In this document: positions 1 to 64,000 of the stretch, in pieces
Position numbering within the stretch: position 1 is the first letter of the stretch
Layout of the letters: every line of letters begins with the position of its first letter
Source of the DNA: Deltaproteobacteria bacterium
Lineage (GTDB): Bacteria; Desulfobacterota; Desulfobacteria; Desulfobacterales; Desulfobacteraceae
Direction: 5' to 3'
NCBI GenBank assembly: GCA_013151635.1
Contig: JAADHV010000054.1
Span: forward strand, 1-64,000
Length of the DNA: 64,000 nt
Made by a program: the position numbers and the translations under genes
The notes under the pieces: generated by a model
What the model saw: only the letters and a program-made list of their open reading frames with translations
The model's database searches: none
What the model was told of the DNA's origin: nothing

Positions 1-171
1 TGATCCTTTGCCGTCATGCTCCATCCGTGCTAATTGCAATACAATCTGGAACCAATAATAACACACCAGGGAAAAAATTCATGCATGCTTGCCGAAGGGA
101 CACGATCTTCGAGCGGTTCACATTTTTGGAGACTTTCTTATATTCCCGAAATTGTCAAACTCTGGGAGTCT

Positions 172-188
172 CCCCGGCAAAGCCGGGG
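172..188. other. GC-rich hairpin
   Basis: CCCCGGC and GCCGGGG form a perfect 7-bp stem around an AAA loop, in otherwise AT-rich DNA. No T-run follows on either strand, so it is not a standard terminator. It could be a REP-like or mobile-element end sequence; its function is unknown. Confidence 0.4.
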
Positions 189-449
189 GCTTACTCAATA
201 TAGTTAGGCCATTGTTCTCTGCAAGAGCAGGTTTCTCTTTTTTCAGATTGGTTTGATTTGATAAAATGTAAAAAGTTAGCGACAACGTTCTGTGGCAGAG
301 TCTCATTAGAAAACTCTTGGGTGTGTTACAGGACCATCATTACTTCCTTTTTTTGTAGAAAAAACAGGTAGATAATGACTTTTATGTGATCAACGATAAA
401 TATTTTTTTCCTGATCCGATCTATAACTGGCACTTCGGTGCTCAAAAAT

Positions 450-472
450 AGCGGGTGTATTCCTCACCTGCT
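450..472 (+). other. Stem-loop, 8-bp arms
   Basis: AGCGGGTG (450-457) pairs with CACCTGCT (465-472) with one G-U pair and a 7-nt loop; the following bases are T-rich but interrupted. A smaller hairpin with a TTCG tetraloop lies just upstream at 430-442 (GGCAC/GTGCT arms). The pair could be a weak terminator of something entering from the left or part of a small RNA. No more can be said. Confidence 0.3.
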
Positions 473-682
473 TTATCTCAACCGGTTGTATTTGAGACAG
501 CTTTGCATTTATTCTTGTCTGATCAATTTTTATTTATCATTTTAATTGATAGGTTTCAATAGATGGTAATATGTCTGGAATATTTATCAGTTAGCTTCTA
601 TGAAAATAATGATTGAATAAAATTGCGTACAATATGCTAACGCATGATTTTACACGAATGTGGCGTGTACCCCTGTAAGGGT

Positions 683-711
683 TTGACATTCCTGTGGCAC
701 TATTTTATTGT
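683..711 (+). promoter_or_regulatory. Sigma70-type promoter of the sensory operon
   Basis: A consensus -35 TTGACA (683-688) is followed after exactly 17 bases by TATTGT (706-711, four of six matches to TATAAT). Transcription would start near 718, just ahead of the substrate-binding protein gene. The -10 box covers the TTG at 708, which argues against that TTG being the translation start. Confidence 0.7.
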
Positions 712-761
712 TTGGGAAAAAGAATTTTTTAAGCGCGACCAGTGGGGGTAATAAAGTGGCC

Positions 762-1949
762 ATGGTTCAAAAGCTTGTTTTTATCGTCAGCTTTTTTTTA
801 ATTTTATTTTCAGGGGCCTGTTCGCCACCCAACAAGTCTGATATTACTCCTGCGAACAGGAACGGAATAAAGCCTGATGAGATCCTGATCGGATCATCCC
901 TTGCCCTGGGCGGCCATGCAGGATATCTTGGAACCCAGATGCTCCAGGGGGCAATGTCGTATATTAAGTATATCAATGAAAAGGGCGGTATTCATAACAG
1001 GAAGATTAAGCTTATTGCTCTTGATGACAGGTATAATCCCACCCAGTGCCTGTATAATACCCAGAAGCTGATTATGGAAAGCCGGGTATTTGCCTTGTTC
1101 TGCTATGTCGGCACACCCACCACGGTAAGGATTATCCCTTTGGTCAATGAGGCAAAGATTCCCCTGGTCGGCATGTTCACAGGAGCAAACAGGCTGCGGC
1201 AGCCTGTTAACCGTTACCTGATCAATATCCGGGCATCCTATTACCAGGAGACCCAGGCTGCAGTTGACCTGATCGTAAAAAAAAGGCATCTGGATAAGGT
1301 GGCGGTCTTTTATCAATATGATGAGTATGGATTTGACGGGCTTCGGGGAACCGAGATTGCCCTTAAAAAATACGGGCTGATACCGGTGGCAAAGGGATCT
1401 TATATCAGGGGAACCCTGGATGTAGAGGCAGGGCTTGAAAAGATCATCCGGTCTGATGCCCAGGCCGTGGTCATGATAGGAACCTATGATTCATGTGCGA
1501 AATTTATCAACCTTGCCAGGGAACGGAATTTTTCTCCTTTGTTCCATAATGTATCCTTTGTAGGTTCCAAAGAGCTTGCAAGAAGACTTGGGCCAAATGG
1601 TGAAGGTGTGATTGTCACCCAGGTCGTGCCGCCACCTAATTTCAATCATAGATCAAAGCCCCTGCCCGGGGTAAAAGAGTATATTTCATTGTTAAAAAAG
1701 TATTATCCGGACAGCAAGCCCAGTTTTGTCGGGCTTGAAGGGTATTTAAACGCAAGGATACTTGCAGAAGGCCTGGAACGTGCGGGCAGAGACATCACAA
1801 GGGAAAAATTCATCAGGGCTATTGAATCAATACATCACTATGATTTAGGAATACAAAATCCATTATCCTTTGGAAAAAATGACTACCAGGGGCTGGATAA
1901 TGTCTATTATACCATGATCAAAAATGGCGAGCTTGTGTTGATCAAATGA
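762..1949 (+). CDS. Substrate-binding protein, Leu/amide family (Peripla_BP_6), lipoprotein-like
   Basis: This 395-residue protein is a type I periplasmic binding protein of the branched-chain amino acid/amide family. An N-terminal hydrophobic signal ends in FSGAC, a weak lipobox, so it is probably a lipoprotein or secreted. The mature part opens with the family hallmark region (ILIGSSLALGG) and contains NEKGGIHNRKI. I chose ATG 762 over the longer TTG 708 because the extra 18 residues are not signal-like and the TTG lies inside the promoter -10 box; GTG 756, 7 nt after GGGGG (744-748), is the alternative. No ABC permease or ATPase is nearby. The gene overlaps the kinase by ATGA, so the protein most likely delivers a ligand signal to that kinase. 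The ligand is unknown. Confidence 0.85.
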   Translation: MVQKLVFIVSFFLILFSGACSPPNKSDITPANRNGIKPDEILIGSSLALGGHAGYLGTQMLQGAMSYIKYINEKGGIHNRKIKLIALDDRYNPTQCLYNTQKLIMESRVFALFCYVGTPTTVRIIPLVNEAKIPLVGMFTGANRLRQPVNRYLINIRASYYQETQAAVDLIVKKRHLDKVAVFYQYDEYGFDGLRGTEIALKKYGLIPVAKGSYIRGTLDVEAGLEKIIRSDAQAVVMIGTYDSCAKFINLARERNFSPLFHNVSFVGSKELARRLGPNGEGVIVTQVVPPPNFNHRSKPLPGVKEYISLLKKYYPDSKPSFVGLEGYLNARILAEGLERAGRDITREKFIRAIESIHHYDLGIQNPLSFGKNDYQGLDNVYYTMIKNGELVLIK

Positions 1950-3817
1950 ATTTTTTTAACAAATTATCTTTAAAAAACAAGATTTTTATTTCCAGCCTGG
2001 GGTTTATCCTGCTGGTCAGTACCCTGATTGCCCTTTTTACACGGTCGCTTTTGATTACAGGGTTGACCAACGAGTTGAAAAAAAGGGGCATTGGTATTGC
2101 CCAGGGTATTGCCGATGGTTCAAGGGTGTATATCCTGACAAAGGACCGGGCCGAGCTGACAGCCCTTGCTTATGATGCAAGGCTCGGAAACAGGAAGAAT
2201 ATAGTAAAGTACCTTATCATAAGCGATAAACAGGGAAATATCCTTGCCCACACTTTTACTACGGGTTTTCCTTTAAATATTAAAGAAATTGTAAAAGAAC
2301 AGGATTATAAAAAGGTAAATATTAAAAGCATTGATGTGGGCGGGCACTCTGTTTTTCATGTGGTGGTGCCGGTAAAAGAGGGTATTTATACCATAGGGTC
2401 TGTCCAGGTGGGCCTTGACAAGAAGCATATTGAAAAACTGATATCTGATTTAAGACTTGTATTCTTAAGTTTTTTGTCCATGGTGACTATTATTTTCTTT
2501 TTTTTAAGCCACAGGCTCGCCCTTCGTATTACCAAGCCCGTGTCCTCCCTTATCCGCTATACAGACCAGATCACAAAAGGAAATTTTAATATTATTTCCA
2601 AGGATGATCTTGACAGGCAGACCTCTGATACAGGTGCTAAAGATGATGAGATAGCAAGGCTTACAAATGCTTTTATCAAAATGACATCCCGGTTAAAGCA
2701 ATCCACGGACCGCCTTAAAAAATCTCAGAAAAAATACAGGTCCCTTTTTAAAAGCGGGCCAAATCCCATACTGGTTGTCAGGAAAAAGAGCTTTGAAATA
2801 CTGGATGCCAATCCCAATGCCATGGAGCTGTTCGGTTATGATAGACAGGCCCTGCTCGGGATGAGCCTTTTATCCCTTGGAAACCTGGATGACAAGGAAT
2901 TCAGTCATCACTATCCTGAAGGAGAAACCAGCGTTATAAGTTCCAAAGTTAAATTTTATAAAAAAGATGGCGGGCTCGTGTTTGTCAATATCCATGCGAC
3001 TCCGTCAGAATACCGGGACGAAGATGTAATCATTGTGGCAGCAACCGATATAACAGAATTGGTGGAAAAAGATTCCCAGTTGATCCAGGCAAGTAAAATG
3101 ACCAACATTGAAAAAATGTCAGCCGGAATTGCCCATGAGATCAACCAGCCCCTTAATACAATAAAGATGGGCTGTGAGTACCTTTGCATGATGTCTGAAA
3201 GAAAAAAGAAAATCAATGAAGATGATTTTAAAATGGTGTTAGAACAGATCAGCAACCAGGTGTCAAGGGCTGCTGAAATCGTAGGCCGGCTGAAAACATT
3301 TTCCAGGAAAGCCGATTTTTCAAGGGAGGTTATTAATATTAATGATTGTATCCGTTCGGTAAACAAGATTATAGGCAGGCAAATCACCTTGCAGAACATT
3401 GATCTTGTATTGGATCTCAATGAGTTTGTTCCTCCTGTCCTGGCCCATAACAACAGGGTGGAACAGGTGATCTTCAACCTTGTCACCAATGCCAGGGATG
3501 CGATAAATGAAAGAATAGAAACAAGCCGGGACATTGAAAAGGGAATGATTACCATTTCGACTTTTTCAGATACTTTGAATGTTGGAGCCGCTGTATCAGA
3601 CAATGGTACCGGTATTGAGCCGGACCGTATGAAAAGCATCTTTGAGTCCTTTTATACCACAAAAAAAATGGGCGAGGGGCTGGGCCTTGGTCTTCCGATT
3701 ATCCAGGGGATAGTCAGGGATTACTATGGTACCATCAGCGTGGAAAGCAGGCCAGGAAGAGGGACCAGTTTCAGAATCGTGTTCCCGGCCCATTTAAAGG
3801 AAAATACCAAAATATAA
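1946..3817 (+). CDS. Membrane sensor histidine kinase (periplasmic sensor-HAMP-PAS-HisKA-HATPase)
   Basis: This 623-residue kinase has a first membrane helix near residues 12-34, a periplasmic Cache-like sensor of about 130 residues, a second helix near 165-190, a HAMP linker, a PAS domain (about 260-370), a HisKA H-box with phospho-acceptor His397 (IAHEINQPLN) and a C-terminal ATPase (N box NLVTNARDAI; G boxes DNGTGIEP and GEGLGLGLP). It overlaps the upstream binding protein gene by 4 nt and is followed 16 nt later by a response regulator. The binding protein probably docks on its periplasmic domain. The signal is not deducible from sequence. Confidence 0.92.
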   Translation: MNFFNKLSLKNKIFISSLGFILLVSTLIALFTRSLLITGLTNELKKRGIGIAQGIADGSRVYILTKDRAELTALAYDARLGNRKNIVKYLIISDKQGNILAHTFTTGFPLNIKEIVKEQDYKKVNIKSIDVGGHSVFHVVVPVKEGIYTIGSVQVGLDKKHIEKLISDLRLVFLSFLSMVTIIFFFLSHRLALRITKPVSSLIRYTDQITKGNFNIISKDDLDRQTSDTGAKDDEIARLTNAFIKMTSRLKQSTDRLKKSQKKYRSLFKSGPNPILVVRKKSFEILDANPNAMELFGYDRQALLGMSLLSLGNLDDKEFSHHYPEGETSVISSKVKFYKKDGGLVFVNIHATPSEYRDEDVIIVAATDITELVEKDSQLIQASKMTNIEKMSAGIAHEINQPLNTIKMGCEYLCMMSERKKKINEDDFKMVLEQISNQVSRAAEIVGRLKTFSRKADFSREVININDCIRSVNKIIGRQITLQNIDLVLDLNEFVPPVLAHNNRVEQVIFNLVTNARDAINERIETSRDIEKGMITISTFSDTLNVGAAVSDNGTGIEPDRMKSIFESFYTTKKMGEGLGLGLPIIQGIVRDYYGTISVESRPGRGTSFRIVFPAHLKENTKI

Positions 3818-3833
3818 ATTAAAGGAAAAGACA

Positions 3834-4532
3834 ATGAAGATTTTAGTAATAGACGATGAAAGACCGACCCTTTCAATGTTCAAGCTTTTCCTGACAGCCT
3901 ATGGATATGACGTATATACTGCTCAGGACGGGGAAAAAGGATTGACCCTGTTCAATGAAATTTCTCCTGAGATCGTGTTTACTGATATAAAGATGCCGGG
4001 AATAGACGGGCTTGAAGTGCTGCGGCGGATAAAAAAGACAGGCACATCATCACAAGTCATTATTATCACTGGCCACGGCGACATGGAAAAGGCAGTGGAA
4101 GCCCTTGACCTGAATGCGTCTGACTTTATCAATAAACCGGTTGAAAGGCAGGCGTTAAATTCTGCCCTTGCCCGGGCTGAGAAAAGAAAACTTTTGCCCT
4201 TGAATTTGCCTTTCAAGTTTTCAGATGCAAAAGAAGGCAGCAAGCTTGTAATATCAGTTAAGGGGAAACTTTCCGCCCCTGCAAAAGAAGAATTTCACTC
4301 ACTTTTCAAAGCCGAAGCGCTGAATGATGTAGAAGAGGTCTGCCTTGTATTTGATGACAGTTTTTCCATTGACCGTCCGGGCATATCCCTTTTAATGACA
4401 GCCATACAGGAGCTGAAGCAGGAAGGTGTTTCCATTGTAATGGAAAATTTGTCTTATAATTATGTAAGGGTATTCAGGATGGCCGGGATTGATAAGATTG
4501 CCAGGCTTAAAGAAGAGTTAAAGGAAGACTAG
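3834..4532 (+). CDS. Response regulator REC-STAS
   Basis: Residues 1-120 are a receiver domain with the acidic pair IDDE, phospho-acceptor Asp51 (FTDIKMPG), the conserved Thr in IIITG and Lys in NKPV. Residues about 130-228 have no DNA-binding fold; they resemble a STAS/anti-sigma-antagonist-like domain (FDDSFSIDRPGISLLMTAI, then a C-terminal stretch ending VFRMAGIDKI). Output is therefore probably protein-protein, as in partner-switching systems. The gene sits between its likely cognate kinase and the MalT-like regulator (15 nt away), which is a candidate target. RBS AAAGGAAAAG precedes the ATG. Confidence 0.85.
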   Translation: MKILVIDDERPTLSMFKLFLTAYGYDVYTAQDGEKGLTLFNEISPEIVFTDIKMPGIDGLEVLRRIKKTGTSSQVIIITGHGDMEKAVEALDLNASDFINKPVERQALNSALARAEKRKLLPLNLPFKFSDAKEGSKLVISVKGKLSAPAKEEFHSLFKAEALNDVEEVCLVFDDSFSIDRPGISLLMTAIQELKQEGVSIVMENLSYNYVRVFRMAGIDKIARLKEELKED

Positions 4533-4547
4533 CCCGCAGGGTTTGCC

Positions 4548-7500
4548 ATGACTAAACGATATTATCCGCCCCATATCCCAGGTACTGTCAAACGGCAGCG
4601 GTTGTTCCTGGCTCTTGATGAGAATTTCCACAAGCAGAATTTTTTGATCACAGGCCAGGCAGCCCAGGGGAAATCAACCCTTGTGGCCTCTTATCTTCAA
4701 CCTTTGCGCGGACCTGTTTTATGGTTTCATCTTTCAGGGGATGACTCTATCCATACAAAATTGTTTGACAGGCTGATCAATGGAATCCAGACGCTTCCCG
4801 GTCAGGATAAGGGCGAAAACAATGCCTTTATCCCGAACAGCACCTTTGGAACGGAAAAAGGGTTATTTCGATATATTGAAGGCCTGGTCATTATTCTCAA
4901 AGAACTTTTATCCCCAATAATTATTGTGCTGGATGATTTTGAATCAATTGACGAGACCTCATCAGGATTTCAGTTGATCAAAGGTATTCTTGACAGCAGG
5001 TTTGATAAATTAAAATTTTTTATTTTATCCAGGACCATGCCGCCACTCAATATCTCCCGGCTTAAGATGGAAGAAAATATTTTCGTACTCAACAATGATG
5101 ACCTTGCATTTACACTTGATGAAACAAGATTGTTTTTTTCAAAGAGAGCCCGGACCAATTCAATTGATATAGAAAAGATTCACAAGATTACCGACGGGTG
5201 GGCAGGCGGGCTTACCCTGGTATCGGAATCCATCCGGCAGTTCAAGGAATTGCAGAATTTTCCGGACAGGTTGTCATCAGGAGCTTTTAATTTTTTTTCA
5301 CAGGAAATTTACAAGAGCCTTCCTGATAAGATCCGTGACTTTTTAACTAAAACTTCTGTTTTGGAAACCATTGATCTTGATATGGTCAATCATGTTTTTA
5401 AATCCTTGGATGCTTTTGCAATTTTGACTGATCTTGAAAAAAGAAACCTGTTTATCCAGAGAATAGATTCAGATGGCAGATGGCCCAAATTCAAATACCA
5501 TAACCTGTTCAAAGAGTTCCTTTTGCAGGATCTTTTAAAAACAAAGGGGGAAAAAACCTTTAAAGCGCTGAATAGAAAAGCCGGGCAGTTTTATTGGGAA
5601 AGAAAAGACCATGAGCAGGCAATGAATTATTTTTGCAGGGCAGATGCATTTTCAGATATTGTCCGTATTATTAAAATCAAGGGTACGGATTATATTATCA
5701 CAGGAAAGATATCAGGGCTTGAAAAATGGATCAGCCATCTGCCGGATATTATAATACAAAATGACCCCTGGCTTTTATTTTTTTTGACCATGACCCGGCG
5801 CATCAAAGGCGGGAAGAAAAATATCAGGGATTTTCAAAAGGCTTTTGCCCTTTTTGAACAAAACCAGGATCTTCGTGGTATGCTTTTGTCTGCAGGCTAC
5901 CTTATTGAAGCCGCAGTATTTATTCGCCAGCCTTCCGGGATGATACTTGAATGGATAAAAAAAGGGGAAAAACAACTTTTGCATATCTGCCGGGAAAACA
6001 GGTACCCATGGGCAAGAGCTCTTTTATGGCAACAGATCGGTCTTGGCTATATTGCGGGTGACGGCAATATCCCGAAAGGTGTTTCTGCCTGTAGGAATGC
6101 CATTCTTCTAGGCAGGCAGATCAGCAACCATAATCTTGTCCTCAATGCATCCATTACCATGACATTCGGATATGTCCAGGCAGGGGATTTTGTCAATGCA
6201 AGACAGATGCTGTCAAAAATAAAAGATATTACAAAAGAAGGCCAACACCCGGAGTACAGGGCATTAAAAAGTATTGTTGATATAGATTTTGCCCTGAAAA
6301 ACGGGCGGTTTGAAGAAACGAGCAAGCTTTTGACCCTGTCTGAGAAAGATATAGAGAAATTCGGATTAATTTTTCTTTATCCAGGATTTGTTGAGGCACG
6401 GGCCCTGTATATGGTGTATATAAGCCAGTTTGATGAAGCACGAGCTATGGCAGACCACCTCAATGATTTTTCAATACTTGAAGGAAATGATTTCTATAAA
6501 GGGATTTCCCACCGGATAAAGGCCTTGAGCTTTTTGCAGGAAGAAAGACTCAAAGAGGCGGACCAGCAGATAAAGAAGGCGTTAAAAGAGCTGGATCTGG
6601 CAAAAAAAGGTGCTATCCACCATTTTTTAGCCCAACAGCTTGCAGGTATGATCTTTTTCCGGAGCCGGGAGTTTTCAAAGGCCAGAACCGTGCTGGTCCC
6701 GGCACTTGAATATTTCGAGCGCATCTCATCGGGGCTTTGCTGTTCTGAAACCTGCCTGGTTCTTGGGTTGATATCATGGGAGCTGAATGAGTCAGATGCT
6801 GCTTTCAATTATTTAAGCCGGGGGATTGAAAATGCTTTCCAGGAAGGGTATGTGTTTTTTCCCCTGATCGCGGCAAAGGTGCTGATCAAGGCACTTCTCT
6901 TGCTGACGGCATATGGCCGGACCAAATCTGTTGGGCCTTATGTTGTCTCTCTTATTTCGCGTTGTGATCCTGCTCTTGTCTTTGAACAGATGGACAGGGT
7001 GCTGGCTTTGGGAAGGCAAAAAGAAAAAACCTGGCTTATAGAAAATTTACGGCCTGTATATAAAATGCTTTTGCCAAAGGTCAGGATTGAAACCCTTGGC
7101 CGGTTTAATATTTTTTGCGGTAATAAGATTCTGGACAATAAAGCATTTAAAGGGACAAAGCCCATACACCTGCTCAAATCAATTGTATTACACGGATCAA
7201 AGGATATCCCAAAGGAAATCCTGATTGATGATTTATGGCCCAAAGCCACGGCAAAAGCAGGAGATAAAAACTTTAAAATCAACCTTCACCGCCTGCGAAA
7301 GGCAATAGAACCCTGTCCGAAAAAGGAGTTTGGATACTCTTATATTATTCAAAAGGCAGGATTGGTATCCCTTGACCCTGGATTTGTCTCTTTAGATGTG
7401 GACGAGTTTATTGCCTCGGGCGCAAAGGCCATGGAAAATGAAAGGAATAATAAGCTTGAAACAGCTCTTGGATTTTATGAAAAGGTCGTGGAAATCTATA

Positions 7501-7838
7501 AGGGAGATTATTTTGCAGAAGAACCCTACCTGGAATGGATATCCAGGAAAAGGGAGCTTTTTAAAGCAAGATTTGTTGAACTTTTGCAAAAAAAGGCCAT
7601 GCTCCACGAAGAACTGGATCAAATAGAAAAAGCTGTGGAAACCTGGCGGGTCATTCTTGAAGCAGACCCTTATTTTGAAACAGCATACCAGAATCTGATG
7701 ATTCTTTATGCGGATTCAGGCCGGAAAAACAGGGCAATTGATATTTTTTACGAATGCCGGTCTTTATTGGAAAAGGATCTTGGAACAAAGCCTGATAGCC
7801 AGACCACTGATATCTATAAGAAAATATTATCCGGGTAG
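4548..7838 (+). CDS. MalT/STAND-type ATPase transcriptional regulator with SARP-like C-terminus
   Basis: This is a 1096-residue signal-integrating regulator. The N-terminus carries a Walker A (GQAAQGKST, about 36-44) and a Walker B (IIIVLDD, about 124-130), as in MalT/STAND ATPases. A long alpha-helical TPR-like middle (about 340-830) follows. From about residue 844 an OmpR-like winged helix begins (ETLGRF; DDLWP; INLHRLRKAIEP) followed by a bacterial transcriptional activator (BTAD/SARP) helical domain to the end. So it ends in a SARP module rather than the LuxR helix-turn-helix of MalT. Such proteins usually switch with ATP and an inducer or protein partner. It lies in the binding protein-kinase-regulator operon and may be controlled by the REC-STAS protein; that link is inference. 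Confidence 0.85.
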   Translation: MTKRYYPPHIPGTVKRQRLFLALDENFHKQNFLITGQAAQGKSTLVASYLQPLRGPVLWFHLSGDDSIHTKLFDRLINGIQTLPGQDKGENNAFIPNSTFGTEKGLFRYIEGLVIILKELLSPIIIVLDDFESIDETSSGFQLIKGILDSRFDKLKFFILSRTMPPLNISRLKMEENIFVLNNDDLAFTLDETRLFFSKRARTNSIDIEKIHKITDGWAGGLTLVSESIRQFKELQNFPDRLSSGAFNFFSQEIYKSLPDKIRDFLTKTSVLETIDLDMVNHVFKSLDAFAILTDLEKRNLFIQRIDSDGRWPKFKYHNLFKEFLLQDLLKTKGEKTFKALNRKAGQFYWERKDHEQAMNYFCRADAFSDIVRIIKIKGTDYIITGKISGLEKWISHLPDIIIQNDPWLLFFLTMTRRIKGGKKNIRDFQKAFALFEQNQDLRGMLLSAGYLIEAAVFIRQPSGMILEWIKKGEKQLLHICRENRYPWARALLWQQIGLGYIAGDGNIPKGVSACRNAILLGRQISNHNLVLNASITMTFGYVQAGDFVNARQMLSKIKDITKEGQHPEYRALKSIVDIDFALKNGRFEETSKLLTLSEKDIEKFGLIFLYPGFVEARALYMVYISQFDEARAMADHLNDFSILEGNDFYKGISHRIKALSFLQEERLKEADQQIKKALKELDLAKKGAIHHFLAQQLAGMIFFRSREFSKARTVLVPALEYFERISSGLCCSETCLVLGLISWELNESDAAFNYLSRGIENAFQEGYVFFPLIAAKVLIKALLLLTAYGRTKSVGPYVVSLISRCDPALVFEQMDRVLALGRQKEKTWLIENLRPVYKMLLPKVRIETLGRFNIFCGNKILDNKAFKGTKPIHLLKSIVLHGSKDIPKEILIDDLWPKATAKAGDKNFKINLHRLRKAIEPCPKKEFGYSYIIQKAGLVSLDPGFVSLDVDEFIASGAKAMENERNNKLETALGFYEKVVEIYKGDYFAEEPYLEWISRKRELFKARFVELLQKKAMLHEELDQIEKAVETWRVILEADPYFETAYQNLMILYADSGRKNRAIDIFYECRSLLEKDLGTKPDSQTTDIYKKILSG

Positions 7839-7914
7839 AAAAACCTTTACGTATGGTGTCTTATTCATTAGAATATGCCGTAACCGCCAATAGTTAAAAG
7901 GTATTAACGAAGAT

Positions 7915-8619
7915 ATGGCTTCTAAGAAAACAATATATTCCGTCCAGGTTGTCATGATTCTGGCCGTATTTTTCTTTGTTTTATTTAACCTTATATTCAA
8001 GCTTGTTGTTGACTTAAGATCGGAATCAATAAAGGAAAGGGCCGAGCTGATTGAAAAGGACAGGATAAAACAGGCGTTTCTTGCCAATATCGATAATGAA
8101 TACAACAACCTGCTTAAACTCTATGATGCAAAAGCCTATGAAAAGGCCATTGAGATCATAAAGGTGTTCAACCGGTATGACAAATCGGATTATAAAGACC
8201 TGCCTGAAATAAAAAAAGATATCAGGTTGTTCTACCTTAAGAAAAAACTTGAATTTATTCCAAAGATTCATTTTGACGAGTTTATGAAATTGTCAAAGGA
8301 TATCGATATTGAGGAAGATGATTCAACTGAGGTGTTTATCCGTACGCCCAGATATGGCCAGTATTTTTATACTTCTGACCTGCCTGTTGTGCTTGAAGGG
8401 GTGGCCCTGTCCGTTAAAGGTGATTATTCCGACGGAATTGTCTGGACCAGCAGCATTGACGGGGAACTCGGCAAGGGCAAAAAGCTTGCTGTCCACTTGT
8501 CCGTGGGGGAGCATCAAATTACGGCAACCGGTACGAACAATATCACCAAAGGCAGTATGGCAATACGGATTTTCATTGAAAAAGATCCTGATTTTTTAAA
8601 AAATTATATTAAGAAATAA
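7915..8619 (+). CDS. Membrane-anchored protein with Ig-like C-terminal domain, unknown function
   Basis: This 234-residue protein has one N-terminal membrane helix (about 8-32), a charged coiled-coil/TPR-like helical section (about 35-125) and a C-terminal beta-rich domain (about 140-225) with the look of a bacterial Ig-like fold (VWTSSIDGELG, then SVGEHQITATGTN). The C-terminal part probably faces the periplasm. It follows the MalT/SARP gene by 76 nt on the same strand and is the last gene before the convergent fdh cluster. I do not recognise a named family. It may help present or sense ligand at the envelope. Confidence 0.65.
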   Translation: MASKKTIYSVQVVMILAVFFFVLFNLIFKLVVDLRSESIKERAELIEKDRIKQAFLANIDNEYNNLLKLYDAKAYEKAIEIIKVFNRYDKSDYKDLPEIKKDIRLFYLKKKLEFIPKIHFDEFMKLSKDIDIEEDDSTEVFIRTPRYGQYFYTSDLPVVLEGVALSVKGDYSDGIVWTSSIDGELGKGKKLAVHLSVGEHQITATGTNNITKGSMAIRIFIEKDPDFLKNYIKK

Positions 8620-8643
8620 GTTTCCTGGTTTTTTTAATACTTC

Positions 8644-9525
8644 TCATGCCTGCAGGGACATGTCATTGGCGCTCGATCCTGAATTGGTATAGCCTTGTTC
8701 TTTTGCCTGCATATCAAGGTGAAGGGTGGTTACCTGCTCTAATTTAGGATAAAATGCGCGGTCTATTTTTCTTAAATCAACGAGTTTAATATAATTATGA
8801 CAATTATCACACAGGTTTACCCGGTATTCTTTTTCTTCATCATTGAAAAAATAATGCTGGTAATCCTTGTCATTGTTTTCGCAGAATACACAGCCCATCC
8901 TGTTGACCAACCATTCATGCCCGCAGAAACAACATTTTAAATGACGTTTGCCGTCTTTGTCCAGAAATGCCATATCAGGGAGATTTCCACAGATGGGACA
9001 ATAACCTTTTTTCAGACCCGGCTTTCCTGCAAGATAATTTTCAAGCTGTTCCGAGCAGGTTCTGATACTCGGGGCAATACTGGCATAACCGAAAAAAGTA
9101 AGTTCGCGTTCTGGCACATTCAAAAGCTTACCCAAGTCATGCAGGGTAGAACCCTGGTTCCCAAGTATGGCTGAAAACAGGGTTTCCAGGCGAAAAGATT
9201 GTGTTTTGCAGGCATTTTTTAAAGATTGTGCGTTATGTGACAATCCGGGTGCAAAATCCTGGGCCAGGCCACAGATTGTATCAAAGAGCTGCTTAGAAGC
9301 TTTTATGTCAAATAAAAATTCAGACTGGTCAATTAAAGGCATTTCATTTTTTTGTTTTATTTTTAACAGGTCAGGGTCGATCACAACCGGAGGCAGAAAG
9401 ATATCCTGACGGTTTTGTTCCTGGGCCAGGAACACCCGGCTGTAAAAATCAAGAATCGGCTGGTATGCGGGCCTGGTTTTTTTTATCAGTTCAGAAGACT
9501 GTTTCAATTGTTCTTGGGTTATCAT
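8644..9525 (-). CDS. fdhE: Formate dehydrogenase accessory protein FdhE
   Basis: This 293-residue cytoplasmic protein has the FdhE hallmark of four CxxC pairs in the C-terminal half (CPICG, CCFCG, CVFCE, CDNC), a rubredoxin-like iron-binding arrangement. FdhE proteins act in maturation of Tat-exported formate dehydrogenases before export. It is the last gene of the fdhA-fdhB-fdhE unit, separated from fdhB by a hairpin with a T-run that may lower its expression. AAGGA lies seven or eight bases before the ATG. FdhD, the sulfurtransferase also needed for maturation, is not in this window. Confidence 0.9.
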   Translation of the reverse strand: MITQEQLKQSSELIKKTRPAYQPILDFYSRVFLAQEQNRQDIFLPPVVIDPDLLKIKQKNEMPLIDQSEFLFDIKASKQLFDTICGLAQDFAPGLSHNAQSLKNACKTQSFRLETLFSAILGNQGSTLHDLGKLLNVPERELTFFGYASIAPSIRTCSEQLENYLAGKPGLKKGYCPICGNLPDMAFLDKDGKRHLKCCFCGHEWLVNRMGCVFCENNDKDYQHYFFNDEEKEYRVNLCDNCHNYIKLVDLRKIDRAFYPKLEQVTTLHLDMQAKEQGYTNSGSSANDMSLQA

Positions 9526-9535
9526 GTCATGATCC

Positions 9536-9572
9536 TTTTTAAAAAGACTGCCCGGGAAATGTTTTCCCGGGC
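9536..9572 (-). terminator. Hairpin with T-run between fdhB and fdhE
   Basis: On the minus strand GCCCGGGAAA pairs perfectly with TTTCCCGGGC (9550-9572) around a 3-nt loop, and TTTTT follows four bases later. It is inside the operon, so it is probably a partial terminator or RNA-stabilising structure that makes fdhAB mRNA more abundant than fdhE. Confidence 0.6.
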
Positions 9573-9589
9573 ATGATGTTATGAATAGT

Positions 9590-10303
9590 TTATACCCGCA
9601 TCATTCTGGTAAACGGGCCCATCATTTTGCGGAGGGCAACACTGCGGCTTAAGCCCCCCCTGTCACTGCTCGCTACGGCATAATCAGCATAGAGCTTGGG
9701 ATCAAACCCGACAAGATAAATGACATTCACATCTTCCGGGTTCAAAAGCATTGCCTTAGAAAATTTTTGTTTTACTTTTCCAAGCCGTTTTTTTGCAATG
9801 GAAAGTATCCGGTCCCTGTCACCGAATTGCATCGCACCGCTGGGGCAGACCGTTACGCAGGCAGGTTTCAGCCCATTGTGAACCCGGTCACTGCACAGAT
9901 CACATTTTGCAAGAGTATTGTCCTGCGCCTTTCTGGGAATGTTGTAGGGACAGGACCCGATAATCTCGTCCGCATCCAGATTCCGGGTCACTTTGGTGTA
10001 GATAACCGCCCCTGTCTGGGTGTCCCGGTAGATGGCATTTTCATCAAATGCTGTTTCAAGGCATGGTGCATCAATGCAATGCCTGCACTGGTCCGGGAAA
10101 AACAGCCACTCAAGCCGGCCGTTAATGATCTCTTCATTCATCCTGACAAGTTTGTAGGTTTTAAAGGAGAGATCCTGGGGATTTTGAAAACTTCCCATAT
10201 TTTTCGTTTTTTCAGCGGGCAGGTCATGCCATTGCTTGCATGCAACCTGGCATCCCCTGCAACCGGTACATATGGTCGTATCTATGAATATTGATTTAGA
10301 CAT
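9590..10303 (-). CDS. fdhB: Formate dehydrogenase iron-sulfur (beta) subunit
   Basis: This 237-residue electron-transfer subunit has the four Cys clusters of the FdhB/DMSO-reductase B family: CTGCRGCQVAC near the N-terminus, CRHCIDAPC, CPYN, and CDLCSDR with CVTVCPSGAM, enough for up to four [4Fe-4S] clusters. It has no membrane helix and no own signal peptide, as expected for a partner co-exported with Tat-dependent FdhA. It starts 16 nt after fdhA. No cytochrome b or membrane anchor gene is adjacent, so the FdhAB pair probably passes electrons to a soluble periplasmic cytochrome c as in sulfate reducers (inference). Confidence 0.93.
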   Translation of the reverse strand: MSKSIFIDTTICTGCRGCQVACKQWHDLPAEKTKNMGSFQNPQDLSFKTYKLVRMNEEIINGRLEWLFFPDQCRHCIDAPCLETAFDENAIYRDTQTGAVIYTKVTRNLDADEIIGSCPYNIPRKAQDNTLAKCDLCSDRVHNGLKPACVTVCPSGAMQFGDRDRILSIAKKRLGKVKQKFSKAMLLNPEDVNVIYLVGFDPKLYADYAVASSDRGGLSRSVALRKMMGPFTRMMRV

Positions 10304-10319
10304 GGTGTTATCACCTCCT

Positions 10320-13300
10320 TTAAAGCTTTGTCACGTTGACCATAAAGGCCTTGGTTTCCGGAATCCTTGTGTTCGGGTCTCCTGCCGGAGGTGTCAGAAG
10401 GTTTGCGCTTTCTTCCTTGCCTGTGGCAGGCCATCGCCAGCCGTAATGCCAGGGAACTCCCACCTGGTGCACTGTTGCATATCCAACGCTAAAGGGTTTA
10501 AACCGTTTTGTTACAATGGCAGTACACTCAACCGTCCCCCTGGCACTTGTGACGTTCACCCTTTCCCCGTTTTTAATTCCCCGGAGCTTTGCCAAGTCTT
10601 TGCTCATTTCTACGAACATATCGGGCTGCATTTCCATGAGCCATGCCTGGGGACGTGTCATAACACCGGTCTGCCAATGCTCTGACACGCGGTAGGTAGT
10701 TCCCACGAACGGAAACCTGGGATCGCAGGTGGCGTAGACATCCAACTTGGTGGTATACACTACGGCAGCCGGATTGATCCGCTGGGAACTGAAAAAGTTC
10801 TTTTCAACCGGGCTCTCGAGGGGTTCGTAGTGTTCCGGGAACGGCCCGTCAGTCCGTCCTGGACCGAAAATCTGGGCGTGGCCGTGTTTTCGCATGATAA
10901 AAGGATATTTTGAATCTTTCCTCTTTGACCCGTCAGGATTTTCAAGAGGATACCATCCGCCGTCAGGCACATCCCCGATCCATTTTTTGGACACATATTT
11001 GCCGTCTTTCTGGTCTCCGGCAAATTTAATGACCCAGTCTTTCTTGTCCCAGGGGCGGCCTTTTGGATCAACCGATGCCCTGTTGTAAATGATTCTCCTG
11101 TTAACCGGCCAGCACCATGCAAACTCAGGATAAAGCCCGATATTGTTGGGCGCATCTTTTTTGCTTCTCCTGGCTGACATATTCCCTTTTTCAGTATAGG
11201 AGTTGCAATACAGCCAGTTGCCCGAAGAAGTCGAACCGTCTGCCTGAAGCCATGCAAAGCTTGGTACCAGGGTGCCTTTTTTACATAGCTTGCCTTTAAC
11301 TTTAACATCTTTTGTAAAATACCCGTTGACTTCTTTGGCAGCTTTATGGGGGTCATAGGCCCCGTTGGTTTCATAATCCCATTTTAAATTGAGTATGGGA
11401 TCTTGGAACACTCCGCCCGAAGTTTTGTATTCTTTTTTGAGCAGCCGGCCAAGCTCCATGATGATATCCCCGTCAGGACGGCTGTTACCAAGGGGTTTGG
11501 GGCCCTGGTAGCGCCATTGCATCCATCGGCCCGAATTGGTGATGCTTCCCTCTTTTTCAACGGAAACCGCAGCAGGCAGCATAAATACTTCGGTCCTGAT
11601 CTTGGACGGGTCTTTTCCTGGGCCTTTCCAGAAGGAACCTGTCTCGTTGTCAAAAATATTTACATTGACCATCCAGTCCAGGTTTTCCATGGCCTTTCTC
11701 ACTTTGGCTGCATTGGAACCTGAACAGGCCGGATTCTGGCCCCAGGCAAAAAATCCTTTGACGTCTCCTTTGTACATGGCATCAAAGATATCAAACCAGG
11801 AGTAGGCTTTGCCGTCATCCACTTTTGGAAGCCAGTTATAGCCAAACTGGTTTGATTTTCTGGCATTCTCACCAAAGAAGGATTTGAGCATACTCACGGA
11901 ATATTTCGGATAATTTCCCCACCAGTTGGCTGATAAAGGATCATTGGTCCTGGGTGTCCATTTTGCATTATAGGTATCAAGGCTTGTATTGGATGCTCTC
12001 GGGGTTTTAAGGTAACCGGGCCAGATGTGCCATAAAAGACAGTGATCCGTTGAACCCTGAACATTGGATTCACCCCTTAACGCATTTACGCCGCCGCCTG
12101 CAACCCCCATGTTGCCAAGAAGGAGCTGGATCATGGCCATGGCACGGATAATCTGGGTACCCACGGTATGCTGGGTCCAGCCCATGGCATACATAATGGT
12201 CCCGGCCTTCCCGGTTGCACCTGTTGCAGCAAATGTCTTGTAAACCTTTAAAAGATCCTGTTTCGGGGTGCCAGTGACTTTTGAAACCTTATCAAGATCA
12301 TACCGGCTGTAATGGGCTTTCAAGAGTTGAAATACAGACCGCTTGTTTTTAAGGGTCCTGTCCATTTTTGGAATCCCTTTTTCATCCATTTCAAAAGCCC
12401 ACTTGGATTTGTCATAACTTCCAAGCGATGGTCCTTCTTCATTCTTTTTATATCCTGAAAAAAGTCCGTCTTTAAATTCAAATGCTTTCCCCACAATAAA
12501 AGGGGCGTTGGTATAAGCTGCCGTATACTCCTTGTTGTAAAGTTTATTGTCTAAAAGGTATTTAATCATGCCGCCCAGAAAAGCAATATCAGTCCCTGAC
12601 CTTAACGGCGCATAAATATCGGCTTTAGAGGATGTTCTTGTGAATCTCGGGTCCACACTGATGAGTTTGGCCCCTTTTTCCATGGCCTTTGTAACATATT
12701 TAAAAGAGATGGGATGGTTTTCAGCAGCGTTGCTGCCCATGATGAGGATACAGTCACTGTTTTTGATATCAATCCAGTGGTTTGTCATTGCGCCACGTCC
12801 AAACGACTCTGCCAGAGCCGCTACAGTTGCGCTATGTCAGATCCTGGCCTGATGTTCGATGTAGACAAGTCCAAGAGACCTCATTAATGTCTGGTAAATC
12901 CAGCATTCTTCATTATCAAGGGCAGCCGACCCAACAGAAGCGATACTGGTTGTCCTGTTTACGGTCTGTCCCTTTGCATTGGTTTTTTCAAAATTCATGT
13001 CACGGGTTTTTTTGACCCTGTTTGCAATTGTATTTAATGCCCAGTCCCAGGAAACGGTCTGCCATTTATCCGAGTAGGGTGCCCGGTACATGGGCTCTGT
13101 CAGACGGTTTTCATTTTCAGCGAGTTGTTTTATGGCTGACCCTTTGGAACAAAGTGATCCCTGGTTGATGACATGGTCCGGATCACCTTCCACATTCATT
13201 ACCCTGCCGTCGCCCCGTTTGCTGGTATGAACAATGGCACCGCATCCAACTGCACAATAGCAGCAGATAGTGATGCTTTCCTTGGCATACCTGGTTTTCA

Positions 13301-13412
13301 GCATGCCGGCATGGGATTTGACGGGTTTAAGGTCAAATCCCAGTCCGCTGACGGCAACTCCGGCAGCAGCGGCACCGGAAATTTTGATAAAGTCTCTCCT
13401 GTTGAGTTTCAT
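10320..13412 (-). CDS. fdhA: Selenocysteine-containing periplasmic formate dehydrogenase, catalytic subunit
   Basis: The gene encodes 1030 residues if the in-frame TGA at 12837-12839 is read as selenocysteine (Sec192). The context HQARI-U-HSATVAALAESFGRGAMTNHW is the conserved active-site segment of FdnG/FdhA enzymes, and both flanking frames are continuous. The N-terminus has a Tat signal (RRDFIK) and a [4Fe-4S] motif with Cys50, Cys53, Cys57 and Cys88. The rest matches the molybdopterin-guanine-dinucleotide oxidoreductase body and C-terminal dinucleotide-binding domain. It oxidises formate to CO2 in the periplasm with Mo or W. AAGGAGG precedes the start. Automated callers will split it in two (10320-12788 and 12837-13412). 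Confidence 0.95.
12805..12839 (-). other. UGA selenocysteine codon with bacterial SECIS-like hairpin
   Basis: On the minus strand the UGA (12837-12839) is followed after 17 bases by GGCTCT (12814-12819), a GGC loop and AGAGTC (12805-12810), a 6-bp stem with one G-U pair. The apical loop begins with G bases 24 nt after UGA. Position, size and loop fit the SelB-recognised bacterial SECIS, which lies within the coding sequence directly after the UGA. selA, selB, selC and selD are not in this window. Confidence 0.8.
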
Positions 13413-13822
13413 CTAAAATGCCTCCTTGGTTAATAAAATTAAAATTTTGGCCTGCTTCATCACAAATTCATCCTGTGTAATATTTAACTGCAATAGCACA
13501 AGGAGGTTACAAAAAGGTTACAAGCCTGGAATTGCAGGAATAAAGCAGTATTTACTATTGTTTTTGAAAGTTTTGGAAGAATATGTAAATCCGGTTAAAA
13601 AATTTTATTAAGCCTGGTGAAATATCAAATCACATGATGAAATATCATCATGGCATGAATAAGAAATATTGCTGGAGATAATTGTACCCCATTAGAAACG
13701 GCTGAATTAAAGAGGGGTTTCAACTTTTTTTGTCCATTTTTAAAAAAAATAAAGGCTTTGCATGGTTTTTGCTCTTAATAATTTTAAAACAAAAGTACTT
13801 AGTGACAATGGAGACAAAAATT
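13413..13822. other. Divergent intergenic region fdhA / exported protein
   Basis: This 410-nt AT-rich space separates fdhA (leftward) from the exported protein gene (rightward). It holds the AAGGAGG of fdhA, a tandem AGGTTACAA repeat (about 13502-13523), the paired TGAAATATCA sites described separately, and GGAGA (13810-13814) before the rightward gene. I found no convincing -35/-10 pair or sigma54 site. Confidence 0.5.
13618..13653. promoter_or_regulatory. Paired operator-like sites (TGAAATATCA x2)
   Basis: TGAAATATCA occurs at 13618-13627 and 13638-13647, exactly 20 bp apart, that is about two helical turns. Each copy has TGA/TCA dyad ends, and the second sits in a larger inverted repeat ATGATG-AAATAT-CATCAT (13635-13652). 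The geometry suits cooperative binding of a dimeric regulator controlling fdhA and/or the divergent gene. The regulator is unknown. Confidence 0.45.
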
Positions 13823-14521
13823 ATGAAAAAAAGAATTAACCCGGTCAAATATAATCCAGGATTTATTTATCCTTTCCTTTTTTTATCTGTTCTGTTTATT
13901 TCGACTTCCTTTGCACAGGAAATTGAAAACAGACCAGGTAATGAATTATCTGTTTCATATAGTGTTTTTACAATAGCTGCCAATATCAATTTTGACAGGA
14001 TGTCAATCTCTTATGACGGCCTGCCGGGAAGCCACGGGTTACTATTCCACCCAGGCCGGGATTCATACATGCTCAAGTCTTCAACACAACCTGATGAAAT
14101 TCTTGAAAAGAACTCAGATCATGACAGCCTGTATTCTTTTGAAGAAAAATTAAAACAGGTGACCCGTTTTTTTTTAAGATATTTTAATATTGATGGTTTC
14201 TCAACCGGAGATGAGGGTTCAAAGTTTTTGTTGAAAAGCCGGGTGGATGCGACTAAGGAACCCCCTGCTGTTTTTGAATATAACCTGTCCTTAAATATCG
14301 GATATGATGACAACACAACCCTGATAATGAATACTGTAAAATTAGAATCATATTGGTTTCATACTTATGTTAACGCAATATATCATTATCAGGAAAGCGA
14401 ACTTGAGCTTGGACTCAGCAGTGACTATTTAAACGATTATCTTTTTAAGGGGATGAAGTTGGAATTCCTGGCAAACCCTGGTGCAGGTTCCGGTGCTGTC
14501 CTGCTTACAACCACTTTTTAA
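13823..14521 (+). CDS. Exported protein of unknown function
   Basis: This 232-residue protein has a clear Sec signal peptide (basic start MKKR, hydrophobic core, predicted cleavage after SFA). I chose ATG 13823 because GGAGA lies nine bases upstream; longer in-frame starts at 13730 and 13808 would bury the signal peptide. The mature chain is rich in alternating polar/hydrophobic strands, contains no cysteines I can see in conserved motifs, and ends in TTTF, the C-terminal aromatic typical of outer-membrane beta-barrels, but it is short for a barrel. No family is recognised. It is divergent from fdhA. Confidence 0.6.
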   Translation: MKKRINPVKYNPGFIYPFLFLSVLFISTSFAQEIENRPGNELSVSYSVFTIAANINFDRMSISYDGLPGSHGLLFHPGRDSYMLKSSTQPDEILEKNSDHDSLYSFEEKLKQVTRFFLRYFNIDGFSTGDEGSKFLLKSRVDATKEPPAVFEYNLSLNIGYDDNTTLIMNTVKLESYWFHTYVNAIYHYQESELELGLSSDYLNDYLFKGMKLEFLANPGAGSGAVLLTTTF

Positions 14522-14619
14522 TTACATAAAGAAGCTTTCCTTAAAAATATTCCTCAAATTACCTGCAAATAAATCCTTGTTAAAATTAATTATGAAAAAA
14601 ATATAAAAAATGTGTTGCA

Positions 14620-14642
14620 TTTTTTCAACATATGTGAAAAAA
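14620..14642. promoter_or_regulatory. Operator-like inverted repeat upstream of the S24 repressor
   Basis: TTTTTCA (14621-14627) and TGAAAAA (14635-14641) form a dyad with a 7-bp centre ACATATG, 41 bp before the repressor start. An almost identical element lies at 15361-15384 after the gene; both are preceded by TGTGTT. The placement suggests autoregulation by the adjacent repressor. Confidence 0.6.
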
Positions 14643-14682
14643 ATAAAACAACATAAACGAATCAGGTAACAGAAAGGATTTC

Positions 14683-15336
14683 ATGGCTGAGAATAAAATA
14701 GATGCATTAATGAAGAGAATTCTTGAGGCCACCGGTATAAGTTCCCAGTCAGAGCTTGCAAAGGAACTTGAAATCAACAGGTCCGGAATAACCCATGCAA
14801 GAAACAATAACAAGATCCCGGATAAATGGATTGTCAAGCTGTATAAAAAATTCGGTTTTAACCCCAAATGGATTGAAACCGGTACAGGCAACGTGTTTAT
14901 CCATGCACAATCAGGCTTGGATGTTGATTTTAAATATATCCCGAAAGTGGCGGCAAGGCTGTCCGCAGGCACAGGCTCTTTTGAGTGTGAAGAAAATATA
15001 ACCGATTACCTGTCATTTCAAACAAAGTGGCTTGCCGGCAAGGGGTCTGCCGCCAGCATGGTCGCCATGGAAGTTTTCGGACAGAGTATGGAACCTGTCA
15101 TAAAAGAGGGCGATACCGTCCTTATAGATCAATCTCAAAAAAATATAATTGCCGGGGCCATATATGCTGTTGGTGTGGAAGATACGATTTTGGTGAAAAG
15201 GTTGGAAAAACATCCCAATAAACTGGTTCTTTGCAGTGATAACAAAGATTATGCACCCATTTACCTGGATCGGGAAGATACTGATAAAGTAAGAATTATC
15301 GGCAAGATTATCTGGAGCTGCCGGGAATACAGATAG
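14683..15336 (+). CDS. CI/LexA-like transcriptional repressor with S24 peptidase domain
   Basis: This 217-residue protein combines an N-terminal phage CI-type helix-turn-helix (about 5-70; SQSELAKELEINRSGITHAR) with a C-terminal S24 self-cleavage/dimerisation domain. The catalytic Ser is in GQSMEP and the Lys in ILVKRL. Such repressors are inactivated by RecA-stimulated self-cleavage or act as metabolic regulators. AGAAAGG precedes the ATG. The two matching operator-like repeats around it suggest that it controls itself and the small downstream membrane protein. No phage structural genes are nearby, so it is either a domesticated regulator or the remnant of an element. Confidence 0.88.
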   Translation: MAENKIDALMKRILEATGISSQSELAKELEINRSGITHARNNNKIPDKWIVKLYKKFGFNPKWIETGTGNVFIHAQSGLDVDFKYIPKVAARLSAGTGSFECEENITDYLSFQTKWLAGKGSAASMVAMEVFGQSMEPVIKEGDTVLIDQSQKNIIAGAIYAVGVEDTILVKRLEKHPNKLVLCSDNKDYAPIYLDREDTDKVRIIGKIIWSCREYR

Positions 15337-15360
15337 ATTTTTTTTAAGTCATGTGTTTAA

Positions 15361-15384
15361 TTTTTTCAACAAATGGTGAAAAAT
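15361..15384. promoter_or_regulatory. Second operator-like inverted repeat
   Basis: TTTTTCA (15362-15368) and TGAAAAA (15377-15383) form a dyad with an 8-bp centre ACAAATGG. It matches the element at 14620-14642 (TTTTTTCAACA then A or T, ATG, TGAAAAA). It ends 20 bp before the start of the small membrane protein gene, the right place for repression of that gene. Confidence 0.6.
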
Positions 15385-15404
15385 TTAAAATCAGGAGAAA
15401 AATA

Positions 15405-15701
15405 ATGCAACAAATTCAAAAAACAACATATAAAAAATGTTTTATTGGCCTTACCGGGACAACCTGGATTGCGGGCTTGCTTATAGCCGGCAGTGACAGC
15501 CCTTATATGCCCTGGTTGAACATACTCGGACTTATTGTATTTTTTTTATCAACTATTTTATTGGAGAAACTTTTAAAGCCATCTCATTCCGGCTCCGGTA
15601 TGGTAATGCAACCGAAATTTTACCGGAAACCTGATACCGCTACAATGGAATCAGGAAAAAGAAATCGCAGAATTAATACAGGGTATGCCGTGGGGGTTTA
15701 A
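15405..15701 (+). CDS. Small two-helix membrane protein, unknown
   Basis: The protein has 98 residues when started at ATG 15405, which has AGGAG seven bases upstream; the longer frame from 15351 would start inside the operator. Two hydrophobic segments (about 11-27 and 35-52) predict a helical hairpin in the inner membrane, followed by a basic cytoplasmic tail (KRNRR). No family recognised. Its position behind an operator copy suggests control by the S24 repressor. Confidence 0.55.
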   Translation: MQQIQKTTYKKCFIGLTGTTWIAGLLIAGSDSPYMPWLNILGLIVFFLSTILLEKLLKPSHSGSGMVMQPKFYRKPDTATMESGKRNRRINTGYAVGV

Positions 15702-15894
15702 CCTGCATTAAATTCATATGGTTCTTGCTCTGCCGGCACTGCGCCTGCAATAAATATTTCCTCACATAGCTCCGGAATCCCGGGATTTCCCCTTGACATG
15801 AAAACCAAATTAATGGATGAATAAATGTTCGCTCAATAAATAACCCTGTCAATCCGAATAAAAACGGATCGGTATTTTAGCATGAGGAAATAAA

Positions 15895-17223
15895 ATGGAT
15901 ATTCAGGCAACAGCTTTAAAATGTAAAAAAGCTGGAATTTTTATGTCAGCACTTTCAAGTGAGACTAAAGACAAAGCATTGGAAAATATTATCAAGGAGC
16001 TGGAAAAAAATGTGGATTCCATTATTGAAGCCAACAATGCCGACCTTGAACAGGCTAAAAATGATAATCTTGAATTGCCTTTAGTGAAACGCTTAAAATT
16101 TGACCGGGAAAAAAATTTTGAAACCTGCAATGGTATTGCAAGTCTGGTTAGTCTTGAAGACCCGGTTGGAAAAATATTAAGTGCAACAGAACTTGATAAA
16201 GGGCTTGCCCTTTTTAAGGTCAGCAGACCCATTGGGGTTATCGGGGTTATTTTTGAATCCCGCCCGGATGCATTGGTGCAGATTGCAGCTCTTTGTCTGA
16301 AAAGCGGGAACTCAGTATTGCTCAAAGGTGGAAAAGAAGCCTTTGCAACCAATAAAATTCTTGCATCTGTTATTTACAAGGCCGGTGTTGCAAAAGGATT
16401 GCCGGAAGGATGGCTTGGTCTGCTTGAAACAAGAAGCGATGTGGACCAGATGTTAAAACTGGACAAATCGGTTGATTTGATAATTCCAAGGGGCAGCAAC
16501 GAATTTGTACGTTATATCATGGACAATACTGTTATCCCTGTTCTTGGGCATGCTGACGGAATCTGCCACCTTTATATTGACAGGCTTGCTGATTCGAAAA
16601 TGGCGATTGACCTGTCTATTGACAGCAAGTGCCAGTATGTTGCGGTTTGTAATGCCGTTGAAACCATCCTGGTTCATGAATCCCTGGCAAAAAAAATCCT
16701 TCCCCCATTAAAAAGAGAACTCGAAAAAAAAGGGGTTAAAATTTACGGGTGTGAAAAAACAACTTCAATTGTTGATGTTGAAACTGCCACGAAAAAAGAC
16801 TGGGAAACCGAATATCTTGATTTGACTGTTGCAATTCGTGTTGTCCCTTCCCTTAAAGAAGCTTTAGCCCATATTAACCAATACGGGTCAGGCCACACAG
16901 ATGTAATTGTCACCAGGGATAAGAAGAGGGCTTTTTATTTTATGGACCACGCTGATACGGCTGATGCATTCTGGAATTGCAGCACCAGGTTCAGCGACGG
17001 ATTCAGGTTCGGTCTGGGGGCTGAAGTGGGAATCAGCACCAATAAAATCCATGCAAGGGGGCCGGTTGGGCTTGAAGGCCTTATGATTTACCAGTGGCGG
17101 ATGATTGGTAACGGGCACATGGTAAAAGATTATGCGGGAAAGACGGCAAAAGCATTTACCCATAAGCCGTTAAAAAAAGATTTTCAGTTTAAGATAAATC
17201 ATGCCAAAGCAACGATTGATTAA
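15895..17223 (+). CDS. proA: Glutamate-5-semialdehyde dehydrogenase (gamma-glutamyl phosphate reductase)
   Basis: This 442-residue cytoplasmic enzyme reduces gamma-glutamyl phosphate with NADPH to glutamate-5-semialdehyde, the second step of proline synthesis. It has the ProA signatures IGVIFESRPDALVQ, LKGGKEA and the catalytic cysteine region AVCNAVETILVH, plus GLGAEVGIST near the C-terminus. Length is a little above the usual 415-420. GAGGAAATAAA precedes the ATG. It overlaps proB by 23 nt, with proA first, the reverse of the common proBA order. Confidence 0.95.
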   Translation: MDIQATALKCKKAGIFMSALSSETKDKALENIIKELEKNVDSIIEANNADLEQAKNDNLELPLVKRLKFDREKNFETCNGIASLVSLEDPVGKILSATELDKGLALFKVSRPIGVIGVIFESRPDALVQIAALCLKSGNSVLLKGGKEAFATNKILASVIYKAGVAKGLPEGWLGLLETRSDVDQMLKLDKSVDLIIPRGSNEFVRYIMDNTVIPVLGHADGICHLYIDRLADSKMAIDLSIDSKCQYVAVCNAVETILVHESLAKKILPPLKRELEKKGVKIYGCEKTTSIVDVETATKKDWETEYLDLTVAIRVVPSLKEALAHINQYGSGHTDVIVTRDKKRAFYFMDHADTADAFWNCSTRFSDGFRFGLGAEVGISTNKIHARGPVGLEGLMIYQWRMIGNGHMVKDYAGKTAKAFTHKPLKKDFQFKINHAKATID

Positions 17224-18322
17224 TGCCACACGGGTGGTTGTAAAATTAGGCAGCAATGTAATCACAGCAAGAAACAGCCTTGATCTGGAAGTGATTGAAT
17301 CTATCTCCAGCCAGATTTCAAACCTCATGGGCAGGGGAGTTGAAGTGATCTTGGTATCATCCGGTGCCATGGCAGCCGGGCTCCGAAAAATGGGAATGGC
17401 GAAAAGACCTGATGAAATACCCAGACGTCAGGCAATTTCAGCCATTGGCCAGGGCGGGGTGATGAATGCCTATGAAAAAAGTTTTGCAGCCTGTGATAAA
17501 AAAGTTGCCCAGATTCTTTTAACCGGTGAAGATTTAAATAACCGGAAGCGGTATTTAAATGCAAGAAATACATTACATACGCTTATTGAATGGAAAGTTG
17601 TGCCCATAATTAATGAAAACGACACCATCATGGTTGAGGAAATAAAATTAGGGGATAATGATAATCTTGCAGCCATGATTACATTATTAATGGATGCCGA
17701 TTTTTTATTCATTTTAACGGATATTGAAGGCTTGTATGATAAAGACCCAAGAAAATTTACCGATGCAAGCCTGATCCCGCGGGTGACAAGTTTTAAAGAG
17801 AATATTGAAGAATATGCAAGCCATATTCCGGGAACACTCGGTACCGGGGGAATGCTGAGTAAAATCCAGGCAGCAAGAAAAGTCACTTCGGCCGGAATCC
17901 CGATGATCGTGGCAAGAGGAAATACACCCAATGTATTGTTACGGCTTTTTAAAGGCGAAGACCTTGGCACATATTTTGTTCCCAAAAAAGAAAAAATGGC
18001 CAGCAGGAAATGCTGGATTGCCTATACGCTTGCCCCAAAAGGGAGCCTTATCATTGATGACGGGGCATATCAGGCGGTCAGGCAAAACGGGAAAAGCCTT
18101 TTGCCCATAGGAGTTGTTGCAGTAGAAGGAGACTTTGAAGAAGGCGCTGCCGTGTCTTTCAAAACGCTTTCAAATGAAGTCATCGGAACCGGCCTGGTCA
18201 ATTACAGGTCTTCTGATATCAATTTGATAAAGGGGTTGAAATCCTGCCAGATAGAAGCCTGTCTGGGCGGCAAGCACTATGATGAAGTAATCCATCGCAA
18301 CAACCTTGTGTTAAAAGATTAA
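17201..18322 (+). CDS. proB: Glutamate 5-kinase with C-terminal PUA domain
   Basis: This 373-residue kinase phosphorylates glutamate to gamma-glutamyl phosphate, the first and feedback-controlled step of proline synthesis. The amino acid kinase fold is seen in VVVKLGSNVIT, LVSSGAMAAG, NENDTI, GDNDNLAA and the GTGGMLSKIQAA segment. A PUA domain occupies about 280-360 (KGSLIIDDGAYQAV). Translation starts inside the end of proA (23-nt overlap in another frame), so the two are probably translationally coupled. Confidence 0.95.
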   Translation: MPKQRLINATRVVVKLGSNVITARNSLDLEVIESISSQISNLMGRGVEVILVSSGAMAAGLRKMGMAKRPDEIPRRQAISAIGQGGVMNAYEKSFAACDKKVAQILLTGEDLNNRKRYLNARNTLHTLIEWKVVPIINENDTIMVEEIKLGDNDNLAAMITLLMDADFLFILTDIEGLYDKDPRKFTDASLIPRVTSFKENIEEYASHIPGTLGTGGMLSKIQAARKVTSAGIPMIVARGNTPNVLLRLFKGEDLGTYFVPKKEKMASRKCWIAYTLAPKGSLIIDDGAYQAVRQNGKSLLPIGVVAVEGDFEEGAAVSFKTLSNEVIGTGLVNYRSSDINLIKGLKSCQIEACLGGKHYDEVIHRNNLVLKD

Positions 18323-18351
18323 GTTTTTTTAAAAGACAGAGGATTTTTTTT

Positions 18352-19050
18352 ATGTTTATTAAACAATTTAAATATTCCGCAGATAACCTTGGGTATCTTG
18401 TGTATTCAACAAAACAAGGGGCTGCAATTGATGCCGGGGGAGTTGAAGACACCCTGGCATTTGCAAAAAAAAATAATATTACTATTAAATATGTCACAAA
18501 TACCCATTCCCATTATGATCATACCCCTGGCAACGAGGCCATGCTCAGGAAAACAGGAGCCCTTTTTATTGATTGTAAAAAGATTAAATCAGACCGGATT
18601 TTTCACCTTGACCGGGAAATCCTGGAAGTGTTTCCTACCCCCGGGCACACAGATGACTCTGTTACATTCAAGGCCGATGATTTTTTAGTAACTGGTGATA
18701 CCTTGTTTAACGGTACTGTGGGTAATTGTTTTTCAGGTGATTTCAACGCATTTTTTAAATCTTTAAAGCGCTTGATATCTTTGCCCAAAGATACCAGAAT
18801 CTATGGCGGGCATGATTATGTGGTCGAATCCATGGAAGTTGCAAAATCCATAGAAAAAGACAATTCTTATATTGACGAATACATTAAAAACTATAATCCA
18901 GGGCTGATCGTATCCACTCTGGATGATGAATTAAAAGCAAATCCATATATAAGATTTAATACCCCCGGCATGATAAAGCTTTTACAGGAAAGAAACATGC
19001 CGGCGGATACAGAGCAGGCAAGATTTAATTCAATAATGGAAATATATTGA
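18352..19050 (+). CDS. Metallo-beta-lactamase-fold hydrolase, glyoxalase II-like
   Basis: This 232-residue protein has the MBL zinc motif THSHYDH (HxHxDH), a second histidine in PGHTDDS, the Asp in VTGDTLF and a late His in YGGHDY, as in GloB-like hydroxyacyl-thioester hydrolases. The enzyme probably hydrolyses an S-acyl thiol or related ester; the substrate is not determinable. AGAGGA precedes the ATG and the gene lies 29 nt after proB. A role in thiol or polyamine conjugate metabolism with the following genes is only a guess. Confidence 0.85.
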   Translation: MFIKQFKYSADNLGYLVYSTKQGAAIDAGGVEDTLAFAKKNNITIKYVTNTHSHYDHTPGNEAMLRKTGALFIDCKKIKSDRIFHLDREILEVFPTPGHTDDSVTFKADDFLVTGDTLFNGTVGNCFSGDFNAFFKSLKRLISLPKDTRIYGGHDYVVESMEVAKSIEKDNSYIDEYIKNYNPGLIVSTLDDELKANPYIRFNTPGMIKLLQERNMPADTEQARFNSIMEIY

Positions 19051-19187
19051 ATTAAAATTTTCTAAAATTTTGCTGCCCTTGAAATTCATTATTTAAGATT
19101 TATCTTTATCAGCAACAATTTCTTTTGCGACCATGATGTTTTGTAAAATATAGCAAATATTTTTATTGATTACCGGAGATAGCATTA

Positions 19188-20024
19188 ATGCTTGATAAAA
19201 ATATAAAATTTGTTGGTGATTCCGGGAAGGATGCGTGCTTTGCCCTTGGAAGACAGCTGACGATTGAATACTATGAATGTGGACCCAACCTCCTTTTAGA
19301 CAAAGACTTTGTGGAAAGAGCATTATTAAAAGCTGCAAAAGTCAGCGGAGCAACGATTATCAGCTCTTCTTTTCATGAATTTGCCCCCCAGGGGATAAGC
19401 GGTGTTGTGGTTATAGCCGAATCACACTTTACAGTGCATGCATGGCCGGAACATGACTATGCCGCTGTTGATATATTTACCTGCGGGGACAATATCGATC
19501 TTGAAGTTGCCATTAATTCCATGAAAGAGTCTTTTGAGTCTGAGAATGTTGTCATTTCATCGGATCAGAACAGGGGGATTATTTCCAAATCTTTTGAACA
19601 AAAAAAAATCGGCCAGGTGATTAAAAATTCAAAAATTTACCCGATTTCCTGGAAAAAAGAATATGAACGGAAAAATCCCTGGGGAGTTTTAACCTCTGTT
19701 GATATTTATGACTGTGACCATGAGGGAATAAGAGATGCAGAAAACATTGAACAATTTGTATATGAACTTTGCGATCTTATTGATATGAAGCGGTTCGGGG
19801 AATGCCAGGTGGTTCATTTTGGCGAAGATAAAAAAGTAGAAGGGTTCAGCATGACCCAGCTCATTGAAACCTCTTTGATCTCAGGCCATTTTGCCAATGC
19901 ATCAAACCGGGTTTACCTGGACGTATTCAGTTGTAAATTTTATGAACCCCGTGAGGTTGCGGAATTTGCTGCAAAATTTTTCAAAGGCGATAATTATAAG
20001 ATGCAGATCGCTTTAAGGCAATAA
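19188..20024 (+). CDS. speD: S-adenosylmethionine decarboxylase proenzyme, tandem two-domain form
   Basis: SpeD makes decarboxylated SAM, the aminopropyl donor for spermidine. The N-terminal domain (to about residue 125) has the self-processing site GVVVIAESHFTVHAWPE, with Ser79 as pyruvoyl precursor and His84 and Cys99 at the +5 and +20 positions found in T. maritima-type enzymes. The protein is 278 residues, about twice that class. The second half repeats the fold in diverged form (GFSMTQLIETSLISGH to DVFSC) and keeps Ser229, His234 and Cys249 at the same +5/+20 spacing, though Glu before the Ser is now Thr. It is followed by speE. Confidence 0.9.
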   Translation: MLDKNIKFVGDSGKDACFALGRQLTIEYYECGPNLLLDKDFVERALLKAAKVSGATIISSSFHEFAPQGISGVVVIAESHFTVHAWPEHDYAAVDIFTCGDNIDLEVAINSMKESFESENVVISSDQNRGIISKSFEQKKIGQVIKNSKIYPISWKKEYERKNPWGVLTSVDIYDCDHEGIRDAENIEQFVYELCDLIDMKRFGECQVVHFGEDKKVEGFSMTQLIETSLISGHFANASNRVYLDVFSCKFYEPREVAEFAAKFFKGDNYKMQIALRQ

Positions 20025-20065
20025 TTTAACCGGATTTAAAATAACCCCTGCGTCTGGATAATAAA

Positions 20066-20932
20066 ATGAAAAATCATAATAAAATAATTAATGGCTGGTT
20101 CTCGGAAATCTGTCCCATGTGGCCCGGGATATCACTATCCCTTGAGATAAAAGAAGTTTTATACAGCAAAAAAAGTAAATTCCAGCAGATTGACATGTTC
20201 CAGACAAAAAATCATGGAAAAATGCTTGTCCTGGATGAAATCATCCAATTAACGGAATCTGATGAATTTGCATACCAGGAGATGCTTGCCCATGTTCCCT
20301 TGTTTGCCCACCCGAACCCGGAAGATATTCTGGTCATAGGCGGGGGTGATGGTGGTATTTTAAGGGAGGCCGGCCGCCATGACTGTGTAAAAACCATTGA
20401 TTTTTGTGAGATTGATGAAGATGTCATCAAGGTGTCTAAAGAATTTCTGCCTGACCTTGCCTGTGGATTTGATGACCCCAGGGTTAATATTCATATTACT
20501 GACGGCAGCGCTTTTGTCCTGAAGCAAAAAAATAAATATGATGTGATTATTGTGGATTCATCCGATCCCATAGGCCCTGGCGAGGCACTTTTTGAACGGC
20601 CGTTTTACGAGGGGTTAAAGAAAGCCCTCAGGAAAAACGGTGTTATTGCAACACAGGGGGAATCTTTTTTCCTCCATAAAGAGTGTGTTACTAATCTTGT
20701 GAAAATCACAAAAGAATTGTTTCCTGTTCAGGCATATTCTTATTTCCTGGTTCCGACTTATCCGGGAGGGCATATTGGAATCTGCCTTGGCTCTTTAGGC
20801 CCTGAACTGAAAAAGCCCTGCCGGGGTATTTCCCATAGCCTTCAAACGCAATTAAAATATTATACACCTGAAATTCATGAGGCTTCATTTGTTATGCCTT
20901 ATTTTGCCAGAAAAATGTTTGAAGCCATATAA
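20066..20932 (+). CDS. speE: Spermidine synthase (polyamine aminopropyltransferase)
   Basis: This 288-residue enzyme transfers the aminopropyl group from decarboxylated SAM to putrescine. Motifs are VLVIGGGDGG-type (ILVIGGGDGGILREA), the acidic CEIDEDVIKVSK, and the substrate-binding VDSSDPIGPGEALF. Length is normal. It starts 41 nt after speD, so the pair forms a spermidine unit. Whether the acceptor is putrescine, cadaverine or another diamine cannot be told. No ornithine or arginine decarboxylase gene is nearby. Confidence 0.95.
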   Translation: MKNHNKIINGWFSEICPMWPGISLSLEIKEVLYSKKSKFQQIDMFQTKNHGKMLVLDEIIQLTESDEFAYQEMLAHVPLFAHPNPEDILVIGGGDGGILREAGRHDCVKTIDFCEIDEDVIKVSKEFLPDLACGFDDPRVNIHITDGSAFVLKQKNKYDVIIVDSSDPIGPGEALFERPFYEGLKKALRKNGVIATQGESFFLHKECVTNLVKITKELFPVQAYSYFLVPTYPGGHIGICLGSLGPELKKPCRGISHSLQTQLKYYTPEIHEASFVMPYFARKMFEAI

Positions 20933-20953
20933 ATAAAGAAAAGTCTTTATAAA

Positions 20954-21382
20954 ATGTTGAATAACCCTTTAACAGGCATGATTATCAAAACCGTTAAATC
21001 AGCACCGGAAAATGATTTGATCCGGCTTTACAAGGAAGCTGAATGGTGGGCGCCTTCCTATGACAACGATACCAGATTTTTAAAATCAATTGTCAGGGAT
21101 TCTGCTCTTTTTGCAGGCGCTTTTCTGGGGAAAAGGCTCATCGGCATGGGGCGTGCCCTTTCCGACCTTGCAAGCGATGCTTATATTCAGGATGTTGCAG
21201 TATTAAAAGAGTACAGGGGCAAAGGAATCGGTAAAAAAATTATTAAAACACTGATAAGAGAATTAAAGACAAAAGGTGTTGACTGGATTGGCCTTGTTGC
21301 ACAGCCTGGAACATCTTCCTTCTACAGGGAACTTGGATTTGAAGTGCTAAAAGACCATGTTCCGTTAAAATATAAGGGCTGA
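20954..21382 (+). CDS. GNAT-family N-acetyltransferase
   Basis: This 142-residue protein has the GNAT acetyl-CoA loop VLKEYRGKGIGKKI, a preceding beta-strand AYIQDVAV and a C-terminal FYRELGFEV, all typical of the family. It follows speE by 21 nt and precedes the DUF2156 gene by 4 nt, so it is part of the polyamine operon. Acetylation of a polyamine or an amino acid is plausible but not shown by sequence. Confidence 0.88.
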   Translation: MLNNPLTGMIIKTVKSAPENDLIRLYKEAEWWAPSYDNDTRFLKSIVRDSALFAGAFLGKRLIGMGRALSDLASDAYIQDVAVLKEYRGKGIGKKIIKTLIRELKTKGVDWIGLVAQPGTSSFYRELGFEVLKDHVPLKYKG

Positions 21383-21386
21383 TAAA

Positions 21387-22340
21387 ATGTATAAGGCAGG
21401 GGCTTTGGCTTTAAAGGTAAGCGGGAAATCAGATTTGTCCGAATTCAAAAAATTTACGTTAAATGACAGGGAACTTATCCAGAAATATATAGATATATTC
21501 AAGCCTTTGTCCTGCGAGTATAATTTTGCAAACCTTTACGCCTGGCAGGATACCTGTAAAATGTCGTGGACCCTGTACCAGGAACGGCTCCTGGTTTATG
21601 ACGGAATATCCGGGTATGCCTTCATGCCCCTTGGAGAGGATTTTTATCCTCACGAACTTGTCATTTTGTCACTGAATTTGAAAAATGCAGGTATGTCACC
21701 CAATTTCAGCCTTGTATCTTTAAATTATCTAAAAAGATTTCCTGAAATTGAAGATCATTATATTGTCAAAGAAGAGCCTGATTCAGCAGAATACATTTAC
21801 AATACAAACAGCCTGGATAATCTAACCGGTGTGAAACTTCACAAAAAACGAAATTTAATTTCACAATTCAAACGCTTTTATCCTGATTTTGAAATTCATT
21901 TGTTAAAAGGCAAGTATAGGCAAAAAGCCCTTATGCTGGCACGAAACCTGATGGACAGGCATAAAGAACACTCAGCTACCCTTGATCATGAATTTTATGC
22001 CATGGAAAAAACATTTGATCATTTTGACGAATTAGGGCTGGAGGGTCTTGTAATCAATGTCCGGGAAAAGATTGTTGCTTTTTGTGTTTTCAGTGAATTG
22101 TGCCATTCAACCTATGACATACAGTTTGAGAAAGCTGATACGGATTTTAAAGGGGCAGCCCAGGTAATCAACCAGGAGGCTGCAAAGTACCTTAAAGATA
22201 AATGCCAATACCTGAACCGGGAGCAGGATCTCGGTATTAAAGGCCTTCGCCGGGCAAAAATGTCATATGTCCCTGAAAAACTCATCACGCCGTACAGTCT
22301 TATTTATAACCCTGCAGACCTGCAAGATCCTAATTGGTAA
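21387..22340 (+). CDS. DUF2156-family protein (acyltransferase-like)
   Basis: This 317-residue protein resembles the DUF2156 family, related to the C-terminal aminoacyl-lipid transferase domain of MprF and built from two GNAT-like halves. Typical pieces are the N-terminal FKPLSCEYNFANLYAW, the central LHKKRNLISQFKR and the C-terminal YLNREQDLGIKGLRRAK. No membrane helix is present. It lies immediately after the GNAT gene. Soluble members have no firm function; aminoacyl transfer is a family-level possibility. Confidence 0.8.
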   Translation: MYKAGALALKVSGKSDLSEFKKFTLNDRELIQKYIDIFKPLSCEYNFANLYAWQDTCKMSWTLYQERLLVYDGISGYAFMPLGEDFYPHELVILSLNLKNAGMSPNFSLVSLNYLKRFPEIEDHYIVKEEPDSAEYIYNTNSLDNLTGVKLHKKRNLISQFKRFYPDFEIHLLKGKYRQKALMLARNLMDRHKEHSATLDHEFYAMEKTFDHFDELGLEGLVINVREKIVAFCVFSELCHSTYDIQFEKADTDFKGAAQVINQEAAKYLKDKCQYLNREQDLGIKGLRRAKMSYVPEKLITPYSLIYNPADLQDPNW

Positions 22341-22444
22341 AATCCATTGCTTTTGGCCCATGCTTGATTTATTATTATCAGGTAAGATTCACAATGATGA
22401 GATAAATCAGATTTTATTATCCTGAATATTAAAATATTAGGATT

Positions 22445-23311
22445 ATGGAAAAATCAGAACTTAAAAAAAGACTTTCCAATATAAAAGAGCTTCCAACCCT
22501 TCCAATAGTTGCCAATAATGTTATCCAGCTTACCCAGAACCCTGACAGCACGGCTTTTGAGATCGCAGAAGCAATCTCCCTGGACCAGTCCCTTGCATCC
22601 AGGGTATTAAAAACAGCCAATTCAGCGTATTACGGCTTTCCAAGGAAGATCACCACAATAAACTACGCTATAGTTGTTTTAGGTCTTAACAATATAAAGA
22701 ATATTGTATTGTCCGCATCCATCATGGAACAATTTTCCAGGACAGGTGAAAATCTCCTGCTCGACCGGAGAGATTTCTGGAAGCATTCTCTTTTATGCGG
22801 GATTATTTCAAAGAAAATTTCAGAACACATGAGGATTACGAATTCTGAAGAAATGTTTATGTGCGGGCTTCTTCACGATTTTGGCAAAATGATTTTAGAC
22901 GGTTTTTTCCATGATGAATTTGTTTTAGTCCTTAAATTATCAAATAAGAAAAATTTTACGATGATGGAAGCTGAGAACAAGATATTCGGGTTTAACCATT
23001 CCGGTGTCGGTGCTTTATTGTTAAGGAGATGGAGTCTTCCTCCTTCATTGGTCAAAGCTGTTGAATTTCATCATTCACCCGATAAAAGCCTCAGTGCATT
23101 CCGCATCGCATCCATTGTCCATGTGGCTGATTATTTGTGCCGGAGGATCGGCATTGGCAGCGGCGGTGACAATGTACTGCCTGATTTGAATAAAAAAGCA
23201 TTCAAACTTGTGGAGCTTACGTCAAAACAAATTAATAAGATGAGTCTTCAAATTACAAAAGAATTTAAAGCCGCCACAGGGTTCCTCTATGAGGGAAAAG
23301 AAGATATATGA
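22445..23311 (+). CDS. HDOD-domain signalling protein
   Basis: This 288-residue protein is a single HDOD domain, a catalytically degenerate HD-like fold used in bacterial signalling. It opens with the usual LPTLPIVANNVIQL and shows LKTANSAYYGFPRKITTINYAIVVLG, GLLHDFGKM and VEFHHSP. It is the first gene of a kinase/receiver cluster and overlaps the next gene by ATGA. It may tie the downstream kinase outputs to motility, cell cycle or cyclic-nucleotide signalling; which one is unknown. Confidence 0.9.
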   Translation: MEKSELKKRLSNIKELPTLPIVANNVIQLTQNPDSTAFEIAEAISLDQSLASRVLKTANSAYYGFPRKITTINYAIVVLGLNNIKNIVLSASIMEQFSRTGENLLLDRRDFWKHSLLCGIISKKISEHMRITNSEEMFMCGLLHDFGKMILDGFFHDEFVLVLKLSNKKNFTMMEAENKIFGFNHSGVGALLLRRWSLPPSLVKAVEFHHSPDKSLSAFRIASIVHVADYLCRRIGIGSGGDNVLPDLNKKAFKLVELTSKQINKMSLQITKEFKAATGFLYEGKEDI

Positions 23312-24906
23312 AAACAACATCCCTGGCAAAAGACCGTCAATTCTTAACCCGGACTATTTCAAGCCTCACGGATCAAGTGGATCTGTTTGAAACATTTCAG
23401 GACTTATCTTTGAAAATCATATCCAGGTTTGATCTTGATAATATCCTTAAAACTTTTTGCGTTATTATTAACGAATTAATGAATTATCAATCTGCCACTA
23501 TATTCCTGTTTCAAGAAGACCGTGGGAAAGTTTATAATGCCTTTCAGAAGGGTACCGTGAAAAAGCAGGATATAAAAATGCTTTTGGATGAAAAGATTAT
23601 CAACTGGGTCATGGGAAAAGGGAAATGGACGGTTATAACAGACTTTCAGGATGAAAAAGCCAAACATATTATCAGTATTCTCCCCATAAAAAGTCCTGTC
23701 CGGCCTGTGGGGTATATGGTGATTATAACTGATTTTGAACCCTCCATTTATAACCGGAAACTTGGCTCGATCCTGAATTTTCTGGCATCCCAGACAGCTA
23801 TTGCCATTGAAAACCAGAACCTTTATGCCAGAATAAATAATTCCAATGTTTATATGACGAATATGCTTGAAAGTATCAGCAATGGAATTATGGCAATCGA
23901 TATGAACGGGGGTGTAACCCTGATTAATACGAATGCCACAGCCATTTTAGGCATTAAAGAAAAACCCCCTGCAGGCAGGCATTATAAGCATCTTGTAAAA
24001 GGGAACCTGAAACAAGAGCTTGATAAACTGTTTTCTGCAATTATAGACAAAGGGTTTGTAAACGAATCAATGGTAAACCACTCCCCCTATAAAGAGGTGA
24101 ATATAATAGTCGGCATCACAGCATCTCTTTTGACCGATAGCAACAAAAGAATAATTGGCATTATTTTTATTTTCAGGGACATGTCAGCCTCAAAAGAGAT
24201 AGAGCGGCTCACGAAATTGGATAAAATGAAATCTGAATTCGTATCCAATGTTTCCCACGAGCTCCGTACACCGCTGAGCGTGATAAAAGCTTATAGTGAA
24301 GCATTGTTGACCCAGGTGGAACCAGAGGACCATAACACCAGGGAACAGTTTTTATCTGTGATTGACAATGAGACTGACAGGCTTGGGACCATTGTTTCCA
24401 ATCTTCTTGACCTGTCCCGGATTGAATCTGGAAAATTTGCCCTTGATTACACTGCGGTTTCCCTGAAAGATATAGTCAATTCAGTTATATCTGTTTTTAA
24501 ATCCAAGCTTGACAATATTGATATTTTAACTGATTTTGAAAAAGATCTTCCGATGATTGAAGCAGATGAAGAAAAAATACGGGAGGTCCTTATTAATCTT
24601 ATTGCAAACGGCATTAAATTTTCTCCCATGGGCGGAACCGTTAATATCGTGGTTGAACAGCAGGAAAGCCTTGTTGCATGCAGTATATCAGATACTGGAA
24701 TTGGTATTCCGGAAGATAAAATTTCTCATATATTTGAAAAATTTTTCAGGGTTGACAATTCAGATACCTATAAAATTGAAGGTACGGGTTTAGGGCTTTC
24801 CATAGTTAAGCATATTATCGACTCCCATAAAGGGGAAATTACGGTTGACAGCATTATGGGCAAAGGCTCGGTTTTTACATTCTATCTTCCGCTTAAAAGG
24901 AGTTGA
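23308..24906 (+). CDS. Cytosolic sensor histidine kinase GAF-PAS-HisKA-HATPase
   Basis: This 532-residue kinase has no membrane helix. A GAF domain (about 20-175), a PAS domain (about 185-295), HisKA (VSNVSHELRTPLSVIKAYSEAL) and HATPase (N box NLIANGIKF, G boxes DTGIGIP and GTGLGLSI) follow in order. The H-box is of the PhoR/EnvZ-like HPK1 type. It is translationally coupled to the HDOD gene (4-nt overlap) and directly followed by a stand-alone receiver protein, its probable partner. The signal is intracellular and unknown. Confidence 0.92.
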   Translation: MKTTSLAKDRQFLTRTISSLTDQVDLFETFQDLSLKIISRFDLDNILKTFCVIINELMNYQSATIFLFQEDRGKVYNAFQKGTVKKQDIKMLLDEKIINWVMGKGKWTVITDFQDEKAKHIISILPIKSPVRPVGYMVIITDFEPSIYNRKLGSILNFLASQTAIAIENQNLYARINNSNVYMTNMLESISNGIMAIDMNGGVTLINTNATAILGIKEKPPAGRHYKHLVKGNLKQELDKLFSAIIDKGFVNESMVNHSPYKEVNIIVGITASLLTDSNKRIIGIIFIFRDMSASKEIERLTKLDKMKSEFVSNVSHELRTPLSVIKAYSEALLTQVEPEDHNTREQFLSVIDNETDRLGTIVSNLLDLSRIESGKFALDYTAVSLKDIVNSVISVFKSKLDNIDILTDFEKDLPMIEADEEKIREVLINLIANGIKFSPMGGTVNIVVEQQESLVACSISDTGIGIPEDKISHIFEKFFRVDNSDTYKIEGTGLGLSIVKHIIDSHKGEITVDSIMGKGSVFTFYLPLKRS

Positions 24907-24907
24907 T

Positions 24908-25288
24908 GTGAAATATAAGAAAACCATTCTCATTATAGATGACATGAAACATATAAGGGATATTTTATGGTTCAGTTTGAAACACGAAGGATATAAGCCA
25001 ATCCTTATGGAGAACGGGCCAAAAGGGCTTGAGTATCTCTTTGATAAGAAGAATCATGTGGAACTTATCATCCTTGACGTAATGATGCCGGAAATGGATG
25101 GGTTTGAGGTTCTTGAAAAAATACGGACGTCCAATGATCCTGCCTCAAAAACCCCTGTGATTATGCTGACGGCCAAAGCGCAGAAAGACGATGTGATAAA
25201 AGGTATGAAAAGAGGTGCCAATGGATATATTCTAAAACCATATAAATTTACAGACGTCCTTGCAAAGGTTGAAAACTTTATTGGATAA
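24908..25288 (+). CDS. Single-domain response regulator (REC only)
   Basis: The receiver has 126 residues when started at GTG 24908, which has AAAAGGAG five bases upstream and lies one base after the kinase stop. A longer frame from 24845 would overlap the kinase gene by 60 nt and add non-receiver sequence. The acidic pocket (IIDD), phospho-acceptor Asp (ILDVMMPEMDG), Thr (MLTAKA) and Lys (LKPYKF) are all present. It has no output domain, so it acts by protein binding or as a phosphate relay with the kinases on either side. Confidence 0.88.
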   Translation: MKYKKTILIIDDMKHIRDILWFSLKHEGYKPILMENGPKGLEYLFDKKNHVELIILDVMMPEMDGFEVLEKIRTSNDPASKTPVIMLTAKAQKDDVIKGMKRGANGYILKPYKFTDVLAKVENFIG

Positions 25289-25329
25289 GGATATTGGGAA
25301 TCCTATTTTTAAAGGTGGTAAACCAATCC

Positions 25330-28074
25330 ATGAGTTTTATGAATTTTAAATTTAGAAACAAGCTCCTGCTGAGTTTTTTATTGGTTTTTGTTCCTTTGAT
25401 TTTGATCGGGAGTGCAATTTTTTACTTTCAGGCAAAAAAAATACTCCGGGCTAATATTGAAAAAGAATTGCAGGATGCGACACAATCATTATCAACCCTC
25501 ATAAATACATCGGCAAAGGTTTCAATAAAAAACAGGCTCCATGCCATTGCTGAGAAAAATTTAGATATTACCCAGTATTATTACAGCAAATATCGATCCG
25601 GATTATTGAGCAAAGCTGAAGCTATTAAAACAATAGAAGAAATATTTTTAAGTCAGTCAGTCGGTATAAGCGGTTATATTTATTGCATTAACAGTAAAGG
25701 AATTGTTACGTTTCACCCGAATAAAAAACTCATTGGTTCTGATGTTTCAAAATTTTCATTTGTTAAACAACAAATGAAAATAAAGGATGGCTACCTGGAA
25801 TATAACTGGAAAAATTCAGACGAAACAAAAAAACGGCCCAAAGCACTATATATGGTTTATTATAAGCCCCTGGACTGGATTATTTCAGTTTCTTCCTATC
25901 GGGGAGAGTTTAATAACCTGGTTGATATTGATGACTTCAAGGAAAGTATCCTTTCTTATAAAACAGGAAAGACAGGTTATGCCTATGTCCTGGATGAAAA
26001 TGGTGTCGCAGTGGTACACCCAAAGCTTCAGGGAATCAACCTTTTGCGGCAATCAGAATATCCAAACGAATTTTTAAAAAAGATTCTTAAGAAGAAAAAC
26101 GGGAAAATAAAATACTTCTGGAAAAACCCTGGTGAACCAAAACCCCGTGAAAAGATCGTGATATTCAAATACCTGCCGGAATTTAAATGGATTGTTGCCT
26201 CTTCAAGCTATGTTGAGGAAGTTTTTTCGCCTTTGCGCACCCTCAGGAATTTTTTAATTATTATCCTGGTTTTAGTCCTTTTGTCCTCTGCAGGCATAAC
26301 TTACATAATCAGCAGATCCGTTACAAAACCTCTTTCATCATTAATAGAAAAACTTGAAGAAGGTGCCAGGGGGGATTTTTCAGTCCGTATGGATGGCGGC
26401 TCCAAAGATGAGTTTGGTAAATTATCCAGGCATTTTAATTTTTTTATGGACCAATTGGAGCAAAATCATGAAAAGATTGAAGCTGAAATCCAAAAAAATA
26501 TTGAGACCCGTGAAGCCCTTGTGGCGAACGATTTAAAGCTCCGCAGCCTGTTTAATCAATCTTTCCAGCTAACCGGGATCTTGTCCCCTTCCGGGGTGCT
26601 TGAAGAGATAAACCAGAGCTGGCTTGATTTCGGGGGATGCAGTCTGGATGATGTCGCATATAAACCCTTCTGGCATGCCCCCTGGTGGCGTCATGACCCG
26701 AAAGCCTGGCAGCAGTTGAAAAATTCTGTCAAAAAGGCAACTAAAGGTGGTTTTGTAAGATATGAAACCACAAGTATTTCAAGAGACGGTGAGATCAGAA
26801 ATATTGATATTTCCCTGAAACCGGTTGTTAACCCTGCGGGTGATATGGCTCTCATCATAGCAGAGGGCAGGGATATTACAGAGTTTAAAAAGGCTGCCCG
26901 GGAAAGAAAAAATTTGGCTGTGCAATTGGAAAAATCACAGAAAATGGAAGCCATCGGAACACTGGCAGGCGGGATTGCACATGATTTTAACAATATCTTG
27001 TCAGCCGTGCTTGGCTATGCGCAATTGGCAGAGCTCAGCCTGGACAGCCCCATAAAGGTTAAAGGCTATATCGGACAGATCGTGAAAGGTGCCAAGAGGG
27101 CTGCCGGGCTTACCCAGCAAATCCTGACATTCAGCCGCCAGACAGAGTATGAAAAACAGCCGTTAAGTTTATATCTTGTTGTAAAAGAAGCCCTTAAATT
27201 ATTGCGGTCTTCAATTCCTGCCACTATTGAAATCAATGAAAATATTGTTTCAAAAGCTAAAGTCCTGGCTGACCCGACCCAGATGCACCAGGTCATTATG
27301 AATCTTTGCACCAATGCATACCATGCTATGGATGAAATCGGCGGCATCCTGACTGTGCAGCTTCAAGAACTTGAAATTTCCGGAGATAAAGATTTTTTTA
27401 ACCGGGTTATGAAAAAAGGAAGATATCTTGAGCTTGAGGTTACTGACACAGGGTTTGGTATGGATGAAAAGATTCTTTTAAAGGTATTTGACCCTTATTT
27501 TACAACAAAGGAGGTTGGTAAAGGGACAGGGTTCGGCCTGGCACTGGTCCATGCAATTGTTGACGAGCATGACGGTTATATAAAAGTTGAAAGCTCAGTG
27601 GGGCAGGGCGCAAGTTTTTATGTGTACCTGCCGCTTGTTGAGAGGGATACTCCTCAATATACATTCATAAAAGAGAAAAAATTATTCAAAGGCGGAACTG
27701 AAAGGATAATGGTTGTTGATGATGAAGAAGACATCCGCCTGGTTGCCCAAGAGTTTTTAACCTATTACGGTTATACCGTTACAGCCTTTGACAATGGTTC
27801 CACAGCTTTTAAAGCTTTTGAAAAAGATCCGGATCAATTTGACCTGATCGTAACAGATATGACCATGCCGGGGATGACAGGAGATGAGCTTGCCATGAGA
27901 GTGATGACACTTCGTAAGAACATGCCTGTTATTTTGTGTACGGGATACAGTGAGGCGGTTTCAGAAATAAAAGCCCTTGAAATGGGTATTCGAAAATATA
28001 TTCAAAAACCTGTCTCTAATGACGAACTTGCAGCTTCCATCCGGGAGATACTGGATGAGGTTCCTATTTCCTGA
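25330..28074 (+). CDS. Membrane hybrid histidine kinase (dCache-HAMP-PAS-HisKA-HATPase-REC)
   Basis: This 914-residue kinase has a membrane helix (about 10-32), two Cache-type periplasmic lobes each with the GYIYCINSKGIV/GYAYVLDENGVA strand pair, a second helix (about 300-322), HAMP, PAS, an NtrB-like H-box (GTLAGGIAHDFNNILSAV), HATPase (GTGFGLALV) and a C-terminal receiver (VVDDEED; LIVTDMTMPGMTG; IQKPVS). I chose ATG 25330, 11 bases after AAAGGTGG, over an upstream TTG at 25294. Double Cache domains usually bind small carboxylates or amino acids. Its 3' end overlaps the convergent CBS gene by 11 nt. Confidence 0.9.
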   Translation: MSFMNFKFRNKLLLSFLLVFVPLILIGSAIFYFQAKKILRANIEKELQDATQSLSTLINTSAKVSIKNRLHAIAEKNLDITQYYYSKYRSGLLSKAEAIKTIEEIFLSQSVGISGYIYCINSKGIVTFHPNKKLIGSDVSKFSFVKQQMKIKDGYLEYNWKNSDETKKRPKALYMVYYKPLDWIISVSSYRGEFNNLVDIDDFKESILSYKTGKTGYAYVLDENGVAVVHPKLQGINLLRQSEYPNEFLKKILKKKNGKIKYFWKNPGEPKPREKIVIFKYLPEFKWIVASSSYVEEVFSPLRTLRNFLIIILVLVLLSSAGITYIISRSVTKPLSSLIEKLEEGARGDFSVRMDGGSKDEFGKLSRHFNFFMDQLEQNHEKIEAEIQKNIETREALVANDLKLRSLFNQSFQLTGILSPSGVLEEINQSWLDFGGCSLDDVAYKPFWHAPWWRHDPKAWQQLKNSVKKATKGGFVRYETTSISRDGEIRNIDISLKPVVNPAGDMALIIAEGRDITEFKKAARERKNLAVQLEKSQKMEAIGTLAGGIAHDFNNILSAVLGYAQLAELSLDSPIKVKGYIGQIVKGAKRAAGLTQQILTFSRQTEYEKQPLSLYLVVKEALKLLRSSIPATIEINENIVSKAKVLADPTQMHQVIMNLCTNAYHAMDEIGGILTVQLQELEISGDKDFFNRVMKKGRYLELEVTDTGFGMDEKILLKVFDPYFTTKEVGKGTGFGLALVHAIVDEHDGYIKVESSVGQGASFYVYLPLVERDTPQYTFIKEKKLFKGGTERIMVVDDEEDIRLVAQEFLTYYGYTVTAFDNGSTAFKAFEKDPDQFDLIVTDMTMPGMTGDELAMRVMTLRKNMPVILCTGYSEAVSEIKALEMGIRKYIQKPVSNDELAASIREILDEVPIS

Positions 28075-28534
28075 TTTTTTTATCCAGGGGAATTAAAACT
28101 TTTAAAATATCTTCTTTCCCGATAATACCAACAAGTTTATTTCCATCTACTACAGGGATGGTATGAAAATGTTTTTCAACCATAAGGCTTGCAATTTCAG
28201 AAATCGGCATATCAGGATGTGCAAAGACAGGATTTTTTACCATGGCCTGCTCAACTGTTGTGGCACCGATTTTCTGAAGTTCATTCTTTAATTTTTTAGA
28301 AGATGACAGCGGGATGATCCCATCCAGGAGAACGAAAATCGGTGGTATCGGGAGTTCTTTCTGCTGAAAAATAAGATCGCTCTGGCATAAAATTCCTTCA
28401 AGAGTTCCTTCTGAATCAACCACAGGAACACCGTTGATATGGTTATTCAGGAGAATTTCAACCGCTTTTGAAATATCTGTGTCAGGTGAAATGGAGATCA
28501 CTTTTTTTTCCATAATATCTTTTGCTGTTGTCAT
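28064..28534 (-). CDS. Two-CBS-domain protein
   Basis: This 156-residue protein has a CBS pair: the first repeat starts with TAKDIMEKKVISISPDTDI and reads INGVPVVDSEG, the second reads FHTIPVVDGNKLVGIIGKEDIL. CBS pairs bind adenine nucleotides such as AMP, ATP or SAM. It is free-standing and lies 28 nt downstream of the tandem Usp gene on the same strand, so the two probably form an energy/stress-sensing operon. Partner unknown. Confidence 0.9.
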   Translation of the reverse strand: MTTAKDIMEKKVISISPDTDISKAVEILLNNHINGVPVVDSEGTLEGILCQSDLIFQQKELPIPPIFVLLDGIIPLSSSKKLKNELQKIGATTVEQAMVKNPVFAHPDMPISEIASLMVEKHFHTIPVVDGNKLVGIIGKEDILKVLIPLDKKIRK

Positions 28535-28562
28535 GGTATTTCTCCTTCTGCATTTTTGATTT

Positions 28563-29546
28563 TCAGGTAATATGGCGGACAGCCAGAACAGGACAGGAAG
28601 CCTGGCTTATAACCCGGTCAGTTGTAGACCCCACCAGAAACTGTTCCAAAAGGCTATGCCCGCGAACACCAAGCACGATCATATCCACTTCTTTTTTTCC
28701 GGCATAATCGATCAGTTCCTTATATGCCTGGCCTTCAAGCAGGATGGTAACAGGCGTACACCAGTTCCGGCTGTCTTCCGGAACCATATTTAAAAGCTGT
28801 GTTTCAAGACGGTTTCGCAAGGTGCTTTTTTTTTGCAATTCCCCACCTGTTGTTTTTTTCTGTAAATCCAGGTATTCAGATCTTGACCAGCCGATGTAAT
28901 CACCTTCCTGGAGTTTTATATAGTCGGAGGCTGTTAATTCAATTTGTTCTGTCGGCCTGATAACATGGGCCAGGTAAAGCTGTGTCTGGAATTCCTGTGC
29001 CAGACTGAGTGCATAGTCAAAAGCGAGTTTGGAATCCCTGGAAAAATCGCATCCCACAAGAATGCGTTTTAATTTTATTTTATCCTCAACAGGGGAAACC
29101 AAATGGTTTTCCTTTGCATGCAGTACCAGGAGAGGGCAAGTCAGGATTTTTACCAGCCGGTTTGTTACAGAGCCTATTAAAAACCGTTTCACGCCTGATC
29201 CGCCGTGTGTTGCCGCAATTATCATATCAACATTGTTGTCACGGGCCAATTGTTCGATTTCATCTGCCGGGTTCCCGGCTGATATTAGAATTTCACAGTC
29301 AATATCAAATTCTTTGGCTATTTTTTCAAGCTTGTCCTGTGCACATTGACTGCGTTCGCTCTCAATACCGGCATAGTCAAGGTATGGCGGCATATGGCTT
29401 GAAACCATAAGTGCCCCCTGCACAACATGGCATAAACAAAGCTTTGATTCAAACTCTTTTGCCAGGGCCTTGCCATAAGACAGGATAATATTGGTAAAGT
29501 CTGAAAAATCAATTGCACACATTATTTTTTTGGGTTCTATCCTCAT
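28563..29546 (-). CDS. Tandem universal stress protein (UspA x2)
   Basis: This 327-residue protein has two UspA domains. The first (about 6-145) has the start IMCAIDFSD and ATP-loop-like GGSGVKRFLIGSVTNRLV; the second (about 160-325) has RILVGCDFSRDS and GVRGHSLLEQFLVGSTTDRVI. Both carry a G-x2-G-x9-G(S/T)-like nucleotide motif. A strong AAGGAGGAG precedes the ATG. Its role is stress or energy-state adaptation, inferred from family. Confidence 0.92.
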   Translation of the reverse strand: MRIEPKKIMCAIDFSDFTNIILSYGKALAKEFESKLCLCHVVQGALMVSSHMPPYLDYAGIESERSQCAQDKLEKIAKEFDIDCEILISAGNPADEIEQLARDNNVDMIIAATHGGSGVKRFLIGSVTNRLVKILTCPLLVLHAKENHLVSPVEDKIKLKRILVGCDFSRDSKLAFDYALSLAQEFQTQLYLAHVIRPTEQIELTASDYIKLQEGDYIGWSRSEYLDLQKKTTGGELQKKSTLRNRLETQLLNMVPEDSRNWCTPVTILLEGQAYKELIDYAGKKEVDMIVLGVRGHSLLEQFLVGSTTDRVISQASCPVLAVRHIT

Positions 29547-30016
29547 AATTCTCCTCCTTTGTTATAATTATGTCTTGCCAGAGAAGTATGGCGGCAGCTT
29601 TCCACATAAATTCCGTCCGGATTGAAAAAAATATAAAATGTGAAGTGCAAAAAAAAACACATGAAAAAAGAATATCAATATCTCATCAGTTCGCTTAAAT
29701 TGTAATATTCTGCAAAGGGGCCGTCAAGGAAAAATCTAATTATTCAGGAGAATTCCCGGTGAAATTGCAGTTAGAAATAAAATATGTTTTTTTATGTTGC
29801 GACTTTACCCCGCCCGATCCCGCAGGTCCCACCCCTTATTCTAAAATAATACCCCGCCGGCCTTTCGTGTAGGCCGATTAGCTAGTCAATCACTTTGTCA
29901 TCAAAATCCCCAGGCCCTTTCGATATGGGGTCAATGGCAAATGTACACCAAACACTGCAAAAAAACCTCTTTGTCAAATCCTCACGCATAATGTTGACTA
30001 TACCGTTGACCAAAAC
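29547..30016. other. Intergenic region with a GC-rich patch
   Basis: Between the Usp gene and tRNA-Phe there is no convincing gene. A C/G-rich patch (about 29806-29880) stands out from AT-rich flanks, and a 35-codon minus-strand frame (29882-29989, ending PISKGPGDFDDKVID) looks protein-like but has no ribosome-binding site. This could be the decayed end of an integrated element beside the tRNA. Evidence is weak. Confidence 0.35.
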
Positions 30017-30048
30017 AAAAAAAGCTTCCAGTGAATATCGCTGAAAGC
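30017..30048 (-). terminator. Rho-independent terminator of tRNA-Phe
   Basis: On the minus strand GCTTTCAG and CTGGAAGC form an 8-bp stem (one G-U) with a 9-nt loop, followed by seven T. It begins 11 nt after the encoded CCA of the tRNA. Confidence 0.85.
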
Positions 30049-30059
30049 CTTTTTAAAAC

Positions 30060-30135
30060 TGGTGCCCAGGAACAGAATTGAACTGCTGACACGGGGATTT
30101 TCAGTCCCCTGCTCTACCGACTGAGCTACCTGGGC
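30060..30135 (-). tRNA. tRNA-Phe (GAA)
   Basis: The minus strand folds into a complete 76-nt cloverleaf: acceptor GCCCAGG/CCTGGGC, D-arm with AGTCGGTAGA, anticodon arm GGGGA-CTGAAAA-TCCCC with anticodon GAA, T-arm with TTCAATTC, discriminator A and an encoded CCA. It has its own promoter and terminator, so it is a single-gene unit. Confidence 0.97.
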
Positions 30136-30151
30136 TCAAACAACAGAAGGG

Positions 30152-30180
30152 TTTATATTCTTTTTGATTATTTATGTCAA
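30152..30180 (-). promoter_or_regulatory. Sigma70 promoter of tRNA-Phe
   Basis: On the minus strand TTGACA (30175-30180) is followed after 17 bases by TATAAA (30152-30157). The -10 box ends 16 nt before the mature 5' end of the tRNA. Confidence 0.85.
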
Positions 30181-30206
30181 GGGAAAATGTTTGAAAAGTC
30201 ATGTTT

Positions 30207-30938
30207 TTAAATATCACCTAAGATGTGCTGGATCAGGGTGCAGCTTGAAATGGAAGCGGTTTCAGCCCGTAAAATTCTGGGTCCAAGGGAATAGGATGAA
30301 AAGCCTTTTTTTTTTGCAAGCCTGATTTCTTCTTTGGAGAACCCGCCTTCAGGGCCGATAAGGATGACTATTTTAAGTTTGGAATGATCTTTTTTCAGTG
30401 TATCAAGCCTTTGCGTTGCCTTTTCCCAGAAGGCAATTTTTAAATCATTGTCCGCAAAATGATCTAACAGCTTTTCAAAACTCAATGGTTTCAATATTTC
30501 AGGGACCCTGGCTCTGCCACATTGTTTTAAAGATTCCTTTGCAATGGTTTCCCACCTTTGGCTGCGTTTTTCCATCCTTTTGACATCAGGACTGGGAATG
30601 GAGCGTTGACAAAAAAAGGGGACCCACCTGCAAATGCCAAGCTGTGTCACATGTTTGATAACAAAATCCATTTTCTTGTCTTTTAGCATGCCTGAGCAAA
30701 GTGTTATATTGATGGGGGGTTCGGTTTCAGAATCATATTCTTTTGTAATGTTAATTTCTACATGGCCGTTTGAGACAGCAGTAATTGCTGCTGTATAATC
30801 TTTTCCCTGGCCATTGGTTATGTTTATCTGGTCCCCTGTGGTCAGCCTTAAAACCCTGGAAATGTGTCTTGCATCCTGGCCTGAAATGCAGACTTTTGAC
30901 GGTATTGGATCAATTTTCGGGATAATGAATTTTTGCAT
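30207..30938 (-). CDS. rsmE: 16S rRNA (uracil1498-N3)-methyltransferase
   Basis: This 243-residue SPOUT methyltransferase methylates U1498 in the decoding region of 16S rRNA. It has the N-terminal PUA-like portion (DARHISRVLRLTTGDQI), the SAM-binding knot signatures VILIGPEGGFSKEE and SLGPRILRAETASI, all typical of RsmE. Length is normal. It is read towards tRNA-Phe and has no operon partner here. Confidence 0.95.
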   Translation of the reverse strand: MQKFIIPKIDPIPSKVCISGQDARHISRVLRLTTGDQINITNGQGKDYTAAITAVSNGHVEINITKEYDSETEPPINITLCSGMLKDKKMDFVIKHVTQLGICRWVPFFCQRSIPSPDVKRMEKRSQRWETIAKESLKQCGRARVPEILKPLSFEKLLDHFADNDLKIAFWEKATQRLDTLKKDHSKLKIVILIGPEGGFSKEEIRLAKKKGFSSYSLGPRILRAETASISSCTLIQHILGDI

Positions 30939-31028
30939 AATGAGATTATTTAAAACAAAGCTGTAATATTGTAAACGAGTTTTTTCCTTTGCCGGTTGCT
31001 GCCGGCGGTTTTGGTGATTTAAAAAAAG

Positions 31029-31057
31029 TTGACACTTTGATCTGGCTTTGATACTTT
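31029..31057 (+). promoter_or_regulatory. Sigma70-type promoter, extended -10
   Basis: TTGACA (31029-31034), a 17-base spacer, then TACTTT (31052-31057) preceded by TG one base upstream (extended -10). It lies 60 nt before the acidic protein gene and divergent from rsmE. Confidence 0.55.
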
Positions 31058-31117
31058 TTGATGTCCGAAGACAAATGGTATGGTATTGTTTTTAATATCT
31101 AATAAAGTGAGGCCGTT

Positions 31118-31504
31118 ATGACAGACCGGGATAATGATATTTCAAGTGAAGACAGGATCAGCGAGGCTGTTATCGAGCTGACGGATATTGTTAATGGGGG
31201 TAATGGCCGGGCAATAGATGAAGAGATTATTGAATTGACTGATATTGTTGAAGATGAAAGCCATGATCTTGATCTGGACATTGTCAAAGAAGAGCATTTT
31301 GAAGAAGAACTTGTTGAGTCAGTACAGGATTTGAGCGTGAGCCCGGAAGTATTGGAAGCTGCGTTGGAGCGGGTAATTGAAAAAAAGTTTGCCGATAAAA
31401 TAGAAGCCATCCTGTTTGAGGTCATGGAAAAAGTGATTGGAAAAGAAATCGGTGAGATCAAGGAGAGTTTGCAAAAAGACCTTGATCAGATCGGAAATTA
31501 TTAA
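31118..31504 (+). CDS. Small acidic protein with ELTDIV repeats, unknown
   Basis: This 128-residue, strongly acidic, cysteine-free protein contains two copies of (V/I)IELTDIV (about residues 17-25 and 36-44), a charged low-complexity middle, and a C-terminal amphipathic helix pair (LERVIEKKFADKIEAILFEVMEKVIGKEI). The layout, short linear motifs plus a C-terminal oligomerisation helix, resembles polar organising or scaffold proteins such as PopZ in general design; homology is not established. It is expressed alone between a promoter and a terminator, just ahead of valS. Confidence 0.6.
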   Translation: MTDRDNDISSEDRISEAVIELTDIVNGGNGRAIDEEIIELTDIVEDESHDLDLDIVKEEHFEEELVESVQDLSVSPEVLEAALERVIEKKFADKIEAILFEVMEKVIGKEIGEIKESLQKDLDQIGNY

Positions 31505-31535
31505 GTTCAAACGATTTTCATATAAAAAAGGTTAT

Positions 31536-31562
31536 GGGGATTCATCAAACAATCCCCTTTTT
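31536..31562 (+). terminator. Rho-independent terminator
   Basis: GGGGATT (31536-31542) and AATCCCC (31551-31557) form a 7-bp stem with an 8-nt loop, followed by TTTTT. It ends the acidic protein transcript 30 nt before valS, which must therefore use read-through or its own promoter. Confidence 0.8.
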
Positions 31563-31591
31563 CATTAATAAAGGGTTTTAGGAGTTTATTT

Positions 31592-34249
31592 ATGGGTTCC
31601 GGTTCACTGGATAAAGGATATGAACCATCAGGTATTGAAGAAAGATGGTATAAATACTGGCTTGATAATGGATTTTTTAAGGCTGAAGATAAAAGCGACA
31701 AAAAACCTTTCTCAATCGTTATCCCACCGCCGAATGTTACTGGTGTGCTTCACATGGGCCATGCTTTAAATAATGTCATCCAGGATATTATGTGCAGGTA
31801 CAGAAGGCTTTTAGGGTATAATGTCCTGTGGATGCCGGGAACAGACCATGCCGGGATTGCAACCCAGAATGTAGTTGAAAGGGATCTTGCGGCAAAGGGC
31901 CAGACAAGGGACCAGCTTGGCAGGGAAGAATTTATAAACCAGGTCTGGAAGTGGCGTAGAAAATCCGGCGGGGCTATAATAAACCAGCTTAAAAGGCTGG
32001 GGGCTTCCTGTGACTGGGACCGTGAACGGTTTACCATGGATGAAGGGCTTTCAGATGCTGTCAGAAAGGTGTTTGTAAGGCTTTACAAGGAAGGACTTAT
32101 TTATGAGGGTCAATATATCATTAATTGGTGCCCCCGGTGCAAAACCGCCCTTGCCGATCTTGAGGTCGAGTATGAAGAAGAAGATGCTTACCTGTATTAT
32201 ATCAGGTATCCTTTTGTTAATAAAAAACAGGGATTAACCGTTGCAACGACGCGGCCTGAAACCATGTTCGGCGATACGGCAGTTGCTGTGAACCCGTCAG
32301 ACGCCCGCTTTAAGGACCTTGAGGAAAAACAAGTGATGCTTCCCCTGACTGACAGGGTCATTCCTGTTATAAAAGATGATTATGTGGACACCCAGTTTGG
32401 AACAGGTGCGTTAAAGGTCACCCCGGCCCATGATCCTAATGATTTTAATCTGGGGGAAAAACACGGGCTTGAAAAATTAAAGGTGATTGATGATGACGGA
32501 CTGATGCTTGAGGGTGCCGGGCAATTTAAGGGCATGGATCGGTTTGAGTGCAGGCAAAAGGCTGTTGAAGCCTTGACTGATCAGGGGTTGCTGGTAAAAA
32601 GAGAGCCCTTGAAGCACAGTGTGGGACATTGTTACCGGTGCGGGACTGTTGTGGAACCTTCCATTTCAAAGCAATGGTTTGTCAAAGTCGCCCCAATTGC
32701 AAAAAAAGCATGTGATGCCGTTCGAAACAAAAGGACCAGGATTATTCCTGAAACCTGGTCAAAAACCTATTTTGAATGGATGGATAATATAAGGGACTGG
32801 TGTATTTCGAGGCAGATCTGGTGGGGCCACCAGATCCCGGTCTGGAAATGCCCGGCCTGCAGGGAAGTGATTGTTGAGGAAACAGATCCGGCTAAGTGCC
32901 CGGCTTGCGGGTCTAAAGATATTATAAGGGAAACAGATGTCTTGGACACCTGGTTCTCAAGCGCACTCTGGCCGTTTTCAACCATGGGGTGGCCTGAAAA
33001 TACAGATTTATTAAAGACATTTTATCCTACCAATGTACTTGTAACAGGTTTTGATATCCTTTTTTTCTGGGTCGCAAGAATGATGATGATGGGCTGCCAT
33101 TTCATGGATGAAGTTCCTTTTGATGATGTTTATATCCATGCCCTTGTGAGAGATGAGCACGGTAAAAAGATGAGCAAATCAAAAGGAAATGTCATTGACC
33201 CTTTAAAAGTGATTGATGAATACGGAGCCGATGCTTTCAGGTTTACCCTGGCAGCTTTTGCAGCCCAGGGCCGTGATGTTAAAATGTCTGAGTCAAGGGT
33301 GGAAGGATACCGCTTTTTTGTCAACAAACTATGGAATGCATCACGGTTTGCACTTATGCATATTACGGACAAAGACACCGTGGTTGATGATAAAAAACTC
33401 AGCCTCCCTGAAAAATGGATTCTTTCCCGATGCGCCCACACTTCTTTTTCAGTAAAACTTGGCATTGAAAATTATAAGTTTAATGAAGCTGCATCTGCCG
33501 TGTACCAGTTTGTATGGCATGAGTTCTGCGACTGGTTCCTTGAGACAGCAAAACCTGCTCTTTACGAAAAAGAAGGGGTGCAAAGAAGAGACAACGCAAG
33601 AAGCGTGCTGTCAAAACTCCTTAAAGATATCCTTATCATGCTTCATCCGTTCATGCCCTTTGTTACGGAAGAAATTTACCATATACTGCCGGCAACCAGT
33701 GGTTCTGTTATGGCCGAGAGCTATCCCTATGATGAAAAAGAATATAAAGCCCGGCGGAATAAGGACGTTGAAAAGGATATGGAGTTTATTTTCGGCCTGA
33801 TTTCAGGTGTCAGGAATGTCAGGAGCGAGATGAATATCCAGCCTTCCATGAAAATCAAGGTGCTGGCACATACGGCAGATGAAAAAGAAAAAATTGTTAT
33901 TGCTGAAAATAAATCCATAATTACAAATCTTGCAGCACTTGAAAGTTTCTATTTTTGCGATGCGGATAATATTCCATCATCCAGTGCATCTTCTGTTACC
34001 GCCAACACAACATGCTTTGTCCTGCTTGAAGGGGTAATTGATTTTGACAAGGAGACGCGCAGGCTTGAAAAGGAACTTGGAAAAAACACAAAAGAGCTTT
34101 TAGCTGTCCAGAAAAGGCTTAATAATGAAAGCTTTCTTGAAAAGGCTCCGGAAGAGGTGATCTTAAAAGTTAAAGCCCAGCATTCTGATCTTGAAGAAAA
34201 GAATAACAAGCTTAAAGAAAACCTTGAACGAATACAAAAAATGAAATAA
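31592..34249 (+). CDS. valS: Valyl-tRNA synthetase
   Basis: This 885-residue class I synthetase charges tRNA-Val. Seen are the HIGH-type signature HMGHALN, the KMSKS loop (KKMSKSKGN, about residue 526), the CP1 editing domain (TTRPETMFGDTAVAVNP), a zinc-like CPAC/CPAC pair (RCGTV and CPACREV...CPACGSK) in the insertion, and a C-terminal coiled coil (KETRRLEKEL onward). Length is normal. TTAGGAG precedes the ATG. nadC follows after 6 nt. Confidence 0.97.
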   Translation: MGSGSLDKGYEPSGIEERWYKYWLDNGFFKAEDKSDKKPFSIVIPPPNVTGVLHMGHALNNVIQDIMCRYRRLLGYNVLWMPGTDHAGIATQNVVERDLAAKGQTRDQLGREEFINQVWKWRRKSGGAIINQLKRLGASCDWDRERFTMDEGLSDAVRKVFVRLYKEGLIYEGQYIINWCPRCKTALADLEVEYEEEDAYLYYIRYPFVNKKQGLTVATTRPETMFGDTAVAVNPSDARFKDLEEKQVMLPLTDRVIPVIKDDYVDTQFGTGALKVTPAHDPNDFNLGEKHGLEKLKVIDDDGLMLEGAGQFKGMDRFECRQKAVEALTDQGLLVKREPLKHSVGHCYRCGTVVEPSISKQWFVKVAPIAKKACDAVRNKRTRIIPETWSKTYFEWMDNIRDWCISRQIWWGHQIPVWKCPACREVIVEETDPAKCPACGSKDIIRETDVLDTWFSSALWPFSTMGWPENTDLLKTFYPTNVLVTGFDILFFWVARMMMMGCHFMDEVPFDDVYIHALVRDEHGKKMSKSKGNVIDPLKVIDEYGADAFRFTLAAFAAQGRDVKMSESRVEGYRFFVNKLWNASRFALMHITDKDTVVDDKKLSLPEKWILSRCAHTSFSVKLGIENYKFNEAASAVYQFVWHEFCDWFLETAKPALYEKEGVQRRDNARSVLSKLLKDILIMLHPFMPFVTEEIYHILPATSGSVMAESYPYDEKEYKARRNKDVEKDMEFIFGLISGVRNVRSEMNIQPSMKIKVLAHTADEKEKIVIAENKSIITNLAALESFYFCDADNIPSSSASSVTANTTCFVLLEGVIDFDKETRRLEKELGKNTKELLAVQKRLNNESFLEKAPEEVILKVKAQHSDLEEKNNKLKENLERIQKMK

Positions 34250-34255
34250 CAGGTA

Positions 34256-35086
34256 ATGAACACAATAGAAAATATAATCAAATTAGCCCTGTTTGAAGAT
34301 TCAGGACTTGGCGACATCACAACAGAGTGCATTATAGCTGAAAGCTTTTCAGGCAAGGGGGTGATAGTTGCAAAGCAGCCCTTTGTCCTGGCCGGTATTA
34401 AAGTTGCAAAAAGAGTGTTCGAGCTTTTGGATCCTGACTGCGAATGCTGTTCTTCGTTTTCAGATGGTGATTTTATAAAAAAAGGGGAGATTATTTTTAA
34501 GGTTCAGGGCGATCTTTTAGCACTTTTAAAAGGTGAGCGGGTGGCCTTAAATTTTTTACAGCGTTTGTCCGGCATCGCAAGTTTAACAAGAGCTTATGTG
34601 GATAAACTTGAGTTTGCAAATGTTCGCCTTACCGATACAAGAAAAACAACCCCGGGTTTCAGAAGCCTTGAAAAAGAGGCTGTCAGGGCAGGGGGAGCCC
34701 ATAACCACCGCATGTCTTTATATGATGGTATCCTGATAAAGGATAATCATATTGCAGTTGCAGGGTCAATAAGGAATGCTGTGAGGGCTGTTAAAAACAG
34801 AACATCCCATTTAATGAAAATAGAAGTTGAAGTTACAAATCTTGATGAAGTAAAACAGGCGGTTGATGCGGGCGCTGAAGTAATCATGCTTGATAATATG
34901 GATTATGATCAAATGTCAAAGGCTGTAAAATATATCAAGGGCAGGGCTGTTGTGGAGGCTTCCGGGAATGTTTCTTTGGAAACATTAAATAAAATTGCCG
35001 CTACGGGCGTAGATGTGATTTCCTGTGGTGCACTCACCCACCAGGCAAGATCCGTGGATTTGAGCATGAGGATCAACCCGGCATAA
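34256..35086 (+). CDS. nadC: Nicotinate-nucleotide pyrophosphorylase (carboxylating)
   Basis: This 276-residue enzyme converts quinolinate and PRPP to nicotinate mononucleotide in de novo NAD synthesis. It shows FEDSGLGDIT, LNFLQRLSGIAS, DTRKTTPGFR, the catalytic Lys region GGAHNHRMSLYDGILIKDNH, EVEVTNLDE and EASGNVSLET. It is close behind valS, a probable two-gene transcript. Confidence 0.96.
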   Translation: MNTIENIIKLALFEDSGLGDITTECIIAESFSGKGVIVAKQPFVLAGIKVAKRVFELLDPDCECCSSFSDGDFIKKGEIIFKVQGDLLALLKGERVALNFLQRLSGIASLTRAYVDKLEFANVRLTDTRKTTPGFRSLEKEAVRAGGAHNHRMSLYDGILIKDNHIAVAGSIRNAVRAVKNRTSHLMKIEVEVTNLDEVKQAVDAGAEVIMLDNMDYDQMSKAVKYIKGRAVVEASGNVSLETLNKIAATGVDVISCGALTHQARSVDLSMRINPA

Positions 35087-35110
35087 GTCCTTGAAATTTT
35101 TAAGGGTCTT

Positions 35111-36019
35111 TCAGGATTCAGAAACAATATAGGTTAATTTATTCCGGCCTGTATCCTTGGATTTATAGAGGGCTTTATCAGTTCTCGTGATAAAAGCCCT
35201 GAAATCTTCGCCTTCCAAAAGCTCTGTGGCACCGATACTTACAGTGATTGATCTTTTCTTGCCCGGCTCCGGCTCAAATACCTGGGAGCTGATATTGTCT
35301 TTTATCCTTGCGCCCACAACACATGCTTTTTTAACCCCGGTCTCCGGTAAAAGGATGGCAAATTCTTCTCCTCCATATCGATAGGCCGTATCCATTGATC
35401 TCATACATGAATTGATGGTTTTCCCGATCTGCATAAGCACCTTGTCGCCTTCAAGATGGCCCCAGGTGTCATTATATTTTTTAAAAAAATCAATATCCAG
35501 GATCAATAAAGACAGGGCTCTTGAATACCTGTTATACCGCTTGATTTCAGTTTTTATCTGGGAAAAAAAGTGCCGGGAATTATAAAGCCCTGTTAATGCA
35601 TCAGTGATGGCAAGCTTTTCAAGCTTTTTTAAAAGCTTGGTACGTTCTTTTTTAAGGCCTGCTTCCCTTAAAACCCTTTTAATCCTTAAATCAAGTTCTT
35701 CAAAGCGGAATGGTTTGAAAATAAAATCGCTGGCCCCTGCCTGAACCGCTTCCTCATATGAGTATTCGGCATTGTAACCTGTCATGACCATTACATCCGT
35801 GTCATGAGATTCTTTTATCCTGCGGGTCAGCTCCAGCCCGTCCATGCCCTGCATCATAATGTCTGTCAGCACAAGATCCGCATCAAAGGAATTGAGTATT
35901 TTCAACGCCTCGTCTGCATTAAGGGCGCTTGTAACGTTATAATCAAGAAGTTTTAAATATTCTTCCACAGATTCCTTAATAGCAGTATCGTCGTCAACAA
36001 TCAGAATTGAATATTTCAT
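35111..36019 (-). CDS. Response regulator diguanylate cyclase (REC-GGDEF)
   Basis: Residues 1-120 form a receiver (IVDDD; phospho-Asp in LVLTDIMMQGMDG; Lys in FKPFRF). Residues about 140-300 form a GGDEF domain with intact active site YGGEEFAIL, so it can make cyclic di-GMP when phosphorylated. No RxxD inhibitory site is obvious directly upstream of the GGEEF. A coiled linker (about 115-135) joins the two, as in PleD/WspR-like proteins. No kinase is adjacent. Confidence 0.93.
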   Translation of the reverse strand: MKYSILIVDDDTAIKESVEEYLKLLDYNVTSALNADEALKILNSFDADLVLTDIMMQGMDGLELTRRIKESHDTDVMVMTGYNAEYSYEEAVQAGASDFIFKPFRFEELDLRIKRVLREAGLKKERTKLLKKLEKLAITDALTGLYNSRHFFSQIKTEIKRYNRYSRALSLLILDIDFFKKYNDTWGHLEGDKVLMQIGKTINSCMRSMDTAYRYGGEEFAILLPETGVKKACVVGARIKDNISSQVFEPEPGKKRSITVSIGATELLEGEDFRAFITRTDKALYKSKDTGRNKLTYIVSES

Positions 36020-36061
36020 GAGTTTTCTCTCCAGAGTTTTGCTCTGATGTACGAGCTTTTC

Positions 36062-36090
36062 TTGACACTTTTTAACTCAATTGATAAACG
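36062..36090 (+). promoter_or_regulatory. Probable lepA promoter
   Basis: TTGACA (36062-36067) with a 17-base spacer leads to TAAACG (36085-36090), a poor -10 hexamer but with an upstream TG (extended -10). It lies 60 nt before lepA and in the divergent gap with the REC-GGDEF gene. Confidence 0.45.
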
Positions 36091-36150
36091 TATATAAGTA
36101 ACACTTAGCTGCATACTTGGACTTTGTCAATATATTAGTTTGGAGAAGAA

Positions 36151-37953
36151 TTGAAGTTAAATAAAAAGAATATTCGTAATTTCAGCATCATTGCCCATAT
36201 TGATCATGGAAAGTCAACGCTTTCAGACAGGTTGATTCAGCTTTCCGGCATTATTCCGGAACGGGATATGAAAGACCAGATACTCGATTCAATGGATATT
36301 GAGAGGGAAAGGGGCATTACCATAAAAAGCCAGACTGTATCTCTTCCATATACGGCAGAGGACGGCACCCGTTACCTTTTAAACCTGATAGATACGCCAG
36401 GGCATGTGGATTTTTCATATGAAGTGTCAAGGGCGCTGGCTTCCTGCGAGGGAGCTTTGATCCTTGTGGATGCAAGTCAGGGGGTTGAAGCCCAGACCCT
36501 GGCAAATTTATACCTTGCAATGGAGCATGACCTTTCAGTCATACCGGTGATTAATAAGATCGACCTGCCTTCTGCCGAGATTGACTGGGTTAAAGACCAG
36601 ATTGAAGAAGATCTGGGCCTGGATCCGGATGATGCCTTGCAGGTTTCTGCAAAGAAAGGAACTGGTGTGGATAAAATATTCCAGGCTGTTGTGGATGGAA
36701 TTCCTGCACCTGCTTCAAATGATGATACTGGTTTCAAGGCCCTGATATTTGATTCCCATTACGATGCTTTCCGTGGGACTGTCATTCATTTCAGGATTTT
36801 TCAAGGCAGCATTAAAAAAGGAGATCATGTCCTTTTTATGTCCAATGATGCCAGGTACAAAGTTGAAGAGGTGGGATTATTCCAGATAGAGCGTCAACCC
36901 CAAAAAGAACTTGTAGCAGGCCAGGTAGGGTATTTTATTGCAGGCATAAAAAATATAAGCGATGTTAAAATCGGTGATACCGTTACCATGACCGGCAATC
37001 AATGTGACAAGGCCATGGGCGGTTTCAGGGAACCTACACCGGTTGTGTTTTCGTCAATGTATCCTGTGGCATCAGATGATTATGAAGAGCTTACCGATGC
37101 TTTGGAAAAACTTAAATTAAATGATGCATCCCTTGTTTATGAAAAAGACAGTTCTGCTGCCCTTGGATTTGGATACCGGTGTGGATTTTTAGGACTTTTG
37201 CATCTTGAAGTCGTACAGGAACGGCTGGAAAGGGAGTATAATGTCTCTTTAATCCTGACTTCACCTTCTGTCATGTATGAGATAACCTATACTGACGGAA
37301 CAGTAAAAATTATTGATAACCCTGTTCAATACCCCGACCCTGCTGAAATTACCCGGGTTCGTGAGCCTTTTATCAATGCCTCCATAATTGTGCCGGATAA
37401 ATATATGGGCAATGTCATGGCAGTGTGCCACGAATTTCGCGGGGTCAGTAAAAATTACCAGTATTTAACCAGTAACAGAATGGAAATGAAATTCGAACTG
37501 CCCCTGGCCGAGGTTGTATATGAGTTTTATGACCGGCTCAAAAGTGTTACCCAGGGGTATGGGTCGTTTGATTATGAAATTTCAGGATACCAGGAAACCG
37601 ATCTTATAAAGCTTGATTTTTTGATCAATGGCGAGCGGGTGGATGCTTTGTCCCAGCTTATACACCGGGATAAAGCCGAAAGCAGGGCCAGGATTGCCTG
37701 TAAAAGATTAAGGGACGAGATTCCAAGGCAGCAGTTTAAAATACCTGTCCAGGGTGCCATTGGCGGGAAGATCATTTCCAGGGAAACCATATCTGCATTC
37801 AGGAAAGACGTGACTGCAAAATGTTACGGGGGCGACATTTCAAGGAAACGAAAGCTTCTTGAAAAACAAAAAAAGGGCAAAAAACGAATGAAAATGGTCG
37901 GGTCTGTTGAAATCCCGCAGTCTGCATTTCTTTCTGTCTTAAAAACAGATTGA
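36151..37953 (+). CDS. lepA: Elongation factor 4 (LepA)
   Basis: This 600-residue ribosome-associated GTPase has the G1 motif AHIDHGKST, G2 RERGIT, G3 DTPGHVDFSYE, G4 NKIDLP, and the LepA-specific C-terminal domain (AKCYGGDISRKRKLLEKQKKGKKRMK). It back-translocates or remodels stalled ribosomes under stress. The start is a TTG with GGAGAAGAA just ahead. Length is normal for the family. Confidence 0.97.
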   Translation: MKLNKKNIRNFSIIAHIDHGKSTLSDRLIQLSGIIPERDMKDQILDSMDIERERGITIKSQTVSLPYTAEDGTRYLLNLIDTPGHVDFSYEVSRALASCEGALILVDASQGVEAQTLANLYLAMEHDLSVIPVINKIDLPSAEIDWVKDQIEEDLGLDPDDALQVSAKKGTGVDKIFQAVVDGIPAPASNDDTGFKALIFDSHYDAFRGTVIHFRIFQGSIKKGDHVLFMSNDARYKVEEVGLFQIERQPQKELVAGQVGYFIAGIKNISDVKIGDTVTMTGNQCDKAMGGFREPTPVVFSSMYPVASDDYEELTDALEKLKLNDASLVYEKDSSAALGFGYRCGFLGLLHLEVVQERLEREYNVSLILTSPSVMYEITYTDGTVKIIDNPVQYPDPAEITRVREPFINASIIVPDKYMGNVMAVCHEFRGVSKNYQYLTSNRMEMKFELPLAEVVYEFYDRLKSVTQGYGSFDYEISGYQETDLIKLDFLINGERVDALSQLIHRDKAESRARIACKRLRDEIPRQQFKIPVQGAIGGKIISRETISAFRKDVTAKCYGGDISRKRKLLEKQKKGKKRMKMVGSVEIPQSAFLSVLKTD

Positions 37954-37962
37954 TTTTTAAAA

Positions 37963-38018
37963 CCAGGGACAGCAGGCGCCATGCTTGGGAAATCATGGTT
38001 GATTTCATGGGCAATACT
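37963..38018 (-). pseudogene. Fossil fragment of a histidine kinase gene
   Basis: In the minus strand a 17-codon frame reads SIAHEINHDFPSMAPAV. Its first part is identical over 20 nt (37999-38018) to the H-box coding sequence of the kinase at 41411-41430, and its second part matches 33 of 40 bases to 41131-41170, which encodes DFPSMAPAI of the same kinase. In the intact kinase these two pieces are about 250 nt apart, and the joint falls on a shared GATTT(C/T)AT. The fragment is best read as the scar of a paralogous kinase gene after internal deletion. Confidence 0.6.
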
Positions 38019-38054
38019 GCGGGAAAATGCTTATTGCCGGACTAATCAGGGGTT

Positions 38055-39284
38055 TTAAATATGTGTAAATGGAATGGCCGCTATATTTTCATCATAGAGA
38101 CGAGGATATTCGTCATTGGTGATGACAAGTCCATACCTGCATTTTTTTTCTTTAATAAAAGTTTTTAAACTGCCAAGTTGTCTTTTTTTCACAGTCTGGG
38201 AATACTTGATTTCAACTGGAATCAACCCAAAGTCACCTTCAAGGACAAGGTCGATCTCAGCACCACCGGAGGTTCTATAATAATAATAATCAAATCCTGC
38301 ACCAAGAGAGTGAAATCCCCTTATTAGCTCTTCAATTACCATTCCTTCCCAGGAGTTGCCCATCTGGGGATGGGCAAGAAGAGTATCAAGCTCTGTAATC
38401 CTCATCAGGAAATGGAGTAAGCCGCTGTCGCGGAAATAACCTTTCGGGTGTTTGATGATTCTTTTTACACTATCCTTTGTGAATGGGGGTATGTTACGCC
38501 AAAGAAATGTTCCATGGATAATTTCAAAATAATCACGGATCGTTGGTTGAGATACTCCAAGAGATCTTGCTATTTGTGAATAATTAATAATCGTACCTGA
38601 GATACCTGTTAAAAGTCTTACAAAGGTGCGGAATCTGTTCTCATTTATTTTTGGAAACAACCTTAAGATATCCCTCATAATATAGGTGCCAAGGTACTGG
38701 TTCATCCATAGGGTTTGAAATCGTTTGTTTTGTTTGATCCATGGTTCCGGAAAGCCTCCCTGAAGCCAGTATTTGTGGGCCTGTTTTATGTTATTTTTGG
38801 GTTTAAGCTCCTTTATAAAGGTTTTGATGGGAATTTTATTAGTTATAAATCTACATAATTGGAAACAGTTGCTGCCGGTGCTTGAGACTTCAGCAAAAGC
38901 AAAGGGAGCCATTTCAATGATTCCAATACGACCGGCAAGACTCTCGGAAATTGATCTGACAAGATTCGGAGAACTTGATCCTGTAATGATAAACCTTCCG
39001 GGCGTTTGCCTGTCCCGGTCAATGGCAACACGCAATGCAGGAAATAATTCTGGAAATATCTGGGCCTCATCAATCCCGATTTTTTCAGGATTCAGGCGGA
39101 GAAACAGGTCTGGATCCTGTGAGAGAAGTTGAAAATCGCTCTGTTTTTCAAGATCAATAACTTTCCATTCCGGCATAAAGGATTCAACTAGTGTGGTTTT
39201 CCCGCACTGTCTGGGTCCTATAAGGCCAACACATGGAAAAAATTGAAGATATTCTTTAATTAATTTTTTATATACTCTTTCCAT
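38055..39284 (-). CDS. AAA+ ATPase with DUF4143 C-terminus
   Basis: This 409-residue protein belongs to the AAA_14/DUF4143 family. It shows Walker A (GPRQCGKTT), Walker B-like (KIGIDEAQ), sensor region (GRFIITGSSSP), and a C-terminal DUF4143 nuclease-like part (EIDLVLEGDFGLIPVEIKYS). These proteins are widespread, often transferred, and of unclear function; some are thought to be toxin-antitoxin or defence related. It is a single gene with a weak ribosome-binding site, next to the kinase fossil. Confidence 0.9.
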   Translation of the reverse strand: MERVYKKLIKEYLQFFPCVGLIGPRQCGKTTLVESFMPEWKVIDLEKQSDFQLLSQDPDLFLRLNPEKIGIDEAQIFPELFPALRVAIDRDRQTPGRFIITGSSSPNLVRSISESLAGRIGIIEMAPFAFAEVSSTGSNCFQLCRFITNKIPIKTFIKELKPKNNIKQAHKYWLQGGFPEPWIKQNKRFQTLWMNQYLGTYIMRDILRLFPKINENRFRTFVRLLTGISGTIINYSQIARSLGVSQPTIRDYFEIIHGTFLWRNIPPFTKDSVKRIIKHPKGYFRDSGLLHFLMRITELDTLLAHPQMGNSWEGMVIEELIRGFHSLGAGFDYYYYRTSGGAEIDLVLEGDFGLIPVEIKYSQTVKKRQLGSLKTFIKEKKCRYGLVITNDEYPRLYDENIAAIPFTHI

Positions 39285-39362
39285 ACCTTACAAAATAAAA
39301 CAGTCACTTTGAAAATGCAAGGTTAATTTTAGAAAAGGATTTTGATTTTAGGTAAGTTTTTG

Positions 39363-40733
39363 TCAATCATTTATTTTTTCAAGCCTGTAACGGAGAGTGG
39401 CCCGGGACAGGCCAAGGAATCTTGCTGCCTTGGAAACATTGTTATTCAAGGTTTTCATGGCATATTTAATACAATAATTTTCAAGATCATCCAGGCTTAA
39501 TCCATGATCGTTAATGATCATGGGGATTAATGAATCCATGTTGATCTGTTCAAATGCTTTTTCCTGGGACTCGTTGAGTATGACATGGTGGCTTGTAATT
39601 TGAGAGCCCTTGCAAAGAATCATGGCCCTTTCAAGAACATTTTTCAATTCCCTGATATTCCCCTTCCAGGGATACTGGATCAGTTTTTTCATTGCCTTGT
39701 CTGAAAGTTGCGGGGCTTTTCTGCCGAATGCTTTTGAAAATTCTTTTATAAAATGATTGGAGAGGCGCGGGATATCTTGTTTTCTCTCCCTTAAAGGCGG
39801 GATATGAATGGGAAATACATTGATCCTGTAAAAAAGGTCTTCCCTGAAAAGTTTTTCTTCAACCATTTCTTCAAGATTTTTATTGGTTGCTGCAATTATC
39901 CTCACATCTGCCTTTATGGTCTTTGTTCCGCCTATCCTTTCAAACTGGCGTGTTTCAAGTATACGCAAAAGCTTTGCCTGTACATCAAGCTGCATATCCC
40001 CTATTTCATCAAGGAATAAAGTCCCGCCGGAGGCTGTTTCAAATTTTCCTTTTGTTCTCATCTGGGCCCCTGTAAAGGCGCCTTTTTCATAACCGAATAA
40101 TTCTGTTTCCAAAAGGGTAGTGGGGATAGCCGCACAATTTACAGTTAAAAAAGGACCGCTGGAGCGTGGGCTGTTTATGTGGGTTGCACGACTTAAAAGC
40201 TCTTTGCCGGTCCCGCTTTCCCCGGTAATCAGAACGGTTGTGTCCGTGTTGGATACAGAGCCTGCAAGCTTAAGGACATCACAGATTCTGGGAGAATCGC
40301 CCACAATATTTTTAAAAGTATACCTGTTTTCGATTTCCTGCCTGAGATACCTGACTTCCGAAGTCAGGCGGCTTATTTTCAAGGCTTTTATAATACTTGA
40401 CCTGAGCCTTTCCTCTTTAAAGGGCTTGGTCACGTAATCAAAAGCCCCTTTCTGGATTGCCTTGACAGCGTTCTCAATGGAACCGTAGGCTGTGATGACA
40501 ATCACTGGTATTTCAGGATCTTTTCCTTTAATAAAATTCAAGACATCCATCCCGTTAATTTTTGGCAGTTTTAAATCCGTTATAACAAGGTGGATCATCT
40601 CATTTTCAAATATATCTACGGCCTGCTCGCCGTCAACGGCTTCATAGATTTGAAGGTCAAGATCAAAAAGCTGCATTACAATCACCTGCCGCATTCTTTC
40701 TTCATCTTCGACCAATAATACATTAGCTGGCAT
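39363..40733 (-). CDS. Sigma54-dependent response regulator (NtrC family)
   Basis: This 456-residue activator has a receiver (VEDEE; phospho-Asp53 in ITDLKLP; Lys in TKPF), a AAA+ domain with Walker A GESGTGKE, the sigma54-contacting loop GAFTGA, Walker B (GTLFLDEIGD), and a Fis-type helix-turn-helix (NVSKAARFLGLSRATLRYRLEK). It overlaps the kinase gene by 11 nt. The consensus sigma54 promoter at 43710 and upstream dyads at 43542-43576 make the divergent acyl-CoA/TRAP operon its obvious target. Confidence 0.95.
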   Translation of the reverse strand: MPANVLLVEDEERMRQVIVMQLFDLDLQIYEAVDGEQAVDIFENEMIHLVITDLKLPKINGMDVLNFIKGKDPEIPVIVITAYGSIENAVKAIQKGAFDYVTKPFKEERLRSSIIKALKISRLTSEVRYLRQEIENRYTFKNIVGDSPRICDVLKLAGSVSNTDTTVLITGESGTGKELLSRATHINSPRSSGPFLTVNCAAIPTTLLETELFGYEKGAFTGAQMRTKGKFETASGGTLFLDEIGDMQLDVQAKLLRILETRQFERIGGTKTIKADVRIIAATNKNLEEMVEEKLFREDLFYRINVFPIHIPPLRERKQDIPRLSNHFIKEFSKAFGRKAPQLSDKAMKKLIQYPWKGNIRELKNVLERAMILCKGSQITSHHVILNESQEKAFEQINMDSLIPMIINDHGLSLDDLENYCIKYAMKTLNNNVSKAARFLGLSRATLRYRLEKIND

Positions 40734-42603
40734 GTTTATTCTCCTTGGAAACTAAAGGGAACAATAGTTTAAACCTTGTTCCTTTCCCCTTTTTACTTCT
40801 GATTTTAATCTGCCCTTTGTGGGATTTGACAATCTGGGAGACAATGGACAGGCCAAGACCGATACCGTTATCCCTGAAGCTGACAAAGGGATCAAGGATT
40901 CTTTCCATTTGGTCATTATTTATACCGCAGCCCTGGTCCGTGATGGATACCGTCAGGTAATCAGGGTGGTTCCGGGTTAATCCCTTGATTAGAATGGCGC
41001 CTTCATCAAGGGAGCCTTTTCCTTTTTCAATCCCGATCCCGACATTTATTGTCCCGCCATCCGGCATGGATTGTACTGCATTTAAAAAAATGTTCCAGAA
41101 AGCTTCTTTTATCTGGTCAGGGTCAGCCAGGATAGCAGGTGCCATGCTTGGAAAATCCCGGTCGATTTTATAGCCTTTTTCCTGAAACCGGCCTTCTGTT
41201 GAGATCAGGATCTCTTCTAACATGACAGTAATATCAATGCGTTTGAAATTGGGGGAGGCAGGTTTGGCAAAATCAAGGAATGCTGTCAGGGTTTTATTGA
41301 GTCTTTCTACTTCTTCCATGATAAAATCGGCTGCCTTTTCCCTCATCTCCATTGGTCGTTCAGGGTTTGATACGACCTGTGCGGACCCAAGGATAATCCC
41401 TAACGGGTTTTTGATTTCATGGGCAATACTGGCTGTCATTTGTCCTACGGCAGCCAGTTTTTCCTTCTGGGCAAGCTCGGCATAGGTTTTTTTGAGTTCA
41501 CGAGTACTCATTTCAAGGGACGAGGCCATTTGATTGAAGGAACCTGCCAGGGCAGATGCAATATCAGGGTCTTTAATATTCACTTTATACTCAAGATCAC
41601 CGCTTGAAATTCTTTCAATGCCTTTTTTAAGAACATTCAAGGGACTGACAATGGTTGAAGCAAGAAGATAGCTCAAAAAACTTGAAAGAAGAATCCCTGC
41701 AATCACTAAAGAAATAATGGCCTTTTTGATTGCATTGACATTTTGCAGGAAATCCGAAACAGGAAGAGTAACCCCCACTGTCCAGTCGTTCCCGGGATAA
41801 TCAGTATAGGCTGTGAAAAACCGGTCGCCTTGAAAAGAGGACATGCCGAATGTCTTGTTTTTCCTGTTCAGGTCATTAAGACAGGTTCGTAAAAGATTAA
41901 TATGGTAGGGATTCCATGGAAGCTGGACAAGCGAAGGATGGGCTATGACACGGCCCTGCTTGTTTTCAAATATATAGGCAAACCCTTGTTTGCCGATTTT
42001 AATGCCTCTTAAGAATTTTGAAAATGAGGATATATCAATATCAATTCCGCAGACCGCCTTAATCGCTCCCCTGTCATCATAAATAGGGACGGATACTGTC
42101 ATGCCGGGTTTTTGAGTGGAAGCAAACAAGTAGACATTTGTCCAATAGACACCTTTAGCGCTTATGGCACCACGGTACCAGGGCCTTACCCGTGGGTCGA
42201 ATACTTTATGGACTTCAGGGATTTGGGCCGGTGCCATTAAAAAACGGCCGTTTTCATCACCGAAATTGATGTTTACAAATTCAGGATGGTCCTGCTGGAT
42301 CAGGTGAAAATACTGGAGGATCTGCTTATCATCAGAATAGTTTATTAATTTATTTTCAAAAAAGGCTTTGATCAGTTTTGCGTTATAAGTGTGCTGGGAC
42401 AAGAAAGATTCCACTCTTTTTGAAATCTGGGCGGCAGTCCCGAGAGCATATTGCTGCATCTGCTGTTCTGCAACTCTTCTGGCCTGTAGATAGCAAAAAT
42501 AGCCGGTCCCCGGAATAACAATTACAATGATAAGGGTCAGAGCTAAGAACACCCTGACTTGAAAAGAGTGTCTGAAAACAATAAATTGTTCTTTTAACCA
42601 CAT
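40723..42603 (-). CDS. Membrane histidine kinase with double Cache sensor
   Basis: This 626-residue kinase has a first helix (about 18-38), a dCache_1 periplasmic domain (about 40-285, with DPRVRPWYRGA and GVDI-like CGIDIDI signatures), a second helix (about 292-315), HAMP, HisKA (ASIAHEIKNPLGIILGSAQ) and HATPase (DQGCGI; GIGLGLSIV). dCache domains of this type usually bind amino acids or short carboxylates. It is paired with the sigma54 activator, with which it overlaps, and follows the lipoprotein gene by 6 nt. The ligand is probably related to the substrate of the divergent TRAP transporter. Confidence 0.93.
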   Translation of the reverse strand: MWLKEQFIVFRHSFQVRVFLALTLIIVIVIPGTGYFCYLQARRVAEQQMQQYALGTAAQISKRVESFLSQHTYNAKLIKAFFENKLINYSDDKQILQYFHLIQQDHPEFVNINFGDENGRFLMAPAQIPEVHKVFDPRVRPWYRGAISAKGVYWTNVYLFASTQKPGMTVSVPIYDDRGAIKAVCGIDIDISSFSKFLRGIKIGKQGFAYIFENKQGRVIAHPSLVQLPWNPYHINLLRTCLNDLNRKNKTFGMSSFQGDRFFTAYTDYPGNDWTVGVTLPVSDFLQNVNAIKKAIISLVIAGILLSSFLSYLLASTIVSPLNVLKKGIERISSGDLEYKVNIKDPDIASALAGSFNQMASSLEMSTRELKKTYAELAQKEKLAAVGQMTASIAHEIKNPLGIILGSAQVVSNPERPMEMREKAADFIMEEVERLNKTLTAFLDFAKPASPNFKRIDITVMLEEILISTEGRFQEKGYKIDRDFPSMAPAILADPDQIKEAFWNIFLNAVQSMPDGGTINVGIGIEKGKGSLDEGAILIKGLTRNHPDYLTVSITDQGCGINNDQMERILDPFVSFRDNGIGLGLSIVSQIVKSHKGQIKIRSKKGKGTRFKLLFPLVSKENKHAS

Positions 42604-42609
42604 AAAAGG

Positions 42610-43455
42610 CTAGTATTCCTTTGCAAGGTCTTTGATTTCTCTTGCAAGATAAATATTTGCAACGTTCAAGTTCAGGTATTTTTTAATATATGGCAATGCT
42701 TTTCCGGCGTATTGTTTGTTGCCAAGGAGCAGTTTAATCGCAAGGCCTGCCGGAACACTGTCCGGATAGTTTTTCCACAAGGTATCAAAGGCTGTAAACA
42801 CCTGGTTTTTGTCCCGGCCATGCCGGATGATTTCAAGGAGGGCAAGACTTGCCCATTGTTTTTTTGTTTTATCCTTTGCAGGCAGGTTTCCTTTTATGGC
42901 CAACGGGTATACAAGGCTCACCCAGGGGACAGGGGAAGATATTCCGGTTTTAATATCAGGATAGGTCTTGACAATATGCTGGAAATATTGAATGCCAAGT
43001 TCTTTCTCCTTTAAAAGGTCGCAATGAATCCACCCGAGATACCAGTATGCTTTTACAAGAATTACAGGATATTCTTTAAAATTTTTAATCACATCATGAT
43101 AGGCTTTAATCGCATTATAATAATCGAGCTTTTTGGCAAACCTGTAATCATAGCCAAGATTCATATAGGCAAGATTCAAGGCAGCATTCCCACACTCAAC
43201 CCTGGCTTCCGGGAATATTTGGAACATGATTTTAAAAGCAGCCTTTTTTTCTTCAGAGCTTGGGAATCCTGACTTGGCATAGTTTAACTGGCCCCGGGCT
43301 GTTGGGAACTTAGGAATTTTAAATCCTTGAAACAAGATAATCGGGGGTTCGGATTTTGGAAATGAAAGGGATGTTGATTCATCACTGCAGGCATTTAACA
43401 GCATGGCAGTAAAAAATAATGAAACAATGGTTGCTATGATAGATTTTCTTCTCAT
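42610..43455 (-). CDS. TPR-like lipoprotein
   Basis: This 281-residue protein has a lipoprotein signal (MRRKSIIATIVSLFF, then LLNAC lipobox at about 22) and an all-helical body with TPR-like spacing (NAIKAYHDVIKNFKEYP; LGIQYFQHIVKTYPD; AFDTLWKNYPDSVPAG). It is the first gene of the operon with the kinase and the sigma54 activator. It is probably an envelope scaffold or accessory for sensing; no named family recognised. It is divergent from the operon starting at 43812. Confidence 0.75.
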   Translation of the reverse strand: MRRKSIIATIVSLFFTAMLLNACSDESTSLSFPKSEPPIILFQGFKIPKFPTARGQLNYAKSGFPSSEEKKAAFKIMFQIFPEARVECGNAALNLAYMNLGYDYRFAKKLDYYNAIKAYHDVIKNFKEYPVILVKAYWYLGWIHCDLLKEKELGIQYFQHIVKTYPDIKTGISSPVPWVSLVYPLAIKGNLPAKDKTKKQWASLALLEIIRHGRDKNQVFTAFDTLWKNYPDSVPAGLAIKLLLGNKQYAGKALPYIKKYLNLNVANIYLAREIKDLAKEY

Positions 43456-43541
43456 TCAATTCAAACTGGTAATTCTAAGATAATTTTAATATTCAGGGAA
43501 AATATCATTTCAACCAAATATATACAAGTTAAAGAAAAGAG

Positions 43542-43576
43542 TTGATGAAATGGCACAATTTGATGAAATGATCAAA
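43542..43576. promoter_or_regulatory. Probable enhancer sites for the sigma54 activator
   Basis: TTGATGAAATG occurs twice (43542-43552 and 43560-43570). The second lies in a perfect dyad TTTGATGAAATGATCAAA (43559-43576). An inverted CATTTCAA (43506-43513) and the 12-bp palindrome AATTGATCAATT (43638-43649) are nearby. They are 130-170 nt upstream of the sigma54 promoter, the normal place for NtrC-type enhancer binding. Confidence 0.6.
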
Positions 43577-43709
43577 TCCTGCCAAGCGCTTTTCTATTAC
43601 TGGAATTCATGTGTATTTACCCTGGTTTTATTTAAAAAATTGATCAATTCCACCAATTACTTTTTAACTGTTTAATGTATTCTACTGCAATAACCATGCA
43701 AATAGGCTG

Positions 43710-43724
43710 TGGCACGAAGATTGC
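43710..43724 (+). promoter_or_regulatory. Sigma54 (-24/-12) promoter
   Basis: TGGCACGAAGATTGC is a full match to the sigma54 consensus TGGCACG-N4-TTGC. It points right, with predicted initiation about 43736, some 75 nt before the enoyl-CoA hydratase-like gene. Confidence 0.9.
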
Positions 43725-43811
43725 GTGGTCTTTTACTATTATTTGTATTGCTGTTATTGTAATTTTAACTGGCTGAAGTTTTGAATTCAAATAAAGAATA
43801 AGGCGAATCCC

Positions 43812-44576
43812 ATGGATTATGAATGCATTATTTATGAAAAAAAAGATCAGGTCGGCCTGATTAAGTTGAACAGGCCCAGGGTACTCAATGCAATGAACCG
43901 GCAGCTCTGGATTGAGCTGCAGGATGCCCTTGAAAGTGCAAGGCAGGATGGGAACATAAAGGCTCTGGTTTTTACGGGTGAAGGCCGGGCCTTTTCAACC
44001 GGGGCAGACCTCAAGGACTCTAAAGGCAGGACTATTGAAGATTACAGGATATACCTTGAATCCCTCCAGGAAGCATCAAGAAAGATCATACGCTTTGAAA
44101 AACCGACCATTGCAGCCATTAACGGCTATGCCCTTGGTTCCGGTTATGAGCTGGCCCTTGCCTGTGATATAAGGATTGCAGCAAGAAAAGCTCTTATAGG
44201 GTCTCCCGAGGCAAGGGTAACATCATCTGTCACGGGCGGCGCGTTCAGGCTTGTCCAGGACCTTGTGGGGCCTGGCAAAGCAAGGGAACTTTTATTTACA
44301 GCAGAAAATATCACAGGGGAAGAGGCGCAAAAAATCGGCCTTGTCAATAAGGCTGTTCCCCTTGAGAACCTGATGAATGAAACTTTTGCCATGGCAAAAA
44401 AAATTGTTGCCAATTCTGCATTTTCTTTAAAACTAATTAAAAAAGGGTTTCTCATGGCCCAGGGAGAAGCAAGCCTTGAGGCATTGATGGATTACGAGAT
44501 CGAAGCCTGCCTTGCCTGTGTTTCAACAAAAGACAGGCAAGAGTCTTTAGAGAATTTTGAGCAAAGAAAAAAATAA
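43812..44576 (+). CDS. Enoyl-CoA hydratase/isomerase family protein
   Basis: This 254-residue protein is a crotonase-fold enzyme acting on acyl-CoA. It has NRPRVLNAMN, the oxyanion loop STGADLKD, the second oxyanion motif GYALGSGYELALACD and the active-site region GSPEARV, where one acidic residue is kept. The C-terminal LVNKAVP is normal. Whether it hydrates, isomerises or hydrolyses is not readable from sequence. It is the first gene behind the sigma54 promoter, followed after 15 nt by an ADP-forming acyl-CoA synthetase, so its substrate is probably the CoA ester of the imported acid. Confidence 0.9.
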   Translation: MDYECIIYEKKDQVGLIKLNRPRVLNAMNRQLWIELQDALESARQDGNIKALVFTGEGRAFSTGADLKDSKGRTIEDYRIYLESLQEASRKIIRFEKPTIAAINGYALGSGYELALACDIRIAARKALIGSPEARVTSSVTGGAFRLVQDLVGPGKARELLFTAENITGEEAQKIGLVNKAVPLENLMNETFAMAKKIVANSAFSLKLIKKGFLMAQGEASLEALMDYEIEACLACVSTKDRQESLENFEQRKK

Positions 44577-44591
44577 GTAAAGGAAATAAAA

Positions 44592-46730
44592 ATGTTGGAT
44601 AAAGTGCTCAATGCAAGATCTGTTGCCATAATAGGGGCTTCTAAAAATAAGACAAAACGGGGATACCAGGCCATTAACACCCTTAGGGCCGATGGATATG
44701 AAGGAGAAATTTATCCTGTAAATCCAAAAGAAGACATGATTTTAGGGCTTCACTGCTATAAGGATATTACTGAGATTAAATCCCCTGTTGATCTTGCTTT
44801 AATTACAACCCCTGCAAGGACCATCCCCGGGATCTTAAGAAAATGCGGTGAGAAAAAAGTTGCCGGTGCCATTATCATTGCCGGCGGTTTCAGGGAGCTT
44901 GGTGACAGGGGGAAAGAATTGGAGCGGGAAGTTGTTGCTGCTGCAAAAGAAACCGGTGTCAGGTTGATCGGGCCCAATACCTCCGGCATGATAAACCTTA
45001 AAACCAATATGAACCTTGTGGGAATAAAAAATCCTCCAAAAGGCAACATTGCATTGCTCTGCCAGAGCGGCAATATGGCATTAACTCTCATTACGGAAGC
45101 TACAGTCTGCAAACACGAAGGGTTTACCTATTATGTAGGTGTGGGCAACGAGTCGGATATCAAGTTCCATGAGTACCTTGAATTTTTTAAAAATGATCCT
45201 GATACAAAATCCATTCTCATGTATGTCGAAGGAATGAGCCAGGGGAGGAAATTTCTCCAGGAAGCCTATGAAACAAGTACAAAAAAGCCGATAATTCTTT
45301 TAAAAAGCGGCAGGTCTGCTGCGGGTAAAAAATCGGCAGGTTCCCATACAGGATCACTTGCCGGGATAGGCGAAGTTGCAAAACGGGCGTATGAACGAGC
45401 TGGTATAATTGTAATTGAAAACTCAGATGAACTTTTCCCGGTAGCAGAGACCCTCTCAAGCCAGCCCCCGATAAAAAATAATTCCATTGCTATCCTTGCA
45501 GATGGAGGGGGGCATGCCACCATAGCCGCAGATCTTTTAACAGACTATGGCATAAATCTTCCTGAACTGTCTGACAAAACAAAAGAAAAACTAAGTAAAA
45601 TTCTGCCGGAAGCTGCGTCCTTAGTAAATCCTGTTGATGTAGCGGGCGGGACAGATGCCGATCCCAGCCTTTTTGCAGATTGTGCAAGGATTATTTTAAA
45701 GGATCCCAATGTAGGAGGTCTTCTGGTTGTCGGCCTTTTCGGTGGATACGGCATCCGGTTTGAAAAGAGCCTTGCTATTGGGGAAGAAGCGGCAGCCCAT
45801 AGGTTCGGGGCAATGGTAAAAAAGAAAAATAAACCTATTTTTGTGCATTCCCTTTATAGCTCACAAAAGTCCCATGCACTTGATCTGTTGCGCCATTATG
45901 ATATACCGGTTCATGATTCCCTGGATATTTCATGCAAATGTGTGGCCTCACTTTGCAAGTATGGAAACTACCTTAAATCCTATCATGCCAAGACCAATTT
46001 TGTTTTTAACTGGGGAGCCAGGGCAAAAAAAGAAGGCCGGGATATCATTGAAAATGTTAGGAAAGAAGGCCGTTCAGCGCTTTTGGAACATGAAGCAAAA
46101 CAATTGATAAAACTGCACGGTGCCCCTACATCTGTGGGGCAGGTGGCAAAAACCCAGGAGGAGGCATGGCAGATTGCAAAAAATATAAAAGAGAATGTTG
46201 TATTAAAGATTGTTTCACCGGATATCCTGCATAAAAGCGATGCCTGCGGTGTTAAATTGAACCTGAGTTCTGAAAAAGAAATTATAAAAGGGTTCCAACA
46301 GATTATAAAGAGCGCAAAAATCTATAATCCAAAAGCTGACATCCGGGGTGTCCTTGTCGCGCCAATGGCGCAGAAGGGCCTTGAAATTATTATCGGAACC
46401 AAGATAGATGAGCAGTTCGGTCCTGTTATCATGTACGGGCTTGGCGGCATCATGGTTGAAATCATGAAGGATGTGACATTCTGGGTTTTGCCTGTTTCCT
46501 CCACATCTTCAAGAAAAATGCTGAGAGACACCCACTCTTCCATCCTTTTAGACGGCGTAAGGGGGCAGAAGGCTTATGATAAAAGATCATTAAGAAAGCT
46601 TATATCAATGTGTTCTGAACTGATTGAATCCTATCCTGAAATTGAAGAAATGGATCTTAATCCTGTCATCCTTTATGAACAGGGGCTGGATGTAGTGGAT
46701 GCCAGAATAATACTTAAAGATCAGGAGTAA
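44592..46730 (+). CDS. Acyl-CoA synthetase, ADP-forming (acetate-CoA ligase family)
   Basis: This 712-residue single-chain enzyme has the CoA-binding Rossmann domain (VAIIGASKNKTKRG), the two ligase domains with the phosphohistidine region SAGSHTGSLAG, and a C-terminal ATP-grasp domain (KIVSPDILHKSDACGVKL; GLGGIMVEIMKD; EMDLNPVILYE). It makes acyl-CoA from acid, CoA and ATP with release of ADP and phosphate. Families of this type use acetate, propionate, phenylacetate and others; the acid here is unknown. It is the second gene of the sigma54 operon. Confidence 0.93.
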   Translation: MLDKVLNARSVAIIGASKNKTKRGYQAINTLRADGYEGEIYPVNPKEDMILGLHCYKDITEIKSPVDLALITTPARTIPGILRKCGEKKVAGAIIIAGGFRELGDRGKELEREVVAAAKETGVRLIGPNTSGMINLKTNMNLVGIKNPPKGNIALLCQSGNMALTLITEATVCKHEGFTYYVGVGNESDIKFHEYLEFFKNDPDTKSILMYVEGMSQGRKFLQEAYETSTKKPIILLKSGRSAAGKKSAGSHTGSLAGIGEVAKRAYERAGIIVIENSDELFPVAETLSSQPPIKNNSIAILADGGGHATIAADLLTDYGINLPELSDKTKEKLSKILPEAASLVNPVDVAGGTDADPSLFADCARIILKDPNVGGLLVVGLFGGYGIRFEKSLAIGEEAAAHRFGAMVKKKNKPIFVHSLYSSQKSHALDLLRHYDIPVHDSLDISCKCVASLCKYGNYLKSYHAKTNFVFNWGARAKKEGRDIIENVRKEGRSALLEHEAKQLIKLHGAPTSVGQVAKTQEEAWQIAKNIKENVVLKIVSPDILHKSDACGVKLNLSSEKEIIKGFQQIIKSAKIYNPKADIRGVLVAPMAQKGLEIIIGTKIDEQFGPVIMYGLGGIMVEIMKDVTFWVLPVSSTSSRKMLRDTHSSILLDGVRGQKAYDKRSLRKLISMCSELIESYPEIEEMDLNPVILYEQGLDVVDARIILKDQE

Positions 46731-46825
46731 GGATGGATTAATTATTTAAGAAGAAAGGAGGATAAAAGAAAAAGGAAAATTTTATTATCAAAATAGTTTT
46801 TTAACACTTAAATTGGGAGGTAAAG

Positions 46826-47809
46826 ATGAAAAAAGCAATAGTTTTAACCACTGCACTATTATTCGGCCTGGTTCTTTTTATAGGTTCCACCACGACTCAA
46901 GCCCAGGCAAAAACAACTTTTGTGACCATTGGAACAGGTGGAATTACAGGGGTTTACTATCCGACCGGCGGTGCCATTGCCAAGATCGTCAATAAAAAGA
47001 GAAAAGAATACGGCATTCGCTGCACAGTTGAATCAACCGGTGGATCTGTTTTTAATATCAATGCAGTTCTGGCAGGAGACCTTGATTTTGGTATTGCCCA
47101 GTCGGATCGCCAGTACCAGGCGGTAAAAGGAATAGCCGACTGGAAAGATAAAGGACCTCAAAAAGATCTCAGGGCTGTATTTTCCATCCACGCGGAAACA
47201 GTTGACCTTATTGCGGCTGTGGATGCAAACATTAACAGTATTGCCGACCTTAAGGGCAAAAGGGTTAACATTGGAAACATTGGCTCAGGATACCGCCAGA
47301 ATGCCATTGATGCGCTTGAGGCCAATGGCCTGAACTGGAAAACAGATTTTCACGCTGAAAGTTTAAAAGCTGCCGAAGCCCCGGGGCTTATCCAGGACAA
47401 CAGGATTGATGCGGCCTTCTATACAGTGGGGCACCCTTCAGGATACTACAAGGAAGCTACTTCAGGAACCCGCAAGGTAAAATTTATTCCCATTTTAAAT
47501 ATTGACGGTCTCTTGGCAAAATATCCCTATTATGCAAGGGCTGCAACTTTGATGAAAAATTATCCGGGTGCTGCAAACACTGAAGAATCAATTCCAACAT
47601 TTGGTGTAAAAGCAACTTTTGTCACATCAGCCAAAGTACCGGATAAGATTGTTTATGCAATCACAAAAGAAGTGTTTGATAATTTTGAAGCATTTAAAAA
47701 ACTTCATCCTGCCTATGCCGGCCTTACCAAAAAATCCATGCTGACCGGCCTTTCAGCTCCGTTCCATCCTGGCGCAATGAAGTACTACAAAGAAGTAGGT
47801 CTGAAATAG
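46826..47809 (+). CDS. TAXI-family TRAP transporter solute-binding protein
   Basis: This 327-residue periplasmic receptor has a Sec signal peptide (MKKAIVLTTALLF..., cleavage about AQA). The mature start TTFVTIGTGGITGVYYPTGG and the later GRVNIG-type KGKRVNIGNIGSGYRQNA define the TAXI subgroup of TRAP receptors. It delivers an organic acid or amino acid to the permease encoded next. GGGAGG precedes the ATG. It lies 95 nt after the synthetase gene. Confidence 0.94.
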   Translation: MKKAIVLTTALLFGLVLFIGSTTTQAQAKTTFVTIGTGGITGVYYPTGGAIAKIVNKKRKEYGIRCTVESTGGSVFNINAVLAGDLDFGIAQSDRQYQAVKGIADWKDKGPQKDLRAVFSIHAETVDLIAAVDANINSIADLKGKRVNIGNIGSGYRQNAIDALEANGLNWKTDFHAESLKAAEAPGLIQDNRIDAAFYTVGHPSGYYKEATSGTRKVKFIPILNIDGLLAKYPYYARAATLMKNYPGAANTEESIPTFGVKATFVTSAKVPDKIVYAITKEVFDNFEAFKKLHPAYAGLTKKSMLTGLSAPFHPGAMKYYKEVGLK

Positions 47810-47841
47810 TTAAATTGTTTTAAACTGCTTTAAATGTATTG

Positions 47842-47882
47842 GCAGTGGAAAAGACGTGTGATTGACATGCCTTTTTCACTGC
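47842..47882 (+). other. Intercistronic hairpin in the TRAP operon
   Basis: GCAGTGGAAAAG (47842-47853) pairs with CTTTTTCACTGC (47871-47882) with one mismatch, with a CGTG/CATG pairing inside the loop. It sits between receptor and permease genes; such hairpins commonly protect the upstream receptor mRNA and make the receptor more abundant than the permease. Confidence 0.55.
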
Positions 47883-47904
47883 TGTTCTCAATTGGGTGAA
47901 AATT

Positions 47905-49995
47905 ATGAGCGATACTGAAGTTCAGGAAATAGACGATGGTTTAGAACTTGCCAGGAAACTGGCAGAGGAAGAAGAAGGAATATCAAGAAAACCTTTAGGG
48001 TTTGAGAAATGGGTGATTCCAACTATTGCAGTTACCTGGAGTTTGTTCCAGCTGTCCATAGCAAGCTGGCTGATACTTGACTCTACTTATATCCGGGCAA
48101 TCCATCTTGGATTTGCATTCTTGATTGTTTTTTTAAGTTACCCTTTTTTCAAGGAAAAAAGACTGGGGTTGGATTTTTTATCCGCAACAGACAGGATTCC
48201 TGTTTTCGATTATGTTATCGCCATTGTTGCATGCCTTTCAGCTCTTTATCTTGTGCTTGATTTTAAAGGTATAACGACACGGTATGGTGCACCGATTTCA
48301 AGGGATATTGTCATTGGCCTCATTTTGACGGTACTGCTTCTTGAGGCAGCCAGAAGAGTGATAGGACCGGCACTTACCATCATTGCCATGGTATTTTGTG
48401 CTTATGCCTTTTTCGGGCCCTATATGCCGGACTTTATCGCCTTCAAAGGAGTGTCTTTAAACCGGTTTGTCGGGCAAATGACCATGTCTACAGAAGGCAT
48501 TTATGGTATTCCCCTTGATGTTTCGGCAACCATTGTTTTTTTGTTCGTGCTTTTCGGTGCCATGCTGGATAAGGCAGGGGCCGGTCATTATTTTATCCAG
48601 CTTGCTTTAAGTCTCCTGGGCGGATTCAAGGGCGGCCCTGCAAAGGCTGCCGTGCTTGGAAGCGGGCTTACCGGAATGGTCTCAGGTTCCAGTATTGCAA
48701 ATATTGTAACCACCGGAACATTTACAATACCCATGATGAAGAAGGTCGGTTACCCGGCCACCAAGGCAGCTGCGGTCGAGGTGGCTGCAAGTACGGACGG
48801 GCAGTTGGCACCGCCCATTATGGGGGCTGCTGCGTTTATTATTGCGGAATATGTAAACGTTCCCTATGTAGCGGTGATCAAGGCTGCTGCTATCCCGGCC
48901 TTTGCCTCCTATGCCGCATTGTTTTACATTACCCACATTGAAGCATCCAAACTGGGTTTAAGGGGAATACCGAGAAACGAACTCCCTGTTTTTTTTAAAA
49001 CCCTTTTAAGCGGGCTTCATTATATGATCCCCATTTCATTGCTGCTTTATGAACTGGTTGTGGTCCGACACTCTCCTGAACTTGCCGCATTCCATGCCAT
49101 CTGGCTGATGGCTCTTGTTATGATGGTTCAGGAACCGGTCAAGGCATATATAGCCAAAAAACCCATTGTTCCTGCAATAAAAAAGGCAGTTGTTGATATT
49201 TTTTCAGCCCTTGCATCAGGGGCACGCAACATGGTGGCCGTAGCTCTTGCAACAGCCGCTGCCGGTATTATTGTCGGTGTTGTGGCCCTGGGGCTTGGCG
49301 GACTTATTACAGAAATCATTGATGTTATCTCCATGGGCAATGTATATCTCATGCTGATCATCACTGCCATTGCAAGCCTGATAATCGGGATGGGTCTGCC
49401 TACAACAGCAACTTATATTGTCATGGCTTCCTTGACAGCCCCTGCAATTGTGACCATTGCAGGTAATCAGGACTGGTTTGTTCCGTTAATGTCAGCTCAC
49501 CTGTTCTGCTTTTATTTCGGAATTCTTGCCGATGATACACCGCCTGTGGGACTTGCGGCTTATGCTGCTGCTGCCATTGCAAAGTCTCCGCCCATTGCCA
49601 CCGGGATACAGGGATTCATGTATGATATCAGAACGGCAATCCTGCCTTTCATGTTCATCTTTAATTCTGACCTGATCCTGTACCATATTACATCCTGGCC
49701 CCAGGGCATCCTTATTTTTGTTATGGCGTGTATCGGCAATTTTGCCTTTGCATCGGCAACCCAGGGGTGGTTTGTGGCAAAGAACAGAATATGGGAAATA
49801 CCTTTGTTTTTAAGTGTCACAATTCTGGCCATGAGACCGGATGCTATTGCATCCCTGGTTGGACTGCCCCATGATCAGCGGTATTATATTTACCTTATTG
49901 CGCTTATCCTTTTTGGTATCATTTATTTGATGCAAAGACCGAGGATTCCCCAGGAAGAGGGCAAGACGGCCAAAGAAGTGTTTGGCAATTTTTAA
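47905..49995 (+). CDS. TRAP transporter fused permease (4TM-12TM)
   Basis: This 696-residue integral membrane protein fuses the small (DctQ-like) and large (DctM-like) TRAP subunits, as in TAXI systems. The large-subunit parts include GSSIANIVTTGTFTIPMM, VEVAASTDGQLAPPIMGAAAF and GMGLPTTATYIVMASLTAPA. It couples substrate entry to Na+ or H+. ATG 47905 is preferred over GTG 47896 because GGGTGA lies just before it. Its partner is the TAXI receptor upstream; a Usp gene follows after 15 nt. Confidence 0.94.
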   Translation: MSDTEVQEIDDGLELARKLAEEEEGISRKPLGFEKWVIPTIAVTWSLFQLSIASWLILDSTYIRAIHLGFAFLIVFLSYPFFKEKRLGLDFLSATDRIPVFDYVIAIVACLSALYLVLDFKGITTRYGAPISRDIVIGLILTVLLLEAARRVIGPALTIIAMVFCAYAFFGPYMPDFIAFKGVSLNRFVGQMTMSTEGIYGIPLDVSATIVFLFVLFGAMLDKAGAGHYFIQLALSLLGGFKGGPAKAAVLGSGLTGMVSGSSIANIVTTGTFTIPMMKKVGYPATKAAAVEVAASTDGQLAPPIMGAAAFIIAEYVNVPYVAVIKAAAIPAFASYAALFYITHIEASKLGLRGIPRNELPVFFKTLLSGLHYMIPISLLLYELVVVRHSPELAAFHAIWLMALVMMVQEPVKAYIAKKPIVPAIKKAVVDIFSALASGARNMVAVALATAAAGIIVGVVALGLGGLITEIIDVISMGNVYLMLIITAIASLIIGMGLPTTATYIVMASLTAPAIVTIAGNQDWFVPLMSAHLFCFYFGILADDTPPVGLAAYAAAAIAKSPPIATGIQGFMYDIRTAILPFMFIFNSDLILYHITSWPQGILIFVMACIGNFAFASATQGWFVAKNRIWEIPLFLSVTILAMRPDAIASLVGLPHDQRYYIYLIALILFGIIYLMQRPRIPQEEGKTAKEVFGNF

Positions 49996-50010
49996 TAAAG
50001 GAGAAACCCA

Positions 50011-50502
50011 TTGGATAATATTAAAAAAATTCTTGTTCCCCTTGCATTTACCGATTATTCACAAGGTGTCTTTAACTGTGCCGTGCAGGTCGCGTTAACA
50101 AATGATGCAGATATTATTGTTTTAAGCATCATTAATTCAAGGGATATTGAATCTGTGAAAACCATTGTTTCCATGGGATATGATGTTGATGCGGAACACT
50201 ATGTTGAAGAAATCCGTAAAGACAGGAAACAAAAGCTTAATAAAATGGCTAAGACAGCTAAAATTGACAAGGACAAGGTTAAAATTCTGTTCAAGGTTGG
50301 AAGACCGGTTGATGAGATATTAAAAACCATCAGCAAAGAAGCACCTGACCTGGTTGTCATGGGGACAAGGGGGCGAGCCAACCTGAAAAACAGTATCATG
50401 GGTGCCGTTGCAGGGAAAGTTTTTAAAAGATCGCCTGTTGATATCCTGTCCTACAGGGATAAAGATGTTAAAAAAAATCTTGAAAAAAAGCTCCATTTAT
50501 AA
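50011..50502 (+). CDS. Universal stress protein UspA, single domain
   Basis: This 163-residue cytoplasmic UspA protein shows IKKILVPLAFTDYS, VLFKVGRPVDEIL and the nucleotide-binding loop VVMGTRGRANLKNSIMGAVAGKVF. The start is TTG with AAAGGAG seven bases upstream. Usp genes directly after TRAP permeases are common, and such Usp proteins may regulate the transporter by ATP binding (known for TeaD of the TeaABC transporter). It ends the sigma54 operon before a terminator. Confidence 0.93.
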   Translation: MDNIKKILVPLAFTDYSQGVFNCAVQVALTNDADIIVLSIINSRDIESVKTIVSMGYDVDAEHYVEEIRKDRKQKLNKMAKTAKIDKDKVKILFKVGRPVDEILKTISKEAPDLVVMGTRGRANLKNSIMGAVAGKVFKRSPVDILSYRDKDVKKNLEKKLHL

Positions 50503-50522
50503 CCCTGGATTTTTTTTAAAAG

Positions 50523-50562
50523 AACCGCATTTAAAGACCTTTACAGGTATTTAAATGCGGTT
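50523..50562. terminator. Long bidirectional terminator
   Basis: AACCGCATTTAAA (50523-50535) pairs perfectly with TTTAAATGCGGTT (50550-50562), with ACCT/AGGT extending the stem in the loop; T-rich bases follow on both strands. It separates the convergent Usp gene and the FGase-like gene. Confidence 0.8.
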
Positions 50563-50565
50563 TGC

Positions 50566-51390
50566 TCATTTTATCAAATGCCTGGCATGGGATAAAACAG
50601 CTTTTTCAAGGCCGGTTTTGAGAGCCTTAACCACATCCGGGTACAGGATACCTTTTTTTTCGTCCATATATGCCTTGGATATTTCAGTGGGAAGAACAAG
50701 AATACGTTCGTCCATACTGGAAATCTGTCTGCAAAATTCAGCCTTGCCGTAAAATACAAGGTTTTCTGCCACGGTTGTTTCCACGCCTGGCAATGATATG
50801 TCACCAAGCAGTTCCAGCCACAATTCAATGGCTTCTTTCCATTTTAATGTGTTAAGAAGTTTTGTTCCAAGATTAAATACCGGCGGGAATTTGATCCCCT
50901 TGGCCTTCTGGCGTGAAATATTATAGGAATGAATGTCATAAACAATGCAGATGCCAAATCGATCCAGCATTCCAGTGACGTATTTTTTAATAAACCTGTA
51001 AAAGGATTCATGGCTCTCAAGGCTTTTTTGATTCATTCCAGGGTCCGGCATGGTTTTGTACACCCTGGTACCCCAGAATTTTTCCTTTGTAAGTGGCAGC
51101 GCCATGTCCTTTGAACGGTTAAGATCATAAACAGCCCTGGATTCAAGCGCCCATGCCGCATTGCCAAGACCCTTTATCAAAAGATCAGTACCGGTATCTT
51201 CTTCAAACCGGCGCTGGCCGGAATCAAGGGCCATTAGAGGCTTTAATTCTTTTCGAACATGATGCCCGGCATGTATGGCAACGGCAATATAAGGAAGGGA
51301 AAAATCAAAATGATATGCAAACCCTTTTAATGGGTCAGTCCCCCGGATACCAATATCCTGTTGTGTTCTTTTATTTTTCATCGTTGACAT
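50566..51390 (-). CDS. N-formylglutamate amidohydrolase-like protein (FGase/HutG family)
   Basis: This 274-residue protein resembles the FGase family of zinc amidohydrolases, an M14-like peptidase fold. Seen are IAVAIHAGHHVRKEL with a histidine pair, RFEEDTGTD, SRAVYDLNRS and VYDIHSYN, matching the conserved catalytic and substrate-binding segments. It removes an acyl group or hydrolyses a glutamyl amide, but the setting is not histidine degradation: no other hut gene is present. It is the last gene of a CapA-racemase-ATP-grasp-FGase unit, starting 2 nt after the ATP-grasp gene. Confidence 0.85.
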   Translation of the reverse strand: MSTMKNKRTQQDIGIRGTDPLKGFAYHFDFSLPYIAVAIHAGHHVRKELKPLMALDSGQRRFEEDTGTDLLIKGLGNAAWALESRAVYDLNRSKDMALPLTKEKFWGTRVYKTMPDPGMNQKSLESHESFYRFIKKYVTGMLDRFGICIVYDIHSYNISRQKAKGIKFPPVFNLGTKLLNTLKWKEAIELWLELLGDISLPGVETTVAENLVFYGKAEFCRQISSMDERILVLPTEISKAYMDEKKGILYPDVVKALKTGLEKAVLSHARHLIK

Positions 51391-51392
51391 TA

Positions 51393-52379
51393 TTAAAGAT
51401 TGTAACGGGCCAGGGCGGAACTTACAATATGGTTGATGAGGTTTTGATATGCTTTCATGGGACCTTTGGGAGCCGGATAATACATGGAAAATATCTGGGG
51501 GCTCCAGCTTTTACCGGGCTTTAAGCCGGGGATACCGTTGACCTCAATGATTTTTAACTTTCCATTGGCATCCATGCGCATGTCAGTTCTCACATGGTCC
51601 AGGCAGTTCAAAGCCTCCATGGCCTGCCGGCAAAGTTCTATGAGATCTTCTTCTTTTGTTGAAACACGTTTTATTTTTGTTGCCCCAACTCCCCTTAAAT
51701 CACTTCTCAGGATGGGATATTTGCCGAACAAGGAAGGGTCCACCATAACCTTGCCCGGTAGAAACACCTGGTGTTTGCCGTTTCCAAGCATTAAAACAGT
51801 ATATTCCGACCCGGGAAGATATTCTTCCACCAGGGCCGGCTGGTCAAAATTACTTTCAATAAAGGCTATTCTTTTCTTTAAATCTTCTTTTGAATGGACC
51901 ACGCTGTCATCACTTATGCCAACAGACCTTGATTCAAAGCTTGGTTTGACAAAAGCCGGGTAAACAAGGTCGGGAAGGTTATCCGCAGTTCCAAGCTGGT
52001 AATGGTAGGGAACCAGAACGCCCTTGTCTTTTAATATCCTGTGGGTGCAGGTTTTATTTATCAATTGTTTCATGGTTTTTGAATCCGGCCCGATGCAGGG
52101 GATGCCTTTTTCATCAAAAATATCTGCAACCCATTTTTCATGGGTTTCGCCCATGCCGACAGCATCTGCTTTGCCGGAAATATGATAAAGCGCACTCCAG
52201 GCTATATCAAATGAGTTTTTTTCAATGGCAGATAAAAATTCATCCATATTATTAACAAAGGCGATCCTGGCACTTTTCCCGGAATCATTAATTGCTTTTT
52301 GAATGCTTTTTGTAACCTTGATATCTCCCCAGCCCTGGGCATCACCTGCCGGGCCTGTAACCAATAATATTTTTTTCAT
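51393..52379 (-). CDS. ATP-grasp carboxylate-amine ligase, D-Ala-D-Ala ligase-like
   Basis: This 328-residue enzyme has an ATP-grasp fold with an N-terminal VTGPAGDAQGWGDIKV segment, ATP-binding YPAFVKPSFESRSVGI, EEYLPGSEYTV and the metal/ligand-binding end IIEVNGIPGLKPG. It joins a carboxylate to an amine with ATP hydrolysis. It is too diverged from Ddl to be called the cell-wall enzyme. Its neighbours (racemase-like, FGase-like, CapA-like) suggest that it forms an amide of glutamate or a similar amino acid. Same strand, spacing 2 nt to the FGase-like gene and 41 nt after the racemase-like gene. Confidence 0.88.
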   Translation of the reverse strand: MKKILLVTGPAGDAQGWGDIKVTKSIQKAINDSGKSARIAFVNNMDEFLSAIEKNSFDIAWSALYHISGKADAVGMGETHEKWVADIFDEKGIPCIGPDSKTMKQLINKTCTHRILKDKGVLVPYHYQLGTADNLPDLVYPAFVKPSFESRSVGISDDSVVHSKEDLKKRIAFIESNFDQPALVEEYLPGSEYTVLMLGNGKHQVFLPGKVMVDPSLFGKYPILRSDLRGVGATKIKRVSTKEEDLIELCRQAMEALNCLDHVRTDMRMDANGKLKIIEVNGIPGLKPGKSWSPQIFSMYYPAPKGPMKAYQNLINHIVSSALARYNL

Positions 52380-52420
52380 TGAACATAATACCTTTTAATA
52401 TGCAAGTTTAAAAATTCTGT

Positions 52421-53338
52421 TTAAATATCAAACAGGTCCGCCTTCCATTCATAGCGGGCCAGGGCTTTGACAGCTAAAGGCGAAACACCTTTTAAAAGTT
52501 TTGTATAAGCATCAATTCTTGCAGGTTCCAGGCAGACCCTTGATACGACCCTGGTTTTAATAACAGGAGAAGAAATATTTTTCTCTGCCTGGCCTTCGAA
52601 TACCTGATCTGCCATCTTTTCATTGGGATTAAGAATTATAACCTCTCCGTTCACTTTTTTTGATAAAGCTTTTTGAAAAATATCCCTGCTATAGCCAAAA
52701 TGGGTACAAAAAAGTGCTGCAAAAATTTTCCCCGTGGACATGCGCATATTTGAAACAGCTGTTGAAACGTTTGCATGAATCATTTTTGCCACACTGCCGT
52801 CAAAGGGATTTCTCTCGATTTTACCTGCAAGATCCGTGCAACCCTGGCCTGTAATCCGGCCGGGATCAATGCCCATTTTCGATAGTTTTTTTTGATGGGT
52901 TTTTTCAGCAATGGTTGTGGGAGTGCCAAATATTATGGCCTGACTGTCCTTGTCTGCCATAAGGCTTTCATGAATCATTTGAACGCCGTGATCCACAATT
53001 CCAAAAACCCTTGTCCCCGCATCACGGCTGAACCGGGTAAAAGGGTAAATCACGGAAAGGGTGTTGCATGCAATGAGAATCATGTCCGGCTTGAACCGGG
53101 CCATGGCATTCAATGCATTGTTAAAGACCCGGGCTTTTTGATCCATGGTTTTAAAATGATTATATCCCCTTTCTTTTGTTGGCCAGGCATTAAAATAAAT
53201 CATTGAAACATCCTGCCAGGGTGATTTTTTAAAAACCAGGTTTGCAATTCTGGCAAACACGGACATGCCGCCAAGCCCTGAATCGGTTACCAGGATGGTT
53301 TTCCCGGACCTGTTGGATTTATTGTTTGAAAATGTCAT
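52421..53338 (-). CDS. Glutamate/aspartate racemase-like protein
   Basis: This 305-residue protein follows the MurI plan: DSGLGGMSV near the N-terminus (catalytic Asp region), first catalytic cysteine in IACNTLS and second cysteine in FCTHFGY. Thus both cysteines for racemisation are present. It is 35-40 residues longer than normal MurI. It may provide D-glutamate or a related D-amino acid to the ATP-grasp ligase next to it. The alternative is a normal MurI for peptidoglycan, but the operon setting does not suggest this. Confidence 0.85.
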   Translation of the reverse strand: MTFSNNKSNRSGKTILVTDSGLGGMSVFARIANLVFKKSPWQDVSMIYFNAWPTKERGYNHFKTMDQKARVFNNALNAMARFKPDMILIACNTLSVIYPFTRFSRDAGTRVFGIVDHGVQMIHESLMADKDSQAIIFGTPTTIAEKTHQKKLSKMGIDPGRITGQGCTDLAGKIERNPFDGSVAKMIHANVSTAVSNMRMSTGKIFAALFCTHFGYSRDIFQKALSKKVNGEVIILNPNEKMADQVFEGQAEKNISSPVIKTRVVSRVCLEPARIDAYTKLLKGVSPLAVKALARYEWKADLFDI

Positions 53339-53343
53339 GCAAT

Positions 53344-54600
53344 TTATCCTTTGCAGCCGGGGTCATCAATTTTACAGGTCAGCCAGAGTTCAACCAGAGC
53401 CTTTGACCACCTGGGGGGAGTCTCAAGTTTTCCGTCCACCATATGTGTAAGAAAATCCTTCCAGTGATGAAGATGCTGCAAAGTGGTCAACCGGTTGCGG
53501 AACATTGCAGCCCCTTTTTCAGGTTCAATTTTCATCTTTTCCATTATCATGGATATTTCATTAAAAAATCCTTTTACCCCATAGTAGTGAAGAAAGCCAT
53601 GCCATGCTTCATAAATTTTCTTATTGTCATCAAGGGGCAGTGAAATTTTTTTTAATATATCCAGAAAAGATTTAAGTTCCGGATTTTTTAAAAGGGACAA
53701 TCCGTGGTCACAAATTTTATACGGGATAAGTTTGAGGGATAAAAGGCGGTCTTTGTTTAATTCAAGACCCACAAGATATCCGAGCTTCCGGTACATAAGG
53801 TCGGTTTCCTGGTAAAACGCAAAATTTCCCAGGCTGTAGCATATGGGAACCTGGTTATAAAATTGAATGCCCTGGGGAACATGGGGGTGGTGGCCGATAA
53901 CAACATCGGCACCCGCATCTGCCATTTTTTTAAAAGCTTTTACAACATAAGGGGGTGGAAAAGGAATATACTCAATGCCGCAATGGGAAACAACAATGAT
54001 AATATCAGTTTCCTGCCTGAGTGATTTAATTGTATCTTCAATCCTTCCAAGATCCCAGCCCATGACACCGGGCCCTTCTTTAGCCGACGTAAGATCTTCT
54101 CCCTCGCTGAAATTGACAATGGCAATCCTGATGCCATTTACGTCCGTCACAAGGGGGGCAAAGGCTCCTTTTTCGGACATGCCCGCACCTGTCCTTTTAA
54201 TATTATTCCGGTCCAGAACATCCAGGGTATCTTTAAATGCTTCAATACCGTAGTCAAGCACGTGGTTGTTTGCAAGGGTTGCGATATCAAATGGAACAGC
54301 AGTCAAAGCTTTTACGTAACATGATTCACCCTTGAATACAGAGCCGCTTTTAAATACGGGCGTCCCCCTGTCGCTTAACGGGGATTCAAGGTTTACAACA
54401 GACAGGTCAAAAGTCCTTAAAACGGGCAGGAGATCGCCATATAGTGATGTGGGGTCGGTAACCATGATATTTTTAAAAGCCCTTATGGGAGCAAGATCAC
54501 CTGCAATGCATACAGTTGCAGTGTTTTTTTTTGAATGCCTGGCTTTTGTGCCGGCTGTCCAGGAGCCTTGCTTCCAGTTAAAAGACGATATTGTAGGCAT
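53344..54600 (-). CDS. CapA-family protein (PGA capsule-like metallophosphatase fold)
   Basis: This 418-residue protein has the CapA/PGA_cap pattern VCIAGDLAPI, VVNLESPLSDRG, TLANNHVLDYG, VVSHCGIEYIPFPP and VIGHHPHVPQG, the metal-binding set of calcineurin-like phosphatases. CapA is known from poly-gamma-glutamate capsule synthesis. Unlike classical CapA it has no clear membrane helix at the N-terminus, and no CapB or CapC is present. AGGA lies nine bases before the ATG. It is the first gene of the four-gene unit and precedes the racemase-like gene by 5 nt. Confidence 0.9.
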   Translation of the reverse strand: MPTISSFNWKQGSWTAGTKARHSKKNTATVCIAGDLAPIRAFKNIMVTDPTSLYGDLLPVLRTFDLSVVNLESPLSDRGTPVFKSGSVFKGESCYVKALTAVPFDIATLANNHVLDYGIEAFKDTLDVLDRNNIKRTGAGMSEKGAFAPLVTDVNGIRIAIVNFSEGEDLTSAKEGPGVMGWDLGRIEDTIKSLRQETDIIIVVSHCGIEYIPFPPPYVVKAFKKMADAGADVVIGHHPHVPQGIQFYNQVPICYSLGNFAFYQETDLMYRKLGYLVGLELNKDRLLSLKLIPYKICDHGLSLLKNPELKSFLDILKKISLPLDDNKKIYEAWHGFLHYYGVKGFFNEISMIMEKMKIEPEKGAAMFRNRLTTLQHLHHWKDFLTHMVDGKLETPPRWSKALVELWLTCKIDDPGCKG

Positions 54601-54822
54601 ATTTAATTTTCCTGTTGCAGGTTCGAATAATTAGAATTTTAAGACTTTCCTGTTTGTAAGGTCAGGGAGGCCAAATGTCAAGATGGAAAAATTATCAAGA
54701 GCATGATAATAAAGCTTTGTTACTTTTAAAATAATATTGTGTGCAAGTCTGGCCTTTAATAAAACCTTGAAAACTAGGATTTGAAATGAGATGCTTGTAC
54801 TAAATAACAAAAAGGAAGTGGA

Positions 54823-55980
54823 ATGAATATGGCGAGTCGTATTATTCTAATTATTGCAGCATTGTTATTGACCATGTCGGGGTATGCTTTTGGATCGGAC
54901 ATAGCCATTGGCATGTCTTTGTCTCTTACCGGCAGATATGCTGAGATGGGTAACATGCAGCAAAAAGGACTTTTCCTCTGGGAAAAGCATGTCAATGAAA
55001 AAGGCGGTATCCTGGGTAGAAATGTCAAAATTATCATCATGGATGATAAGAGTTCTAAAGAGCGGGCAAAAAATATTTATAAGAGGCTGATTGAAAAAGA
55101 TAAAGTGGATTTTGTTATTGGCCCATATTCCAGCGGGATATCAGAAGCCATATTGCCTGTGACTGAAAAGAACCGGTACCCTGTACTTTTGTCCGGGGCC
55201 TCTGCCGACCGGCTTTGGGAAAAAGGATATCGCTATGCATTTGGAATTTATACACCTGCCAGCAAATATACGTCAGGGTTCCTGCAGATGCTTGTTAAAC
55301 AAAAGATAGAAAATATTGCCATTATATCGGCTGAGGACACTTTTTCTGTTTCACTTTCAAAGGGCACCAGGAAATGGGCTCAAAGGTTCAAATTGAATGT
55401 GGCCTGTTTTCAGGTATTTAAAAAGGGCCAAAAACATCTTGCCGACATTGCATTGCGGGCAAAGGAATCAGGCTCACAGGCTGTTATTGTCTGCGGCCAC
55501 CTGAATGAGTCTGTTGATATGCGGCTGGCTTTAAAAAAGATCGGATGGTATCCCGAGGCATATTATGCCTCTGTGGGACCGGCCACCCGGCAGTTTTACA
55601 ATATTTTAAAGGATGATTCAAATCTTACATTCTCTTCGTCCCAATGGGAAGAATCGGTCGGTATAAGGTTCCCGCAAGGAGAAGAGTTCATCAAGGCATT
55701 TCATAAATATTATAAGATATCTCCTTCATATCACGCAGCAACGGCTTATGCCGCCGGCATGATACTTGAAGCAGCCCTGGAAAAAAGCGGATCACTGGAT
55801 AAGGAAGATCTTCGGGAAACACTTTTCAGCCTGGATACCATGACAGTAATCGGCAGATACGGAGTGGATAAAAAGGGAAAACAAAAACGCCATTTCCCAC
55901 TTATTATTCAATGGCAGAACAAAAAGAAAAATGTGGTATGGCCGGATAGTTTGAAAGAGCTTGATCCGGTATTTCAATAG
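54823..55980 (+). CDS. Periplasmic substrate-binding protein (Peripla_BP_6), sensor-associated
   Basis: This 385-residue protein has a Sec signal peptide (about 1-23, cleavage near AFG) and a type I binding fold of the branched-chain amino acid/amide class (IAIGMSLSLTGRYAEMG; NEKGGILGRNVKIIIMDDKS; FVIGPYSSGIS). AAGGAAG precedes the ATG. No ABC permease is nearby; a membrane histidine kinase starts 6 nt downstream. So it probably presents a ligand to that kinase, as in the operon at 762-3817. Ligand unknown. Confidence 0.88.
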   Translation: MNMASRIILIIAALLLTMSGYAFGSDIAIGMSLSLTGRYAEMGNMQQKGLFLWEKHVNEKGGILGRNVKIIIMDDKSSKERAKNIYKRLIEKDKVDFVIGPYSSGISEAILPVTEKNRYPVLLSGASADRLWEKGYRYAFGIYTPASKYTSGFLQMLVKQKIENIAIISAEDTFSVSLSKGTRKWAQRFKLNVACFQVFKKGQKHLADIALRAKESGSQAVIVCGHLNESVDMRLALKKIGWYPEAYYASVGPATRQFYNILKDDSNLTFSSSQWEESVGIRFPQGEEFIKAFHKYYKISPSYHAATAYAAGMILEAALEKSGSLDKEDLRETLFSLDTMTVIGRYGVDKKGKQKRHFPLIIQWQNKKKNVVWPDSLKELDPVFQ

Positions 55981-55986
55981 GAGAGA

Positions 55987-57828
55987 ATGTTACAAAGACA
56001 AAGAAAAAGCCTGACTTTACGGATTGCATTTCCTGTCGTCATCTTGATATTACTTCTCGGGGTGATGCTGGACAGGTTTGTCTTAAACGTTATTTCCGAT
56101 TTTACAAAAGAGCAGATTCAGCGGGACCTCGGGTCTATTTCAAGAATAATCAATAATATATGCGATATTAATTTTGAAAATTTATTAATGGAAGGCAAGG
56201 CTGATGACAGGCAGGCGCTTACAATCGAACAGGGCCTGGTTCTGGGACAGGTGGAGGATTTACTTGTCCAGGAAGATTTGCTTGGCATTGTCTATGATAA
56301 AAATTTAAAAAAAATACTTTTAAAAACCGATCTGCCATTGGAGCCTGTGAAATGGATGGACCCGGGAAAGGGCATTAAAGGTTTGAAATCTCTTGGGGAA
56401 AATGCCGGAGGATGGTTTGCCTTTTATGAGGAATTTTCGCCCTGGGGCTGGCAGATTATTATTTTGAAAAATGAAATAGAGTATTCATCTTTAAAAACAA
56501 GGCTGAATAAGGTATATCTGAATACCCTGCTGATTTTGATTTTTGCTTCTGCCCTGCTGATCTTTTTTATTCACCAAACAATTAAAAAGCCTGTAAACAC
56601 AATCATCCAAGCGTTAAGGAAGGGGAAAAGACCAAATTATCAAGGCATATATGTCTTTGAATTTTTGAGCGATTCCATTACCGGAATGATGGATTCAATA
56701 AAGAAAAGTGAGGAAAAATACCGTTCCATTATTGAAACTGCAACCGGTTTTGTATGGGAGGTGGATAAAAAAGGGAATTATACCTTTATCAGTGAAACAG
56801 TTAAAAATATCCTTGGCTATGATCCAAAAGAGCTTTTGGGGAAATCTGCGTTTTTCACCATGCCAGAGAAGGAAATTGATCGGATGTCACCTGTATTCAG
56901 GAAAAATGCATTATGCTTAAAACCTTTTGAAAATCTGGTAAATAAAAACCTGAATAAACAGGGAAGAACAGTTTTCCTTGAAACAAGAGGGGTTCCCATC
57001 ATCGCCGAGGATGGCAGGCTTTCCGGTTATAGGGGTGTTAATAAAGACATTACCCTCCAGCTTATTGCCAAAAAAGAGCATAAGGAACTTGAACGTCATC
57101 GCCATCAACTCCAGAAAATGGAGGCAATTGGAACCCTGGCCGCAGGCATTGCCCATGATTTTAATAATTTGCTGTTCATTATCATGGGCAATGTTTCTTT
57201 ATCTAAAGTTGGGATTGAAAAAGGCCTGCCTGTGATAAAATATTTAAAACAGGCAGAAGCCGCCTCTGCCAGGGCAGGAGAACTGGCAAACGAATTGATT
57301 ACGCTTTCCAAGGGTGGTATGCCTATCCTAACTGTTGGTTCGATAAAAAATCTGCTCGCTGAAACAGCAGGTTCGATCATTAAAGATGTTAACGTAAAAC
57401 TTTTATTGCAGATACAAGAAAATCTTTTAACGGTTGAATATGATGAAATCCAGATGAAACAGGTTTTTATAAATATTATCACTAACGCGCTTGAATCTAT
57501 GCCCAATGGGGGCCTGATAACCATTGATGCACAAAATCTGTGGAAAAGGGATCATACAGACAAGGTTGAATCGTCTCTGCCTGAAAAAATATATGTTAAA
57601 ATCACATTCAAAGATCAGGGACGAGGGATTGAAAGACAACATCTTGAGAATATATTTGACCCCTATTTCACAACCAGGGAAATGGGAACAAAAAGAGGTG
57701 CCGGCCTGGGTCTGGCAGTGGTTTATTCTATTGTTTCCCACCATGATGGCAGAATCAGTGTAAGCTCGGAACCTGGTTGCGGTACAATGATCACCCTTTA
57801 TATCCCTGCCTGTGAAAAATCCATATGA
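55987..57828 (+). CDS. Membrane histidine kinase (PAS-HisKA-HATPase), partner of a binding protein
   Basis: This 613-residue kinase has two membrane helices (about 14-33 and 178-196) around a small periplasmic domain, then PAS (about 240-355), an NtrB-like H-box (GTLAAGIAHDFNNLLFII) and HATPase (DQGRGI; GAGLGLAVV). The H-box class matches the 25330 hybrid kinase. AGGAG precedes the ATG. No receiver domain is attached and no response regulator follows directly; the nearest is the sigma54 activator at 63243. It probably senses through the binding protein encoded 6 nt upstream. Confidence 0.9.
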   Translation: MLQRQRKSLTLRIAFPVVILILLLGVMLDRFVLNVISDFTKEQIQRDLGSISRIINNICDINFENLLMEGKADDRQALTIEQGLVLGQVEDLLVQEDLLGIVYDKNLKKILLKTDLPLEPVKWMDPGKGIKGLKSLGENAGGWFAFYEEFSPWGWQIIILKNEIEYSSLKTRLNKVYLNTLLILIFASALLIFFIHQTIKKPVNTIIQALRKGKRPNYQGIYVFEFLSDSITGMMDSIKKSEEKYRSIIETATGFVWEVDKKGNYTFISETVKNILGYDPKELLGKSAFFTMPEKEIDRMSPVFRKNALCLKPFENLVNKNLNKQGRTVFLETRGVPIIAEDGRLSGYRGVNKDITLQLIAKKEHKELERHRHQLQKMEAIGTLAAGIAHDFNNLLFIIMGNVSLSKVGIEKGLPVIKYLKQAEAASARAGELANELITLSKGGMPILTVGSIKNLLAETAGSIIKDVNVKLLLQIQENLLTVEYDEIQMKQVFINIITNALESMPNGGLITIDAQNLWKRDHTDKVESSLPEKIYVKITFKDQGRGIERQHLENIFDPYFTTREMGTKRGAGLGLAVVYSIVSHHDGRISVSSEPGCGTMITLYIPACEKSI

Positions 57829-57885
57829 CAACAGGGCCTGTTTTGTATGAGCTCTTTTTATTATTTCATCAGTCCGGGAAATCAT

Positions 57886-57905
57886 ATGTAAACTTGAGTT
57901 TACAT
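57886..57905. promoter_or_regulatory. Palindromic enhancer/operator (site 1)
   Basis: ATGTAAACT-TG-AGTTTACAT is a perfect dyad with 9-bp arms. It lies about 63 bp upstream of the sigma54 promoter at 57968. A near copy is found upstream of the sensor kinase gene at 60695-60712. Confidence 0.7.
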
Positions 57906-57967
57906 TTCTTTATTATTCAATATTTAAAAATTCTTTAATATCAAGCATTTACAGAATATTATTCTTT

Positions 57968-57983
57968 TGGCATCCCTTTTGCT
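57968..57983 (+). promoter_or_regulatory. Sigma54 (-24/-12) promoter of the YeiH-like module
   Basis: TGGCATC-CCTT-TTGCT fits the consensus TGGCACG-N4-TTGCW with correct spacing of GG and GC. It is 66 nt before the first small gene, and the dyad at 57886-57905 is a suitable enhancer. A weak hairpin (57829-57846) after the upstream kinase suggests that this is an independent transcript. Confidence 0.75.
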
Positions 57984-58048
57984 GTTATATGTATCAGTTG
58001 AACATTAAGACCTGTTGCATATGATTAATTTTTAAAAAGGAGGAAAAT

Positions 58049-58237
58049 ATGTCAAAACAAAACACAAACGACACATCCGGCTCACTAAGCGGAGAAGACA
58101 TGGACACTTCAAGTGTGCTTGAAGGTGCTGAGCCCTGGGAACCCATTGAGACCAAGCTGGTGGTCGGGTCTCTTATCTGTGCGGCTATTGCCTTGGTTAT
58201 CGGCCTTGCCATAGTTCCGACATCAATTTTCCACTGA
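58049..58237 (+). CDS. Small single-span membrane protein, unknown
   Basis: This 62-residue protein has a polar, acidic N-terminus (about 1-33, Ser/Thr/Asp-rich, then PWEPIETK) and one C-terminal membrane helix (about 36-57, LVVGSLICAAIALVIGLAIV). AAAAAGGAGG precedes the ATG. It overlaps or abuts the next gene and is first in the transporter operon, so it may be a small subunit of the transporter. No family recognised. Confidence 0.7.
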   Translation: MSKQNTNDTSGSLSGEDMDTSSVLEGAEPWEPIETKLVVGSLICAAIALVIGLAIVPTSIFH

Positions 58238-58248
58238 TGGAGGCAGCC

Positions 58249-58542
58249 ATGGCATTGTTTTCAAAATTTCGCAAAAACAAAAAAGGAAAAACTGTTGAGA
58301 TGATTCTGGATCATGACGGGAAAAACTGGACTGTTTCCAATGATTCAATCACCCTTGCTGCTCCATCGCTTGACAGCCTTGACCGCAAGGTTGAAAGAGC
58401 CCTTGAAGAAGAACTTAAGCAAGGGCAGTCTATCAACGTATTCATGAGTTTTAACAACGAAGTGATCCCCATGTGGATACGGCCTTACATGAATCACTAT
58501 TTTAACCGTATTCTGGAACTGCCTCTCCAGTATCAGTCATAA
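58249..58542 (+). CDS. Small soluble protein, unknown
   Basis: This 97-residue soluble protein has no cysteine. I chose ATG 58249, which has GGAGG five bases upstream; the ATG at 58237 overlaps the previous stop but has no such site. The sequence is basic at the start (SKFRKNKKGK), then mixed alpha/beta (DHDGKNWTVSND; SLDSLDRKVERALEEELKQG) with an aromatic C-terminus. It lies 12 nt before the transporter gene, whose ATG is preceded by AAAGGAGG. Possibly a cytoplasmic partner; function unknown. Confidence 0.7.
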   Translation: MALFSKFRKNKKGKTVEMILDHDGKNWTVSNDSITLAAPSLDSLDRKVERALEEELKQGQSINVFMSFNNEVIPMWIRPYMNHYFNRILELPLQYQS

Positions 58543-58554
58543 AGGAGGACACAT

Positions 58555-60198
58555 ATGGCAAAGACACAACGATCCTGGTATTCAGGAATGGCAACAACCG
58601 AAGACTGGTGGTCAGTCTGGATGGGCCTTGCCTTTTTTGTGCTCGGGCTGTTAACATTGTCCGGCATTGATTTAGTGGGCTGGGTTTCATACCCTAAAAT
58701 ATGGGTTGCAAGTTTGCCGGATGGTGCAATAGTAAAAAAAATTGTTACCATGGATAAAGCATTTTATGCCCTGGGCGGTAAATACAGCCTGACGTCAAAA
58801 GCTTTTTATAAGGCGCTTGGCCCCATCGGCTCCATTCTGGTGACCTATGTCGTCTTTACAATTGCCACAAGCATAGGTGCTTATTTCCAGAAATGGAATG
58901 TAAAACGCTTTCTTGCCGGATGGACGATCATCTTTTTTTTAACCTATCTTGTCTGGTTTATCGGCCACAATGCTTTTTTTGCGGCATCAGCAGTTGATCT
59001 TAAAAAAAGTCATTTCCCCGTAGATACCTTTACCCTCTCGCTTGGCGGGGGCGCATCCTTTATCCTGGCACTTATTGTCGGCCTTGTCATCGGCAATTTT
59101 TTCAAACCCCTGGCCAGGTATTTAAGTGAGGCTGCCAAGCCTGAATGGTATATCAAGACTGCCATTGTTTTTCTTGGTGTAAAAGTCGGTTACCTGCCGA
59201 TAAAGGCGGTTCTCACCGGTGCAAAACTTGGTGCGCACGGTGCGGAAATAGGCCAGCAGATGGCCCATCTTACATTTGAACTTTTTACAGCCGGGGCTGC
59301 TGCAACCATTGTTGCCTATCTGATTTTCTGGCCGGGCGTATATACGATTTCGCGCCTTATCTTTAAGCTTCCCCGCAAGACAGCAGCCGTTCTCGGGTCA
59401 GCAATCTCCATTTGCGGTGTTTCCGCAGCCGTTGCAACCGGCGGTGCTGTCAGAGCCCGCCCTGTCGTATCCATCATGGTTTCGGCCCTGGTTGTTGTTT
59501 ATGCAGTTATCGAGCTTGTGGTCCTGCCAGGTTTTTTTACCCACGTCTGGCCGGGAACAAGTGACCCCATTGTAGCAGGTTCAGCCATGGGCATGGCAGT
59601 TAAAACAGATGGAGCTGATGCCGCAGCAGGTGAACTGCTCGATGAATTCATGCGGGCCAAGGTTGAAAAAGATACGGATGGAAAAGTCGTATGGATGCCC
59701 GGTGTTATTACTACAAGTGCTGTTATGACCAAGATCTGGATTGATATGTTCATTGGCCTTTGGGCATTTATCCTCGCCCTTTTCTGGGTGTACAAGATTG
59801 AAAAACATGAAGGGGACCGGGTGCCGCTTTCCGAGGTCTGGTTCAGGTTTCCAAAATTTGTTCTTGGGTATTTTGCAGCCTGGTGGATTTACCTTGCGAT
59901 CTTTTTTGGCCCTGGCCAGTCCGGAACTACCCCTGACGGGCTTGCAATATTAAAAAATGCCAAGGTCGGTGCTGTTGCCGTGGAAAAAGGAATGCGGAAG
60001 CTGTTTTTCATGCTGACCTTTATGAGCCTTGGTATTATAACCGATTTCAGGAAGCTTGCCGAGGCCCAGTTTGGTAAAATGGTCTGGGTCTATTTTATCT
60101 CATTGTTCCTGTTTATTATTCCGGTTGCGATCATCATTGCATACCTGTTTCATCATGGAATGCAGATCCCGAATATGGCAGGTGTTGTTATAAACTGA
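58555..60198 (+). CDS. YeiH/UPF0324-family membrane transporter
   Basis: This 547-residue integral membrane protein has 11-12 predicted helices and the family segments KTAIVFLGVKVGYLPIK and GSAISICGVSAAVATGGAVRARP, the latter a conserved central loop of YeiH-like proteins. The family is annotated as putative sulfate exporters, but experimental evidence is limited. It is longer than E. coli YeiH (about 350), with an extra N-terminal part and an insertion around DEFMRAKVEKDTDGK. A sulfur-oxyanion or organosulfonate role would suit a sulfate reducer; this is inference. It lies in a sigma54 operon with two small proteins. Confidence 0.85.
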   Translation: MAKTQRSWYSGMATTEDWWSVWMGLAFFVLGLLTLSGIDLVGWVSYPKIWVASLPDGAIVKKIVTMDKAFYALGGKYSLTSKAFYKALGPIGSILVTYVVFTIATSIGAYFQKWNVKRFLAGWTIIFFLTYLVWFIGHNAFFAASAVDLKKSHFPVDTFTLSLGGGASFILALIVGLVIGNFFKPLARYLSEAAKPEWYIKTAIVFLGVKVGYLPIKAVLTGAKLGAHGAEIGQQMAHLTFELFTAGAAATIVAYLIFWPGVYTISRLIFKLPRKTAAVLGSAISICGVSAAVATGGAVRARPVVSIMVSALVVVYAVIELVVLPGFFTHVWPGTSDPIVAGSAMGMAVKTDGADAAAGELLDEFMRAKVEKDTDGKVVWMPGVITTSAVMTKIWIDMFIGLWAFILALFWVYKIEKHEGDRVPLSEVWFRFPKFVLGYFAAWWIYLAIFFGPGQSGTTPDGLAILKNAKVGAVAVEKGMRKLFFMLTFMSLGIITDFRKLAEAQFGKMVWVYFISLFLFIIPVAIIIAYLFHHGMQIPNMAGVVIN

Positions 60199-60214
60199 CA
60201 ACTTAACTATTTCC

Positions 60215-60244
60215 CCCGGCAGGAGGACGTCTTCTCCTGCCGGG
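60215..60244 (+). other. Strong GC-rich hairpin after the transporter gene
   Basis: CCCGGCAGGAG (60215-60225) pairs perfectly with CTCCTGCCGGG (60234-60244) around an 8-nt loop, giving an 11-bp stem 16 nt after the stop codon. There is no T-run; it may protect the transporter mRNA 3' end or act as a partial terminator before 60270. Confidence 0.6.
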
Positions 60245-60269
60245 AGAAAACCTTTATGAGTTATTACTT

Positions 60270-60644
60270 ATGACAATTAATGATATTTTAGCACTTTTTT
60301 ATATTCTGGCCGGGGCAGCCATTATCTATCTTTTTAAGGAGCGCCGCAAGGCAGTTGCCCTTATTAATCACTCTCAGCTGCCTGAACTGTCAATAGAGGA
60401 TTTTAAGGTTTTAAAGATCCTTCTTAAAACAGCTTACGAACGGATGCTGTACCTTGGTGTATTATTCCTTCCCCTGGCGTTTTCAACATTCAGGGGAAAA
60501 GATAAAATAAGCACTATATTTTTTTTCCTGCTCATCGGGCTGCTTTTTATCTCCAATGTCCCTCCAAGACATAAGATCATGGGGCTGCTGGAAAAGAACG
60601 GCCTTTCAACTAGTGATTTGCGGCACAGGGGAATCAAACTTTAA
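60270..60644 (+). CDS. Small membrane protein, unknown
   Basis: This 124-residue protein has an N-terminal helix (about 4-20), a basic loop (KERRKAV) and two or three further hydrophobic segments (about 55-70 and 80-98, FFFLLIGLLFI). The start ATG overlaps the stop of a tiny 5-codon frame (MSYYL, 60256), perhaps for translational coupling. No family recognised. It sits between the transporter and its predicted regulators. Confidence 0.55.
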   Translation: MTINDILALFYILAGAAIIYLFKERRKAVALINHSQLPELSIEDFKVLKILLKTAYERMLYLGVLFLPLAFSTFRGKDKISTIFFFLLIGLLFISNVPPRHKIMGLLEKNGLSTSDLRHRGIKL

Positions 60645-60694
60645 TACCCCTTGCCCTGGTTTCCTTACCTGCTTCCCGGCGGGAAATTTGAAAA

Positions 60695-60712
60695 CGGAAA
60701 CTTAAGTTTACA
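60695..60712. promoter_or_regulatory. Palindromic operator (site 2), upstream of the sensor kinase
   Basis: CGGAAACTTAAGTTTACA matches the 57887-57904 dyad (TGTAAACTTGAGTTTACA) at 15 of 18 positions and keeps the AAACTT/AAGTTT core. Its position 102 bp before the kinase start suggests autoregulation by the downstream activator. I see no matching sigma54 promoter here. Confidence 0.6.
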
Positions 60713-60813
60713 CTATGGTGTCCTGAAGAATCCATTTTGTGCATTCAATCTTGCTTTTTTTAGCCGGGTTCTTTATTCTTAAAATCTGGAATCTCAACAG
60801 GAGGGCCAGGACA

Positions 60814-63231
60814 ATGTTTGCAACCGGTTTTAACTTACGGCTCAAATTTATTACAGGTCTTGTCATGTTTGCCCTGGGGCTTGGCCTTTGTATTACCATC
60901 ATCATATATTTCCATTTTAATTCCATAATGAAATCTGAAATCAGCCAGCGGTCCCGCCTGGTTTTAGCCATGTCCGATGCGGTCCAGGACTATGTAAAAA
61001 CCCAGTTAAGGCCGGAAATGTTCAAGGCCCTGCCCAAAGGCAGTTTTGTGCTCAAGGCCATGTCATCCTCTTATATTTCAAGACAGGTCATGGCCCGGCT
61101 CAATATCCGTGATACATCCGGCTACCACTACAGGAGGGTTTCAATGCACCCTAGAAACCCGAAATCAACCCCTGATAATTTTGAATCCGGGCTTATCAGA
61201 ATGTTTGATAAAAATAAAAATTTAAAAACCTGGGAAGATAATACTTATGTCGGCGATAAAAATTACCACCTGGTCGCCCGCCCTGTCACCTTTACCCGGT
61301 CCTGCATGCAATGCCATGGAGATCCGGGGGATGCACCCGAAGAATTGATTAATATATACGGGGATACCAATGGATTCCATTATACGCCGGGCCAGGTTGG
61401 AGGTGTAGTAGTTGCAGGCTTTCCCGTGGATATGATCAAAACCCCGGTCATAAAAGTCACCCTTAACTACCTGACACTTTATATCCTAGGCATCATGCTG
61501 TTTGCCGGACTCATCAGCCTTTTTTTTGATCGCCTTGTCATGAAAAATTTACATGAACTCACCCAGATTTTTAAAACACAGTTTTCAGGGGAACAAGAGC
61601 AGGGCATAATTGACAGGCTCAGCCGGAAAGATGAAATTGAAGGACTGATTGAAGGTGTTGATGAGCTTGCTATCTGCTTGTCAGGCGCCAGGAATGAACT
61701 GGAGGACTATGCATTGAACCTTGAAAAAAAGGTGGAGGAAAGGACCGTAAAACTTCATACTGAAGCGGAAAAGCACCTTTCGGATGTCCATCTTTTTGTT
61801 GATCTGCTTTCAGGGTTCAGCGGTGCACAAGATGCAAGGCAGTTAATTTACAATGTGCTTGAAAATGTGGGAAAACGATTCAGCGCAGACCAGGTGGTTT
61901 ACCACTGCACAGTTGTTTCTGATAATTTTTATTCCTGGAAAATTGGTCAGGCAGTTAAAGGACTTGAAAAAAACATTAAAGAACTTTTGTGGAAAGATGA
62001 GGTGATTTTTAAAAAAAATAAATTGTATATCCCTGTAAAATCACCGGAAAGTCACTGGGGTATCCTTTGTATTTCATGGACTGATCCCCCGGAAAACCAG
62101 GACCTTGATACGGCCGTTCTTCTGGCGCTTGGCCACCAGATGGCAATTTTGATTGAAAACATCCAGGCATTTTCAAACATCAGGTTCCAGAATGATATGC
62201 TCCAGTCAATTTTTGAAGGTATTTCAGACCCGTTGCTGCTGATTGATTCCGATTGTCATATCATTATCGCCAACAAGGGCAGCAGCCGTATCCTGACGGA
62301 TTGCAACAGGAAAAACCAGGAAGAGAAACTCAAAGGATTTTTATGCCGGAACCCTGTAAAAGGCGAAATCTGTCATATCCTGGATCAGGTGACAGAACAG
62401 GAGAAACCTGTTAGTGAAGAAATCAGAACACCGGACAATAGATACTTTGCCGTTGACCTTTATCCATTGCCAAGGCAGGACCAGCTTGATTTAAGGATTG
62501 TAGTTTATGCAAGGGAAATCACCCTTGAAAAACAAATGATTGAAAGGATGCAGCAGACCGAACGTTTAAGCGCCATTGGAAAAATGGCCGCAGGGATTGC
62601 CCATGAAATCAACAATCCTCTGGGTGTTATCCAGTGTTATATGGATCTTGTCAAAGACGCGGTAAATGACAGGGCCGTTAAAAAGGATATTGATGTTATT
62701 TCAAAGCACACAGGAACCGTTCAAAAAGTTATCCAGGATCTTCTCAACCTCTCAAGGCCAAAACAGGTGATTTCCGGTAAATGCAGTATCAATAAAATTG
62801 TTTCTAATGTTCTTGAGGTATTCAAAGCCCAGGGAGCATCAAAAAATATTTTAATCTCTTCAAAACTGGAAGACAACCTGCCTGATATTAAATGTGATGC
62901 ATCAATCTTGGAGCAGATTTTAACCAACCTGTGGCTGAATGCTTTTGATGCACTGGGCGAACAGGGAGGCAGGATTCATATTGCAACCAGTCTGTCATCG
63001 GCAAAAAAAATTTTACTCTGTATTGAAGACAATGGCCCGGGCATACCAGAAGATGTGATATCCCAGATATTTGATCCATTTTATACCACAAAGAATGTGG
63101 GAAAGGGGACCGGCCTTGGGCTTTCAGTGGTTTATGGATTTATCAGCGAACTAGGGGGAGACATAGATGTTAAAAGTGATGGGACCACGAGGTTTTATAT
63201 ATCATTCCCCGCAGCAGGGCAATTGACATAA
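60814..63231 (+). CDS. Membrane sensor kinase with c-type heme motif (Tll0287-like/DUF3365), GAF-PAS-HisKA-HATPase
   Basis: This 805-residue kinase has a first helix (about 12-37), a periplasmic DUF3365/Tll0287-like domain with Cys164-x2-Cys167-His168 (CMQCHGD), which can bind heme c, and a second helix (about 225-245). HAMP-like and coiled-coil segments, a GAF-like region (about 330-470), PAS (about 475-580), HisKA (MAAGIAHEINNPLGVI) and HATPase (DNGPGIP; GTGLGLSVV) follow. ATG 60814 has AGGAGGG eight bases upstream, unlike the longer GTG 60739. Redox, CO, NO or sulfur-ligand sensing at the heme is inferred. Confidence 0.9.
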   Translation: MFATGFNLRLKFITGLVMFALGLGLCITIIIYFHFNSIMKSEISQRSRLVLAMSDAVQDYVKTQLRPEMFKALPKGSFVLKAMSSSYISRQVMARLNIRDTSGYHYRRVSMHPRNPKSTPDNFESGLIRMFDKNKNLKTWEDNTYVGDKNYHLVARPVTFTRSCMQCHGDPGDAPEELINIYGDTNGFHYTPGQVGGVVVAGFPVDMIKTPVIKVTLNYLTLYILGIMLFAGLISLFFDRLVMKNLHELTQIFKTQFSGEQEQGIIDRLSRKDEIEGLIEGVDELAICLSGARNELEDYALNLEKKVEERTVKLHTEAEKHLSDVHLFVDLLSGFSGAQDARQLIYNVLENVGKRFSADQVVYHCTVVSDNFYSWKIGQAVKGLEKNIKELLWKDEVIFKKNKLYIPVKSPESHWGILCISWTDPPENQDLDTAVLLALGHQMAILIENIQAFSNIRFQNDMLQSIFEGISDPLLLIDSDCHIIIANKGSSRILTDCNRKNQEEKLKGFLCRNPVKGEICHILDQVTEQEKPVSEEIRTPDNRYFAVDLYPLPRQDQLDLRIVVYAREITLEKQMIERMQQTERLSAIGKMAAGIAHEINNPLGVIQCYMDLVKDAVNDRAVKKDIDVISKHTGTVQKVIQDLLNLSRPKQVISGKCSINKIVSNVLEVFKAQGASKNILISSKLEDNLPDIKCDASILEQILTNLWLNAFDALGEQGGRIHIATSLSSAKKILLCIEDNGPGIPEDVISQIFDPFYTTKNVGKGTGLGLSVVYGFISELGGDIDVKSDGTTRFYISFPAAGQLT

Positions 63232-63242
63232 GGATAAAAAAA

Positions 63243-64000
63243 ATGAAGGCCTTTTCCATACTGGTTGTTGATGATGAAAAAGATTTTTTAGAAGGGATTA
63301 TCCGGAATCTTGAAAAAAAATTCACACAAACAAAAATTTTAAGCGCCACATCAGGGGACGAGGCGCTCCATCTTCTTTGCAGAAAAGAGATAGGTGTGAT
63401 GCTGTCTGACCTCCGCATGCCGGGAATCTCAGGTCATGACCTTCTGGTAAAAGGGCTTGAACAAAATCCTCACCTGTGTGTGATTATGATAACAGGGTAC
63501 GGAACCGTTGAAAATGCTGTCAAGGCCTTAAAAAAAGGGGCCTGGGATTTTATTACCAAACCTGTTGAAAGGGAGGCATTATATCATACTGTTGAAAAGG
63601 CAATGGAACATTATGCCCTTGCCAGGGAAAATAAACGACTCCAGACTATCATTAAAACCTTGAGTTCGGATTTGAGTGTCCACTTTGAAAGTAAAGCAAT
63701 GAAGCAGCTCCAGGAGAAAATCACAGCCATTGCCGTTACCGGCTATACCGTCCTTGTTACCGGGGAGTCCGGAAGCGGCAAAGAATATATTGCAAAAAAT
63801 ATCCATAAATTATCCAGGAGAAAAAATGATTCCTGTCATACCTTAAATTGTCCTGCAATCCCTGAACAACTACTTGAAAGTGAACTTTTCGGCCATGTTA
63901 AAGGTGCCTTTACAGGGGCGGAGAAAAGCCGTGATGGATTTTTCCTGTCAGCAGACAAAGGAACCCTGATCCTGGATGAAATCGGGGACATCAGCCCTGC
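63243..64000 (+). CDS. Sigma54-dependent response regulator, NtrC family (cut by window end)
   Basis: The first 252 codons lie in the window. Residues 1-120 form a receiver (VVDDEKDF; phospho-Asp56 in LSDLRMPGISG; Lys in TKPVER). From about 145 a AAA+ domain has Walker A GESGSGKE (174-181), the sigma54-contact loop GAFTGA (221-226) and Walker B (GTLILDEIGD, near 245). The remaining AAA+ part and the DNA-binding domain are beyond the window. It starts 11 nt after the heme kinase gene, so the two form a two-component system, very likely acting at the dyads 57886 and 60695. Confidence 0.92.
   Translation, partial: MKAFSILVVDDEKDFLEGIIRNLEKKFTQTKILSATSGDEALHLLCRKEIGVMLSDLRMPGISGHDLLVKGLEQNPHLCVIMITGYGTVENAVKALKKGAWDFITKPVEREALYHTVEKAMEHYALARENKRLQTIIKTLSSDLSVHFESKAMKQLQEKITAIAVTGYTVLVTGESGSGKEYIAKNIHKLSRRKNDSCHTLNCPAIPEQLLESELFGHVKGAFTGAEKSRDGFFLSADKGTLILDEIGDISP

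Follow-up and report, generated by a model that had tools for sequence, protein, structure and literature searches.

In van clusters, racemase, ligase and peptidase genes occur together. In the canonical enzymes of D-amino acid supply, PYG is the substrate loop of the glutamate racemase MurI, while the SER motif is the first D-Ala site of the ligase Ddl. On plasmid pNGR234a of Sinorhizobium fredii NGR234, an ATP-grasp gene (29%) lies near a CapA-family gene (26-36% in pieces), as in the locus described here; however, the pair is distant, and genes for a racemase, a D-amino-acid transaminase (DAAT), an alanine racemase (Alr) and FGase are not listed there in the incomplete PLSDB annotation. In searches of open-licence PMC text, we found no account of a combination of CapA, racemase, ATP-grasp, FGase, DAAT and Alr genes. 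We analysed a stretch of 64,000 nucleotides (the window) in which four of these genes stand together.

The four-gene locus

On the minus strand of the window, from 54600 to 50566, the list of open reading frames contains four intact genes in the order CapA, MurI-like, Ddl-type ATP-grasp and FGase, with gaps of 5, 41 and 2 nt. The open reading frames and the family profiles thus bear out the cassette proposed in the initial annotation. The features are:

53344..54600, minus strand: CapA/PGA_cap protein, 418 aa (Pfam PGA_cap)
52421..53338, minus strand: divergent glutamate-racemase-like protein, 305 aa (TIGR00067 below cut-off)
51393..52379, minus strand: D-Ala-D-Ala-ligase-type ATP-grasp amide ligase, 328 aa (Dala_Dala_lig_C)
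50566..51390, minus strand: FGase (N-formylglutamate amidohydrolase family) hydrolase, 274 aa (Pfam FGase)
50518..50562, minus strand: terminator-like hairpin (folding of 50508-50568)

The hairpin sits between the FGase and Usp genes, which run towards each other, and consists of a stem of 13 + 4 pairs followed by a short U-rich tail. Its stability (-22.5 kcal/mol, z -8.3, in the fold of 50508-50568) was equalled by none of 200 shuffles. It is missing from the list of terminator-like patterns, presumably owing to the mismatch in its stem. Over the whole unit, the pattern scan gave 10 terminator-like sites, as compared to a shuffle mean of 5.6 (sd 2.4), and 13 promoter-like sites, as compared to 9.8 (sd 3.0).

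Gene decay is not supported by the dN/dS values of all four genes, which are 0.12-0.24 with respect to three relatives, although synonymous sites are nearly saturated (dS 1.0-1.7). In GC and GC3, the cassette falls inside the range of its neighbours, giving no sign of a foreign island, and PLSDB contains no match of at least 60% identity to the ligase, the racemase or CapA. The earlier remark that CapB/CapC, hut and mur genes do not accompany the cassette holds among the neighbours viewed (five scanned with Pfam, the others by eye). A TAXI-type TRAP transporter adjoins the cassette.

Comparison of the four proteins with characterised relatives

The racemase-like protein scores below both curated cut-offs (23.3 bits with Pfam Asp_Glu_race, cut-off 31; 52.3 bits, E 5e-14, with TIGR00067, cut-off 146.65) and is therefore a divergent relative of MurI. 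Its profile A1, in which the MurI of the same genome is one of 31 rows, matches solved MurI structures with a best E of 1e-26. The alignment comprised 29 of the 36 sequences collected, besides that of the window and the MurI of its genome. Among the resulting 30 divergent racemases, two of which (L033 and L034) sit outside any cassette, the DSGxGG motif and the cysteine motifs CNT and CTH are invariant, as the initial annotation had led us to expect from the presence of both cysteines. Residues D19, S20, G21, G23, G24, C91, N92, T93, C211, T212 and H213 are also shared with the MurI of the same genome, so that both catalytic cysteines of MurI are kept. The protein differs from this MurI in length (305 vs. 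264 aa) and in having a CTHFGY-like sequence where MurI has CTHYP, whereas the PYG loop is replaced in all 30 divergent racemases by a longer W-P-x-x-x-R-G-Y-N-like stretch. The racemase probably accepts glutamate.

The ligase gave 74.9 bits with Dala_Dala_lig_C (cut-off 24) and its profile matches VanA and Ddl structures in the PDB, VanA being the best (E 8e-20). Most Ddl matches of this search begin at residues 78-88 of the ligase (one at 40, three at 133). The ATP-grasp catalytic residues of Ddl and VanA correspond to R264, D266, E279 and N281, which are invariant in 34 sequences (33 of the 35 collected, besides that of the window) and align to the Ddl of the same genome. In contrast, the N-terminal substrate domain differs from that of Ddl: it carries an invariant Q15-G-W-G18, and the SER motif is absent in the four cassette ligases that were aligned with the Ddl of the window's genome. 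Moreover, TSLFPQ of Ddl is KSWSPQ in the cassette ligase. Since a separate canonical Ddl is present above the cut-off in all 14 genomes tested, the ligase of the cassette comes in addition to it. The cassette ligase is also the most conserved core protein, with a mean column identity of 70% as compared to 60% for CapA and 48% for the racemase. It is slightly more likely than not to form a small D-amino acid amide. ATP-grasp relatives are found also in L162/L163 and in rhizobia, which indicates that this type of ligase serves other pathways as well.

CapA gave 216.3 bits with Pfam PGA_cap (cut-off 27); by eye, a signal peptide was not recognised, and a visible membrane anchor is absent. Its closest solved relative is the lasso-peptide epimerase MslH, both in the PDB profile search (E 1e-22) and as top Foldseek match of the predicted model (pLDDT 91.4; E 9e-23, TM 0.61). 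The MslH dyads His88/Asp91 and His295/Asp11 correspond to H113/D116 and H240/D35 of CapA, where D35 was located through the offset of the NF038314 profile and the other residues through the HMMER alignment. These four positions are invariant in the 31 aligned sequences (30 of the 34 collected, besides that of the window). As to the metal ligands of MslH, Glu44, Asn87 and His259 have counterparts in E72, N112 and H206, whereas the fourth, His261, is Gly208 in CapA, which therefore retains three of the four; with the MslH-type profile NF038314 it gave 79.5 bits, far under the cut-off of 700, and lasso-peptide genes were not recognised nearby. CapA is probably a metal-dependent acid/base enzyme, as sequence and predicted model suggest; that it is an epimerase seems rather unlikely. 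It could be a phosphoesterase, because of the Gly208 substitution and because the dyad residues are common to metallophosphoesterases.

The FGase protein gave 53.8 bits with Pfam PF05013 (cut-off 28.9), and all 12 sequences collected were used in its alignment. The best Foldseek match of its predicted model (pLDDT 88.5) is 2q7s (E 1.6e-11, TM 0.74), and the model also weakly resembles M14 carboxypeptidases. No hut genes were recognised beside it.

Recurrence of the cassette and its partners in other genomes

CapA, racemase and ATP-grasp genes lie side by side in 27 of the 31 genomes that contain this ATP-grasp, the genome of the window included. The gene-neighbourhood check proposed at the outset therefore came out in favour of co-occurrence, and recurrence of the same gene set in other genomes excludes a chance neighbourhood. 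Counted among the 27 core loci are G717, in which the ligase is split between two overlapping frames, as well as G670 (L073), where the contig begins 523 bases before CapA, so that the lack of DAAT-Alr in G670 is uninformative. Among 395 genomes of the phylum, the racemase was found in four and a close ATP-grasp (at least 57%) in the same four, one of which is the genome of the window; the scan of genome contigs with the racemase as sole query gave two loci. Across the 27 loci, the three core proteins give correlated distance matrices (r 0.86-0.90), and we regard the cassette genes, with high confidence, as one functional unit. The set recurs in apparent sulfate-reducing bacteria and their relatives. 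The genomes are samples, many of them in hundreds of contigs, so that absences are soft.

In 18 of the 27 loci, and also in G625, which belongs to another family, DAAT and Alr genes immediately precede the core; the clade of the window and genus g55 have the core without an adjacent DAAT or Alr. In the majority of relatives, DAAT and Alr are thus part of the unit. This strengthens the earlier proposal of D-amino acid chemistry, which is now very likely. In 8 of the 14 genomes tested (G275, G680, G703, G692, G669, G218, G065 and G139), no alr other than that of the operon exceeds the cut-off; the Alr alignment included 14 of the 23 sequences collected. For DAAT, of which 12 of the 21 found were aligned, the group II signature of the strict H. 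hydrossis enzyme, as given in PMC8401098, consists of the motifs RxxxxFD[YF] and xxR...SPDGxTP. The operon-type DAAT has invariant R27, F32, D33, F34, R90, S98, D100 and P104 at positions of this published signature, whereas P99 and G101 of the SPDGxTP stretch vary. A match to a DAAT of this type is absent from the genome of the window at E 1e-40.

The two parts can separate, as DAAT-Alr occurs without the core in G092, G252, G697, G747 and G035. In addition, the ligase is without partners in G093 (outside the 15 racemase genomes) and on a different contig from CapA-racemase in G038, G715 has only CapA behind DAAT-Alr, and lone racemases of the cassette type occur in L033, L034 and L157 (G748). 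The FGase gene adjoins the core intact in 10 of the 27 loci, is partial in one and absent in 16. The hydrolase is accordingly an accessory member of the unit, not the integral one that the initial annotation had supposed. Transporter genes do not recur from one lineage to another: 7 loci, nearly all in the clade of the window, have TRAP genes, and 8 loci of another group have a gene for a TauE-like membrane protein.

A candidate pathway and its alternatives

A plausible though tentative reading is that the four genes are the window's form of a modular, accessory D-amino acid pathway that makes a small D-amino acid amide or dipeptide. In its full form, the pathway would add DAAT and Alr to the four genes of the window, making six. 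Alr would form D-Ala, from which DAAT, with 2-oxoglutarate, would produce D-Glu, and the core of CapA, racemase and ligase would draw on this pool. The racemase would invert glutamate or a close acidic derivative, and the ATP-grasp enzyme would attach a D-amino acid through an amide bond, giving the amide or dipeptide. On this product, CapA would act as a metal-dependent acid/base catalyst that, like MslH, possibly inverts an alpha-carbon. In loci that have FGase, this enzyme would hydrolyse an amide of the product or of a precursor. In the genome of the window, D-Ala and D-Glu are presumably provided by alr and murI genes located elsewhere, which would be the reason why only the core and FGase are clustered there. 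The locus points to an undescribed D-amino acid metabolite in probable sulfate reducers, for which the gene set is defined and natural deletions exist.

A poly-gamma-glutamate-like D-Glu polymer, which the initial annotation put forward beside an osmolyte or a small peptide and which the CapA family and the D-Glu supply genes of relatives would suit, is very improbable, since no CapB/CapC-type gene was recognised by eye among the neighbours, CapA has no visible anchor and the ligase is of the Ddl type and not of the Mur-ligase type. Remodelling of stem peptides, in which the ligase would make D-Ala-D-X ends of peptidoglycan and FGase would trim the normal ones, could be considered because van clusters likewise combine racemase, ligase and peptidase, VanA is the best PDB match of the ligase profile and the FGase model weakly matches M14 carboxypeptidases. 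It is nonetheless unlikely, given the late start of most Ddl matches, the missing SER motif, the frequent absence of FGase from core loci and the lack of any cell-wall gene recognised by eye among recurrent neighbour clusters. We consider equally unlikely the salvage of D-amino acid peptides from cell-wall debris, with FGase cleaving them and the racemases and DAAT converting the residues back into L-amino acids. The reactions of DAAT and Alr can run in both directions, the window's cassette has a TAXI-type TRAP transporter beside it, and in L033 a racemase of the cassette type (37-38%) precedes, by eye, apparent Opp-type peptide transporter genes and an M20-type peptidase; yet no transporter is common across lineages, and the most conserved core protein is an ATP-consuming ligase.

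The operon might instead serve mainly to supply D-amino acids to peptidoglycan, the racemase being a non-orthologous replacement of MurI and CapA, ligase and FGase being incidental or involved in salvage. Whether the racemase is the sole MurI had been raised from the start, and the answer differs among genomes. That of the window contains a canonical MurI (G000:C82, L002; 216.9 bits with TIGR00067). Among 86 genomes of the family, 7 (G000 and six others) have both canonical MurI and a cassette-type racemase, 28 the cassette-type racemase only, 29 MurI only and 22 neither (odds ratio 0.19, p 0.0008, ignoring shared ancestry). As canonical MurI was undetected in 28 of the 35 genomes with a cassette-type racemase, the latter may have a cell-wall role. 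In the 26 genomes of the window's genus, the corresponding numbers are 1, 7, 14 and 4 (p 0.003, again ignoring ancestry). At E 1e-40, six of these seven cassette-type-only genomes, three of which are only 68-81% complete, gave no match to a class IV transaminase, and G692 and G669, in one or two contigs, show no further TIGR00067 match. In these counts, a cassette-type racemase is defined by 40-77 bits with TIGR00067 and an open frame of roughly 290-365 aa. Neighbours were checked in 25 of the 35 genomes; in a further three, G729, G730 and G750, one contig carries CapA next to DAAT-Alr. Seven (G702, G731, G734, G738, G741, G743 and G744, of which three also enter the genus counts) were included by score and frame length, and L157 (G748), although counted, has no cassette partners.

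For simple replacement, which the family table suggested, significance was lost on stratification: in genomes at least 95% complete, with operon-type DAAT (at least 58% identity; G673 and G687, at 51-52%, uncounted) held constant, the odds ratios were 0.58 (p 0.68, 28 genomes) and 0.25 (p 0.43, 17 genomes). Another argument against it is G129, a single contig, rated 100% complete and without a MurI match, in which the core is reduced to a deletion scar while DAAT and Alr are intact; the cassette racemase is thus dispensable there. Likewise, G257 (truncated CapA) and G715 have neither a MurI match nor a racemase beside DAAT-Alr. Peptidoglycan supply as the main function would moreover leave the ligase and CapA without a role, and we hold it to be doubtful. 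In the proposed amide or dipeptide pathway, the racemase may act as a backup for MurI, and in genomes that have lost MurI it may also feed peptidoglycan.

A MurI match above the cut-off is missing in 50 of the 86 family genomes, which raises the question of how D-glutamate is synthesised in this family; the operon-type transaminase is present in 19 of the 23 MurI-less genomes at least 95% complete. A bolder version, which we put forward with considerable reserve, is that the six-gene pathway yields a small, soluble D-Glu/D-Ala amide or dipeptide new to bacteria by means of two different stereo-inverting enzymes, with the racemase as the only MurI in some lineages and DAAT in place of MurI in others. 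One accessory-metabolite operon would then have absorbed the D-amino acid supply of the cell wall. Weak Asp/Glu-racemase matches (23-36 bits) are carried by 7 of the 28 genomes without canonical MurI, and similar ones occur in G713 and G700.

Conservation of CapA, racemase and ligase

Four genes lie on the minus strand of the window, separated by gaps of 5, 41 and 2 nt, and their coordinates and families are as the initial annotation gave them:

54600-53344, minus strand, CapA
53338-52421, minus strand, MurI-like racemase
52379-51393, minus strand, ATP-grasp ligase
51390-50566, minus strand, FGase

The base composition of the four genes is within the range of their neighbours, and all four gave dN/dS values of 0.12-0.24 with respect to three relatives, with synonymous sites near saturation. 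A hairpin is found 3' of the FGase gene (13 + 4 pairs, short U-rich tail, -22.5 kcal/mol, z -8.3). Positions 44592-50502, convergent with the cassette, encode an NDP-forming-type CoA ligase, a TAXI-type TRAP transporter and Usp; Usp and TRAP genes again adjoin the cassette in the closest relatives. The divergent genes (54823-57828) encode an amino-acid-type binding protein and then a PAS histidine kinase. Judging from the name Desulfobacteraceae, the cassette-bearing organisms would be sulfate reducers.

Protein searches with the racemase gave matches in 15 of 291 genomes of the order and in 4 of 395 genomes of the phylum sample. When the ATP-grasp ligase was used on the phylum sample, the identical 4 genomes, including that of the window, were retrieved at 57% identity or more, plus two further distant matches at 33-34%. 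The ligase is present in 31 of 291 genomes of the class sample, and its region was read in all 31. CapA, racemase and ligase are side by side in 27 of them, in agreement with the expectation that the cassette families occur together elsewhere. The exceptions are:

G038: ligase and CapA-racemase on different contigs
G093: ligase alone; genome not among the order-sample racemase genomes
G684: contig end 185 bases before the ligase
G218: split across two contigs, second ligase truncated

In G218, one contig contains Alr (alanine racemase), CapA, racemase and the truncated ligase (L027, 7907-10631), and the other a D-amino-acid transaminase (DAAT), an intact ligase and FGase (L079, 422-3507). CapA and a full ligase adjoin the racemase in 11 of the 15 order-sample racemase genomes and CapA in 13, with the racemase lacking both partners in two (G089 and G076). 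The order is racemase-ligase-CapA in all three g55 genus genomes (loci L028, L031 and L032). Pairwise distances of the three core proteins correlate over the 27 loci (r 0.86-0.90). CapA, racemase and ligase are one unit. At L031, a 227-aa protein that matches neither Pfam nor NCBIfam is encoded directly 5' of the racemase (8729-9409), and a large synthase-like ORF lies downstream.

To our knowledge, no single known system matches the cassette; the nearest pairing found is on the rhizobial plasmid pNGR234a, where an ATP-grasp gene is close to CapA. Since the enzyme families are already known and no description of their combination was found in the open-access literature searched, the combination is probably an undescribed D-amino-acid pathway made of known enzyme types.

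Upstream and accessory genes

Neighbour clustering revealed two extra genes directly upstream of the core, a class IV aminotransferase (DAAT) and Alr. Both are upstream at 18 of the 27 core loci, Alr alone at 2 and neither at 7, including the window; all six genes are present in G625, which belongs to a different family within the phylum. The unit exceeds four genes. The operon aminotransferase (12 of 21 sequences aligned) has signature residues of the strict D-amino-acid transaminase of H. hydrossis, which shows high activity with D-Ala plus 2-oxoglutarate and D-Glu plus pyruvate (PMC8401098). The loci do not support the earlier view of the hydrolase as an integral member: FGase adjoining the core is intact at just 10 of the 27 loci and partial at one, and is therefore an accessory part. 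A methyltransferase gene, scoring below the DVU_1556-family cut-off, is located 5' of DAAT at 10 loci of one group (e.g., L084, 12027-13867). G748 and G749 have two core copies each. One copy, read in both, lies behind DAAT without Alr. As for the copy with Alr, it was read directly in G749, and its presence in G748 is deduced from matches that share a single contig.

Relation to the supply of D-amino acids for the cell wall

The possibility that the MurI-like gene is the sole MurI of the window's genome was discarded, because a canonical MurI (264 aa) is found there outside the cassette. Canonical Ddl was detected in 14/14 cassette genomes tested. In 8 of these the operon Alr is the sole alr above cut-off; G625 has two, and in G713, G700, G051, G552 and the window's genome the single alr sits away from the cassette.

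Among 86 genomes of the window's family, canonical MurI was found in 36 and a cassette-type racemase in 35, with both in 7 and neither in 22, a mutual exclusion with an odds ratio of 0.19 (p 0.0008, shared ancestry ignored). In the 26 genomes of the window's genus, 1 had both, 7 the cassette type only, 14 MurI only and 4 neither (p 0.003, shared ancestry ignored). Operon-type DAAT accounts for much of this exclusion, given that it occurs in 19 of the 23 genomes at least 95% complete and without MurI, and that the exclusion within DAAT strata is not significant (shared ancestry ignored). The cleanest evidence on the cell-wall question is G129, a single-contig genome of 100% rated completeness in which MurI gave no match. 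Behind its intact DAAT-Alr genes lies a core deletion scar (L143, 10008-10457), in which CapA residues 1-36 are followed by a CapA segment that starts near residue 91 and is fused to the C-terminal 28 residues of the ligase; no racemase match was found within the 16 kb read. Therefore, a genome without MurI can dispense with the whole core, including the racemase, and still retain DAAT-Alr. In the window's genus, six genomes (G670, G700, G713, G731, G734 and G738; completeness 94, 90, 96, 81, 81 and 68%, respectively) contain a cassette-type racemase but gave no canonical MurI, and no class IV transaminase matched at E 1e-40, so that in these the wall may be supplied through the cassette racemase. 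Some of the 22 family genomes without MurI and cassette-type racemase also lack operon-type DAAT, such as G192 (97% complete); either the absences are soft or there is another source.

The enzymes and the proposed pathway

All three motif blocks of two-cysteine racemases are invariant in the racemase alignment, consistent with the two cysteines noted initially. The loop that holds the side chain in MurI is rebuilt; motifs and loop together would fit glutamate or a side-chain derivative as substrate. Within this superfamily, OpaE shows that a residue of a peptide can be the target (PMC12661438). Other racemase loci were noticed. At L033 (754-9782), a cassette-type racemase without cassette partners has a regulator on one side and, on the other, what look by eye like genes for an Opp-type peptide transporter and an M20-like peptidase, and in the window's genome (L001, 417-2166, contig G000:C42) an Asp/Glu racemase adjoins an enzyme that by eye is D-cysteine desulfhydrase-like. 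At L034 (9337-12151), the genes after a distant racemase (31%) encode a RimK-like ATP-grasp and a protein with weak similarity to CoA pyrophosphatase.

The cassette ligase keeps the catalytic residues of the Ddl family, whereas the N-terminal substrate domain is not kept and the Ddl motif TSLFPQ is replaced by KSWSPQ; for this reason, it should form an amide from partners other than those of Ddl. The closest solved relative of CapA, both by sequence and by fold, is the lasso-peptide epimerase MslH, which uses two His/Asp dyads and Ca to invert an alpha carbon in a peptide (PMC10406935). CapA has both of these dyads and three of the four metal ligands, whereas the fourth position is a glycine. 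Because metallophosphoesterases carry the same residues, epimerase activity of CapA is a guess. Fold and family of FGase were both confirmed.

As to the product and the direction of flux, we infer the following route. D-Ala and D-Glu would be supplied by Alr, DAAT and the racemase and coupled to give a small amide or dipeptide, which CapA would adjust and which FGase, at loci that have it, would hydrolyse. Among the neighbour clusters listed, no transporter recurs across lineages (TRAP genes at 7 loci, a TauE-like membrane protein at 8 of another group), and a product that stays inside the cell is therefore favoured.

Ddl-like ATP-grasp stretches in tandem occur at L162 (8525-12164), where there is also a GNAT-like gene, and at L163 (8258-11869), in both cases together with a protein that by eye resembles lysine 2,3-aminomutase; a beta-lysine amide pathway is possible at these two loci.
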